Assembly (NCBI GenBank): GCA_029706075.1
Contig: JAINUG010000308.1
Coordinates: 186,001-250,000 of the forward strand
Source of the DNA: Aldrovandia affinis
Taxonomy: Eukaryota; Chordata; Actinopteri; Notacanthiformes; Halosauridae
Reading direction: 5' to 3'
DNA: 64,000 bases
Position numbers and translations under genes: made by a program. Below the pieces are notes generated by a model. It was not told where the DNA came from. It worked only from the letters and a program-made list of their open reading frames with translations, and did not search any database. This document shows, in pieces, positions 1-64,000 of the stretch (the stretch's first letter is position 1; every line of letters starts with the position of its first letter).

Positions 1-917
1 AGTATTTTGTATTTTGATCTGATACATTTATTTGAGGGGTATTTTGTATTTTGTAACAAGATACATTTTGATGCATCTTTGCCCATCTCTGCTTACAACT
101 ATGTTAAGGGGACGACGACAATGGACAATGTATACATTTCCTGTTTTATAACTGACGTGTCAGAAAATATACACCATCAGGGTGTATTCGTTTTTATTAC
201 TTTGTTTTACAATACGAAGAGAAGTAAAAATAGCCTATTTGTTCAGATGAGACTGGTACAGCGTGATAGACGTATCGAAACAGCGCCCGCCATTTCGGTA
301 TTTTTTTTGTTTTGCAAAACATTTTACCATATCATCATAACACATACACTGATATGATATCACTGCAGGCAGAAACCGCATGCATCATCTGGGTTGTATT
401 TTGCGTGTTATGCATTTTAGCGATGTCTGCCTGATTCATGAATGTTACTTTGCGAACCGCCGCGTGTCGGTGTCGGAAAATGCATAGATCCCGCCAATCA
501 CGTAAATGTTTACAAATGTTTGCATTTAATGTTGAAGGTCTACACTATGACAATCATCATGCTGCAAACAAAAGCATGTATTTACAAGAAATTCTGTAAA
601 TCCAGGGATGCACTGGGGTGGCACCACTACTGTCAAAATGGTTTGGTATTTTACGATTTATTTACTGTTCAGTACCATTGTTTTAATTTCTCGTTATAGG
701 TGACTTATTCATTTTGCATGATACCATACATAATGCTTTATTGGTTATCAGTTTTGATTTTTGTTTATTTATTTTGTAATCGTATCCGAGTAGGTGAGAC
801 AGCCTTATATTGGCTAGTAAAATTCACGTTTCCATGTGTATCCCTTCTACGTTGTGAGATAAATGACAACTTTACCAAATTGACTTTGCCATTCAAATTT
901 GTTGATGCTTTACTTAC
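1..917. other. gatad1 intron 2, no exon seen
   Basis: This AT-rich stretch lies downstream of gatad1 exon 2 on the minus strand. I searched it for the next GATAD1 exon (the KGVYYQIGDVV region) and did not find it. The open frames at 7-357 and 442-699 on the plus strand show no recognisable protein and have no splice context. Confidence 0.5.
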
Positions 918-1612
918 ATTTTTAAGCTTGAATATGTGTCTTCTACCCTTTCCTTTTGTAGACACCTTCTTCTCGGAGGCGGGAGCCTTGTACTTTGTGC
1001 TTCTCAATCTTGCCGATCTCCGATGGATTTCCTGTTTAGACTAAAAGTCAAATATTTCGTGTAAGTCGTAAACATTACTTTAGTCTCTTTCGCCAGCTAA
1101 CGTCACATGCATCGTATAAATTTTTTTATTTTTTTGACCAAGACGGCGTTTCACGAAAAACATACCGCTTGAAAAAAGAGCTAACGTTACACTAGCTTCC
1201 ATAGCTAGTTAGCCTTCAAGCTAGCTAATTTAAAGGAAAAAATACTTATTCCTACGAAAGTGAAGACAAGACTGTCACAACTAAACACATCTGTAACCAC
1301 ATAGCTAAAAAGCTACTTCGACTTGCGCAAATACTTTTACAATAAATGTGAAAGCCACACTAGTGATAACTAGTGAACTAACGTTATTGATCTCTAAAGA
1401 AATACTGAGGGAACCCTGATGTTATGGCAGACCTGCTTAACACCGCCATTGTTCTGTTGTGTGTTGGAGGAGGCCGAAGGTCCCGTTGCTCCAGTGCTGG
1501 CATTTTTCCCTGTACAGTTGTTGCACAGAATCTCTCCCTGGTTTCCCTTCTTCCACATAGAAGACGAGTTTGTCTTACAAACGGCACAACATGGCTTTAA
1601 ACCCAGCGGCAT
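918..1612 (-). CDS. gatad1: GATA zinc finger domain protein 1, 5' part (exons 1 and 2)
   Basis: GATAD1 is a nuclear protein that binds chromatin together with H3K4me3-associated complexes. Exon 1 is 1433-1612, read leftward from the ATG at 1612. It opens MPLGLKPCC and holds a GATA-type finger: CAVC at residues 9-12 and CNNC about 20 residues on. It ends at a CAG|gt donor. Exon 2 is 918-1031 (acceptor aacag at 1032, donor AAT|gtaagt). It begins EIHRRSARLR and carries the basic stretch KKVSTKGKGRRHIFKLK, which is near identical to my memory of the human protein. Both exons are in phase 0 (60 and 38 codons). The remaining roughly 170 codons are not visible to the left and must lie outside the window. 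The glycine-rich linker of the mammalian protein is replaced by a short Ser/Asn/Gln-rich one. The gene is head to head with cndp2. Confidence 0.9.
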
Positions 1613-3035
1613 CTTGACTTCACGCTTGGGAGCGCTTGTAGAGGGAACTAGCTAGCTAGCACTACTTAACTAGAGTGAGTGTCTGTTTAACATTTACCTG
1701 TCGCACAATCGAAATGCGTAGTTTTCTAGCTTGCTACTTAACTACATGTTGTTCCTCACATTTCGAAAGTTAATTACTTGCTGTAGCTCTTGACGTACCC
1801 ACATTGAGTGAACATGAACAAATACCCATGCATTAAGCAGTTAAACTAGCAAATTTAAGAGGATGAACTTCCGGTGTCACCGAAGAGCATAATTTTCTAA
1901 ATAAAAGCGCAAGCTTTATCCATAAATACACTGCATTTTAACATCAATGGACTCCAAATAAATAAAGATGGAAAGCAAAAAGCATATTCTCTTTATAACA
2001 TAACCAAACAAAATGTATTGGCTCACGTGGCCTTTCTCAAGACAGAGTATCTGGACATCAATTGATTGCTGGTACATCAATCGTATAACTTACATTATAT
2101 TACAATGTCATTCACCTTATGTACACCACCATGCTCAGTTTCTCCTTCTGAGTCAGAAAAGCTGAAAGCCATCACTGTAAGTGTGTGTTTACATCAGAGC
2201 GGAGCACGCGATTGGCTGGTGTACTGCCTGAAGTTATAATTTATATTATAGCGAATTTTGGAACACATTTTTTAATTAATATAAGTGACGATGCCAACAC
2301 ATTCAACTCAATGGGGAAATTGTATATAGTTATAAACAAAACGCAGCTATTCCCTCACCAGTGATCGATTAAATTCACAATTTAGGGTCTCGGGCCACAG
2401 TCTATGATAGCAGTCTCCCATCGCGTCTCCGATATCCGGCCCAGTAGACGGCGGTAACGCAACTGCAAGGTGTTTGAAAATACATTAATCACCATCGAAG
2501 AAGAAATATCAGGAGCCTATTGGTGGTTGTGCTGAGGAAGGAAATTGCACGTGTCTTTACCCACAAAAATCAGCGGTACATTTCGGGGAGTAAGTGTAGA
2601 AGATCATTAATTTAATAATGTAAATGTGTTTAATTCATAGCTAGCAAGTTCATTTAATTTTGTGCAAGAGGAACATTGAGGAATTGCATGTATTCTGTTA
2701 TTTTCGGTTATTGTACTTTAGTTACTTTGTCACCAGTTTGAGATGGCTAGTCAGTTATTTGTGGATTAGATAAATAGCTGCCTGATGAAACATATCAACG
2801 TATTCGGTCTATTCTGAATAACCTTCTGTCAATTGTTCTGCAACTGCTTCCAGTGCAAGAGGGATGTTGCATCACCTTATACAGCTTTTAAGGGACATTC
2901 ATACGGCTGCACTTTGTCTTTCGTGTGGCTGTAGTTAGTGATAAAATCGTGATCTTTGGTACGATGCGTGTAGACAGCGATTAATACACTGATTTGTATC
3001 TCCGTCTCTAGACTCCAAAAGCTTGCTGCGTTCAG
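1613..3035. other. gatad1-cndp2 intergenic region
   Basis: This is the shared upstream region of two divergent genes. It contains several copies of the palindromic AGCTAGCTAG type near 1190-1230 and 1650-1660, but no gene. No tRNA or SINE body was recognised. Confidence 0.5.
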
Positions 3036-3100
3036 CGTGGGCGGAGTCTAGCTTTATGGTCGTTTTATAAGTAGCCTATAGAAAGTAACTTCTTCTCTGT
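3036..3100 (+). promoter_or_regulatory. candidate cndp2 core promoter (GC box and TATA-like)
   Basis: A GC box (gggcgg, 3039-3044) lies about 20 bp before a TATA-like ttataa (3065-3070). This places a start site near 3095-3105 and gives a 5' UTR of about 60-70 nt before the ATG at 3165. The spacing is right for a polymerase II core promoter, but the call is inference from motifs only. Confidence 0.45.
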
Positions 3101-3164
3101 TGGTTCTTAGCTGGCACATATTGCTTGCACCTTGTGACAGCGGTAACCTGGTTTAGTGGTCAAG

Positions 3165-6100
3165 ATGTCTTTCCTTCCAGCGCTGTTTAAGTATGTGGAT
3201 GAACACCAGGATCTCTACATTGAGGTAAGGAATTTGACATTGTGCAATCATTGTACATGGAGTATTCCAGTATGTGTAACATAATAGAATTTCGAATTTG
3301 CCACGATATTTTTTATCGGCCCATACGGTGTTTCGTGAATATTCCCATTATTTTGTGTGAGTTTTCCCCCTTTAGTCAAAATGTAAGCGAGCGGGTGGGG
3401 AACCACTCCAAAAACCATGAGAATTTGGCTCAAGCTCCCAACACAACCGGTATATCAACGTTATGTAAGGAATAAATCATGACAGGCTGTGCAGTTGTAT
3501 GGAACTAAACCATGAAAGGGTGTGGCATACAGTCCCAAGGCAAAGCTGAGAAGCTTATTTTCAGTTTTGAATCGAATGTTCAATTGAAATAGAATGTTGC
3601 ATTCCTAGTGTAAAGGAGGAAGCTTTTCAAAAATATAATTGTAAAAAAAAGTTGTTTTTTTATCATATATAACCAAGTAGACAAACAGTCGTGATAATAT
3701 TATGTTAATTAATGTAGTATGTGGGGAAGTTTGCTCAAGGAACTGAGCTGAGGTGCTACCAAAATAAGGCTACATGTAGACACTTGCTCTCGGGGAAATA
3801 ATATGCGTTAGGTGATATATCAAGAAAAGAGTCTGAGTCCAGTAGTAATGCAAAACTGACCACGCGAGTAGCCACTTTATTAAAGAAAGAAGCGATAATT
3901 ATCCATACTCCATACACCGCACAGCTATGGATAATATCGGTAGCAAACCTCCGTGTTCCATACACCGCACAACTACGGAGGATGCCCAAAAAGAACCCTT
4001 TGCTGATCAACCGCGTCCTCAGAAGGACACGAGAGACCATTAAAACGCCTTCCGAAGATGTCGTAATCAATCAGGACATAACAGTCCACTTTACACATGG
4101 CTTGACGAACACTTCATCAAACACACTGGGCATACTGGTCACCGTGGCTCTAACATTAACTGTCCGCGACCAGCTAGCTAACACAAGCACATAACAATAA
4201 TAACACATACATGAAAGATTAACGGAACAAATAAGCATTTAACATTTAAATGAGCAACCCTCCCAGGTTCCCTACAATATGTTGAACAATGTCTGGCTAG
4301 ACCGTATGTTGTGTATTCTTGTGTTATCAATATAGCCCCCTGCCCCCCAAAACTTGAAAGTGTATTGGGGAAATCATGAAATGTATAAGCACTATTGCAC
4401 AACAGTGCTATTTCTTTCTGATATGTTGTTGCTCTATGTACCCCTGTAGCACCAACATTTTTAAATAACATTCATGGTTTAAAATATTAATCCAGAATAC
4501 TGCCCCCGAGCTGAGCTGTAAATATCAGAGGCTGAATGGTAGGTTGGTTTAATCATCAAAAAGATAGCATTTTCATTAGCAATCAATATCTGCTATTTTA
4601 ATGCCGTGCAGATTATCTTATCTTTACATTGGCAATAAAAATGTTGCAAGCATGGAGAACACATAATGAATCAAACAGGCTGAAAGTAACTTGGTTAAAG
4701 GTGACAATTCAGCCTTCTATATTTCCAGCAAAAATGGAGGCTCAGTGCATTTCACTGTCATTTGGCCAGTGTTACTGTTGTGTTTCTTTCAAATTCAGTT
4801 TGTCCCTGCCACAAAATCCAATAGCAAAAACATGTTGCATGTTTATTTTCCGCCATGGCGATGCAAAAATGAAGACTTGCATTTTTACCTGTTTATTAAA
4901 ATATAAATTGTTTGTAGTTCGCCACAAGTGCTGGAGGGACTTGGGGCACACATTCAGTAATATAATGCTACAACATAAATCACATCATGTATACCAAGTA
5001 TTTTAGAGGCAATTTATATCTGTAAATACTGCACTTTCTTAAGCCGGGTAATAATGTAATTGCAATTAGCCAACTTTAATCCTTTTTGTTTGGAAGTATC
5101 CAGTCAGCCACAGCACAGTTTATGCGTCCTTCCACAGTCCTGGGTTGAGGACTACCGGTGAATGTATCTATGAAAAGGCAGTTACTCCTGGCACGAAGAA
5201 AAAAATATTCTGTGTAATAATTGCTGAAACAATGAGCAACAATATTAATTCAAACATAAAAAAATCATAAGGCATAATAATGTTACTGTACAGGTTGTGT
5301 TGGAGGTTTTGGGAGGAAATATTTCCATTTTTAACGTAAAAGAAAAATATTATTCCACTACATCACGTTCTGTGGATATATAGCCCAGCTATTTATAAAA
5401 AATGAAATCATTTTTAAAGCAACTAAAGGTTATTTTACATGGCTTTTCACATGGTTAATGAACCTTCACTTTTCTTACCAGCTCAAACGACATCCATTTA
5501 AATGTGCGTGATTGTACAGGGGTTACACTCCTATAGGTGGCCAAACTAATTTGTTTATCCAGGCAATCAGCTTTCAAGAAAGTCTGGCATGATCCACTAG
5601 AAATACAAATGCATACAGCTACCTTAGCCTTGTAGAGTGTGGGTGCACCCCTTAGGATGGGAACTCAAAATGTAGACAAAAAAAGGCTAGTAAAATTACA
5701 TCATGATTCATGAGAAAAACAGCACAATTTATGAAGCCTGTTGAGCAGGAAGTTCTGCAAACAAAATCAGTCACTACCACGAAACAGCATTGATCACATT
5801 TTCCAAACTTTTAGTGTTTGTTTCATCCACTATTGCACAAATAGAGTACTCCTTTTAAATTACTGTAGAAAAAGGGTGAACATTATTGCATTTTGCAGTC
5901 TTTTGTTAAAATGCAATGGATCACATATTTAAATGCTTTAAAATTGCAGATTGGGCTGTTATTAACTTTGGAAGAACTTGTCACATAAAAAAAAATACAG
6001 CAAAGAAAGAATGGGTAGCAACAGTGTATCTTCATAGCTGTAGTCAGTCAGTGTTTTTTCAAGCCCCTTGTTTTAGAGAAATACAACTCGGAAACTGAAG

Positions 6101-7789
6101 CACTGGACCCACAGGCATTGGGCTCTGTAATTTTGTGTTAATGCCCCTGACCCCCTGTCTGTCCTACAGCGCTTGGCACAGTGGGTTGCTGTGCCGAGTG
6201 TGTCGGCCTGGCCAGAGAAGCGTGGGGAGATCAAGAAGATGATGGAAATGGCTGCCAAAGACATTGAGACACTGGGGGGTACAGTGGAGCTGGTGGACAT
6301 TGGAAAACAGAAGGTGAGGTTGCAGATTGCATGATTTAGGGTTTTTTTTTGGCTCTAGGTTTCATGGCTATTTTGCCCTTTCCTTCAAGCCAGGGGATAG
6401 TGTTGTCCCCTGACTTGAAGGAAAGCTTCAATGATGGAAAACGATGCACCACCCATAAAAAAAACAGAAGGAGCCTCTTTAAAAATACAATTTAAGAGAA
6501 CACCAAAGCAGCACAAAAGCACTCTATACATAGTCCATACCCATACTTTGTTAAGACTCAGGTTTGCCTTCAGCAGCCACACCTTACTTAAATAGCCTAT
6601 ATTGGCTCAGTTGGAACTCATCGGTTCTGGCGTTCTCATACACAGTCAAATTAAATGGTTGGTGTAGATCAACTTTGAGATTTGTAAATTGAACAGAGTG
6701 AAACATTACCTTCCCCTTCTCCCTGTCCCACAAACTGCCAGCTGGCTAAACTGGCTTGTATAAAGTCCAGTTGTCTCAAAATTATCCACAAGAGTTCTGG
6801 CAGCAAAACAGGCAACATTGTTGGCAACTTCCTCGTGGTCCTCACCTAACAGAAGGAATTCTGCCTCCAGATTCTTGGACAGCCCAACCTCCCGCCTTGC
6901 ACCTGGGGGTTAACAAATTACTCTCCCCTTCAGCTTCAACCAGTATTTAGGGCTTTTGAGCCTATCTTGTAACAGAAGGTCCTGCACATTTGACAAACAT
7001 ACAATTACTCAATTAACATCCATTCCAATTCAAATGGTTTGACAAATGTAAACATTTAGCACTTAGGATTCCTAGCCAACAACGTGCAGTTTTAAAGATA
7101 GGTGAAGGCTCATCTTCCACAGCCTTCTCTATCCATATGTTTGTGATTGCAGCTCCACAGCCTTGACTGAGATTACATCACATTGTTCTAGTCACACCGA
7201 TCAGTGTCCTACGATAAACATAGAAACATTACTCTTTTTCTTTTTAATTTCCCCATTCTCTCCATCCTTCATCCTGGAACAAAGACCCCTCATTGCTCTT
7301 CACAGTTTGCTTTTGTTGATGACCTATTCTGGCATGCTCTGACTTTAATCTTGACCTATTTTTGTTTCATTATGGGGTTTTGTAAGGGTGTGGTGAATAT
7401 TAGCCCTCAGTATTGCTGTCAACCAAAATAAAATCTTGTTTTCAATTATGAACAACAAGTGTGTGACTTCAGCAGGCATAAATCAGACATTGGTTGCCTT
7501 TTAGTTTGAGCTGTATCTGCTTCCTGCTTTGGTGACCATGTCCTGTTCGTCCTGCTTTACTTCCTTTTAGCTCCCAGGTGGAGAAGAGATCCCTCTGCCA
7601 CCTATTATCCTTGGACATCTGGGTTCGGACCCAGGAAAAAAGACTGTGTGCATCTATGGCCACCTGGATGTACAACCAGCCAATATTGATGATGGGTGGG
7701 ACACTGAACCCTTCACCCTGGTGGAGAAGGATGGTGAGAACCTGCATACAGTCTTATTTCAGATGCCGTGTAGACATTAAAATCCCATA

Positions 7790-7831
<42 letters not shown>

Positions 7832-10800
7832 GCCATTTAGCAGACACTTTTATCCAAAGCGACTTACAGTAAGTCAATGCATACATTTTTCAGTGAACCC
7901 ACAACCTAAGTGTTGCTCTATCTACTGAGCCACACAGAACCGCACACCCATGCTGCTGTCACAATTGTCATCAAACTTGTTAAGTTAAGTTGATTGAAGG
8001 AGTAGCCATTTTATACCTTGTGAGCCCCAAACTAGGGATGCTAATTTTAAGAAATTTCCATGATCGATCGTCACCCACGTTAACAAACAATTAATTGATT
8101 CATCTTCTTAAAAAAAAATAACAACAGCAAAATGTAGCGTATGACAGAAAATACAAAATGCACGCTTTATTCAAACTTTTGAGACACGGGCCTATTTTAA
8201 CAGCATAAAACGATAAGAATTATGAAGGAAACCCTATTCAGTAGGCCTAACAACGAAAACAATATTCCTTTTGAAATGAAAAGGGCTGTCCAACAGTGGA
8301 GGCTTGGCAACTTGGTAAAAAAAAAAAAAAAAAGCCTATGATTTCACCAAAAACGCGGAAGTAACATTAGGCGTGCTTAGTGAATTCAAGAGAACACGCT
8401 ATTGTCGGCTGAGGTAACGTTAAGCTATACAAAATATTTTGTGAAATATTGCCAAATATATTTAATAAAATCAATTGCCGCCCCGATGGCACTCCCGACC
8501 AGAGCCGACTCTGGCGCGACGGGGAATCAAACCCCGGTCGCCGTGGCCAGCGTCGGACATTGAAACCACTAGACCACGCGGGAGGCCGATCGATCAAATT
8601 CTTAACGGCGATTCATTGATCATCGATTAATCATTAACATCCCTACCCCAAACATTATAAATGTATCTAACTGACCAATAGGTATTTCTTTATTTCTTTA
8701 TTATAGAAGGAATGAAAGGCCATTTAATTAGATTAAGATGCACATTGCCTACGTGAGTAATCTGGTGTTTTTAAGGCCCCTGAGAAATTACCGGAGCAGT
8801 AAAGTGCACATCTGGGTTTATAGCTTGATGTCAAAGTACAGTGAATTGGAGTTAGGTAGATAGGTTTCTTGTCGTGGGCGTGGATATCTGTCAATGTGTG
8901 TAATTTAAGCATACAGCAGTTCAGTAGAGTCCAGGGCTGCATTGTCATTTTTCACTTTCTATTAGTAATCCAATAGCCATCAGTTCATTTTATGGCGTAG
9001 TCTAATAAAATGACTACACCATGCACAAGCTGTGGTGAACAGAGTTGCCAGATGCCAAATCCTCCCTCTGAGCACAAAAAAGCTGTATCAGCATTAGTCT
9101 CCTCTACAGGAAAGCTATCTAGCAAAGGTCTCATGTTTCTGTTTTTGCTGACAGAATGGAAACGTGGCCACAGCTCTGTCTTGTGACTGAGATGACAATG
9201 ATATTGCTCAATTCTGACCACAACGAGCTACTCGAGGTGACTGCTATTTCCTCACTGTGGCTGCTGTGCAGGCTGGACAGCAATTAGAATTCTCCCCAGC
9301 CATGCATTCTAAATGTTGCAGTCTTTAAAAAAAAATATAATATTTGTTTATATATAAAACAATGAAAATGTCTGTGCGTGTATGTATGTATTACAGACAA
9401 ACACTATGTTTTAAGTTACAGAGCTAACACTGCTGAAAAAGCAGGGAAATGTATAAATAAAAGCTTGAAAGCAACAAAATGTGAAAATTGTGCAAGGCAC
9501 TATAAAATGTATATACATACACACACACACAGTATACCCCTGCAGAACCAACTCCTGCAAATGCGATTTACAGGATCACCAACCTCATTTATATGTCAAT
9601 ATATAATTGGAGAGGCGTGCTGAAAATACTGTCTGCAAAAACAGTTATGGTCTCCATTGAGGAAAAACATTTTTGGAGAAGGGCGTGGCAAGAGAAGATA
9701 TCTCAATTCGGGATAGGTAAAAGTACAGTAAGACATTTAAAACTAGGCAGATGCCATAAAAATGTAGAAACTATTTTCGGTCATAAATTAGCCTTTTTAA
9801 AGTGGTTTCTTGAATAGATTAATTTGCGCATATTCACATTTTGAAATTGTGTCGACTCATGTTTATTTTAAATCTTACTGGTTTATAAGACCTTTCATAT
9901 TTTCATATTTCCGTTTTGGGATAAAAATATTTTTTCAATTATATTAGTATAGAATTTCCCCATTTTTTGAGCAAACAATATAGCTTATTGCCTGTATTAT
10001 TTATTTTATACAGCCTTCTTTGCTCATCTTTATCAAGAATATGAAGAGATTTTGGAGGGTAAAATCAAAGATTTTATGCTTCTGCTGAACTGGTATTACC
10101 AGTGCTGACTGAGGCCGGCGGCCCTGCAGGGCCTCACCATAATTGGCTGTTGCGGCACCCAAACTGAGTGTTTCGGTCTCCTGAATTGGATGTTGTACGG
10201 ATGAGACGGGATTGGGCATTCCAAACTGGGAGGAAAGGAAACGGGAGGAAAAAAAGAGTGCTGAAAAAAAGGTGCACTGTAACCCAAATGAAAAATATGA
10301 TTCATTTAATATGAACAACTTATGACCGTTGAAAACAAGTTTAATTCCCATTTTGATCAGCAAATCATAAGGTGCACTGTTTAATTGGGATATGGATTAT
10401 GTTGGAATAATACATTTCATATAACATTATCTAAATTATACATTTCATTATATATATGATTTATTTTATCAGAATAAATCGTACTTTACAGCAACTGCAT
10501 TTGTCACCGTCTAGTTTCATGAGTGCCACTTGTCTATTTGTTTAATGCATTTTCTGACTGCCAACAAAAGTAGGTTGGATTTATTGGTCATTTTGCTTAA
10601 ATCTGTGACACCATTGCTGTTCCGGCTGCTGTTTTGCAGGGAAACTGTATGGACGAGGCTCCACTGATGACAAAGGCCCAGTGTTGGCTTGGTTTAACTG
10701 CATCGAGGCTTACCAGAAGATCCAGCAGGTACTAGTGGAAAGGGGAATCCAGCCGATCAGAAATGCTGATATTCATTGAAACTGAATCCATCCTCTGTCA

Positions 10801-11678
10801 CTACTTGCAACATTATCAAAGGTGCCCCGTATAGCCTAGGTTTATGAACTATGTATTGTTGATGAGGTTCAGGATTTCAGAATGAAGACCTGGGGCCTGA
10901 TGCCAACTCCACCAGCAGGGTTTTCCAAGTCTGTAGAACCTACCTTGGATTGGTTATTGGTTATATAAGCCCTATAGTCATTATCGTCATCATTAACATC
11001 ATCTATAATATATAAATGTTGGATGATTTTTAGGAAGATGTAGAAGGCAGCGTGACCGAAAAAAAGTTATTGTTTCCATAGCATCAAGCATAAGCAATCA
11101 AGAGCTTAATTTCATATAAGGGCAGTGTGAGAAGTTTGAATTATCATCTACAAGCCAAGCATTTGCTCGCCAATACCTAGCAGGCTAACTTAAAAAAAAC
11201 GTTTCTTAAGTTCTTAAAACGTAAATAAGTTTCTTAACTTTTCGTCACAGTTTCAAATTTCAATAAATATGTACTGTGTTCTGAGCAAAGAAAACAGTGT
11301 GATTTCATATTGAATGCACTCCATTAATTAAACTAAGAGGGAAAACCCACTTTTTTTTATCGGCTGAAAGTCTTACAGGGGGTAGACAAAATAATATAAA
11401 CAACAAATTAAAAGGGACATGAAGTGGATTTTTAACTAAATCACAATTAAAAAGTTGTCTGTGTTATAGTAAATGTGTTATATATTAATCTCAGTACTTA
11501 TTACCAGTATGTTTATGCTATAAAAGACGTTTTAAAATTAACACTTTCATGTGAGTTTCTAAAGCAACATGATAAATCTAACAGATGTTGAGAGGTCAAA
11601 TTGTTGGTGCCCAAATTGCAGAATTAGTTTGTTAGTTTAATGCGAGTTTGTTTCCATTTTGTCTATCTCCTGTGTGGA

Positions 11679-11713
<35 letters not shown>

Positions 11714-14700
11714 GTATATATTTATGATTCACAGAATAGATTCAAACAGAGACTCCCGAGTGGTGCCTCTAGCTAAAGCACTAGATCACACGTGCTGCTT
11801 GATCCACAATCAAATGCTGACCGTGCCAATACCGACCAGGAGTCCCACGGGGCAATGAATAATTGAGGGACGTGAACAAAGGCTGTCAGTCTTCAGGATT
11901 CCCCTCACTGTGCAAGAGCTACTCCTTTGTTCAAATGAGCACCTGCACTCTACCTGCACCAACTGCAAATGAAGTGTACTCTTCTGACACAATGATTGCG
12001 CGGCTCAACTGGTGGACTGTATAGTGACAAGAAGACTAATATTGTACAGCTTATGCAATCCTTCATAATATACTTTCATACACTTATCAAAAGAGTGTGT
12101 GTGCTTGAAAGAGTTTACCTATGTAAAGTTATTTTTACATTTTTTAAAAGATTGACCTCTCGTTTTGTCATGAATGTCCTCCTCTTTTGAAACAGGAACT
12201 ACCAATCAACATCAAGTTCTGCTTCGAGGGGATGGAGGAGTCCGGCTCAGAGGGGCTGGATGACCTGGTGTTTGCCCGGAAAGACTCCTTCTTCAAGGGT
12301 GTAGATTACGTCTGTATTTCAGACAACTACTGGCTGGGCAAGACCAAGCCGTGCATCACCTATGGCCTCAGGGGCATCTGCTACTTCTTCATTGAGGCGA
12401 GGCCCTCCTTCCATTTTCTTCTGTTTTTGACTGCTCTTCTTTGTGCATCATGTACAGAGATATGCATTCAGTTCATTTTTGACATGGACCATCTGTTCTG
12501 TTGTTGTCCACAGATGGAATGCAGTGATAAGGACCTCCACTCTGGTGTGTTTGGAGGCTCTGTACATGAAGCAATGACTGACCTTATTGCCTTGATGGGT
12601 GAGTTACAAGGCAGGCTTGTTGTAAATGCAGAGAGATGTTGTTGCTTCTGGTGAATTTATTGTATTATTTCAATCAGAGGGTTGCGTGGAGACCTTTGTG
12701 ACCGCTTTAGGCCACATGCTTAACATTGCTGTCATCTAGCAAAGCACCTCATTCATCTTTGTGTGAATAAATTGGGTTGAATTGCTGTGCAGGGTCGCTG
12801 GTGGATAAGAAGGGGAAAATCCTCATCCCAGGGATGTATGATGATGTAGCCCCTGTGACCGAGGAGGAGAAAAAGCTTTATGAGAAGATTGAGTTTGACA
12901 TGGATGAGTACTGCAAGGACGTGGGAGCCTGCAAACTGCTGCACCACACCAAGGTGGGGCCTGTTTTTGTCTTCTGTTAGGATCTGTCTCTTTCTCCCTT
13001 TCTTGTATGTTGACCTGTCAGTTAAGTTCAATACAGTATGCTTTAATAGGAGAAAGTATATTTTGTAAAGATTGCCTGAGTGTCCAACTCATGTCTGTGC
13101 AAGATTAACTTGTAGACTGGTATGAAAAGAAGCGATGGCTGACATCACGTATTTTGGAGGAGACCACATGCTTGTCTACACCCTCCGGAATTGACAGTGG
13201 AGGTTGCAGTGAGCATGTTAAGTTTTGTGGCTATAAAATGTCTTCTTTACAGGAAACCAAATTAGTGTGTCTGTAGTATATCAAATTTAGTTTGAATTTG
13301 TGGAAATGACAGCAAAGTTTCACCTTCAAATAAGTCATTAATTATTTTGTGCCTTTACACTGCCAGAGATCGAAAACATTTCTGGAGGTCCCGGGGGGGA
13401 TGCTTCATTTTTAAACAAGGGGCAAAGCACAGAGGGGCATCCTTTTCTACCAGAGTATCTATTGATGGTATTTCTCTAAGATCACTGGTAAGAAGACTTT
13501 GAAAACTGTGACCACCATGTATCAGGGTTTACCCCTGGTTCAAAGTGGTCCCATATCCATCTCATAATTGTATGGGTATGGCAAGCTCAGTTAAAAAAAG
13601 GTTTGGCAATTCTAAGATGTCCTTATCCATTGGGGGGTTGAAGAGTTTAAATGATAAGTCTGGCTTTCGTTCCTTGCTAAATACATTTTGCTAAGGCCTT
13701 TTCAATAACAGAGATTACTTTTTTAGTCATGTAAAAAGGAAGCATTTGTAAAGGGTACAACAGTTGTGGTACATTCGTTTTGATGAGATTTACATGACCT
13801 ATGAGAAACAGCGGGAGCTCAAGCTATTTTTCAAGATCAATTCTCACAGCTGATGTTATAGGAGTGAGTTTGTATAATTCCTGCACATTGACAGATATCT
13901 TAATTCCAAGATAAATGAAATCTGACGTTGGCCACTGGAAAGGAAAATTAGCAAAAACTGCTGGGACTCCAAAGTGACCCTGTGGGAGAGCCTCAGATTG
14001 ATAATTGAAATTATGATTGTAAAATTCGGTTATCGTGTGCCGTGCTGTTGACACTGTGAAACGAGCAAAATGTCGGCTGTGTGGGCACATTACAAGGTGT
14101 TGGAGAAAGACAACTGATTTGATATTTGTAAAGAATTTCAAGAGATTGAGATTTCAAGAGGAGGCAACTCAAGCAAGGATTTTAATACATCAAATCTGAT
14201 CAGCCATTTACAAGTAAGACATGTAGCACAGTACAACGAGTATGTGAAAAAATATTACAATAAAGGCTGTTCCATACATTTGTGTGATTGAATTTGTGCT
14301 CATTGAAAAGTATAATGAAGGGCAAAATTATTTTTGTCAGGGCACAAATAGGACAATAAATAATAAATTATGAGGTATCGGTATCTGATTCTGTTATTTC
14401 AATTATCAGTATCGGTCCAGGACTTTCATAACGGTGCTTCCCTAACCAAGATACTAACAGTTGGAGGACTATACAGGGTTCTGATCCTTTTGACGAAACT
14501 TTGCCCCAAGTTGAGTCAAGAACATTGAATAGGATTTCCACTCCATAATGTTTAAAAGGCGTCAAACATTTGTATGTGACTGTCTGTAATGAAACCTGTT
14601 TGATCAGCATTGATTAGTGTAGGTCAAAACTCCTCCAATCGTCTGGCTAAGAGCTTAGACATGGGTCTATATGAGCCAGAGATATGAGCAGGGTTTTTTT

Positions 14701-17700
14701 TTCTTAAGAATGAGCATGATATTTGCCAAATTGAGAGTGGGTGGAAGAGAACCCTTATTGGAGGAATCAAGGTCCATATAAGTCTGAAACCATCAGGTAC
14801 TGGCCCTTTGCCATTTTTGAGGATGTAGATGGTTTCTAGTTCTGCTCTCTGATTGGTCTGCACAAGATGAAATTACTTTTTTTTAGAGTTTGATGTGTGC
14901 CTTTATTCATAAAATTGAGAGTAGAGCATATAGTCCCTCTCTCTTGGATTAGTGATTCCATACATCAAAAAGGTTAAACTTTTTAGATATGGCGGTATTT
15001 TTGGTGGATTATGTTCAGCTTCTGGTTCAAGATCACAGTTGAAGTTGCCTCAGTGCAGTGCAAGGTGATGAAATGGCAGATGGCTCAGTGAGTAATTCAG
15101 AGTAAAATGTAGCTTGAAAACATTAAGAGTAAATACTGCCCAGTACAATGTGCTCCTTAGAAAGGATGTAAAGGGATCCTGTAACTAAAACAAATCTGCC
15201 ATCAGCACCCTGAATAATTTTATATAGTGTGAATGGTAGATTTTATTAAATAAGATGGCTACACATCTACTTTTTTAGTTAAAATATCCTGCATCAGTGA
15301 GATGTGTTTCCTGTTACAGGAAACACTTTCGTTAAAAGTATATGGGGTTTTGTTTCGCTTACTGGAATGATTTCTTCCCTTTACATTCCATGAAATAATT
15401 TTTGGTAACACTCATCTCTGTAAAAGAGCAAGATAATAAAATGTAAGAAAAGATATAGTGTATAGTGTAGTTATAGTGATCATTGGAATAGGCAATAGGC
15501 AGGAACAGATGAGAGATAGTAGTAACAAGCAGGGCTGGACTTTAGGTAGTCTCCTGGCCTCTGCTCTGCTGCTGAGCTTGCGGTCTAGTTTGTAACTAGT
15601 AGGGAAGTTAGGAACCGGTAAAATTAATTTTATATAGCCTATGGTTATATTATACCACGGACCGGGTATTCGAGTTTGAGGGTGATTTTTTAACGGATGG
15701 CGGTATAATGGAGCTCTGTATATTGATTTAATTATGTCATAAACTGTATCCCCTACACCACTGCATAGTTTGGCAATATAGGCCTTCATTCTAGATTGAA
15801 TCAAGCGCTTTCTGGGAGGCAATGAAACATATGGGGTCTCTCTTTTAACTCATGAGATTTTTCTGGCTTCTAGTTCAGCGCACTGCATACTGTTCCAGAA
15901 CATGACACCACATGCCTTCCTGGTTTCAGTAGTCTTTATCTTCTAAGTAATATTGATCACATAACATTTCCCCCAGACCAGACTCTTCCAAGACCTGATG
16001 TTTGGAAATGATTAATTTTTGTTCCTTTATATCTCTGCAGGAGCAAATCCTGATGCACCGCTGGAGGTACCCTTCTCTTTCTCTCCATGGCATCGAGGGG
16101 GCCTTCTCTGAGGGGGGGGCTAAGACTGTCATCCCCCGCAAAGTCATTGGCAAGTTCTCCATCCGCCTAGTACCTGACATGGACCCCAAGGTGGTGGAGA
16201 AATCGGTAGGGAATTTGACAACATTTAACAAGTATTTGCTGAATTTTGTTTTGTCTGTGCAAATTGGTGAAAGTTCATAGATTTATCTAGCTTTAGTATA
16301 CAAATTTCAATGAATTCTTCTTCAATTAATTTAAACAGTATTTTTGTTTGTGACTGCCCCAAATGAATTTGAAACAACACAAAACCACAATGCGTATTTT
16401 TAAGTTGTCAATTTTTACTTCTATTTGAAGTCTTGAGAATTTCATTCTCCCTTCTAGCGAATAAGAAGTAAATGGCTACTTTTCAGACTCCCTGCAATAA
16501 GTCAGTATTTTTACCCTCAAAATACATTCTCGTGGCAGGAATGGACGAGTTAATCCACTTTTATTCATATTTATATTAATTTATAAGAATTCAGAAGTTT
16601 AATAGCTACAGTTTAGCTTACATTAGCTTTTTACCAATCTCTAGCACTGCAAGTAGGTCACAACATGAACATGAACAGTAAATGTAAAACTCTAGTGGAT
16701 AAGCATTGAATTGCATTATTGTCTGTTATGTACCATGGCAGTGATTAGAGGTTGGTTAGTAGTGATTTCTTATCTTGTGTGGAATTATTAAAAAGGACAC
16801 CAATTAGCAACTGAATCACCAAATTTGTTGATAGGCAGAGCAATCTGGTGGATCAATCTTCAGAAAAAATATACGACTCACAATTAAAATGAAGAGCTGG
16901 TTTATTAAGTTACAACACTGAGACAAAGATAAATATATTTTTTTCTCTGGTGTGGCCTGGAAAATATAAATTCCAACATAGTGCTCATCTTTTAGAATAA
17001 AAAAAGTAACTGTGAGATGTAGAAGTGTATATACGCCGATTCTCAGCCCACGCCAGCACCAAACTTGGAAACCCAAGTTTGCTTATGGGCATTAGGTCAG
17101 TCGGTGTGTCAAGATGGAGATGGAGATTTAGGTTAGGCCAGGCCGCATGCTGTTTGCCTGCACAGGATCATAAAATGCATAGAACTCCAACGACAGGTTA
17201 GTTCTCAGTCTCCACTATCTATACCTCGGCTATCTTCCACAGACACCTGATTTATGGAAAAAGAAAAGCCAGCTTTCACTAGTAATGCCAAGTTTACACA
17301 CACAAGTTCAGTGACGACTTGTGCCCTGTGCATTGTAATTCTGGAAGAGACCACTCCCATCAGGATAGAAATGATTCACCATAGGATGAAGGTGATCACT
17401 CCTGTTGAATGGTTTTGTATTTATTGGCATTTACCTTGCCCTCTAAAGGGTCGTGTGGACCTAAACTATGCCAGGAAAATGCACCCCACACCATAAAAGA
17501 GCCACCAGAACCCTTCACCATGGGAAACAAGCACTCGGGTCTGCAGGTTTCTTTTAGTGTGAACCACACATGCACTCGTCCGCTTGTTGAGAACACGGTG
17601 AATCATCACTCATCTGGCCACAATACTTTTCCACTGTTCAGTAGACCACTGCCTGTTTTACACCACTGTACTCAGAAACACACATTTTTAGGTGTAATAA

Positions 17701-20700
17701 GTAGTTTATTTACTGACAGTCACTGACAATGCTTAGGATGTGGGTTCGTTTCCCATTGGGGCCACATACTGAAAAATGCATGCATTCATTACTGTAAGTC
17801 GCTTTGGATAAACGCGTCTGCTAACTGGCATATATAACCCGACCATAGTATCCCTCTGAAGTTCTTGATGAAACTGAGCTCAAACCAATGCATGGATATC
17901 ATGGTCAAGAAGAATGCGTTTCGACCACAGTTGCCCCTAGTTGATGTCTTTCCCTCAGACGCCAACATCATCGTAGCCACTATTCCTCATGACACATCAG
18001 CAAGTTAAGCAGACTTCCTCACTCCTGCCAAACCTTCCCCAACAATCACCCTTCTTTCAGTCACTTAGATCTGTTATTTGAGCTATGATAGACAAAATAA
18101 TGTGCAACTGGGACTGCCCAGTGTTTTATACATGACCCTAAGCATGATGGGATATATTTTGCTTAATTAACTCAGGAACCACACCTGTTTGGAAGCACTT
18201 GCTTTCAATATACTGTGTCCCTCATTTACCCAAGTGTTAGTTTGGCAGTTACCGGTTTATTTTTATTTTTATATATATATATATATATAATTAAAGACCA
18301 CTCAAATCCTTTGGATAGAATAGCATAAATGTAAAAATAGCATTTTCTTGTTTTCCTTGTCTGTTGCTCTCCTTGGAACAGTGCTTTTTTTGGTTTCTTT
18401 GCATTTGTGAAAGTTTAGTTGTAACTTGCCACCATTTTGATATAAATAATTTGGTTGATTAATATGGCATTTTTATATATATTTTATTTTAACATGCCAT
18501 ATGAGTAGTGTGCAGGGGAATGTATTTGATAAAAGCCAGTGGTTAAATCTTAGTTCATATTTCTGTATTGCTTTTTTGACATGACGAGGGTGGTTATATT
18601 GTTATTCTTTTTCCCCATTAGGTGATCAGCCACCTGCAGAAGAAGTTTTCTGAGTTTGAGAGCCCTAATAAACTGAAGGTGTATATGGGCCATGGGGCCA
18701 AGGCTTGGGTATCAGACTTCAACCATCCCCATTACATGGCTGGGAGAAAGGCCATGAAAACAGGTAGGGCTCTAGTCCAACTTCTACACACCGACCTACA
18801 TGCAGACACATACTGTAATCCATATATATATAAGAACATAAGAATACCTCATGAGGAGAACAGACCAATTGGCCCATCTAGGCTCGTCATTTACCTACAG
18901 TCTAGTCTAGAGAATATCCAGCACTGCATGAAGCCTGGATTTGAATACCCCAAGTGTCTGTGCCTGTTCTGAATTTACCTTGAAATAATCCTGTGCCCCC
19001 TTGCTCTTCTGACAACTCAACCTGAAAAATCTTTGGTAGTTCACTTTGTTAATCCCTTTTATGAATTTAAAAACCTCAATTAAATGCCCCCTTAGTCTCC
19101 TTTTGTTCGGCTTGAATCAATCAAGTGTCTTAATTCTTTCCTTGTAACTTTTACCTTTCATACCAGGAACCAGTTTGATTGCTATTTGTATTTGTATGCC
19201 TTTTGAGCAGATTGGTGCATAGACAGTGGGTATAAAAAGTATTCACCCCCTTTGGCATTTTTTTCTTCTATTTTTGTTGTTTATTCCCATTTTTCCCATA
19301 ATTTTCCAATTATACCCTCTCTTTTTCATGTCAATTATCCCTTCCCTCATATGAGAACTGTCGTAGTCCCAAGACCGGTAGTCCTGCAGCACTACTCCGA
19401 GCCGGAACCCGCCTAAGCCGCTGTTTACAGCGTTTGTCAATGGGACAGATTTGTGCATGAGAAAACACTATTTAAAAAAAAAAAAAATGGAGTATTAAAA
19501 AAATATAAATATATTTTTTCTAGAAAACAACTTTGGGGGAAAACTATTTTATTTACCATTTCAAGTTTGTGGATTAATATTTTTAAAACCGAGTGAACTG
19601 CCTAGCTATAATTAACTGGAATGAAATATGTGTTCGTTCACAAGGCATCCGTTGGATCCGATGTTAAAGTTTTCACTGTTTTTTCAATGTTGTCAGTGTT
19701 TGGGGTGGAGCCGGATCTGACTCGCGAGGGCGGGAGCATTCCTGTCACCCTCACCTTCCAAGAAGCCACTGGACGCAATGTCATGCTGCTGCCTCTGGGT
19801 TCCTGTGACGATGGTGCACACTCACAGAATGAGAAGCTCAACAGGTAATCCTTCTCCCTGTTAGTACAGGCTCCTGCTGCATGACTCATGCAGTCACCAT
19901 GATGCTAAGAGTGGTGAACAGCAGCTGTGTCTCAAACCGTGTACTTCCATGCCCTGAGGGAGCATAGCGAGTACACAGCCATGATGATATGAGTTTGACT
20001 CCAAACTGAGGAAAGGTAGCAATGGATAGAGTGCCTGGACACGTGTTCCATTTGCCTACAATTTCGGGCATGTATCGCTTCATGCAAACATCCGGTCATT
20101 GTTTTATTCTTCAAATAAAAGTCCATAAAATAAATGAAATGGTAAAAAAAACATAATACATAAAAATGGATCTAAAAACAAGGTATTGTATAATCGATAT
20201 TTAAGAGTCATAAGAGATTTTTCAGTTTGCTTTTAAAATTACATATGTCGGCCGTCATGTCGGCTTCCCTCCCCCCTCCCTTGGGCGGACAGCCAATCGC
20301 CACCCCTGGTGTCACTCCCGGCCAGAGCCGACTCTGGCGAGACGGGGAATTGAACCCCGGTCTCCTTGGCCAGCGTCGGACATTGTAACCACTGGACCAC
20401 ACGGGAGGCCAAATCTTTAAAAAAAATGTTTTTAATTATATTTAATTAAGAAGCAGCAAATCCAGTTGCTGCTGGGACAGTCTCTCCAACATTAGGAACA
20501 GACCAGCTGAAACATGGGTTCTTAACAGCTTTGACCTTTCCCATTGTTTAAGCGGTTTTGTAAAAGGTTTTTGGGAAAGGTCTGAGCGGTAACATGGTTT
20601 CTTAAACACTAGAAACTATCCAAACAGTAAAGCGGTTTAGTAAACGCTGGGGACTGTCTGAGCAGTAAAGTGGTTTAGTAAATGCTGAGTATAAGCAGTG

Positions 20701-21309
20701 CTTCATGGTGGGCTGATTCCCTACCATGGGGAGCAGGATGGGTGCTCTGCTGTCTGTAGTCTGGGAAGGGGCATGGCTGGCAGCTAGGATTACAGTAGAA
20801 TAATAAACAATAGGAAGTGAATGAGAGGAAGGAGTGCGCGTGCGTTCCCTCACTGTGTCCTACTGGCACTTGTTTCAACATTGTATCGGTGAGCCAGTTA
20901 ATCCAAGAGCTGTGCCTTAATTTTGGTGCCAGAATATGAGCACATTTCAGCACCAGACAGAGTGCTGTCACGTCACACGCCAGGCTTACGCTGCTCCGCC
21001 ACACTCCCCTTTCCGGAGAGCATGTAGCCGACAGCGTAGAAGTACATTTGAATGTTGGGTTTTGTCAACTTTTTTAAATTGTTCAATAAATGGAAGATGA
21101 TAAATGTTTCAGCTTGCAAAAGCAGTCTTCTCCCTACATCATTGTCATCTCTTTGTTTTTTAAATTCAACAGGAACTCTATCAAGCAGTTCTGTCATCGA
21201 ATGCAAAAAAAATAATATATATATACTTTGTTTTTGTTGCAGGACTAACTACATCCAGGGAACGAAGATGCTGGGTGCTTACTTCCATGAAGTTTCTCAG
21301 CTGGAGTAA
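3165..21309 (+). CDS. cndp2: cytosolic non-specific dipeptidase (CNDP2/CPGL)
   Basis: CNDP2 is a cytosolic M20-family metallodipeptidase that hydrolyses Cys-Gly and other dipeptides and makes N-lactoyl amino acids. Coding exons: 3165-3224, 6170-6313, 7571-7733, 10640-10728, 12196-12396, 12514-12598, 12793-12953, 16041-16205, 18622-18763, 19697-19844, 21243-21309. They sum to 475 codons including TAA, against 475 residues in human, and every junction keeps phase. Metal and catalytic motifs are intact: YGHLDVQP (His99), [10 protein letters not shown] (Asp132), [10 protein letters not shown] (Glu166/167), ISDNYW (Asp195), and [10 protein letters not shown] near the C-terminus. The start is [15 protein letters not shown], in line with the family. 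All introns are GT-AG except the fifth, which is GC-AG. The long introns hold L1, Tc1 and SINE remnants. This appears to be a functional gene. Confidence 0.96.
3225..6169. other. cndp2 intron 1
   Basis: This intron is AT-rich. Apart from the paired hairpins at 3894-3981, no mobile element was recognised. The open frames here (for example 4629-5006) are unsupported by homology or splice signals. Confidence 0.5.
3894..3981. repeat. two tandem hairpins sharing one loop sequence
   Basis: Stem 1 pairs attatccata (3898-3907) with tatggataat (3926-3935), extendable by cgat/atcg with a one-base bulge. Stem 2 pairs cctccgt (3948-3954) with acggagg (3975-3981). The two stems differ in sequence, but both loops carry tccatacaccgcacarct. 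Stems that have changed on both sides while the loop is kept suggest a repeat unit with paired-base constraint, or a duplicated palindromic MITE core. Confidence 0.6.
6314..7570. other. cndp2 intron 2, nothing recognised
   Basis: No gene or clear mobile element is seen. The sequence has a normal donor (AAG|gtgagg) and acceptor (ccttttag). Confidence 0.5.
7829..7945 (-). mobile_element. HpaI-type tRNA-derived SINE
   Basis: Read on the minus strand, it runs from a tRNA-like head (gtggctcagtagatagagcaac) through ctgaaaaatgtatgcattgac to ctgtaagtcgctttggataa and a tctgctaaatggca end. This is the arrangement of the salmonid HpaI/SmaI SINE family. It sits in cndp2 intron 3, next to an (AT)n run at 7800-7830. 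Confidence 0.75.
8034..8645. mobile_element. non-autonomous hAT-like DNA transposon with 8-bp target duplication
   Basis: The terminal inverted repeats are tagggatgctaat at the left and attaacatcccta at the right (one mismatch in 13). The flanks carry an identical 8-bp direct repeat ccccaaac at 8026-8033 and 8646-8653, the target-site duplication length of hAT elements. No transposase is present. A truncated SINE (8465-8588) is nested inside. Confidence 0.75.
8465..8588 (-). mobile_element. tRNA-Glu-headed SINE, 3' truncated
   Basis: The minus strand begins with cctcccgcgtggtctagtgg (A-box-like) and gaccggggtttgattccccg (B-box-like). It then carries the start of the same SINE body that is complete at 32470-32865. 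Only the head and about 50 bp of body remain. Confidence 0.7.
8654..10639. other. rest of cndp2 intron 3
   Basis: This is AT-rich intronic sequence with a short (CA)n at about 9520. No exon or recognisable element was found. The ORF at 9593-9817 has no known relatives that I recognise. Confidence 0.45.
10729..11751. other. cndp2 intron 4, first part
   Basis: This part has no gene. At 11378-11395 the sequence ggggtagacaaaataat matches the terminal repeat of the Tc1-like element at 62477 and is probably a solo end. A (GT)n/(AT)n microsatellite lies at 11679-11720. Confidence 0.5.
11752..12020 (+). mobile_element. degenerate tRNA-derived SINE
   Basis: The stretch starts with gactcccgagtggtgcctctagctaaagcactag, a tRNA-like A-box region, and continues into cccacggggcaatgaataattg. 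A diverged relative with a similar order of blocks lies at 28865-29100. Neither has a clear poly(A) or target duplication. Confidence 0.5.
12397..12513 (+). other. cndp2 intron 5: GC-AG, 117 nt, open in frame
   Basis: The exon end ATTGAG is followed by gcgagg, not gt. The acceptor is ttgtccacag at 12513. The family alignment (FIE then M/VECS-KDLHSG) requires removal here. The intron is exactly 39 codons long with no stop, so unspliced RNA would encode a 39-residue hydrophobic, Cys-rich insert between the zinc-ligand region and the dimerisation domain. Confidence 0.8.
13130..13215 (-). repeat. fragment of dispersed repeat (see 33185-33440)
   Basis: Its reverse complement matches 33193-33275: ctccactgtcaattc, gagtgtagacaatcacatg and ctcctccgaaacacgtgatgtc occur in the same order with few differences. 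Confidence 0.65.
13370..15060 (-). mobile_element. degraded L1-clade LINE in cndp2 intron 7
   Basis: Decayed pieces of L1 ORF2 appear in order on the minus strand. An endonuclease-like stretch at about 15000-14885 reads [19 protein letters not shown]. Reverse-transcriptase pieces at 14863-14624 read [13 protein letters not shown] and [19 protein letters not shown]. Another at 13950-13830 reads [17 protein letters not shown] with DLEK. Stops and frame changes are frequent, so it is dead. The ends are not defined and no target duplication was found. Confidence 0.7.
15061..16040. other. rest of cndp2 intron 7
   Basis: This may hold further 5' sequence of the degraded L1. No protein motif was recognised before the exon at 16041. 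The minus-strand ORF at 15412-15822 has no known relatives that I recognise. Confidence 0.4.
16206..17389. other. cndp2 intron 8, first part
   Basis: This is AT-rich and no gene or element was recognised. Confidence 0.45.
17390..17600 (-). mobile_element. Tc1/mariner transposase fragment
   Basis: The minus-strand frame reads [20 protein letters not shown] followed by [20 protein letters not shown]. This is the central part of a Tc1-like DDE transposase (consensus P-VKHGGGSVMVWG). No ends were recognised. It is a dead fragment in cndp2 intron 8. Confidence 0.75.
17735..17835 (+). mobile_element. HpaI-type SINE, 5' truncated
   Basis: It holds gtgggttcgtttcccattggggccacat, ctgaaaaatgcatgcattca and ctgtaagtcgctttggataa, then cgcgtctgctaactggca. 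The A-box end is missing. Confidence 0.75.
17836..18621. other. rest of cndp2 intron 8
   Basis: This part has an (AT)n run at 18270-18290 and no gene. Confidence 0.45.
18815..19205 (+). repeat. dispersed repeat starting agaacataagaa
   Basis: It shows blocks found in a widespread fish repeat: agaacataagaa, then ccaattggcccatctaggctcgtc, gcagcactgcatgaagcctgg and a late ttccttgtaacttttacc region. The segment at 35140-35270 looks like the downstream half of the same family. I cannot assign a class with certainty. Confidence 0.5.
19227..19253. mobile_element. solo Tc1 terminal repeat
   Basis: The sequence cagtgggtataaaaagtattcacccc is nearly identical to the left end of the Tc1 element at 23285. 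No second end was found nearby. Confidence 0.65.
20248..20409 (-). mobile_element. tRNA-Glu-headed SINE, 3' truncated
   Basis: Its minus strand gives cctcccgtgtggtccagtgg, the B-box ccggggttcaattccccg and the first part of the body (cggctctggccgggagtg). It lies in cndp2 intron 10. Confidence 0.75.
20410..21242. other. rest of cndp2 intron 10
   Basis: Short direct repeats of the type cagtaaagtggtttagtaaa occur at 20550-20690. No gene was seen before the last exon at 21243. Confidence 0.45.
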
Positions 21310-21892
21310 CAGGGCCCAGAATGCCCTCTTCTGCACACCTGAGGAGATGCAGTGCCGCTGACTGGTCTTAAATTCATATTGATATGAACTGGCCTCTACC
21401 ATCACCCCCTGAACCAGATTAGTCCTGACTTGTATTTGGACCGAGTGCTGTGAGATCATTTAATAATGTCCACAATAGTCTCCCCTCTGATGTAGGAGTT
21501 AAACATCTGCATGTTAGTCACAGCGATTACTATTGTGCACAAAGCAGGTACAACAGCACAGGTTTATTTCAGTCTAATGGGTAATCTATGTTCAATGCCC
21601 ATGCCCAATGAGGCCTGTTTATATGATTATGATAACCTGGCCGAGCCCTGTGCTCTGAACAGGGCATGGAAAGCACATTTTTAAATATAATAATTCATTT
21701 ACATCAGTCAGGCTTTATTGCATTTAATTTCTATCCAATTGTATGCCATTATGTGAACCATTTTTGCACAAAAACTAAATCAATCTCAATTTCAAACCGT
21801 CTTTTCAGAGCACTGTGAATACACAAGTTATTGTGAAATTATGATAGTCTGAATTCTGTATTTTGACTATGAGCCAGGGATTCAAACTGCCA

Positions 21893-21898
21893 AATAAA
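21893..21898 (+). terminator. cndp2 polyadenylation signal
   Basis: A canonical aataaa lies 584 nt after the stop codon, followed by gttgtcctctttc-type GT/T-rich sequence. It implies a 3' UTR of roughly 600 nt. Confidence 0.65.
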
Positions 21899-21915
21899 AA
21901 ACAAAATGGAGCAGT

Positions 21916-23284
21916 ATTGCAGTTGTCCTCTTTCATACTTCCAAATTTCCTGACTTGAAAAATGTTCATGCTACTTGCTTCATTGGGTTGTCAGATCATT
22001 GTGATTTGACCCGAATGGAGAAAAAAAACATGCCTGTGCAGATATACTGACAACTCTGCTGGAACAGTTGCAACATGTCTAACAGACCAGTGCCGAATGG
22101 TCCTGACAACAAAGATGAGGAATGTAAAGTCCTATTACACATGCTCCAAGATTACAATACTGACAATACTTTGAATCGATTGTAGACAGATTTCCCATCA
22201 CCACCTCATAATCACTGTCCATGATATCAACTGACCTTAACATTTTCAGCTGTCACAAGCCCAGGTCTGTGTCCTCCCCGGCGTCACTGATCAGAAAACT
22301 TTTTCCCACTGACCTGCATCTCATCGCTCACAATTTTATATCCATAACTAAATTCAGTGCAATATTCTAAACTTTTCCCAAGAATGGTCCTAAATTCTCC
22401 ATATATCAAGAATGGTCCACCTCCATTATCTGGACCAATTATCGTCCGTTTTCACATACAAAGTCTAGCTAGCTAAACAGGAAATCCCATTCACTACATA
22501 CGGATACCAAATATGGGAATGCGCATTACTAAAGACCTGGGAGCATGACGCTGAAGTGATGGTAAAAAATTGGCTTATCTTTATGCCCCTGAAACTGACT
22601 ACCTTCATGTTAACTTTATAGATTATATAGTTTATAAGTTTATTAGGGTGTATGAAAGTTTATGTTTTGGAAGGCATTTCTGCAAAAACCTTTTTTAGCA
22701 AAACACAATTTCTTAGTACTAAGTCTCTTGAGAAATGCCCCCCCACCCCACTTCTGTGGAATCATGTCATAAATACAGACCTTATTGCATACCGTAACTT
22801 TATTTACCTAGCTTGCGTGCTTCAGGCAGTTTGCTTATTCAGTTCACTCAGGCAAAATTGGGAGAAAAAGAAAGAATAATTGGTAAAAATGGTTTAATAA
22901 TGAAAAAAAGACTGACTGCTCATAGTCATTCATTTATTGTCATGATTGAAATAAATTATGTTTACATTTCTTATGAAATTATGCCATAAGAAAAAAAAGA
23001 AAGAAAAAAAAGCCCATAGTTATTGAATATATTTATCCTGCTAGCTTGCTATTTAGCCAGTTTTTTGGTAGCAAGATAGCCAAATATTTGCAAAAGCAAT
23101 CATGTCAAGGATTTTTAATGATTAAAATGGTATGGACCAGCATTTTAGCTGTGAAATCATTCAAATGTAGTACATTTACTGTTGACATTGTCCTTGTATA
23201 ATTAAACTCTGGTTTCTCAATATATACGTAGTACACATGCTATTTTTTGGTAACTTAAGTTCATATACCACTCTGAGGTGGCCT
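21916..23284. other. cndp2-dus3l intergenic, left part
   Basis: No gene was recognised. The stretch is AT-rich with A-rich runs at 22020 and 22990. The ORF at 22652-22879 has no homology that I recognise. Confidence 0.45.
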
Positions 23285-25009
<1,725 letters not shown>

Positions 25010-26088
25010 ATATAGCTAGGTAACACTGACATTGTACTCATATTTATTGACCAACAGATGGTGCTGTTGAATATTGTTTTGAGCCCAACATTGACTTGAG
25101 AATGGTTTATTACCGCATTTTTCCAACGTTCACTGAATTTCTTATCTAGACGGCCACTTAGACCAGTGGTTCCTAAACTTGATCCTGGGGACGCACTGTG
25201 TATGCTGGTTTTTGTTACAGCCATTCTCTTGATCAATTAAGCTTGTTGAAAATGTAATTTCTATCAATTGTTTTCTTAAACCTTTAACACAATGCAGATT
25301 TAGCTTGTTACCATTTGGTCTGTCGTTGAACTACATTTTCCACAAATGGTTTAGTTTCACTGATCAGGTACCAACACTTTCAGGAATTAGGACCCCAAAG
25401 TTTTCATCTGCCAGTCTATAATTAAATCACAGAAAAAATTGAACCTCTTTCTAAAGAAGTCATTTGTCATGTAGTACATTACAGTAAATTAAACCATTCA
25501 ATGGTCTAACTGACTAAATAAAAGTTATTGGATGTGAATATGGGACATTTATTCTTTGTGGCATGCATAGTAATTTCTGACATAATGTGGCCTTATCCTA
25601 TTTAGGATAAATCATCCTTCAATATAAATCCAAAGTGTCTAATTAAGAACAATTAAGAGTTTGTTACGATTCAGAGGTAGCAATTATGGTTGGAGTGAAA
25701 ACTAACATAAACAGGGGGTTCCCCAAGACCTACTCGTGTAGACTAAAATATGGCTGCGTGAAACCCTGCTGTTCTTCTGAGCAATTGGGTCATCGCTCCA
25801 AAGAACTGCAAACTGCATGGAATTCATTCAGTTTCACAATTTCACAATTTGTATGAATCAGAATTCTATCAAATTGTAAAACAAATTTGATATGAGATAC
25901 AAGTCTTCAAAAAATAAAACATTTGCAATTTTAATGTTTTAACCAGTTTAATTAGGTCTACAACCGCTGCAAACTTTTTCAAGAATAATTCATTAATAAT
26001 TAAAAGTAACCAACCAACACAAAATGGCAGTTGTAGGTAATACTTAAAAACATTGGCAATACTACCTTTTCCGAACATGTGCAACTAT
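25010..26088. other. cndp2-dus3l intergenic, right part
   Basis: At 25165-25225 a common dispersed repeat is seen (ccagtggttcctaaacttgatcctggggac). Related pieces lie at 33595-33780 and 39710-39735. The 3' UTR of dus3l should run leftward from 26088, but no canonical polyadenylation signal was found with confidence. Confidence 0.45.
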
Positions 26089-29000
26089 TCATTTATAGGC
26101 ATTGGCTTTGTGTTTAGGCAGAAAATTGAAGTTCTGAGGCACTGGTCCAAGCAACATTTCACTGTGAGAGAAAAAGGTAAATTATTATACATTTCAGGGA
26201 GATACATAAAAATGAAAAAGCACGACAACTACAGATGAAATGGTGGCCTACTTCATGCAAAACTATTAACCAAACAGTTAACAGTCCTGCTCAAATAAAC
26301 GTTTAATGAAATTGACTATTCAGGCATCCCAACAATCAAATCGTTACTCTTGAGGAATGTTTTTAATACCGCAAATCCAATGAAGTCTCACCTGATTTTT
26401 ACCCAGTCACCGACATGCTGGCTCGCCATCAGACACTCCAGATAGTCCCTCCCCATGTAATATGGGGGTCGCTCATTAATCTTCTGTGGAACATGCTCCA
26501 GCAGTCCGACTGGAATATATCTGAGCAAGGAAAACATGGCAACAATCAGAACCATCCAAAAATGTCTAATGCTGGTTTTTACTATACTTTGCTGTAGCAT
26601 GGGTGACAACTCCAGTCCCTTTTTTCTCTACCCAAAATATTATAATTTTATCCTTGTTGCGTTTGTTTCTTGCACCATTGCAGTGTAATAACTCAAGGTT
26701 CTGAATGTTCTACAAACTAAGATGTTTAGAATGTTTATTACAACAAATATTTATTCCTTCATATTACTGAAGACTAACATCACATGTTCACTAACCGCTG
26801 GTTATTATAACGTTGCAGATCAAATCAAATCAAATCAAATGTATTTGTATAATGCTTTTCACAATAGAATTGTCACAAAACGCTTAACAGATCCCTTGAC
26901 AACCCTACCTGCACATGAAGGACAGCCATTCCAGCAGGAACGTCCTTGTCTTCTCTAGGCCCTGGCTGTCTGAACCCCAGTGCTCCAAACCAAAATGTGT
27001 GAAATCTTTCAGGATGTCTAAGCGTTCACCAGAGGAAATGTCCCAGTGCCTCTCTTCCTTTATTTCAGTGAAAAGCCATGGCTTTATAAGAGCACCTCTG
27101 TGTGGGGAAGAGGAACAATGTTTGTTGACTGCCAATGGTATGAGACATTGCAGATGAAAAAGGAGTTAAAAAAGAGTTCCAGAAGAAACTCTGCATGCTG
27201 AAGGCTTCAGTGGTATATTCTAAAATAGTATATTACTTACTAGTAGTAAGTACTTTAGTAGCATTAAATGTGGTAGTAGCCATAGTACAGTAGATCATCT
27301 GAGATACAAACCTCAGAGTTAAGGACCGATAGGTCAACCAAATGCAGTATGAACCTGAAGTGTCATACGCAACTGCTCTTTATTATCACTTGTGCAAAAA
27401 TTCTAGCATTAAATCGAAACAAACATTTCACTGTGAGAGAAAAAGGTCATTATTATCAATTTCAGGGAGATACATAAAAATGAAGAAGCATGACAATTAA
27501 CTACAGATGAAATGGTGGCCTACTTCATGCAAAACTATTAACCAAACAGTTCCTACTGCTCAAATAAACATTGTTTAATGAAATTGAGTTTATTCAGGCA
27601 TCCCAACAATCAAATCGTTACTCTTGAGGAATGTTTTTAATACCGCAAATCCAGTCTCACCTGATTTTTACCCAATGGACAAACTTTCCATTGAAAATAG
27701 AAAATCAGCAAAAAGGTCAAGTGTTTGACATAAACATCAGCCAGAATAATATCAAACCTCAGTAATATAAATCGGGCTAATCCGTGTTTTGCTTTAAAAG
27801 TAATTAATAAAATCTTAAAACTGAATTCTAAAACCTACAGGGCAGCCAGGGTAGGGATAATGTGCTCTCTTGTTGGTCTTTGTCAAAAGCCTAACTGCTA
27901 AATTTTGCACTAGTCTTTTAACAGATGCACTCACCTATTTCTCAAAGAGAGGGATGTTGGATATCTAGTTTTTTGATTACGCTATATGAGAGAACATGAT
28001 GTGTTGATTTTAAGTTATTGGTTCAGAAATAAACTTTCTGTAGAACAGTAGTTTGTGCCTTCAGCAAGCAAACTAGTATTACCTTGCTAACATGATTCCA
28101 GACACTCCTGTTTCCCTGGCTTTCATTGCATCCTCGTAAGAAAGAATATCCCCATTACCTGTTGGGAAAGGAGATTACGTTTTTCGCTGGTTTGTACCGG
28201 ATTCTACCATGCAAAAACATGGATATACAAATGTCTAAGAAAAGGTTTCTGTATTCACCAAAAAGTGGGATAGGACTGGCCAGTTTGGAGCAGGTGTCAA
28301 TGTAGTCCCAGTCGGCCAACTTTGTGTAACGTTGCTCCCGGGATCTCCCATGAAGCTGCAAAAAGACACCAGGGTTTTCCACCGAAATCAATATACCACA
28401 GGCTGCAGTATGCACACATGGGACATGGACTTACTGTGATCAAGGACACACCCCAGCGTTTCATCTCTGGGATGAGTTTGTGAGCAATGTTGACTTTGTC
28501 CTGAACGCCAGTCCGAATTTTAACAGTTAAAGGGACATCCAGCACCTGTGGGAACAGACAACCAACTGTCTGAAAAAGTGGTTTTGCATCTCACAATAAA
28601 TCCACACAGAGGTCTCTTAAACCTTTTTTTACTCTGGGCTGTCCCACTGGTATAAATGTCAAATATCATGTGATAGAAAATATCAGAAACTTGCTGGTAA
28701 TATAATGAAGGAAAGCCACAGAAACATGCAAGCTGTCTTTACCATACATGGAGAGAAAAAAAGATTCTCCACTTGGAATAAAACAACAGTTTAAGAGAAT
28801 ATTTTTGTTGATGAGCTTTAAAAACAGAAGCAAACTTGTGCATTAGCTGAATTTGCTACCTGTGAGGCCCTAGTCCTAGGTGCAGTGCCACACCCCATGG
28901 TCTAGTGTTGAATCCTGACTGTAACTGTACCACAGTGGGACTCCCACAGGGCAGCTCATAATTGATCATAACATCAACCATCATCTGCACATGAAATGTT

Positions 29001-32000
29001 CTCCACCACAGTGATTACTCAGCTCAGCTGGGTGACTGAAGAGTGAAAATACGCTTTGGAGGACAGTATGGTTTGTGCTCGTCTGCGCTCTCCTCAATGA
29101 GACAGGCTTACAAATACTGTATGTTTCTGAATACAAAATTGGCAGAGAAGTAAATAAGAAATTTGAGGGGGAGGAAAAGCAGAAGCCAGTTACGCAATTG
29201 TTAGATATTTCCTAGGCTATGAATATGGTGCTTTTTATTACTGAAACTTTTTTTATATACATTTTACAAAATCGTGTAGTAATTGATGTTATTCGTAATC
29301 ATGGTTAAATTTGTCAACGTTTTGTTTGACTCACCGACTTCATTCCTTTGATGATTTGCTCAAATTTGTTAGTGCGAGACATCAGTCCGCAACCACCACC
29401 CTTGTTAAAAGATATTTACAGTCAGTAAATACTCTTTCAAGGAAAGAAATGCCCAAACCAAACAGTATAGCACTTGTAATCCGCAAAGGGAATTGAGAAT
29501 GATGTACATGATACACACACCTTCTTGTACACAAGGTCAATGGGACAGCCTGAGTTGATATCCACAAAGTCAACTTCAATGTTGTTGTTGAGCAGTTCTG
29601 CACACCTCGTCATGGTGTCAGGAAAGCAGCCTTCTACCTGAAACACAATCGCATGCTTATTTAACTTCTTTTTTTTTTTTTTAAAGGTGAAAATGTTTCT
29701 GTTGAGATTTATTATATACTTGCTGGCGTTATTATATTTAGCCTTGATAAACTTGACGGCTGACAACTAAAATTACCTCACAAAATAAAATTGCAAGTAT
29801 ATCACTACATTATTTTATATCACAGCCACAAAATTATGACTGCCTGCTGCTGCAGCTGCTATGATGTTAGCTAGCATCAGAGATATAGACAAACTGAAAT
29901 TAAAACAAAATTAAAATAGCTACTGAGTGAAGTAACCATAGCTTTCGGGCACAGTAAAGTACGCTTTGTTAATTTGAACATTTTAATGGCCAACGTTGTT
30001 AACTTACAGCTCTCTGGGTCCACTGATCACTAGCACCACACAAGATGGTGTTTCCCATGAGTTAATAATTTGTAAAAGAGGTATGACAACAGGTTATTGT
30101 TTATAGGGCTGTCCCCAACTAAAACAAATCTTGGTCGACCAACAGTCATCCGGTTTTTTCGATTGGTCGAAACGTTTTTTCTATATTTGTTTGAATAAAT
30201 ACAACTATATGCACACTGCGCTTGTCTCGTGTTTTATAACTTTCAACTTTCTTAAGTGAATGACACAAATGAGTAACAATAGGCTAATGACTTTATGGAG
30301 TCGGAGTTCAAGATTACCTGAAAGAAAGAAAAAAAAGATCGGATTTCCCTGTCGGACTTGTTAATGTTTACTTGGGGATGTCAATAATTCGTTTTCTATT
30401 CAATAGGTTGATTATCTCAATTCCTGTGGCCAACAACTTTTTTTCCCCATTTAAGCAATGGGAAAAGAGACAATAAAAGAGGTATCAATAATTTGGTACA
30501 CAGATAGGTATGATAGGCAATGTGTAGTGCAGTTGTATTGAATGGCATACCCAGAATTGTAAGCTAATGTTAACATTTACAATGTTGAAAGTAATGTTTA
30601 CCGAGTTCAGAAAAATAGGACTGAAACCAACTGTGTGTGAGAACATCAATCAAGACCACAATCACTGCTAAGCTAACTCTTGCAATAATTAATAGCACAG
30701 CTAATGTTAGTGAAGAGCTCCGCAACCTTCTATAGGCCCCCGCTTGGACGCTACTGCAAAAGCATTTTGCATGCGCAAATTTGCAATAATCAATTAGTGG
30801 TATAATATTCAAATACTGGGTAGTACTGATTAGTCGATTAGTCATCCCCGTCCCAAATATATGCCAGTTATTTGAAGAATCAGTTATAAATTTCAAGACT
30901 TGTGTACCTAAACTGTAACCAAGGTATTGATTGTTCTAACCTGTACACCAAAGAGGTCCTCACTCTCATGCCTTTTGAGTAGAGCCCATTCTGAAGACTG
31001 GCCCTGCAGGAGATTGGTGCACATGGCCATTTCTCCACAGGTGATGGCCATTTCTCCACAGGTGATGTCACACTAGAGGCAAAGAAAAGCAACCATGGAA
31101 ATGCGCAGGATTACATCCAAGGGAAAAAAGTTGTACTTACAGTTGCGGAAAGGTAAGTTTCCACACTAGATTGGCATAATATATAAGAAAAGCAGGCTGT
31201 TCCATGGAAAATTACAAGAAGGTTTTTTTACAACCAGGATCTCATTCAAGTCCAAGGGGAAAAAAGTTGTCAGTACTTACAGTTGTTAAAAACCTCAGAG
31301 TTAAGGACTGTGCAACCAAAGGGATATGAAACAGCTTATCTTTAAAATCCACCTTAAAAAAAAAAAAAAAAAAGTTGAAATATTTATTGTATTGCAAATA
31401 AAAATATTAATAACATAATATATAATGACGAGACCAGGCTGTTCATCATTTCCTGGAAAGAACATTGAGGTGACATTGAACATTGAGGCAATCATAATAT
31501 ATACTTCTCCTTTACAAATTAGTTTTTATCCAAAGTGTTCTGAACTTTAATACCTGCTGTTTGTGTACAATTCCAAATAACGACAAGTTTTTCCATCAAG
31601 AAACTCAAACCAACGGATACAAAACAATTTATTTACTAAATGTGCCCTGCATCTATGCAGTATAAGCCTCACCTTCAATTAACAAAATGCATCAGAATTG
31701 AAATAAAGGGTAAACTTACTTGCTTCTTTTCACAAGGGCGCAGTTTTATGATGTCAACATCGGTCAAAGCACCAATAGTCTTAACAGGCGATGGCTCCTC
31801 CTGACATTGCTGTGACTCCGCAAGTGAAGGTATTACAGAGGAGATGGCTATCTTACAATCTTCCATTCCTGTCTCAATCAGGGGCTCAACTGGGGCCAAC
31901 TCCTCTGCTGTGCAGCACGGAGCCTGTTCTTTTAGCTTCTCCTCAGTGGCCTCCTTTTTGGTATTTACCTGATTTTTCCCTTTGGCGATTGTCCTCAGGT

Positions 32001-34840
32001 ACTCCTCTGAGGCTTTGAAGCACACCTGCCTCTTGCGTAGCTGCCTCTGGAGGTCTTTGTCCAAGCTGTTTTTCACTCTCATCCTCTCCTCGTTAGCCTT
32101 CCACAGATCTTCATTTACCAAGTTCTTGAAATCCTCGCTAGTGTGCGCTTTGGCATATCTGCACGTCACACCGTAGCGGCATTTCCCAAAGCTGTCAAAC
32201 AAGTAACACCGTTCCCCTATATCTGCAGGCTTCAATTCCATGTACTCAGAAATGTCATGGAGAAATTTGCATTTCTCTCCATAGAAGCATTTGGTGGTAC
32301 GCTCCTGAATGCATAAAAAAATAGTGTTTAGATGACATCTATGTACCAATTCAGGTTCTGTAATTCTGTTTACATAAATGCTACATACTATAAACTTTTA
32401 CATTTACACAGGGATCTCAGCAAACATTTACACAGGGTTCTCATCGCTTGCTTAAAAGTGAGAGAGCAGGCCTCCCGCGTGGTCCAGTGGTTACAACGTC
32501 CGACGCTGGCCACGGAGACCGGGGTTCAATTCCCCGTCTCGCCAAGTGTCGGCTCTGGCCGGGAGTGCCACCAGGGGGTGGCGATTGGCTGTCCGCCCCA
32601 GGGAGGGGGGAGGGGAGCCGACGTGACGTTCGCTGCGTAGAGTGGCCCTGTAGTACCGGGTTACGGTCGACAGCCTGCGGGTGCCGTCTCGTAAGAGGCG
32701 TCACTTCGCTTCGTCACTACCGGTCGCAGGACTACGGCAGCGAACTCACATTACTAGGGGGGGATTGACGTAAAAAATAGCGGGTCTAATTGGCTACCAA
32801 ATTGGGAGAAAAATGGGATAAAATCAGAAACAAATTTTAATAAAAAAAAAAAAAAAAAAAAAAAAAAAAGTGAGAGAGCAGACAGCAGAAAATCAGCGTC
32901 CCATTGATTGGGATACTATAAGTGGAGCACAACTCATTATATTACGGGTGTAGGATTAATGATTCCTGCCATAAACTAAGATGGAATGATTAAGCACTAG
33001 TGATTTGTGACCTGATTGTAAAATGGATCATTGTATTGGCCTTTATCATTGTAGAAGTTCTTCATCATACCATTTACATTTATAGGGGATATTTCAAAAT
33101 TATTCCAAACATCATTATCTATAAAGTGATAAACAAGGTTACTTGATTGCTTTTTTCCCCTTTTTCCTGATTCGGAATGCTCAACCGTATTCTAAGCTGC
33201 GCTTGCTGCAACCTCCACTGTCAATTCGGGAGAGTGTAGACAATCACATGCTCTCCTCCGAAACACGTGATGTCCGGCACTGCTTCTTTTCACCACACCA
33301 CACACTAGTCTACAAGTTAAGCTTGCAAAGACATGAGTCAGATGAAGATGCTTCATGAGCAACTCCATACAAGGAGACCATGGGTGCCCAATTGACCAGC
33401 AGGGGTCGCTGGGGTACGATGAAACATGGAAAACCCGGCAGACTGAATCCATCCCCGGGCAACGCTACCACCAATTACGTGTCATCCTGGGTTTCAGTTT
33501 TAAGTTTCAGGAAAAATTATGGTATAACTTCATTTGTTTTCAACAACCTTAATTGATCAAGTGATTGACTAACAAAAACCATAATATATAATGGGTTCCC
33601 AGGACCAAGTTTGGGAGCCACTGATCTACAGTAAGTGTAGCCGCGGTAATCAAAAACATGCATTCTTATGCTTTGCTAACACGTTTCACTCCACCACAAG
33701 CATGATGGCTAACAGGCCAGCAAAACTAATCACATGCTGTTGCATTTCATGCTGGCCAGTTCTCAAACTTGGTCCTGTATAATTAATTTCTCGGTGTGCA
33801 AAGAAAATATTCACATGGTTACTATGGCAACAGTGAGCAGAAAATAGTAAAGAATCTTATTGGGAACTTGGCACTTAGAAGTGGTATGGCCACCCATGCA
33901 GTGGTATCCCTGCATGTACACATTTTTTCTGTCCTTTCATACCAACCATAGCAGTGATAATACCAGTATTGTACATGCTGCAATGGTTAGACTTGACCAT
34001 TCACAACAGGGACTCATTGTGCTTTAACCAGACAATGCCATGATCAGCAAAGATGTACATATATTGCGCTCACCAAGTGTACCATCAGTGGTTGACATGT
34101 GTCATTGTTAGCTTTTGTAACTATAGCAGATAGAATCAATTCGTTTCAGGCTTATGTCAGAGCAGACTGCAATATGTTTTTGGGTTGCAACAGCTGTAGT
34201 AGCCATGTCAGCATGGTCATTTCCAGACATTATGGTAATGCTGCGTTCTCACCAACCAATGACTGCAATCAAGATGATGATCTTTACTACATCAGTTGGT
34301 AGAAACAAAAATGGGCAAATTCATCATGGTGAGACACTTTGGATTAAGAAATCTTTAAACTGCGTCTTTCATAAATAGTTTTGAATTGGCTTACAAATAG
34401 TCTTTTTTCAATAGATAAAATACTTCAGTACCTGCACTATTGAGGGACAGAGCCTTTTCTCATGGTAAGTGTGTGGTTTCATATGAGGCCTGCACTTGAA
34501 CTGCCCTCTTTCTTTCTTTCTGTTGCGTTTCTCATCTCCTTGCTGTGCTTCCCCTTCCAGTTTTATCTTCTTTTCGACAGGCTCCTCAGTCAATGGTTCT
34601 ACGCCATCTTCGGACTGACCAACATCACCCAGCCTTCCAGAGTCCACCATCTCATGGAATTTCTCCTTGGTTGTGAGATATCTACAAACACAAAAAATGG
34701 CATTTCATGAAGAAAGCATAACAAATGCAAAATTGTTTTCCCAGTTTAAATATCTGAACTTACTGTTTCTTGATGGCAGCTGTGCCTTTGTAATTATCAG
34801 TCATTTTAACAGCCCCGTTGGTGCCACTTTCCTCCATCAT
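26089..34840 (-). CDS. dus3l: tRNA-dihydrouridine(47) synthase 3-like, with rearranged barrel exons
   Basis: DUS3L reduces U47 in the tRNA variable loop using FMN and NADPH. Exons in reading order: 34840-34764, 34681-34432, 32304-31720, 31352-31281, 31165-31141 (25 nt, doubtful), 31072-30941, 29637-29521, 29400-29335, 28545-28435, 28355-28259, 28158-28083, 27097-26909, 26520-26392, 26161-26089 (TGA). The N-terminus ([13 protein letters not shown]) has an in-frame upstream acceptor tttcag. Two CCCH fingers are visible: [19 protein letters not shown] and [23 protein letters not shown]. The barrel motifs are [18 protein letters not shown], then GGGCGLMSR with the catalytic Cys, [26 protein letters not shown] and GNGDILS. 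The C-terminus is [10 protein letters not shown]. Without the 25-nt exon the frame is open for about 657 codons, close to the human length. The start of the barrel is abnormal (see 30941-31352), so function is uncertain. Confidence 0.88.
26153..26405 (-). repeat. dus3l last intron, source or partner of a 253-bp duplication
   Basis: This block covers the final intron (26162-26391) plus 9 nt of the last exon and 14 nt of the penultimate exon. It is about 90% or more identical by eye to 27422-27674 in the same orientation, with a few small indels. Confidence 0.85.
27422..27674 (-). repeat. ectopic copy of the dus3l last intron
   Basis: This is a second copy of 26153-26405, lying within the intron between exons 28158-28083 and 27097-26909. 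It keeps both splice sites: CAG|gtgagac near 27661 and ctcacag near 27431. The spacing between copies is 1.27 kb. Confidence 0.85.
28865..29100 (+). mobile_element. degenerate tRNA-derived SINE
   Basis: The blocks gtgcagtgccacaccccatggtctag, gactcccacagggcagctcataattg and cagctcagctgggtgactg resemble a tRNA-headed SINE body and partly match 11752-12020. It lies in a dus3l intron. Confidence 0.45.
30107..30862. mobile_element. hAT-like MITE remnant
   Basis: The left edge reads agggctgtccccaactaaaac and ggtcgaccaacagtcat. The right edge reads gattagtcgattagtcatcc with ccgtccc. This pattern (ggctgtcccc..tcgac..tagtcgatta) is a common fish MITE. The ends are imperfect and no target duplication was found. 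It lies in a dus3l intron. Confidence 0.5.
30941..31352 (-). pseudogene. dus3l: rearranged dus3l exons for the first barrel strand
   Basis: Vertebrate DUS3L reads ..GKLYLAPLTTCGNLPFRR then ICKRFGAD-TCGEMA here. In this window exon 31352-31281 encodes VDFKDKL, then 10 extra codons in place of the YLAP motif, then LTT. The next piece, 31165-31141, encodes CGNLPFRN and stops at gtaagt. The CKRFGA codons are missing. Exon 31072-30941 then gives CDITCGEMA followed at once by a second ITCGEMA. Splicing all three puts a stop after the join, whereas skipping the 25-nt piece stays in frame. The lost LAP motif touches FMN in this family. This may be decay, an allele, or an assembly error. Confidence 0.7.
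32470..32865 (+). mobile_element. full-length tRNA-Glu-headed SINE with target duplication and poly(A)
   Basis: The head (cctcccgcgtggtccagtgg, ccggggttcaattccccgtc) has A and B boxes like tRNA-Glu. A GC-rich body follows, then a tail with ctaccaaattgggagaaaaa and a long A tract. The target duplication gtgagagagcag occurs at 32458-32469 and 32870-32881. The perfect duplication and long poly(A) point to a recent insertion. It lies in dus3l intron 2. Other copies are at 8465, 20248 and 42115. Confidence 0.9.
33185..33440 (+). repeat. dispersed repeat, long copy
   Basis: It contains ctccactgtcaattcggg, gacaatcacatgctctcctc, cgaaacacgtgatgtc and later ccaattgaccagcaggggtc. Its first third is repeated inverted at 13130-13215. 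It is probably a SINE or MITE shared by many fish genomes, and the class is uncertain. Confidence 0.55.
33590..33785. mobile_element. small inverted-repeat MITE
   Basis: The edges are ggaccaagtttgggagccactg at the left and, inverted, gttctcaaacttggtcc at the right. A single end of the same repeat is at 25165. Confidence 0.5.
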
Positions 34841-34904
34841 GCCTTCTGAAATACAAAAGCACAAGAACTATAAATGACAAGAACAGGAACAGCCATTACG
34901 GAAT

Positions 34905-34998
34905 TCTCTGCCTGAGCATACAAGGGCTGCACAGACTGTCTCCAAATTCAAGTCACTTTTAAAGACTCATCTTTGTGAAAAGTATTTTAGCATTTAAA
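34905..34998 (+). mobile_element. LINE-2-type 3' coding fragment
   Basis: The plus-strand frame reads RNSLPEHTRAAQTVSKFK then SLLKTHLCEKYFSI and a stop. This is the conserved C-terminal end of L2-like ORF2 (LWNSLP..LR.A.S...FKS.LKTHL). It lies upstream of dus3l exon 1. Confidence 0.75.
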
Positions 34999-34999
34999 T

Positions 35000-36580
35000 G
35001 TATATTTCCCCTTATTTTTATTGAATTATATTCAATAAATATAATAAATTGTATTCTACAAATTTTACAAACATTCTTGTACAACATATCTTTTTTCTCT
35101 CTTCCTTAACATCAATATAACAATCTTTGATTTATACTCGATACTTTGTTATAGCCCAGCATCCTATTTGCTTTTTACTGCTACAGCACAATGCATAGAT
35201 ACTAGAGACTTTGATCAACTACTACTCCTAAGTCCTTTTCAAATTGAACACATTCTAATTTTGCTTCTACCATAAAATACAACTTAAATGTGAAATGTTG
35301 GTCAACCTTGTAAAATGTACATTGCGTATGTCAAATGTCAAAATTCTTTGACCTACTGTCCACAGGGTGGCCCAATCAAATTATAGGTGAACAACTTGAC
35401 ACGGTGTCGTTTGTAGCCAGCTGTTTTTCCACATCTGAAATGCACATTTACTCTTACCTTATCTTACTGATAGTGCACCAATTTGTTACACATAGCTATG
35501 TACTACCATTACATACATTACAGGTTATAAGAAAATATTTGCTTATGATAGTACTTAGTTTTGAGCAAATGTAGCTATAAGTCCTTTTTTACTTTTTCTA
35601 ACCCCGTTTTTGTTTTTTTTGTTTTTTTATTGGTCGTATTTCAAAGAGGTATGAAAATGTGTTAGAAGTTCATCCCCAAGAGGTTCAATTATCAATCAAT
35701 TGACAGATGTTCGCCATCTTGAATTGTTACAAATTTTCAGTCAAATTTCCTTATCTTTCAGATGGATCAACAAAACCTCACTAACGTTTGTACGCTTGTA
35801 GCGGCCCATGGCACTATACCACACCCAGAGTATCGTGCCAATTGCCCATAATGAGGCACTACAGCAAAGCATTGAATTTGCTAACTTTGAAAGCACAGAC
35901 CCCTTAATCTGTTTTACCATTACTAAACTTGGTACCTTGGGTTACTCTCCTTACATAGAACTAAATTTTTAATTTCTGCCATTTACACATTTTTAAAAAC
36001 ACTTACGAAAACGCTTAAGAAAATTGTCCTAGACCATTTGAGTGGCTCGTCTAGGCATTGATCAAATGTCAGTTATGAGGTCAAACAGATTGGGCTGGGT
36101 TGGCTTTTATGTTCCAAAAATTTGATCTCAAGTGTCATAAAATACATGAAATGCTCTCTCATAATTTTCAGTCATGAAAATGAGAACACAAAAACATCAA
36201 TTTATGACTATTCGATTGGTACCGGTTCCATATAGCCTACCGATAGCCTACTATACTGTAATTTCATATTATGAGACAAAAACACACAATGATTAATCAA
36301 TTATTAATGTGAAAAAAGTTTAATAAGTAAAATTCCCAACAGTTGCACTTTCAAATGTTTATGACGATACACTCATGCACTTTATTAGTGTGGCGAACTC
36401 ATCTTACTCGTTTCCATAATTGTATCCGTAAATTAGGCCTGTCCTTCATAATTGGAAAACTGGAAATGCAATTTAAACACAGATGACACAGGTAGCTTGG
36501 AGTGCTTGCGGGCTTCACAAATTGGGTATTGGTAAGAACCTCACGATACGATTCGATTTTGATACGATTCGATACTTATA
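35000..36580. other. upstream region of dus3l, repeats only
   Basis: 35140-35270 (cagcatcctatttgctttttactgc..) looks like the second half of the repeat at 18815. The rest is AT-rich with no recognised gene. Confidence 0.4.
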
Positions 36581-37793
36581 CACTGCCTGGCCAAAAAAAA
36601 GTCACCACCTGGATTTAACTAAGCAAATAGGTAAGAGCCTTCCATTGGATAATTACTGCAGTGATTCATATGTTTTAGCTGGCAACAAGTTATTTAACCC
36701 TAACTGATGCAGTGAGTAGCTTCTCATTTCTTAAACAACCATGTCGGAAGACATATCCTGTGGTCGTGGAAAAGATGTTAATCTGTTTCAGAAGGGTAAC
36801 ATTATTGGCCTGCATCAAGCAAAGAAAACAACTAAGGAGATTGCTGAAACGACTAAAATTGGGTTAAGAACTGTCCAACGCATTATTAAAACCTGGAAGG
36901 ATAGTGGTGAACCATCATCTTCGAGGAAGAAATGGTTCACCATCATTTTTTTTGAATGATTGTGATCAGCGATCACTTAAACGTTTGGTGAAATCATATC
37001 GTAAAAAATCAACAGTAGAACTCACGGCTATGTTTAATAGTGAAAGTAAGAGCATTTCCACACTCACAATGCGAAGGGAACTCAAGGGATTGGGACTAAA
37101 CAGCTGTGTAGCCTTAAGAAAACCACTTGTCAGTGAGGCTAATCGGAAAAAAAGGCTTCAATTTGCTAGGGAGCATAAAGCTTGGACTCTGGAGCAGATT
37201 TACCCAGTTCCAGAGTGATGGGCGCATCAGGGTAAGAAAAGAGGCGGATTAATTTTCACATCATGCCTAGTGCCTACCGTACAAGCCTGTGGGGGCAGTG
37301 TTATGATCTGGGGTTGCTGCAGTTGGTCAGGTCTAAGTTCAGCAACGTTATGTGCCCAAAGAATGAAGTCAGCTGACTACCTGAATATACTGAATGACCA
37401 GGTTTTTCCATCAATGGATGTTTTCTTCCCTGATGCCACGGGCATATTCCAAGATGACAATGCCACGATTCATCGGGGTCAAATTGTGAAAGAGTGGTTC
37501 AGGGAGCATGAGACATCATTTTCACACATGGATTGGCCACCACAGAGTCCAGACCTTAACCCCATTGAGAATCTTTGGGATGTGCTGGAGAAGACTTTGC
37601 GCAGCGGTCCGACTCTCCCATCATCAATAAAAGATCTTGGCGAAAAATTAATGCAACTCTAGACGGAAATAAATGTTGTGACATTGCAGAAGCTTATCGA
37701 AACGATGCCACGGCGAATGCGTGCCGTAATCAAAGCTAAAGGCGGTCCAACTAAATATTAGAGTGTGTGACTTTTTTTGGGGGACGGGCAGTG
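36581..37793 (+). mobile_element. Tc1-like element, nearly full length, frameshifted
   Basis: Ends are cactgcctggccaaaaaaaagtcac and the reverse of a matching copy, each next to TA. The transposase starts MSEDISCGRGKDV at 36741 with a helix-turn-helix (IAETTKIGLRTVQRIIKTW). It is broken near 36920 by a short duplication of atggttcaccatcatt-type sequence, and again near 37200 where the first catalytic Asp should be. The C-terminal part at 37270-37662 keeps [23 protein letters not shown] (second Asp) and [17 protein letters not shown] (Glu). It is inactive but young-looking. Confidence 0.9.
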
Positions 37794-37906
37794 TATATAC
37801 TCAATATATCAATATTATATACATATGACTGAAATTCACAAATAATGATTACATATTATATTGTGGATCTTCAGTGTATCCTGAGCAAACATACAGTTTA
37901 TATAGT

Positions 37907-37950
<44 letters not shown>

Positions 37951-38006
37951 TCAATAATTAATACAATTTACTGTTGCATATTAAGTGCAGTGTAGTTTTC
38001 TCATAG

Positions 38007-38067
38007 GATTCCTGAGAGTGATTGGTGCAATAGATTCTACTCACATTCCCATCACCGCAGCCCTGGG
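38007..38067 (+). mobile_element. HARBI1-like transposase fragment
   Basis: The frame FLRVIGAIDSTHIPITAAL matches the first catalytic Asp region of Harbinger/PIF transposases (C-GAIDGTHIPI). It is bordered by tctcatag and G|gtgagt, so it resembles a spliced exon of a Harbinger transposase gene. The repeated gagacag sequences from 38085 to 38350 may be its surrounding element. Confidence 0.6.
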
Positions 38068-38349
38068 TGAGTCACAGTCGTGAGACCGAAAACCCAGGGT
38101 TAAGCCCAAAGTTAGCTTGCTGACCCACCAATCCTGCTTTGTGAGACAGTGCAGCCACCCCTTTTGTGTGCACACGCTCATAGCTTGATCGGAAAAACAA
38201 ACAGGGTTGACAGAGCAAGTTGATAACCACCGTCGTGAGACAGGTTAGCCGTAATTGCCTTTGTTAGGTTTTGTGTAGCAGGCTAACACAAAGATACCCT
38301 GACTATGCTGAACTTCCTTCGGGAGACAGGCCCTTGGTCAGTTCGGTGT

Positions 38350-39540
38350 TACCCATACAGGTGAGTGCAAAACACACCATGCCAAGATTTAAGTAGTAGA
38401 CTATTTGACTAGTCTTGGTCCATTACCCCCCAAAAAATCGACACTGGTGCTGTAAAGGTGTAAAGACCAGACTAGTGATTTTGTGTTTTGAATGTAAAGA
38501 CCGACCAAGTAAAATTGTCTAAATGCAAACAGTAAAAATGCATTTGTGTGTGGCTGCCAACTGCCCTAATTGTTCTGTTAAATTGGAGGAAGCAAACTCT
38601 GTGCCATAGAGGGCCTTGTGCATGCAGGATTTCTTCCAACATTACTGCCTTAACTACTCATTCAGCCATATGCATGTACCACTGTGCATTTGTTATATTT
38701 ATCATGGGTTGTCATGAAAACATGTATAATGTTGAACATGTATTATTATTATTATCATCTAATGTTAGCTTAGTTACATTTTCTGATATCAGGGAAGTCC
38801 AATTCCTAAACTCGAGGATTAACTGTCAAAACAGTTTGCCATAGACGTCAGTATTCTTACTATCTGGGTTACATGCATGTTAGCAAGCCGATTAAATTGC
38901 CAATGCTAGCAATGCTATTATCTTTGGATAAATTTATACGTGTTTGCTAGCATCAAGGCGATAATATTATCGTTAAATTACCATTTCTTTCATTGTAGCA
39001 TAATGTTGGTGGGAGTGAAACATATCTTTACCCTCACTGTTCATGATTTGTGTTTTTCGGTGTCCTTCTGTTCGCGAGCTCACATTAGCAGCGATTGGTA
39101 CGTCATCATTCACAAGGTTCAGTTATGGATATTCCAAAACATACGCGTGTACTCGCCAACGTTAAGAAAAGAAAGGACACATCGGTGTGTCAGTACTTGC
39201 TAAAAGGGCTACTAGGCCTGGCTATCAGGCCATCGAACTAGCTTGTCACTGTGAATTAACACTACAAAGGTAGTTTGTGATTTACAAAACAAAGGATATT
39301 AATTCGTTGGAACGAAATCGTGTTAAACGGTTAGATGCATTATGCAGATGCATATGGTTTCCTAAAATTAATAGCTAACTAAGTTACATTTATTCAACGA
39401 CTGTACTTGCCGCCTACATAATTGTAGGAGCTAATCATGCTAAACTCTCTAAAATAATCTCAAATATTATAGCTATTATATTAATATATAATAGCTAATA
39501 TTCCTGAAATTATAGTTTTAAGGCTAACCTAAAAATAAAG
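38350..39540. other. upstream of dus3l, nothing recognised
   Basis: No gene or clear element was seen. The open frames at 38548-38844 and 38940-39203 lack known motifs. Confidence 0.4.
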
Positions 39541-39615
39541 TACCTGTTCGATCTTCCGTGTATCCACTCTGCAAGTCTAGATTACTTTGCCTTCGAGCAA
39601 GGGAACAGGGGCTTC
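39541..39615 (-). promoter_or_regulatory. dus3l: candidate non-coding first exon of dus3l
   Basis: dus3l coding exon 1 is preceded by a splice acceptor (tgtatttcag at 34849), so a 5' UTR exon must lie upstream. On the minus strand a plausible donor AACAG|gtactt occurs at about 39541, after a moderately GC-rich stretch. This is inference from one splice motif only. Confidence 0.25.
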
Positions 39616-39749
39616 ACGGAGCTGGGAACATGTGGGTACTGTAGTGTCACACATTTACGGCTCCGTACTGCATTTCAAATATTCGTATCGTTAGTTCCTA
39701 CTTCTTCTTCAGTGGTTCTCAATCTCGGTCCTCTATATGCTCATTTTTC

Positions 39750-40330
39750 TTGAAGGCGTATTACCGCCTGCCACAGGTCCGGAAGTTCCTCAACACTATA
39801 AAATAATTAAAAAAAGAAAAAAACACATCTTTCACCCTGGCATGCAGACCAGTGGCATAGAAGAAGTCCAGGACACATTGATATACATTTGCCATATTCT
39901 CACAAGGTCCCAACAATAATTTAAGAGAGAAGGAAGTCAACGCCTGCCATATATCTATACCCGTCCCTGCATTCCCTTGAATAATTAACACAGTTTAAAA
40001 GCACATGTTTAACAGTTTCTGGAACTTTGCACATATCACAGAGCCCATCCTTGTGTTTACCCACTACCAAAAGCCCAGCCCTCAGATCACAATGCCCAAC
40101 CTCAGCCTGGCCAACAGTACCCCCTCCCGCTTGCTCCTGAATGTAGGACCTCCCTTCCCCACCCCACTCTGAATGGCATATAGATGTCTCCCCTTTCTGT
40201 CTGTGTCCCACTCCTTTTGCCAGAGAAGCCTCAAACCCTCCCCAATGCTACTCTTCACCTTCCCCCCACCCAAGGGGACAGAAACTCCCACCTGTGGAAA
40301 ATCCAGTGAAGCCTTAGCCAGCATCCTGAG
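39750..40330 (-). mobile_element. I/Nimb-like LINE 3' coding fragment
   Basis: Minus-strand frames carry WQKEWDTDRKGRHLYAI, then VLLARLRLG, GLCDMCKVPETVKHVLLNC and finally FFYATGLHARV. This order is typical of the region after RNase H in I-clade LINEs (K-GRHLY, LARLRLGH, C--C--PETV-H-L--C, F---TGL--R). One or two frameshifts separate the pieces. Confidence 0.75.
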
Positions 40331-40559
40331 TATGCTGGTTTTACTTTCAACCAGAACTACAGTTCCTGAAGTATAACAAGCTGTTAATTGTATTTAATTA
40401 GACACTTTTAATGTCTAATAAAGGATTATTAAATGGTACCCTCTCAATGCAACCTTATTTCAGAAACAAATATCCATGTTACTAGTCATATTTATATAAT
40501 TTAAGGATTTTTATCAGTCATATCAGTTCTTAGACTAATACAAAAATTCAGCAAAAATT

Positions 40560-40760
40560 TATTTTGCAAGAGCTTCTGAAAGTAGCAAGTAGCTGTGGAG
40601 AGTAAGGGATGAGTAGCTGAAAGATATTCCATTAACGGCAGTAAGAACCATAGCAGCTGCATCCTGCACCAGTTGGAGAGTTCTGAAGGAAGAGTTAGTG
40701 CAGCCTGCTAGTAAAGCATTACAGTAATCTAGTCTTGAGGTTATAAAAAGCATGAATCTT
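40560..40760 (-). mobile_element. L2-type LINE reverse transcriptase fragment
   Basis: The minus-strand frame reads FITSRLDYCNALLAGC and later LQLVQDAAAMVL. This is the conserved L2/Rex-type RT tail (ITSRLDYCNALLAGL..LQ-VQNAAARVL). Confidence 0.8.
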
Positions 40761-41110
40761 TTTTCAGCATCATGCTGGGATTAAATCTTCCTTAATTTTA
40801 ATATTTCTGAGGTAAAAGACCCTATCATCAAAGTAGGTTGACAACTTTCATTTGAAGTGTACTTCTTACTAAGTATAAAGATACCGGAAAATGCATTTTT
40901 AAGCATGGTCATAGATAAACCATAAAAGCTTTAACTGTAGTGCTTTGTGTTGTCACTAGAGGGAAGCAATAGCAAGGAGATACTTCTGAAAGATGTTATC
41001 TTTGGGATTTTGTTTCCATTCTTTTTCAGGGGAAACTTGGAATCATGTGATTTCCATGGGATCTAGCAGTTTGCATTAAATATGTACACGTATATATATA
41101 TATATATACA

Positions 41111-41890
41111 CACTACCGGTCAAAAGTTTTAGAACACCCCCATTTTCCAGTTTTTACTTAAATTTAAGCAGTTCAAGTCCAGTGAATAACCTGAAATGGT
41201 ACAAAGGTAAGCGGTAAAGTGCCAAAGGTAAAAAAAATTAAGAGTTTAGGTTACCAAAAACTGAAAAATAATGTACATTTCAGAGTTATAAACAGAGTTT
41301 CAGAACATTTCCCTTTTCAGGGAACAAGTAATGGGTTAACGTGGGTTAACAGTCACTCTGTGCAAGTCGCCGACTCTGGATCCAGCAAAAGAGCCCCAGA
41401 CCATCACGCTTCCTTCTCCATGTTTGACAGCTGGTGTCACACACTGAGGAACCATCAATTTTGATCCACTGGCAGTGCTTCATGGCCCAGGCAAGCCTAT
41501 TTTTCTTATTTTGCTATCTTAGCAATGGCTTTACTGCCACTCGACTTGTCAAACCTGCAGCTCGAAGTCTTCTCTTCACAGTTGAAACTGAGACTTCCTT
41601 ACTTCGACCAGTGTTAAGCTGTGCTTGAAGCTGTTGTCCTGTGAGCCGCCTATCACGCAAGCTGTTGACTCTCAGAAACTTGTCTTCTAATTTTGTTGTG
41701 ACTTTGGGTCTGCCAGACCTCTTCCTGTCAGAGCTTCCTCCAGTTTCCAAGTGCCTTTTTATTGATGGTGTAGGAAACTACTCACTGCCAAAAAATATAC
41801 ATTAGTTTTTAGTTTTTGGTAACCTAAACTTTTTTTTTTTTAACCGCTTACCTTTGTACCATATCAGGTTATTCACTGGACTTGAACTGT
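41111..41890. mobile_element. Tc1-like element rearranged into a head-to-head palindrome
   Basis: The left edge (cactaccggtcaaaagttttagaac) and the following about 110 bp are repeated inverted at 41790-41890. Minus-strand coding pieces are GGSSDRKRSGRPKVTTKLED at 41745 and a central HGE(G)SVMVWG region at 41350-41450. It is the same family as 44925-46783, and both halves derive from its 5' end. Confidence 0.75.
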
Positions 41891-42114
41891 CATATATTTA
41901 AAAAACAACAGTTATTAAACAATGAAATGCTTATTCACAAAAGCAGCCATCATAGCTAACTGCAACATAGACATGGCAGCAGCAGTGCAACAATATAACA
42001 TGAAGACAACACAACACCATAACATTACTCACGTTACACCACATGTCATGTCAGCATTGTAAGACACATAAGTAGACACAACACAGCATATCAGGATGAT
42101 TTAAAGTAGGCCTG

Positions 42115-42375
42115 CCTACAGTGGCCAATGTTCAACGCTGGCCACTGCGACCAGGGTTTGATTCCACTGGCTCAGAGTCGGCTCTGGCCGGGAGTGGCAC
42201 TAGGGAGCGGCAATTGGCTGTCCACCCCAGGGAGGGGGCAGGGAAGCCGACATGAATTCGCTGCGTATAGGAGTGGCGCTGGAGTACCGGCGTTATGGTC
42301 GACGGCTTGGCGGGTGCCGTCTTGGAGGAGACGATACTTCGCCTTTGTCACTGCCGGTCTTTGGGGGGATTGACA
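42115..42375 (+). mobile_element. tRNA-Glu-headed SINE, diverged
   Basis: It shares ggctctggccgggagtgg, ggcaattggctgtccacccc and gccgacatgaattcgctgcg with the full copy at 32470. The head is mutated and the A tail is lost. Confidence 0.75.
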
Positions 42376-43120
42376 TGAAAAATTTGTTTTAATTTCAGGC
42401 TGTAAGGCAACGAAAGGTGACATTTTTGAGATGGGGTGTAGACTTTGAAGGGGCACTGTACATAAAATATACAACATGACTATCATTTTCCTCTAATGTA
42501 TAAAATATATATTACTAATATTTCCACAAGCCAGATTCATAGCACTGGCATGTATATGGTTAGAATAAAACCAACCAGACCACAACACTAACTTTGGAAT
42601 TAAGCACCGACTCATTTAGATCACAGCACTGACCCTAAGAACCCTGTGCTCCGAGCAGGCTGCCACTAACCCAATACAAAACACAAAAGCACAAGGGAAT
42701 GTGTCCAGTCCAGCTGTTGTGTGGCCTCTGGGCTCTAGCGGTATCTGTCTGAGGGTATGTAGAAGACTCAAACTATCTGTGGGGGAGGGGCTGTCACACA
42801 GTCACAGTGATGAGAGGAAGACAGATGTAACAGAAATGAGGGACACAGTCCAGAACCGATTTTATTTTGGTGACACAAGCGACCGATGACTGTAAGGGAC
42901 CAAAAATACACGTAACCCCCCGCCTCTTTCTCCCCCCGCCCCTTTCTCCCCCCTTTCCTCTCCTCTCAGAAGCTCAGTTCAGTTAAACAGCACCCGAGAA
43001 GGGGACTGGGGTTTTGTTTGAGAGCCTCAGATCTCAGTCCTATGAGCTCAGTTTTGAAACACAGATCTAAGATCAGAGCCTGTATGTATAAAGCATCTGA
43101 GAGTAGAAGTGCTGATCAGG
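42376..43120. other. intergenic, nothing firm
   Basis: A C-rich stretch (cccgcccctttctccc type) lies at 42915-42960. At 43055-43120 there is a partial extra copy of the left end of the MITE that follows. No gene was recognised. Confidence 0.4.
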
Positions 43121-43122
43121 GG

Positions 43123-43267
43123 CCGTATGTACAAAGATTCTAAGAGTAGGAGTGCTGATCTAGGATCAGTTTCACCTTTTAGCTCATAATGGATATGGTT
43201 AGGATATGGACAGGGGAAACCTGATTCTAGATCAACACCCGTACTCTTAGAATCTTTGTACATACTA
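43123..43267. mobile_element. palindromic MITE
   Basis: Long inverted ends: gtatgtacaaagattctaag with agtaggagtgctgatctagg at the left and, reversed, ctagatcaacacccgtactc with ttagaatctttgtacatac at the right. This is a common salmoniform-type repeat. Confidence 0.75.
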
Positions 43268-43485
43268 GCAACCTGCTGATTGACAGATTACCATTCCTAG
43301 TCGTTAAATAAACCTCCAAATGGCCTTCAGCTGTCTGTAGTCCAAATCGCTTAACTTTGTTCAGGTGCGGGACTGCGGGCTGCTGGGAAATGTAGGTTTT
43401 TCCTCTCCAGTGGCTCCCACGAAGTAAAGAGGCAGGCCGCCATTTCCTCGTCCTGCCCCTTGGGATGCCACAATATATATATATA

Positions 43486-44916
<1,431 letters not shown>

Positions 44917-44924
44917 TATATATA

Positions 44925-46783
44925 CACTACCGGGTAAAAGTTTTAGAACACCCCCATTTTTCCTGTTTTTACTGAAATTGAAGCAGTTCAAGACCAGTGA
45001 ATAACCTGAAATGGTACAAAGGTAAGCGGTAAACTGCCAGAGGTTAGAAAAAAAGGTTAGGTTACCAAAAACTGAAAAATAATGTAAATTTTTTGGCAGT
45101 GAGTAGTTTCTTACACCATGAAAAGGCACTTGCAAACTGGAGGAAACTCTGACAAGAAGAGGTCTGGCAGACCCAAACCCACAACAAAATCAGAAGACAA
45201 GTTTCTGAGAGTCAACGGCATGATAGGTGGCTCACAGGACAACAGCTTCAAGCACAGCTTAACACTGGTCGAAGTAAGGAAGTCTCAGTTTCAACAGTGA
45301 AGAGAATACTTCGAGCTGCAGGTTTGACAGGACGAGTGGCAGTAAGAAAGCCATTGCTAAGATGGCAAAATAAGAAAAAGAGGCTTGTCTGGGCCATGAA
45401 GCACACCCGGGGACTACTGAAGACTGGAAGAAGGTCTTATGGACCGATGAATCAAAATTTGAAATCTTCGGTTCATCACGCAGGGTTTTTGTATGCCGTC
45501 GAGTAGGCGAAAGGATGGTTCCTCAGTGTGTGACACCAACTGTCACGTCTTGTGTTCGTGTTCCCCGTAATTAGGTGTTTTAGTTTATTCCATGTTTTCC
45601 TGGTTGTCCGGTCTGTGTTTTCATTTTCACTTACCTGTTTCCAGTCTTGTCATTGTATTGTCGTTTTCACCTGTTCCTCATGTGTCTGATTGCAGTTAGC
45701 TGCATTCGTGTTAATTCCTGATTGTTTCTTGTTATGTCTAAATGTATATAAGCTGTGTGTTTTCCCATGTTCGTTGCCAGATTGTCTTGTGCTTTGCTTA
45801 TGCCTACACAACTTTCCAGCGTTCTCTTTGTTTACCCGTGTTTTGTTTCCTCGTGTTCGTGCTTCCGTGTTCAGTCCTGTCTCAGTCTCGTTCCCAATCC
45901 ACCTGTTTGTGCTCCTTGTGGTTCCTGCCCTGCTCCTCTCTGTGTTCCCCGGACTGATTCCCTGTTATCGACCTCCGCCAGCCCATTGACCACGTCTTGC
46001 CTGCCTCTGACACACCTGAAGCCTGGAACGAACTTTGCCTGTCCCCGACCACTCTTTGGATTCCTGTATTGCCCTGATTGCTCCCATATGAACTTTGTCT
46101 GTCTTTGCAATAAAGAACATTATTGCATTCTTGGGTCCGCGCCTGGTTTTTCTACTCCGTTCTTGACAACCAACTGTCAAACATGGAGGAGGAAGCCTGA
46201 TGGTCTGGGGCTCTTTTGCTGGATCCAGAGTCGGTGACTGGCACCCTGAACCAAAAGGGCTACAACAGCATTTTGCAGCGCCATGCAATACCCTCTGGTC
46301 AGGGGTTCATCCTACAGCAAGATAATGACTCAAAACATACCTCCAGGCTATGCCAGAACTAACTTAGAAGAAAAGAACAAGACAGTAGGCTTCAAATCAT
46401 GGAATAGCCAGCACAGTCTCCAGACTTAAACCCCATCGAGCTGATTTGGATTGAACTGGACAGAAGGGTGAAAGCAAAGCAACCTACAGGTGCAACACAT
46501 TTGTGGGAACTTCTGCAACAGTGTTGGGAAGAACTTTCTGAACAATATTTGATTTCCATTGTAGAAAGAATGCCACGAGTGTGTTCGGCTGTTATATCTG
46601 CAAAAGGTGGCTACTTTGATGAGTCAAAAATGTAGATTCAATTTTGTTAAACAAAACAATTCCATAATTTTTTTTTTATCTCCAATTGTTTATTTGTTCT
46701 ATGCTTTAGTTTCAGAGTACATTGAAAGATTCAACTGCGTAATTACAATAATGGAGGTGTTCTAAAACTTTTGACCGGTACTG
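44925..46783 (+). mobile_element. Tc1-like element B, split by a solo LTR
   Basis: Ends are cactaccgggtaaaagttttagaac and the inverse gttctaaaacttttgaccgg. Coding traces: SDKKRSGRPKPTTKSEDKFL, AAGLTGRVAVRKPLLRWQNK, VCDTN then, after the inserted [21 protein letters not shown] and HPTARQ-type sequence with many stops. It abuts element A with only tatatata between them. Confidence 0.85.
45541..46168 (+). mobile_element. solo LTR (628 bp) with 6-bp target duplication
   Basis: The element begins tgtcacgtcttg and ends gttcttgaca (TG..CA). It is flanked by accaac at 45535-45540 and 46169-46174. It carries a TATA box tatataag (45745-45752) and a polyadenylation signal aataaa (46109-46114), as expected for U3-R-U5. 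It interrupts the transposase of Tc1 element B between codons for a Thr-Asn/Thr-Val-Lys stretch. No gag-pol or second LTR is present, so it probably arose by LTR-LTR recombination. The family is probably Ty3/Gypsy, but without a primer site this is a guess. Confidence 0.88.
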
Positions 46784-46789
46784 TATATA

Positions 46790-47836
46790 TACAGCCAAAT
46801 ATAAGGAAGGGGATAGTTACGGATTCGGATGGTTACCATGCTGTACCATACTGTGCGGTGGAAAAGTGCCATTACTCTAAAAGAGCTACAGAGTTCAGTG
46901 GCTGAGAATGGAGTAATAGTGCATCAGTCAACAATATCAAAAGCACCGCATAATGCTGGCCTGTATGGCAGGGTGGCAAGAAGAAACCCATTACTTAAAA
47001 CAAAACTCAAATCTCAAAAACGTAATCTCAAAGCCCACCTGGAGTTTGCCAAAGAATGTGTGATAAAGATGTGGGAAAAGGTTTTGTGGTGAGATGAGAC
47101 AAAAATACAGCTTTGCAAATGCAAACCATTGTTATGTATAAGGACCCAGACGCAGACCAGGTGCAAAAACCTAACAAACTGCCTATGCCCAAAACAGGTA
47201 ACAAACCATCCCTACAGTGAACCATGGCGGTGGCAGTATCATGCTATGGGAATGCTTCTCTTCAGTAGGGAATAATGGATGTAATAATGGATGGAGAAAA
47301 GTACAGGCAGATACTGCAAGAAAACCTATTTCAGTCTCCCAAAAAACTGAAGCTGGGGCAAAAATTCACCATTCAGCAGGACAATAATCCAAAGCCCAGG
47401 GCCAAGAATAAAATAGTGAATGTCCTTGAGTGGCCCATTCAAAGTCTTGACTTGAACCCCATCAAGAATCTGTGGCACAAGTTGAAAATTGCTGTCCATA
47501 AGCAATGTCCAAGCAACTTGAGAGAGCTGCAGAAATTATGCCAGGAAGAACCTCCAACCAGTGTGCAAAGTTGGTAGAAACGTACCCAAAAAAACAAAGC
47601 TGTTATTGCAGCGAAAGGTGCTTCCACCAAATATCAATGCAAGGGCTCTGAATACTAATACAAGCAGCATATTTCAGTTTTTTCTTTTTCTTTAAAATAT
47701 TTGCTGACAGAACGAATGACTTCTTTATAAAAATGTATAAAAAAATATTACATGTAAACAAAACATGAACATATCATTGCAATCCAGCAACATTTGAAAA
47801 CTTTCCAAGGGACTGAGTACTTTTACAAAGCACTGT
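46790..47836 (+). mobile_element. Tc1-like element C, 5' damaged
   Basis: The transposase frame reads ITLKELQSSVAENGVIVHQS, then KAHLEFAKECVIKMWEKVLW, then a stop in place of the Ser of WSDET. Later traces are [28 protein letters not shown] (second Asp) and WPIQSLDLNPIKNLWHKLK (Glu changed to Lys). The right end resembles gtacttttacaaagcactg. The stretch 47130-47200 (gacccagacgcagaccagg) is foreign to the transposase. Confidence 0.8.
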
Positions 47837-49167
47837 TCATTCTTAAAAATAACAAAGTTATTTTATATTTAGTTAGTTAATTAATACAAATTCCGGATAT
47901 GCTTTTTCTCGTGTGGAAATAAATCCTCAACTACGCGTTACAGGAGCGTCAACACACAGTTGGCAACTGTTCCCTCCTCATTCTCTGAAAGGATGATAGC
48001 ACAATCTCAACACATAGCATAGCAAGCTGTATCAGCCTGAAGTTTAGCAGTGTAATATTATCCAAGCACCAGCATGGCCAGCTAACGTTAGCTAAACTAG
48101 TTGCTGGATATAACACCCATTTAAAAGTTGTGAGGAGACCGATTAAATTAACATTGCATATAAAGCAAACTAAAAATACTGCATTTTAGCAATAAATTAC
48201 TTAGTAGGCAACTCAGTGTAAATGTTGGTAATGTTATTTTCAGTGTTGATTGTTCTAAAATAACCTAAATCTATGCCTTTATCCTGCAATGTTTTTCTAT
48301 TGTTTTCTCATTTGCCATATACTGCTGGTTTATATGGTTGGGGGGAATGTTTGATAAAATACAGTAACGAATCAAAACAAGGGTGCACATGAATGTTGTG
48401 GATGGAACTGTAATATACTGTAGTTAAACCCCCACTCCACCATAATGCTCATATATGCACCTTTCCTTCCACCACTACACCACTGATAAAAAGGCACGAG
48501 AAAGTGGTAATGTGGAGTCTTACCCCCTCCCTTCAATACCCTACTATGGAGTATCCATCTCCTGACAATAAGGGAGGGGTAGTTCTGAATGGACATTACT
48601 GGACATCACATTCAACATGGACTGTATGGGTCACCTGCCACTGGACAAAGAGCTTTATTGCTGAGGGTTGATGCAAATAACAGAAACTGTCATCTACAAT
48701 TCACCAATGCACAGTCCTTCCCTCGACTAAATTGAGATTTGTGTTAATGTGACACGAGCAACTTCAGTTTGCAGCTGAAACCTGATGCACTGAAGTGTTA
48801 ATGCACGGGTAAAAGTCACGGCAAGATTTGATTGGTTCACTTAAGAGGCCTCTTCAAACGAGAACCCGTATCGATGTGTATAGTACAAAACACACATTGT
48901 TTTCCACTTGCCTTCAGAAGTAGCCAGTTCATTCACAAGTATACATTTTAAACATGATTCGTTTGTTTTAGATTATACCTATCAATGCATACTGAGGAAA
49001 AACTAACCCGAACTCTACTCAACGAGTAAATAAAACTAACTCTAACTCTACTCAACTAACTCTCACCACAACAAAACAAATACTTTGACGTTGAGAGTCA
49101 AAGTAATTTCTGTTCTACTGTTATTATGTCTGAGATGTGGTCTTGAGCTTCCCTTTCTCCTTGGCGG
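47837..49167. other. far upstream of myom1, nothing recognised
   Basis: This is unique-looking AT-rich sequence with no gene. The minus-strand ORF at 48372-48596 has no recognised relatives. Confidence 0.4.
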
Positions 49168-49200
49168 CTATATTTAACGGAGTCTCTTTCCATAAAAGGT
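49168..49200 (+). promoter_or_regulatory. myom1: MEF2 site and CArG box, candidate myom1 muscle promoter
   Basis: CTATATTTAA (49168-49177) fits the MEF2 consensus YTAWWWWTAR and can also serve as a TATA box. CCATAAAAGG (49190-49199) is a perfect CArG box for SRF. About 200 bp on, a candidate exon ends TTTG|gtaagt at 49396, which could be the non-coding first exon of myom1. The link to myom1 is inference from position and motif type. Confidence 0.55.
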
Positions 49201-49396
49201 AGTGACTGTGTCCCCATACATTCTGCCGAGTAGCAGCGTTATTTTTGCTCCGTGGATCAGTCCTGCCCGCCTCCCCGCTGCCTCGCGCCGCTTAGCCCGG
49301 ATCCCTTCTTACTTGCCTGCTTTTGGAGTTGTTCCTCTCGCTTGATTTTTTTCTCCTTTTTTTTTTTACAAGTTGGCATCGTTTGGTATCGCTTTG

Positions 49397-52079
49397 GTAA
49401 GTGGCTATATCAAGCCTAATTGTAAATCTAAATAATTGTTATTTTTGTTTTAAATCATTGCTATTTTGTTGACAATTTTTGAAATGACGTAATTTAATTA
49501 GGCCTACAGTAGTGATTATTAGTTGCATGTGTATGAGCTCGCATTAATTATTGTTTAACTGTGGACTCTAGACCATACGCAATGTTCAATCGTAAACCCA
49601 TACGTAATAGATTAATTGCAAAGGTAAAATCTGAATTTTATAAAAGGTCTGGTAATACAATTCTCATTTTCATTCTACAATTCTCATTCTTATTCTCATT
49701 CATGTTTCTCTCGAAAAGGTCATCTGCAATCGTAAGACGATAATTGTATTTCCAGATTTTTGATTCAATATTGATTTTGCCTTTGTAATTGATCTAATAG
49801 GCTACATATGGATTTTGGGACGATTACGTACGGTCATCTTTTTGACTGAAACCCGACTCCACAAATAACTGCTGCATTTCAAATATTGTCTGGTCGTCTT
49901 TTTTGATTGCATGGTGTGATATTGACAGTAGCTAAGTGCATTTACAAGAAAACCGTGTTTCTATTCGTCGTCGAACGGGACACATCTTGATTTATGGAAC
50001 AAACAGATTACTGCTGAGGTGTGTCTTCTTGCTTCTTACTTAAACTCTACTTCAAAAGCAGTTACTCCAGATTATTTGCCATAAAAACAACCTATTGCCA
50101 AAGTGAATACAGATAGCCTATGTAACTCCGTTTTGATTTTGTCAACATGGATTAATATTATATAAAAAAACAGATATCATCATAGTCCAGCGTCTCTCTA
50201 AAGGCCTCAACAGTCACTGGCATCATTTAATATTACGATTTACTGGAGATGGAACAATAATTCAGTTCAAGTTTTTTACTGTTTCAAATTCCCTTTAAAT
50301 AGTTCATAGGCTAATTCTGGAGTCAGAGTTTGGTTGGCTATGAGAAGAGTTTCAGGGGCCTGTGAGAAACAGAACAGGGTTTATTTTTTACCTAAAAACA
50401 CGTCTCTGGAACCTGAGATTCAGTGACTCGCTGAAACTGGTGCCGGATCAGAACCCTGTTACGGCCTAGATTTAGTCACTGCACATCTGGGTTTAAACCC
50501 AAGATTAGCACACTCCCTGGATATGAATGAAAAATGTTGGTTGCATTGAAGAATTGAAGTATTGCTTGCTTTTATGACCAAACCCCTTCAACTCCAAAAA
50601 AAGTGCAAAAAGATTCTTCTGATTTTCAACATTCCTGTGAGCAGTTTGATATTGAACGGTGCTCCAGCTACAAAAAAAGGTGTTTGCCAAAAGAACAAGT
50701 CAGGGTGACATAAAATGCCAGAATTAACCATTCAGTGCGGCAAGAAAATACCCAATATTGACCACCACCAACATGTACAAAATGTCCTAAACGCCATGAG
50801 ACCATTCAAACTAAAAAATGCAGCCAGAAGACATGCAGCACTCCGTGATTTAATTGTCAGACTCTCCCTCTCCATATAGGTGAGGTCACACCTATATGCC
50901 CTCTTGAAAGGGAAAACACCCCTATGTTGTATCATGGTGCACAACACATGCCCAAAATAAAACAAAAGTGTGTGGGGGATATGCATCTACTCCTAACAGT
51001 TGGATTTTCCACCAATCAAATGAGTTTATACAGTGGCTCATTTTTTCAATGGCATTCATTTGTGTCCATCACAGATATCCTTGTGAACCTGACTCTGATC
51101 GCCTGATGCAGCAGATTGTTACCTTAACAAAATGGTACTCTCCTACTGTCAATGTGGGCCTAAAGCTAGCTGAGATTCATCACCGTGATATGAGTCAGCT
51201 AGAGAGATGTTCCTATACCAAGGTGATAACCTGTGGTGGAATGGACGTTCAGCATTTCATTCATTTTTTTCAGCATTATTTAGTTTTGGTCAGTCAAATA
51301 TCAATAATCTGATTAACTGCTTTTATAGAATAGGTGGTTACTTTAAGTAAACACCATGCAATATAAGCTGCAGCATGTTTTCTTCAGAAACAGTATCTGA
51401 ATGTGGGTAGGGTTTTTTCTCCTTTTGCCCATAGTCTCTTAGATGTGAATTTCTATAATCTCTTCCAATCGATATGCACAGAATAGTTATGTCACCAAAA
51501 TAAAAAAAAAAGAAAACACAAACAAAGGTAGTATTTTTTATACAGTGATGGTGGAAATAAATGCTCTATATTATTTCTCCAATATGATCTTACACATACA
51601 ATGGCATCTACGTCTAGACAGATTTTTTCTTTCAAATTTCTATATATGAATCCTTAATTATTTAAAAACCTTTATCCTGAATAAAATAACCTATAGCAAA
51701 AATAATGACATTTGATTTTATAATTAATATTAATATAATAATAAAATATTATATTAGAATTGCTATATTTTTTGGCTTGTTTTTTGCAAACAGCATTCAG
51801 TGAAAACGCTGTCTTGCTAAACCTTTTTCCTTGTCAATGGTAACAAATAACTAGGCCGCAACTAACACTAGATTAATTAAATAATGTATATTTGAAATGA
51901 ACCATAATCAAAAAAGCACTGACAGATGGAACAATTAATTTAGAATTAATAAATGTATAAAATGTGTAAACAGCTCCACCTAAGTAACACCCAATTAACA
52001 AAGCCATTTTAAACCCTACTTAAGAAACACAGGCTAGAGGAACAAGGAGAATTCAGGCTCTCAGACGGAACCGGGCACG
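49397..52079. other. candidate myom1 first intron or upstream region
   Basis: No coding exon was recognised. 50310-50500 holds sequence similar in style to 38085-38350 (ctgagattcagtgactcgctg). 50700-51310 holds a decayed open stretch with no assignable family (see rejected list). Confidence 0.4.
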
Positions 52080-55000
52080 ATGTCAGGATCCTCATCAGCC
52101 ACCAAGACTCAGCACCGGCGCTCGGAGCGCCGCACCCAAAGCACCAGGGTGGAGACTGTGAGCCAAACCCAGCACCACTCCAGCAGCCGCACTCTCTCCG
52201 CTCACGTTGCCAGCGGGTAAGAGGTTCGAGGGCTTGGGGCCGGGCTGTGTAGCACGCTCCTGATCAACGGCATAGAAACGGAGCTGATTAGCCAACCGCA
52301 AAGCCGCGCCTTTTCAAAACTCATACCAAATTAGTGCAATTAGTGGCAAAGAAGAGATGCATGTGTTTGAGAGATGAATGTGACTTTCAAACTTTACAGG
52401 GAATTCAACCTGAAACAATGCCATTAGCTCTAATCTACTGTTGAACTATTGTCCCTGCATTTCAAATGAATCCACCACAGCTTCATGGGGCTTTCGCTTG
52501 TTTCTTTTGCTCGCTGTGTGCGAGGGGTGTCAAAACGCAAAACACATTCTCATTCATACAGGTTAGATGATGTCCTTGATTTTTGCCCCTTCACCTTTGT
52601 GGGAAGTTCTTGTGTGTGAATAATGGCAGGGAGGGTGTGAGAGAGATGTCAGTAGCTATGCTACAGCAGTCTGTGCTGTGTGTCTGTGTGTACACAGGGT
52701 AATTTGGGCAGGCCCCTAGCGGGGAATCGTATGTTTTTATACAGCGTTAGCCTGTGTTAAGTATTATGGGCCCTGTGGGGTGTAATGTGCTCCTCTGAAG
52801 AGCAGAGTGATAGTGCCTCTACTCCCCCTGGTCCCTTTTGAGGAGTTTGACCCCTGCACCCTGGCAGCTCCTGTCCTGCGTGTGAACAGCCCATCTGGGA
52901 CCCCTCTCCTCTCCGATTTCGCTGCTGAGCACTGAGATCTTGAACAGGAAACTGCAGACTCCATGAACCTCACACAGGGTTTATTATAACAGACAGGACC
53001 CTTACAATTACACAGAGTTTATTATATGAAGCAGGAAATAAATGAACATTATAGCATGCATGGGTAAATTCCATATGTAACTCTTTGCAGCATTAAACTC
53101 AGGACAGTGAAATGCATGCGGACCTCTGAATCTATATTGGTGAGTGATGTGACCTTAGTCTGCTGAATGACATATTGTGAAGGATTGTGCTCTTTGGTGA
53201 GCATTGAGTAAGTTCTATGGTCAGTGCTGGGCTGTGGAGAGGTTCTGGACGCGTAGGGACTGTGGACACAGCTTTCACTCACAGCTTCTTGCATTTAGCA
53301 AAACTCTTAAAGAAAGCACAACATGTTTGTGATTTAGGTGAAGTTGGGGTTGGAGAGGGCTGGCTCTTCTCACATGCTGCACTTTCTGTTAAAATGTACA
53401 GCACTGGTGGTGGTGGCGGCACTGTGTTTAGCAGAGCCTGTGCCAGAGGCTGTCATGTAGGCAGGTTGAGAATTCATTACTTAAATGCTCCATGGCAATG
53501 GTCCAGGGCTATTACTGGACAGCTGGAGTATTTCTGTAGGGCAGGGAGGTCCAGCTGACTGTACTGTAAGGGAAGTGGGACACTGCTGCATATAATCTGG
53601 CTGATCCTCAACAGGTGGAGAGGCCTTCTGTGCAGCGACTGTTCCTAGACTGTGTGTGTGTTTGTTTTCTTCCCCTTATATTAATGTGTGTGTGTTTGTT
53701 TTCTTCCCTTTATGTTAGTGTGTGTGTTTGTTTTCTTTCCCTTGTGTTAGTGTGTGTGTGCTTGTTTTCTTCCCCTTGTGTTAGTGTGTGTGTGTTTGTT
53801 TTATTCCCCTTACATTCATGTGTGTGTGTTTGTTTTATTCCCTTTATGTTAGCGCGTGCATGTTTTTGGTGTGTCCCCGCTATGTTAACGTACATGGGGT
53901 TTTGGTGTCTCGTGTTAGCGCGTGTAAGTTTTTGGTGCCCCTGCTATGTTAACGTATTTGTGTTTTTGGTGTCTTGTGTTAGCGTTTGCATGTTGTTTGT
54001 GTCCCCCCTTTACATTGTCATGTGCATGCTTTTACTGTGCACCGATGCACTGATGATCACGCTGGTTATACGACTGAAATGTCTGCACCACCAGCACGCT
54101 TTATAGTCGCTTGTTTGCTGTGCATTAATAAAGATACAAGAACACTTAAATACAATGTAAGTATAAATACAATGTTTTATATTGTAATTGCAATGTGAAT
54201 CTTTACTGCATGTCTAACTGCAGTTGTTACTGCCCCACACTCTTTCAGCTGTGCTCCTTGGTTGAACTGAGTAGTGTGGGAGGGTGAAGTGAAAGGCACT
54301 CCTAACTCCTGCTGTAATATTCTTCTATTACGCTTCCTGGCGTAATATAGTGTCATTGCTTGTGTCACATGCTGTTGTCATTGGTCATGATTACCAGGCT
54401 GTCAGGTGTGCCAATCTGGATCTGTGAGCACGTGAGCACAGGAGGAACTAAGCAGAGTTATTCTCCCTGCTGTGTGAACATTTTCCGGGAATCCCTTCTT
54501 GAAAATCCAGAGGGTTGTTCTTAGAAGAAGCTAAAAAAGTACAAAATAAAATATCACACCTGAGCAAAAAATCTTGGGATCACCCCTAAACATACCAATA
54601 AAAGGTGCAGCCTTATTGTGAGACATCTGCAGTCTGTTTAATTATTGTCCTTACATTGTCCCTGAAAGCAACGGGAAAACACGTTGTCCCGTTGCTTCCA
54701 GGCTTGGTTGCAGCGTTGCTCTGTTCCTCAGGGATTTGTTTGGAAGTTTGTCTGGATGATTTCTGTGCACTGTTTTTACATTATGTTGCACAGGCAGGGA
54801 CCTCAGGAGTTAGTGGACAATGCGTGCTAATGCGGTAGCTCAGAGTTGAACTGTCTGGCCACCTGAGTGCTATGACAGTGGACACTGTGACCTGCATGGC
54901 TGTGTGGGTGTTACTCTCTGACTCTTTTCAGTGATAGAAAAGCTCAGTCCTATTTTTAAAGTGAGCAGGCAAAGGCAAGATAAACTATGTCAGGATCATT

Positions 55001-58000
55001 TTGTATACCCAGGAGTATCTCTGTGTCTGTATAACACATATATTAATTATAATAATTAATATATGTGTGGTAGTTGTGGACAGCCTTTTAGATGTTGTTC
55101 AGCTTGGCTTTTTAAATGGAGGGACTCTTGTCCTGCCAACACACTTGCTGCTGAAGCTCACCGCTGCAGGTAGCGAGAGAGGTGGAGCCCGAACAATATC
55201 ATGGACCTGTACTGGAGCCAGGGCTTAGGTGGCTGACCAAAGGGCAACAGCATCTTTGGGCCGAGAACCTACAATTACCTCAGTTACCTCAGACTCAGTT
55301 GGACCAATGTTGGCCTTGTGTCATCATTATCAGTGCCAATGTACATTTTGCTTGTCAGCAAATCAAAGGGCCAATAAGAATGCTCCAACATTGGTCATCA
55401 GGAATGGCCCAACCAAATTAATCCAATCCAGTTGGTCCTTAGTTTGGTTTACTCTTCAGCAAATCATCAATCTTCAATCTTTATTTTTGTATAGCGCCAT
55501 TTACAAACAGGTTGTCACACAGCGGAAATCATGTGAGAAGTTGCTGGGCTATTCCGAGGTAGCAACCTCACCGGTCACATGTTTGGTAATATTAGACGCA
55601 TCTAACTGTGTGTCTATGCTAGTAGTTAACATTTGTGCCCATTGTGTTCTGAAATAGGCTAGACATACTTGGTTTTGGATGGCAAAACTTCAGTTGGGGA
55701 AATTGATTGGGACTTTCCGAATCCCAACATTGGCTGCTGGTTGAGATATTGTTGGGATGATGCAGTGTGGCATTGCTGGCTGCTGAAAGGTTTGCTATAG
55801 TTGATTGATTACAAAAAACTGATAGTGTGTCAGAGTTGACCATCACCCACCATATCCACCCATATCCAGCATTGGACCAATCAGGTGATGTTTAGCAAGG
55901 GTATAAATATGTTTGTATGTCCTCGTGCATATAACCCATCATTAAAATGTTTCAACTAACTATAGGTACAGCAGGAGGGATAAAGATAAACAATTACAGA
56001 TACACTTGAAGTGGAATAAAATTGTTTATTTGTGCAGTGGAAGGCAACAGTGTGCAAAGATTCCCATCTGCTTCCTGAATACATGATTTTGTGATTTCAT
56101 ATCTGATTCCCAGTAGAGGCAGGCAGAGCCTGTGGGGTAACTGTACCTATGAGCTTATGATTATGATTTATGGTCTGGTTGCAATGAAGTCTTCAAACAC
56201 GCCTCTCACACTTTGAGACAGTGTGATGCACTGAGGTTAGTGCACCCTGTACACGAAGGGTGAAAATATATGACTCACTCCATTAAAGGTGTGACTCACT
56301 TCACTAAAGTTGTGACTCACTCCATTAAAGGTGTGACTCACTTCAATAAAGGTGTGACTCACGCCATTAAAGGTGTGACTCACTTCACTAAAGGTGTGAC
56401 TCACTCCAATAAAGGTGTGACTCACTTCACTAGAGGTGTGACTCACTCCATTAAAGCTGTGACTCACTTCACTAAAGGTGTGACTCACTCCATTAAAGGT
56501 GTGACTCACTTCACTAAAGGTGTGACTCACTTCACTAGAGGTGTGACTCACTCCATTAATGCTGTGACTCACTTCACTAAAGGTGTGACTTACTCCATTA
56601 AAGGTGTGACTCACTTCACTAAAGGTGATCCATTGGTTTAGATCCATCTCAGAACATCTCTTTCCTGGTGTGGCGCAGGATGAAAGCCTCTCTGCACTCA
56701 GAGAAGGGGCAGGAGCTGGTTACTCTCAGTCCACTGCCCAAGAGAGTGAAGGCCCTCTGCCTTGCCGTGGACAAGGACACTGAGATTATCGGCTACGTGG
56801 TGCCAGCCTTCAGGACCAGGTCTGTACGGTCTCCACCATGTTCTATAATAACCTTTTGTCCAAATGAGGGAGACTTGTGGTGCTAATTATGCTGGTGGCA
56901 ATGAGATGATGGTGATGATGATGATGATTATGATGGTGGTGGTGATGGTGAAGATGGTTATGATGATGATGATTATGGTGGTGATGATGGTGATGATTAT
57001 GATGATGTGACAGTACTAATAGCTGCTCCGGCTGTCCCTGCAGACATGCCTTTACTCAAGAGGAGACTCGGGAGGAGAGCCTGGGACACATCGCCATGAG
57101 GAACCTGTTCTCCACACAGACCGTGGAGACAGTGGAGGTGGATAGGGTGGAGAGAAAGACCAGGAAAATGTTCATGAGAGAGTCTGCTAATAACATCACG
57201 CTGAAGAGAAAGGTAAAAGCAGAACAGACCTGTAGCATGCTGTACAGACACACACAGTTCAGCCTTTGCGATTCTTTCACACCAGTCTTGGTCTCAGTGT
57301 GGTCAGATCTCTGTGTTTATGGTAAATGCTGCGGGATTACCCCCCATCTCCCCACTCTCAGATCCAGGAGAAGGAAGAATTTCAGAGGAGGATGAACGCA
57401 GACAGCCTGACTCACCCCCCTGAATTTGTAGTCAAACCGAAGTCATACACTGTGTGGGAAAATCAGAGCGTCAAACTGCATTGCACTGTGGCAGGATGGC
57501 CCAAGCCACGTGTGACCTGGTGAGTGAGAGAGAAGCTGGTAAACTGCACAGTGTTACACTCCTCCAACTTCTGCGTGTTAAAATGCAGCATGGAACTTTT
57601 CCGAAACCATGTATATATATGCACGTGAGTGTGTTAAACTGTGCTGCACTCTACATGATCAGTCACTCACTGAACATCTTATGAACCCATTGCTCCTCTT
57701 TGTGTATATGTACAGATGAAATGAGTACACACAAAAATGAATGCTATGCATGACCACACACCTCTTCCACAGCATTGAACGCTTTCTTTCTGGCCTGCAA
57801 TGTTTAAATCTCCCTTCTCTCCTCTTTCACTCCTCCTCTCCTTCCCCTTTTCACACTCAGGTACAAGAACAACGTGTGCATCGATCCTAAGGCCCACCCT
57901 GAGAAGTTCACTGTGGAGAGCAACTACAACATGCACTCACTGGAGATCAAAAAGTAGGCAGAGTGTGACAGCCTGCAGCCAGAGGCAGCGGGACCTCCCT

Positions 58001-61000
58001 CATTGTTGATCGTGTTTGCTGTGGCTCTCTCGTTTCACAGGCAGGGCCAGTCTGAGTCTCACTTCCCTCTCATTTCAGCTGTCAGTTTGAGGACACTGCA
58101 GAGTACCGTGCTTCTGCGCTCAACATAAAGGGGGAGACCTCAGGCATTTCCTCAGTTGTGGTGAAAAGTACGTTCACGCCGTCTCCGCCATCTTCTCTCC
58201 CACATGCACTGTGCTGTGAACAGCGTATCAGTACATTGGAGGGGCATATTCAGGGCAGGTTATTTACTAAAGTAGTCCCAGGTATCACATTTCTAAGCTA
58301 TAAAGGAACGGCACTTAGCATACTTAATCTCTTCAGGCTCAGAGAAAGGAGACTAAGGGAGTGGTTTAATTGAGACTTTTGACATTTTTAAAAGGGATCA
58401 ATGAAATGGATTGGAGAGTTCTATCAGCCAAACAAGCCGTTAATGTGCAGAGTATCACAAGAAGACCCAGGCTTGGCACAGCCTTAACTCAGAGAGCACA
58501 GATTTCAGGGTTGATGCTAATTTCCTCAGACAAGTCATTATTTTAGTTATTTGAGGACCTTTCAGGATGCAGTCCGATTTACTGTGCATGCAGCCCTGCT
58601 TTGAAATTGACACATAATATTATCTTATTTCTCATCTTTTGTAATGTCTTATTTTAAGGATATAATGAAGAGGAGCTTCTTCGCTCTGGGAAACCACGTA
58701 TGTTCCAACCGATTCTCCTCCAGCTGCTTTTAGGATTATGTCAAAATTCGTTTACTAGATGTAAAGTGTAATATATGGCATTTTGAAAAAAGTACTTTAA
58801 TTAGGCAGTAATTACTACTTAAATTCCCATTATAATGCAGGAGTTTACAGTCCTCAATGCAGAAAACCAGGTGTTGCTAACCTATGAACAGCTTTTGAAG
58901 ATAAAAACTATTAAGGGCAAATATTTTGTGAAGTTGTTAGAATGAAAATTAATTTGTAGTTTGTTAATGAATGAAAATGGAGTCTGTAATGATGTTGATC
59001 AGTAATTAACACGCTGCAAGCCTATGCTCTGTGAAAGTAAAGGGTTTCTGCACTCTGGATTGCCGCCTTGCTTATGTTCTCTCTATCTTTCTATCTCTCT
59101 CTCTCTGTCTCTGTCTCTTTCTTCAGACGGGTTCTGCCCTGAGTTCGGGGTCACATTCGAGTCCCACATCATTGATACGTTTTCCGTGTCCTTTGGGAGG
59201 GAGGGAGAGACTATGAGTTTGGGCTGCACTGTGATTGTTTACCCCACTGTCAAGCGCTACCAGCCGGATGTGCTGTGGTACAGAAATGGTAGGTGCAGGT
59301 CCTGCGGGGTGGTGCTGTGTATGGCAGGTGGAGTTTAGTGCAGGCACCAGGACTATGGGTGGAGTCTAGTGCAGGCATAGTGGGTGGAGACTGGCAGTAG
59401 TGATGCACCAGGGAGGTGGGTGGAGTCTGGCAGTAGTGATGCACAAGGGAGGTGGGTGGAGTCTGGCAGTAGTGATGCACAAGGCAGGTGGGTGGAGTCT
59501 GGCAGTAGTGATGCACCAGGGAGGTGGGTGGAGTCTGGCAGTAGTGATGCACAAGGGAGGTGGGTGGAGTCTGGCAGTAGTGATGCACAAGGGAGGTGGG
59601 TGGAGTCTGGCAGTAGTGATGCACCAGGGAGGTGGGTGGAGTCTGGCAGTAGTGATGCACAAGGGAGGTGGGTGGAGTCTGGCAGTAGTGATGCACTAGG
59701 GAGGTGGGTGGAGTCTGGCAGTAGTGATGCACAAGGGAGGTGGGTGGAGTCTGGCAGTAGTGATGCACCAGGAAGGTGGGTGTAGTCTGGGAAAGATCAC
59801 TAAGACCTGTGCCCTGTCTCCTCCCCTGTGCCCGTCAGAGGTCCTGCTGAAGCCCTCTAAGTGGGTGGACATGAACTGGAGTGGCCAGCGTGCCACCCTC
59901 ACCCTTGCCCACCTCAACAAGGAGGACGAGGGACTCTACACCATGCGTGTCAACACCAAGTCCGGCTACAACTCCTACTCAGCATATGTCTTTGTCAGAG
60001 GTGAGGGGACAGCTCGGGCAATGCAGAGACTCTGCTCGTGTAACGTCGTAGGCGTCCTGACATACTCTGGTGCAGTGGCCACCTGAGCGGGGAATCTTCA
60101 CTCAAACAAACACTTGTGTAATCATCCTGAGCTTGGTTCCATTTGAAACTCTGAAGAACTAAAATTCTCATTGCATATCCCTTTAAGAGTCAGAAGTCAA
60201 AGGCTCTTCTTTCTGGTCACGCTGCCCCTTTAAGTCCGCTATCCAGTTTCACACATGGGGACCTGGCCTATATCTGTCCCCTGTGACCAAATGCTGTTTA
60301 AAGCTCCAAAGTTAACCTTAAAGAACAGAACTATGAAGAGACTATGCTGAAGTCTATTGCTATAGTGTATGCTACAGCTTTGGTTTTATGGAGTAGTGGA
60401 GCTGTGGAGTAGTGATAACAGTACTAATAACAATAGTTATTATAATACATTTTGCATGTATTATACATTTACATTTGTATAGCGCCTTAAGGACACTTAA
60501 CATGAGCCATGTAAGAAAATCTATCACAATACAAAAGGTAGTAGGGGAGTGATAAAGGGGAAACGCAGACACTGTGGGAGATATATAAACAGCATGTGTG
60601 AGAAGAGCCTCAGGATCCACTGCTCTGTTTAACTCGGTGTGTCACAGCCTGTCAGGCTGTCTGCTGTAGTGCACCCAGAATTAGAACTTACACTGTGATG
60701 TGTGTGTGTGCGTGTGTGTGCCCCCACATGTGTGTGTGTCTCTCAGATGCTGATGTGGAAGTGGAGGGGGCCCCTGTGGCCCCTCTGGATGTCCATTGCC
60801 TGGATGCCAATAAGGATTATGTGGTGGTGACCTGGGCACACCCTGCTCTGGAGGGCGCCAGTCCCATCCTGGGATACTTTGTCGACAGGTTAGTCTCCGG
60901 TCACATGACTCCGCAACACATTACATCACACCATTTAGACACAGGCAACTTCACCCAGGGAGACTTAAGACAGCATTCAACTGGATAATTGCTGTAGACA

Positions 61001-61256
61001 ATAAGGAACAACAGCATTGACAACAGCATTGCCCCATCTGAAAATCGAATCAGTAACTGCTGAGAATCTAATCAGTAACCTCTAAGAATCTAATCAATAC
61101 CCTCTGAGAATAATCAGTAACCTCCTGGTTGGTGAACCTACTTCCATAACCACAATGTAACACTGGTGCTTTATATTTTTTTGAACAATGTTTTTGGTTA
61201 ATTTTCATATAAGGGGCAGTGAGGGGGACAGAAAGGAAATAATCTTCATATTTATA

Positions 61257-61296
<40 letters not shown>

Positions 61297-61336
61297 ATGT
61301 GCATGTGTATGTGTTTGCATGTGTGTGCGTGCGTGC

Positions 61337-61375
<39 letters not shown>

Positions 61376-62430
61376 TGTGCAGGTGTGAAGTGGGCTCCAC
61401 CCACTGGAGCCAGTGTAATGACACTCCGGTGAAGTTCGCTCGATTCCCGGTCACGGGCTTGGTGGAGGGGCGGTCCTACTCCTTCCGGGTGCGTGCCATC
61501 AACAAGTTCGGCATCAGCCACCCATCCCGTGCCTCTGAGCCGGTCGCCGCCATGGATCCGTCTGACCGCGCTCGTCTGCGAGGTGAGACTGCCCTGTTCT
61601 CTCACAGAAGTTCTAGTCTAGTTCATCCGTCCATCTGTGATTTTTAACCCACGCATCGCTTCCTGTGTCAAAGCTCATCCTGCAGCCCCGTGGACTGGCC
61701 AGATCATTGTGACTGAGGAGGACCCTGCAGGTGTGTGTTAATACTCATGGGTGTGTGGATCGTGTATGTATATACCTGCAGGTGTGTGGACAGTGTGTTT
61801 ATGTACCTGCAGGTGTCTAGACAATTTGAGTACATGTTTACAGTGTGAGAAGAGTGTGTTTATATCTGTGATATCAGTGATGTCACTGGTGTCACATGCT
61901 GTGGTGGTGTGACTGACATCGTGTCCCCTCAGCGGGTGTGATCCCCGGGATACCCAGTGATCTGGCCGTCACCGAGGCAACCAAGAGCTACGTGGTCCTG
62001 AGTTGGAAGCCCCCAGGACAGAGGGGTCATGAGGGCATCATGTACTATGTGGAGAAGGTGAGGTTCTACCTGCTCTGACTGCGCAGTACTGTGGTTTACC
62101 TGTGCAGTGCTGAGGTTTACCTGCTCTGACTGTGCAGTGCTGTGGTCTATCTGCTCTGACTGCAGTGCTGAGGTTTACCTGCTCTGACTGCGCAGTGCTG
62201 TGGTTTACTTGCTCTGACTGCGCAGTGTAACTCTGTGGTATTTCAGCTCATCGCAGGCACAGAGACTTGGCAGAGAGTGAACACTGAGATGCCCGTGCGG
62301 TCTCCCCGGTTCGCCCTGTTTGACCTCGCCGAGGGGAAGTCCTACCGCTTCCGTGTCCGCTGCGTCAACTCTGCCGGCGTGGGCGAGCCGTCCAGCCCCA
62401 CCGGGGACATCACCGTCGGGGACAAACTGG
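52080..62430 (+). CDS. myom1: myomesin 1, N-terminal portion (14 exons, continues off window)
   Basis: Myomesin-1 crosslinks thick filaments and titin at the sarcomeric M-band. Exons: 52080-52216, 56679-56819, 57044-57212, 57362-57519, 57861-57953, 58079-58167, 58659-58697, 59127-59288, 59839-60000, 60747-60888, 61383-61582, 61674-61730, 61933-62057, 62247-62430. All junction phases agree; total about 619 codons. A Ser/Thr/Arg-rich head ([17 protein letters not shown]) precedes a conserved SPLPKR..YVVPAF stretch and a basic helical region. Ig domain 1 runs from [20 protein letters not shown] to VVVK. Ig domain 2 contains [14 protein letters not shown] and [15 protein letters not shown]3 domains follow ([31 protein letters not shown] linker; [19 protein letters not shown]). 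The linker and [17 protein letters not shown] distinguish MYOM1 from MYOM2. The head is much shorter than in mammals, so an upstream exon or start is possible. Confidence 0.93.
52217..56261. other. myom1 intron 1
   Basis: This intron holds no recognised exon, but a small one could be missed. A (GT-rich) minisatellite lies at 53648-53870. Around 55480-55515 a piece of a common fish repeat occurs (tttttgtatagcgccatttac and ggttgtcacacagcg), also seen at 26845-26885. Confidence 0.45.
53648..53870. repeat. T/G-rich minisatellite
   Basis: Tandem units of about 28-32 bp follow the pattern gtgtgtgtgtttgttttctt then ccccttntgtta. Around seven copies are visible, decaying rightward to about 53990. 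Confidence 0.8.
56262..56628. repeat. 21-bp minisatellite, about 17 copies
   Basis: Two alternating unit types, tgactcactccattaaaggtg and tgactcacttcactaaaggtg, form a higher-order dimer of 42 bp. The array ends 50 bp before the second recognised myom1 exon (56679). Because 21 is divisible by three, both strands show long open frames, which are not genes. Each unit contains TGACTCA, the AP-1 consensus. Confidence 0.95.
56897..57010. repeat. GAT/GGT trinucleotide microsatellite
   Basis: This is an imperfect (gatgatggt)n tract in the myom1 intron 56820-57043, ending about 35 bp before the next exon. Confidence 0.9.
57520..59126. other. myom1 introns between 57520 and 59126
   Basis: Introns 57520-57860, 58168-58658 and 58698-59126 carry no recognised element beyond a (CT)n run at 59080-59120 that serves as the polypyrimidine tract of the exon at 59127. 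Confidence 0.5.
59355..59790. repeat. 36-bp minisatellite, about 11 copies
   Basis: Unit: gtgggtggagtctggcagta plus gtgatgcaccagggag, with caccag/cacaag variants alternating. It occupies most of the myom1 intron 59289-59838. The unit is 12 codons long, so all frames stay open on both strands and give spurious ORFs of 99-172 codons. Confidence 0.95.
60001..60746. other. myom1 intron before first FN3 exon
   Basis: It includes a common fish repeat piece at 60463-60510 (tacatttgtatagcgcctta) and a (GT)n stretch at 60698-60740 directly before the acceptor tctctcag. Confidence 0.5.
61257..61380. repeat. (GT)n microsatellite abutting a splice acceptor
   Basis: Two GT tracts separated by tacatgtgcatg-type sequence run to gtgagtgtgcag. 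The last two bases ag form the acceptor of the exon at 61383, so this exon has no usual pyrimidine tract on the sense strand. Confidence 0.9.
62075..62230. repeat. about 30-33-bp tandem repeat in myom1 intron
   Basis: Five units follow the pattern ctgctctgactgcgcagtgctgtggtttac, filling nearly the whole 189-nt intron 62058-62246. Confidence 0.85.
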
Positions 62431-62476
62431 GTGAGTGCGTGTGTGTGTGTGTTAGTGTGTGTGTGTGTATGTATAT

Positions 62477-63900
62477 ACAGGAGGTAGACAAAATAATGGA
62501 AAATATAGATGGGAACGTCAAACAAAATATGAGTATTTATTAAATAATATGGGGTTGGCCTGACCCTTTGCCTTCAGAACAGCGTCAATCCTTCTTGGAA
62601 AGTTGTTATATAAGTTTCTAGTGGGGTATTCTTTTTTTCCTTTTTTTTTTTTTTTCTATACAAATAAAAAACAAAGAAAGAAATATTGAACCAATCTTCA
62701 AGAAGAAAAGCCTGCAGTTCTTTGAGAGATGAAGGCGGTGCTATTCTACTTCACACTCTATGTTCCATAACTTCCCATAAATGTTCAATGATGTTTAGAT
62801 CTGCTGATTGGGGAGGCCATGGAAGGTGTTTGACTTCATCCTGGTGTTCATGAAACCACTCTTGAGTCTATTTAGCAGTGTGTATGGGGGCATTATCATC
62901 TTACAATATGGGAACATCTTGAGGAAACAATGTTTGTACCATAGAGTGCAACTGGTCACCGAAAATGGCTCTGTATTCCTTGGCCGTTATTCTATTGTGC
63001 AGAGTAATAATCGGACCCAATGACTCCCACAAGATGGCTGTCCATACCAACAGATCCATCACTGTTTAACAATTGGGAACAGGCAATGTAGGTTGAAGGC
63101 TTCCTTTAGTTTTCTCCAAACATAAACATGTCCAGATGTAGGGAAAAGAGTAAAATACCATATTACTTTCTTCCACTGCTCAGAAGCCCAGGTTTTGTTC
63201 TCATTACACCAGGTAAAGTGGTTCTGTGTAGCTCAGTAGGTAGAGCCTGGCGTTGGCAACACTGAGGTTGTTGGATCAATTCCCACTAGGACCACATATA
63301 CTGAAAAATGTATGTATTCACTACTGTAAGTTGCTTTGGATAAAGGCATCTGCTAAATGCTAAATCAATTTCTTTGATGTTAATTTTGTTCATTGTTACA
63401 TGTGTTTTTTGTCATTTTAAAGTATTTACAGAAACGTATACGGTGTAAAGCATTGTCAATTATGAGATAAACCTAGTTTCCAGCAGGTGTACTCAAACTT
63501 TTGACTGGTACTGTATATGTATGTATGTATGTAATTCATTGTTGCCCATTGGCCTTGGTTACAAGCGGTTTCCGAATGCCAGCTTTCTGAAGCTCATGAC
63601 GTACAGTTTTTGTTTAAACTGGGTCACAGAGGTGTAGATTCACTTCTGTGGTCATATTTGAGCCCCTTGTTTTCTGATTTTTAGAAATGATCCTGTTCAG
63701 TGTCGTCAGAGCTTTGACCTATAAACACTCTTTCCTGATGCAGTTTTTCCTTGTTTGGCGTATGTCGTCATGATTTTTGACACTGTGCCCCTTGGCACAT
63801 TCAATAGCTTTGCAATTCAGGCACCAACTATTTGACTTCTTTCATTATCTGTTATAGCTCTCATTAGAACTCTCTTTAGAAACTTGTGTATTAAAGTGTT
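62477..63900 (-). mobile_element. Tc1-like element E, minus strand, with nested insertions
   Basis: Left end: acaggaggtagacaaaataatgg. Minus-strand coding traces run from right to left: MPRGTVSKIMTAYAKQGKTA (HTH, about 63810-63750), KLYVMSFRKLAFGNRL (63610-63560), SGHVYVWRKLKEAFN (63140-63090), and WFHEHQ-like and PNQQI near 62850-62800. Inside lie an HpaI-type SINE (63220-63368) and, at 63480-63516, a foreign Tc1 end (tactcaaacttttgactggtactg). It lies in the last visible myom1 intron. Confidence 0.75.
63220..63368 (+). mobile_element. HpaI-type tRNA-derived SINE, near complete
   Basis: The tRNA-like head gtagctcagtaggtagagcc and ggttgttggatcaattccca precede ccacatatactgaaaaatg, ctgtaagttgctttggataa and aggcatctgctaaatg. 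It is inserted within Tc1 element E. Confidence 0.85.
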
Positions 63901-64000
63901 GATTTTAATACTTTTTTGAAATAGCAGAAACACATAGATGTGTGTGTTTGTGTGTTTGTTTGTGTATGTATGTGAGTATATGTTTGTATATAGGCTACAT

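Follow-up and report, generated by a model that had tools for sequence, protein, structure and literature searches.

Scrambled sequence at the barrel start of the recorded dus3l gene of Aldrovandia affinis: a possible assembly or haplotype artefact

The window analysed here is a stretch of 64,000 nucleotides of Aldrovandia affinis DNA. Its minus strand carries dus3l, the gene for tRNA-dihydrouridine(47) synthase (DUS3L / Dus3). Our splice model has 14 pieces, from 34837 to 26089 on the minus strand, with gt donors and ag acceptors at all inner ends; all features of the gene given below lie on this strand. E1, with its ATG at 34837, belongs to an exon at 34764..34845 that has a gt donor and an ag acceptor. 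It is followed by E2 (34432..34681), E3 (31720..32304), the pieces E4 to E6, and E7-E14, which span 26089..29637, are open and encode the remainder of the Dus domain (Pfam Dus). E3 encodes the zinc-finger and linker part (Pfam zf-CCCH_DUS3L), and the CCCH zinc-finger region is of the DUS3L type (PF25585, 75.3 bits, cut-off 30). The deposited protein AAFF_G00233560 (P0001; 663 aa) is 100% identical to the splice model over its entire 656 aa. Its 7 additional N-terminal residues fit an upstream exon at 39032..39044 (ATGAACAGTGAGG before gtaaag), with which the coding part of the deposited model probably begins (M-N-S-E). As judged from the letters of the two exons, joining it to the exon at 34845 would probably give MNSEEGMMEES, the start of P0001. 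The splice model shares 73-79% identity with five elopomorph proteins (P0002-P0006) across the full query, and 80% identity with Albula P0008 over 84% of the query. Elsewhere in the window, the ORF at 37219-37659 (DDE_3) and the ORF at 43787-44254 (Sleeping Beauty HTH) hold relics of Tc1-like transposases, and a minus-strand ORF at 1397-1651 with a GATA zinc finger (PF00320) looks to us like part of a GATAD1-type gene. A dispersed repeat family, presumably a SINE, has copies at 32469-32725, 20253-20410, 42119-42359 and 8472-8587 with 80-94% identity between them.

The start of the Dus domain is strongly conserved in relatives. Among the best 120 of 3,550 matches to the 656-aa query, 118 proteins carry YLAPLTTCGNLP(F/Y)RR(I/V/L)CK.(F/L/Y)G(A/V)D(I/V)TCGEMA, a loosened pattern of the barrel-start motif YLAPLTTCGNLPFRR(I/V)CK.FGAD, which is absent from A. 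affinis dus3l. The two exceptions are P0001 and P0116 from Denticeps clupeoides. In P0116, unrelated residues precede an intact CGNLPFRRICKRFGAD, and the sequence is retained from CGNLPFRR on; this oddity is probably a gene-model error at the same intron, LTT/CGN. The CGNLPFR motif also occurs in 19 proteins of no more than 215 aa among the 345 proteins collected. Two of these are spliced through LTT-CGN. In the remaining 17, CGN is immediately preceded by unrelated residues, the last of them Q in 16 and K in one, as would be expected for read-through of a cag or aag intron acceptor. P0244 has VDFQDKLYLAPLTT, a short read-through and then CGNLPFRR. The read-through residues and P0244 suggest that the LTT/CGN intron is ancestral. 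At the far end, FGVQ-V is found in 16 of the 17 genomic-style reading frames. These frames indicate that CGN..FGVQ is normally one exon of 51 codons, with a computed length of 153 nt.

In A. affinis this part of the gene is arranged differently. E4 (31281..31352) is 72 nt long compared to the 42 nt expected from relatives, a net gain of 30 nt or 10 codons according to the splice model and the MAFFT alignment. It is followed by intron A (31166..31280), which has canonical ends and lies at the ancestral LTT/CGN position. The ancestral 153-nt exon is now represented by E5 (31141..31165), a 25-nt remnant encoding CGNLPFRN, and by the 132 nt of E6 (30941..31072), with the 68 nt of intron B (31073..31140) between them. 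E6 starts with TGT-GAC-ATC, and the in-frame mRNA lacks GNLPFRRICKRFGA (14 codons). If intron B stays unspliced, reading through its donor yields the codons C-K (TGT AAG). Translation of two splice forms gave an in-frame product only with E5 skipped. This form is open over 656 aa, whereas retention of E5 leads to a stop at codon 337 of the model. The identity of AAFF_G00233560 with our model indicates that the deposited annotation uses the E5-skipping form. Within E6, an exact 21-bp tandem duplication (31023..31064) encodes ITCGEMA twice. A sequence-only reading of the locus had described most of these features. Its 10 extra codons in place of YLAP between VDFKDKL and LTT, the gtaagt donor at the end of the CGNLPFRN piece, the early stop when all pieces are spliced, the open frame when the 25-nt piece is skipped, and the repeated ITCGEMA are all borne out. 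The loss that it reported as the CKRFGA codons is wider than stated, as given above.

That reading had also noted a near-direct repeat of the donor side of intron A and suggested that an intron edge had been copied into the exon. The repeat is real and longer than described, and the copied unit is a whole intron with exon edges. Intron A plus edges (31285-31162) aligns end to end with 31145-31069, which is intron B plus edges; the copied exon edges are CAACT before the donor and TGTG after the acceptor. Intron B is thus a gapped copy of intron A standing in place of the RICKRFGA codons of relatives. The alignment has 74 identities, 3 substitutions and 10 gaps, with every gap in the shorter copy. 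Its local score is 52. Shuffled sequences scored at most 29 against the partner stretch (2,000 shuffles) and at most 41 against the whole window (100 shuffles). The extra part of E4 (31287..31330) also resembles another part of the gene, 27353-27305 in intron 11 (SW score 48, with an exact core of 19 nt). The shuffle maxima for this pair were 26 (2,000 shuffles against 27353-27305) and 37 (300 shuffles against the whole window).

Further copies were found along the gene. The 3' part of intron A (31210-31175) resembles part of intron 3 (31414..31459; SW 40). The two introns share GAACAGCCTG and TTATATATTATG in the same order, the second being an AT-rich string that recurs. The score of 40 compares to a null maximum of 33 (200 shuffles of one 50-mer against the gene region), and this match is weaker for being partly AT-rich. 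Intron 3 has in addition a tandem duplication just upstream of the lesion, as we call the altered E4-E6 region, with CCTCAATGTTC occurring twice, 18 bp apart, at 31460-31488. Intron 13 recurs inside intron 11, at 27422..27674, together with about 14 and 9 nt of the adjoining exons. This copy is 90% identical to 26405-26153 and has exact blocks of 53-63 nt; over a slightly wider stretch the pair shows 237 matches, 10 mismatches and 7 gaps. When the donors and acceptors of the 13 modelled introns were scanned against the gene region, only the E3 acceptor scored above 33 beyond the matches of introns A, B, 3 and 13. Its score of 40 is a poly-T match, and the E3 donor reached 32, below the null maximum of 33.

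We searched the window for an intact version of the exon and the protein collections for a second gene. None of the best 30 tblastn matches of the family stretch against the window was an intact CKRFGA exon. They were known pieces and scattered short matches, so a missed normal exon in the window was rejected. One match running across the end of intron A was taken as chance; part of it is the recurring AT-rich string. No A. affinis-named dus3l protein beside P0001 was found among the best 120 of 3,550 matches to the 656-aa query, the best 120 of 348 to a 200-aa query, or the best 120 of 144 to a 115-aa query, in a protein set clustered at 90%, where a fragment could hide behind another species. 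Five signature peptides, one of them (VQVRTIN) encoded in the intron that follows, are absent from every other protein among the 345 collected. The peptides VQVEGCF, which is widespread, and LNNNIEVDF, which is present in one other fish, were discarded as signatures of A. affinis dus3l. No A. affinis transcript of the lesion region was recognised among the matches listed; the A. affinis RNA-seq run SRR5306085 and the TSA GFJD00000000 are public (PMC5968573). These results bear on the proposal that the recorded gene is a dying second copy, or a chimera of two dus3l copies, with an intact dus3l elsewhere. Two adjacent intron forms would fit an exchange between diverged copies. However, P0001 is the sole A. 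affinis-named protein among the matches listed, and the rest of its domain is as constrained as in the other rows of the alignment described below. We consider this proposal unlikely.

What is lost is the beginning of the TIM barrel: when a Conger relative is aligned to the solved Dus structure 1vhn, the stretch pairs with LAPM..FR..GAD. For the A. affinis model, alignment to solved Dus chains does not begin until residue 29 of the typed domain, after the lost stretch. The Pfam Dus match (PF01207) of A. affinis is above the cut-off (167.2 bits) and starts at profile position 19, as compared to position 2 in the five relatives tested (179.1-186.1 bits). M19 of human Dus2 is presumably the M of the LAPM motif. 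In Dus2 this strictly conserved Met stacks on the flavin (PMC9775027). DUS3L has L at the position of Dus2 M19, and the P-L of this first barrel strand is still in place in E4 of A. affinis (MAFFT alignment). AlphaFold models were poor both for P0001 (pLDDT 44.0, 40 rows) and for the control Albula P0008 (43.1, 39 rows). If the recorded order is real, the enzyme would be impaired, as far as can be judged from sequence. The earlier expectation of a probably impaired product fits the loss of the barrel start. The near-normal total length, also pointed out earlier, was confirmed. We read it as a coincidence of +10, +7 and -14 codons because the resemblance of the replacement residues to the family does not exceed that of shuffled codons: of 9,397 stop-free shuffles of the replacement codons, 2,144 matched the family as well or better. 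MAFFT pairs the replacement residues with YLAPLTTCGNLPFRRI with little gap; a homologous rebuilt barrel start was nevertheless rejected, as shuffled codons scored no worse.

These data are relevant to a working gene in which E4 and E6 encode a rebuilt barrel start and the old exon start is now intron. The open frame, the near-normal length with E5 skipped, the three net length changes that all keep frame, the constraint on the rest of the Dus domain and the retained P-L would all fit such a gene. On the other side, the new residues fit the family no better than the shuffled codons, the Pfam Dus match begins only at position 19, and the lost stretch is kept by 118 of the best 120 proteins, A. 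affinis being one of the two without it. A working gene of this kind is very unlikely in our view. Least probable of all, we think, is the specific course in which a recent intron copy intronised the conserved domain start, the intron-like E4 piece supplied replacement codons and the enzyme lives on. If true, it would be a naturally occurring example of a catalytic core in which coding sequence was intronised and an exon rebuilt.

To estimate constraint and age, we aligned 40 proteins picked for spread out of the best 120 of 3,550 matches. In the 328 columns of the Dus domain outside the lesion, A. affinis has one unique change at an otherwise invariant site, T578S, and the other 39 rows have 0-3 each. 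Other invariant barrel residues outside the lesion, for example in the GCP region, are kept. The lesion itself has 14 unique A. affinis changes in 36 columns. Compared to six other elopomorphs, A. affinis has 5 private residues and the others 2 to 8. The normal constraint outside the lesion suggests that the gene was under normal selection until recently, and the contrast of 1 unique change outside with 14 inside the lesion counts against a gene that died long ago. The 77 aligned bases of introns A and B include 3 substitutions. If this divergence is neutral, a dead Dus domain would have accumulated about 14 amino-acid changes, and the 5 private residues seen are too few (p 0.004); this value rests on three substitutions and an assumed 75% of non-synonymous sites, and becomes 0.25 at 2% divergence.

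The A/B pair also has an unusual balance of changes. Its 3 substitutions to 10 gaps contrast with the 257 substitutions and 59 gap openings counted over 18 further repeat pairs in the window, tandem arrays at 53-63 kb excluded (Fisher p 1.6e-5). The comparison is rough, since the pairs partly overlap and other alignment settings were used. This imbalance makes intron B unlike a normally aged copy, and an error-prone copying event could produce the differences at once. The intron 13 pair outside the lesion is also gap-rich, with 8 substitutions and 7 gap openings (p 0.015), and this points to a property of the locus, not to a fault of the assembly. Three readings are left: the record is a mixture of different sequences, the copying was recent and error-prone, or the gene remained useful.

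In a real rearrangement, short-range template switching during repair or replication would have copied the intron with its exon edges into the next exon, placed the intron-11-like piece in E4 and doubled the 21 bp. What remains would be a recent and probably non-functional allele, or a gene in early decay. For every piece there is a relative on the same strand no more than 4 kb away, although those of the E4 insert and intron B are imperfect. The second copy of an intron with its edges, in intron 11, suggests that such copying has happened before, and intron A shares pieces with intron 3. Weighing against this are the several clustered events it needs, and the expectation that a dead gene of the age suggested by the intron copies should show more private changes. 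Given how few there are, a real lesion would have to be very young, or a good allele would have to be still recombining with it. We regard a real rearrangement as possible and hold it tentatively. If real, the locus would clearly illustrate how an intron can be copied with its exon edges within a vertebrate gene, and how a conserved tRNA-modifying enzyme is lost or rebuilt.

The explanation that we place first, with a probability of roughly 0.4, is that an assembly or haplotype artefact has scrambled the E4-E6 region of a normal dus3l in the record. Versions of one short stretch (two intron forms, the doubled 21-mer and the intron-like piece) would have been laid end to end in the contig, and part of the ancestral exon would have been dropped. 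The reads of this fish would then be expected to show normal YLAPLTT/CGNLPFRRICKRFGAD on at least one haplotype. Several separate anomalies crowd into some 310 bp (31330-31023) of a gene that is open elsewhere, which counts for an artefact. So do the 1 unique change outside and 14 inside the lesion, the substitution/gap imbalance of introns A and B, the shortage of private changes for a dead domain, and the single A. affinis-named protein among the matches listed with its unique signature peptides. Other observations count against an artefact. A simple assembly join gives exact copies, and the E4 insert and intron B are exact copies of nothing in the window. Ten gaps in about 120 bp are a lot for a pair of ordinary alleles. 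Frame is kept by each of the net length changes (+30, -42 and +21 nt); by chance this would happen once in 27 if the three are independent. The gap-rich intron 13 copy lies outside the lesion and perhaps reflects the locus. The repeats differ in divergence, which resembles a history rather than one error. Lastly, the 11 exon pieces outside E4-E6 have no frameshift, so base quality seems good here. The normal constraint on the remaining domain favours, and does not prove, the earlier suggestion of an abnormal assembly or allele. None of the titles and abstract openings listed in the literature searches describes how the A. affinis genome was assembled. If the region is an artefact, AAFF_G00233560 carries false sequence at a very conserved part of Dus, which might be mistaken for accelerated evolution in this deep-sea fish.

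Compared to other DUS3L / Dus3 proteins, the A. affinis record shares the zinc-finger N-terminus and a Dus domain with the remaining conserved motifs. It differs in that YLAP is replaced, GNLPFRRICKRFGA is missing from the open mRNA and ITCGEMA is doubled. Teleosts are reported to have a higher intron turnover than elephant shark and tetrapods (PMC12357937); the accessible part of that source describes no intron copied into a neighbouring exon. Templated insertions at DNA breaks are likewise short insertions copied from nearby sequence, and in yeast they are mostly inverted duplications of 5-34 bp (PMC11724301). In contrast, the A. affinis copies are direct, about 21-120 nt long and several together. 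Intron gain by tandem genomic duplication preserves the coding sequence. In this process an intron-like sequence arises inside an exon by nearby copying (PMC4974935, PMC3443670), and A. affinis likewise has intron-like sequence copied into an exon from nearby DNA. As for a gained intron, intron B is absent from relatives at its position: 18 of the 19 short CGN-motif proteins are unbroken from CGN to (F/S)GVQ, and the exception, P0326, diverges after LLKRHPL. Splicing of intron B itself does not restore the frame, since E5 then brings in the stop. Unlike intron gain by tandem duplication, the A. affinis record has an existing intron copied together with its exon edges, and coding codons are lost.
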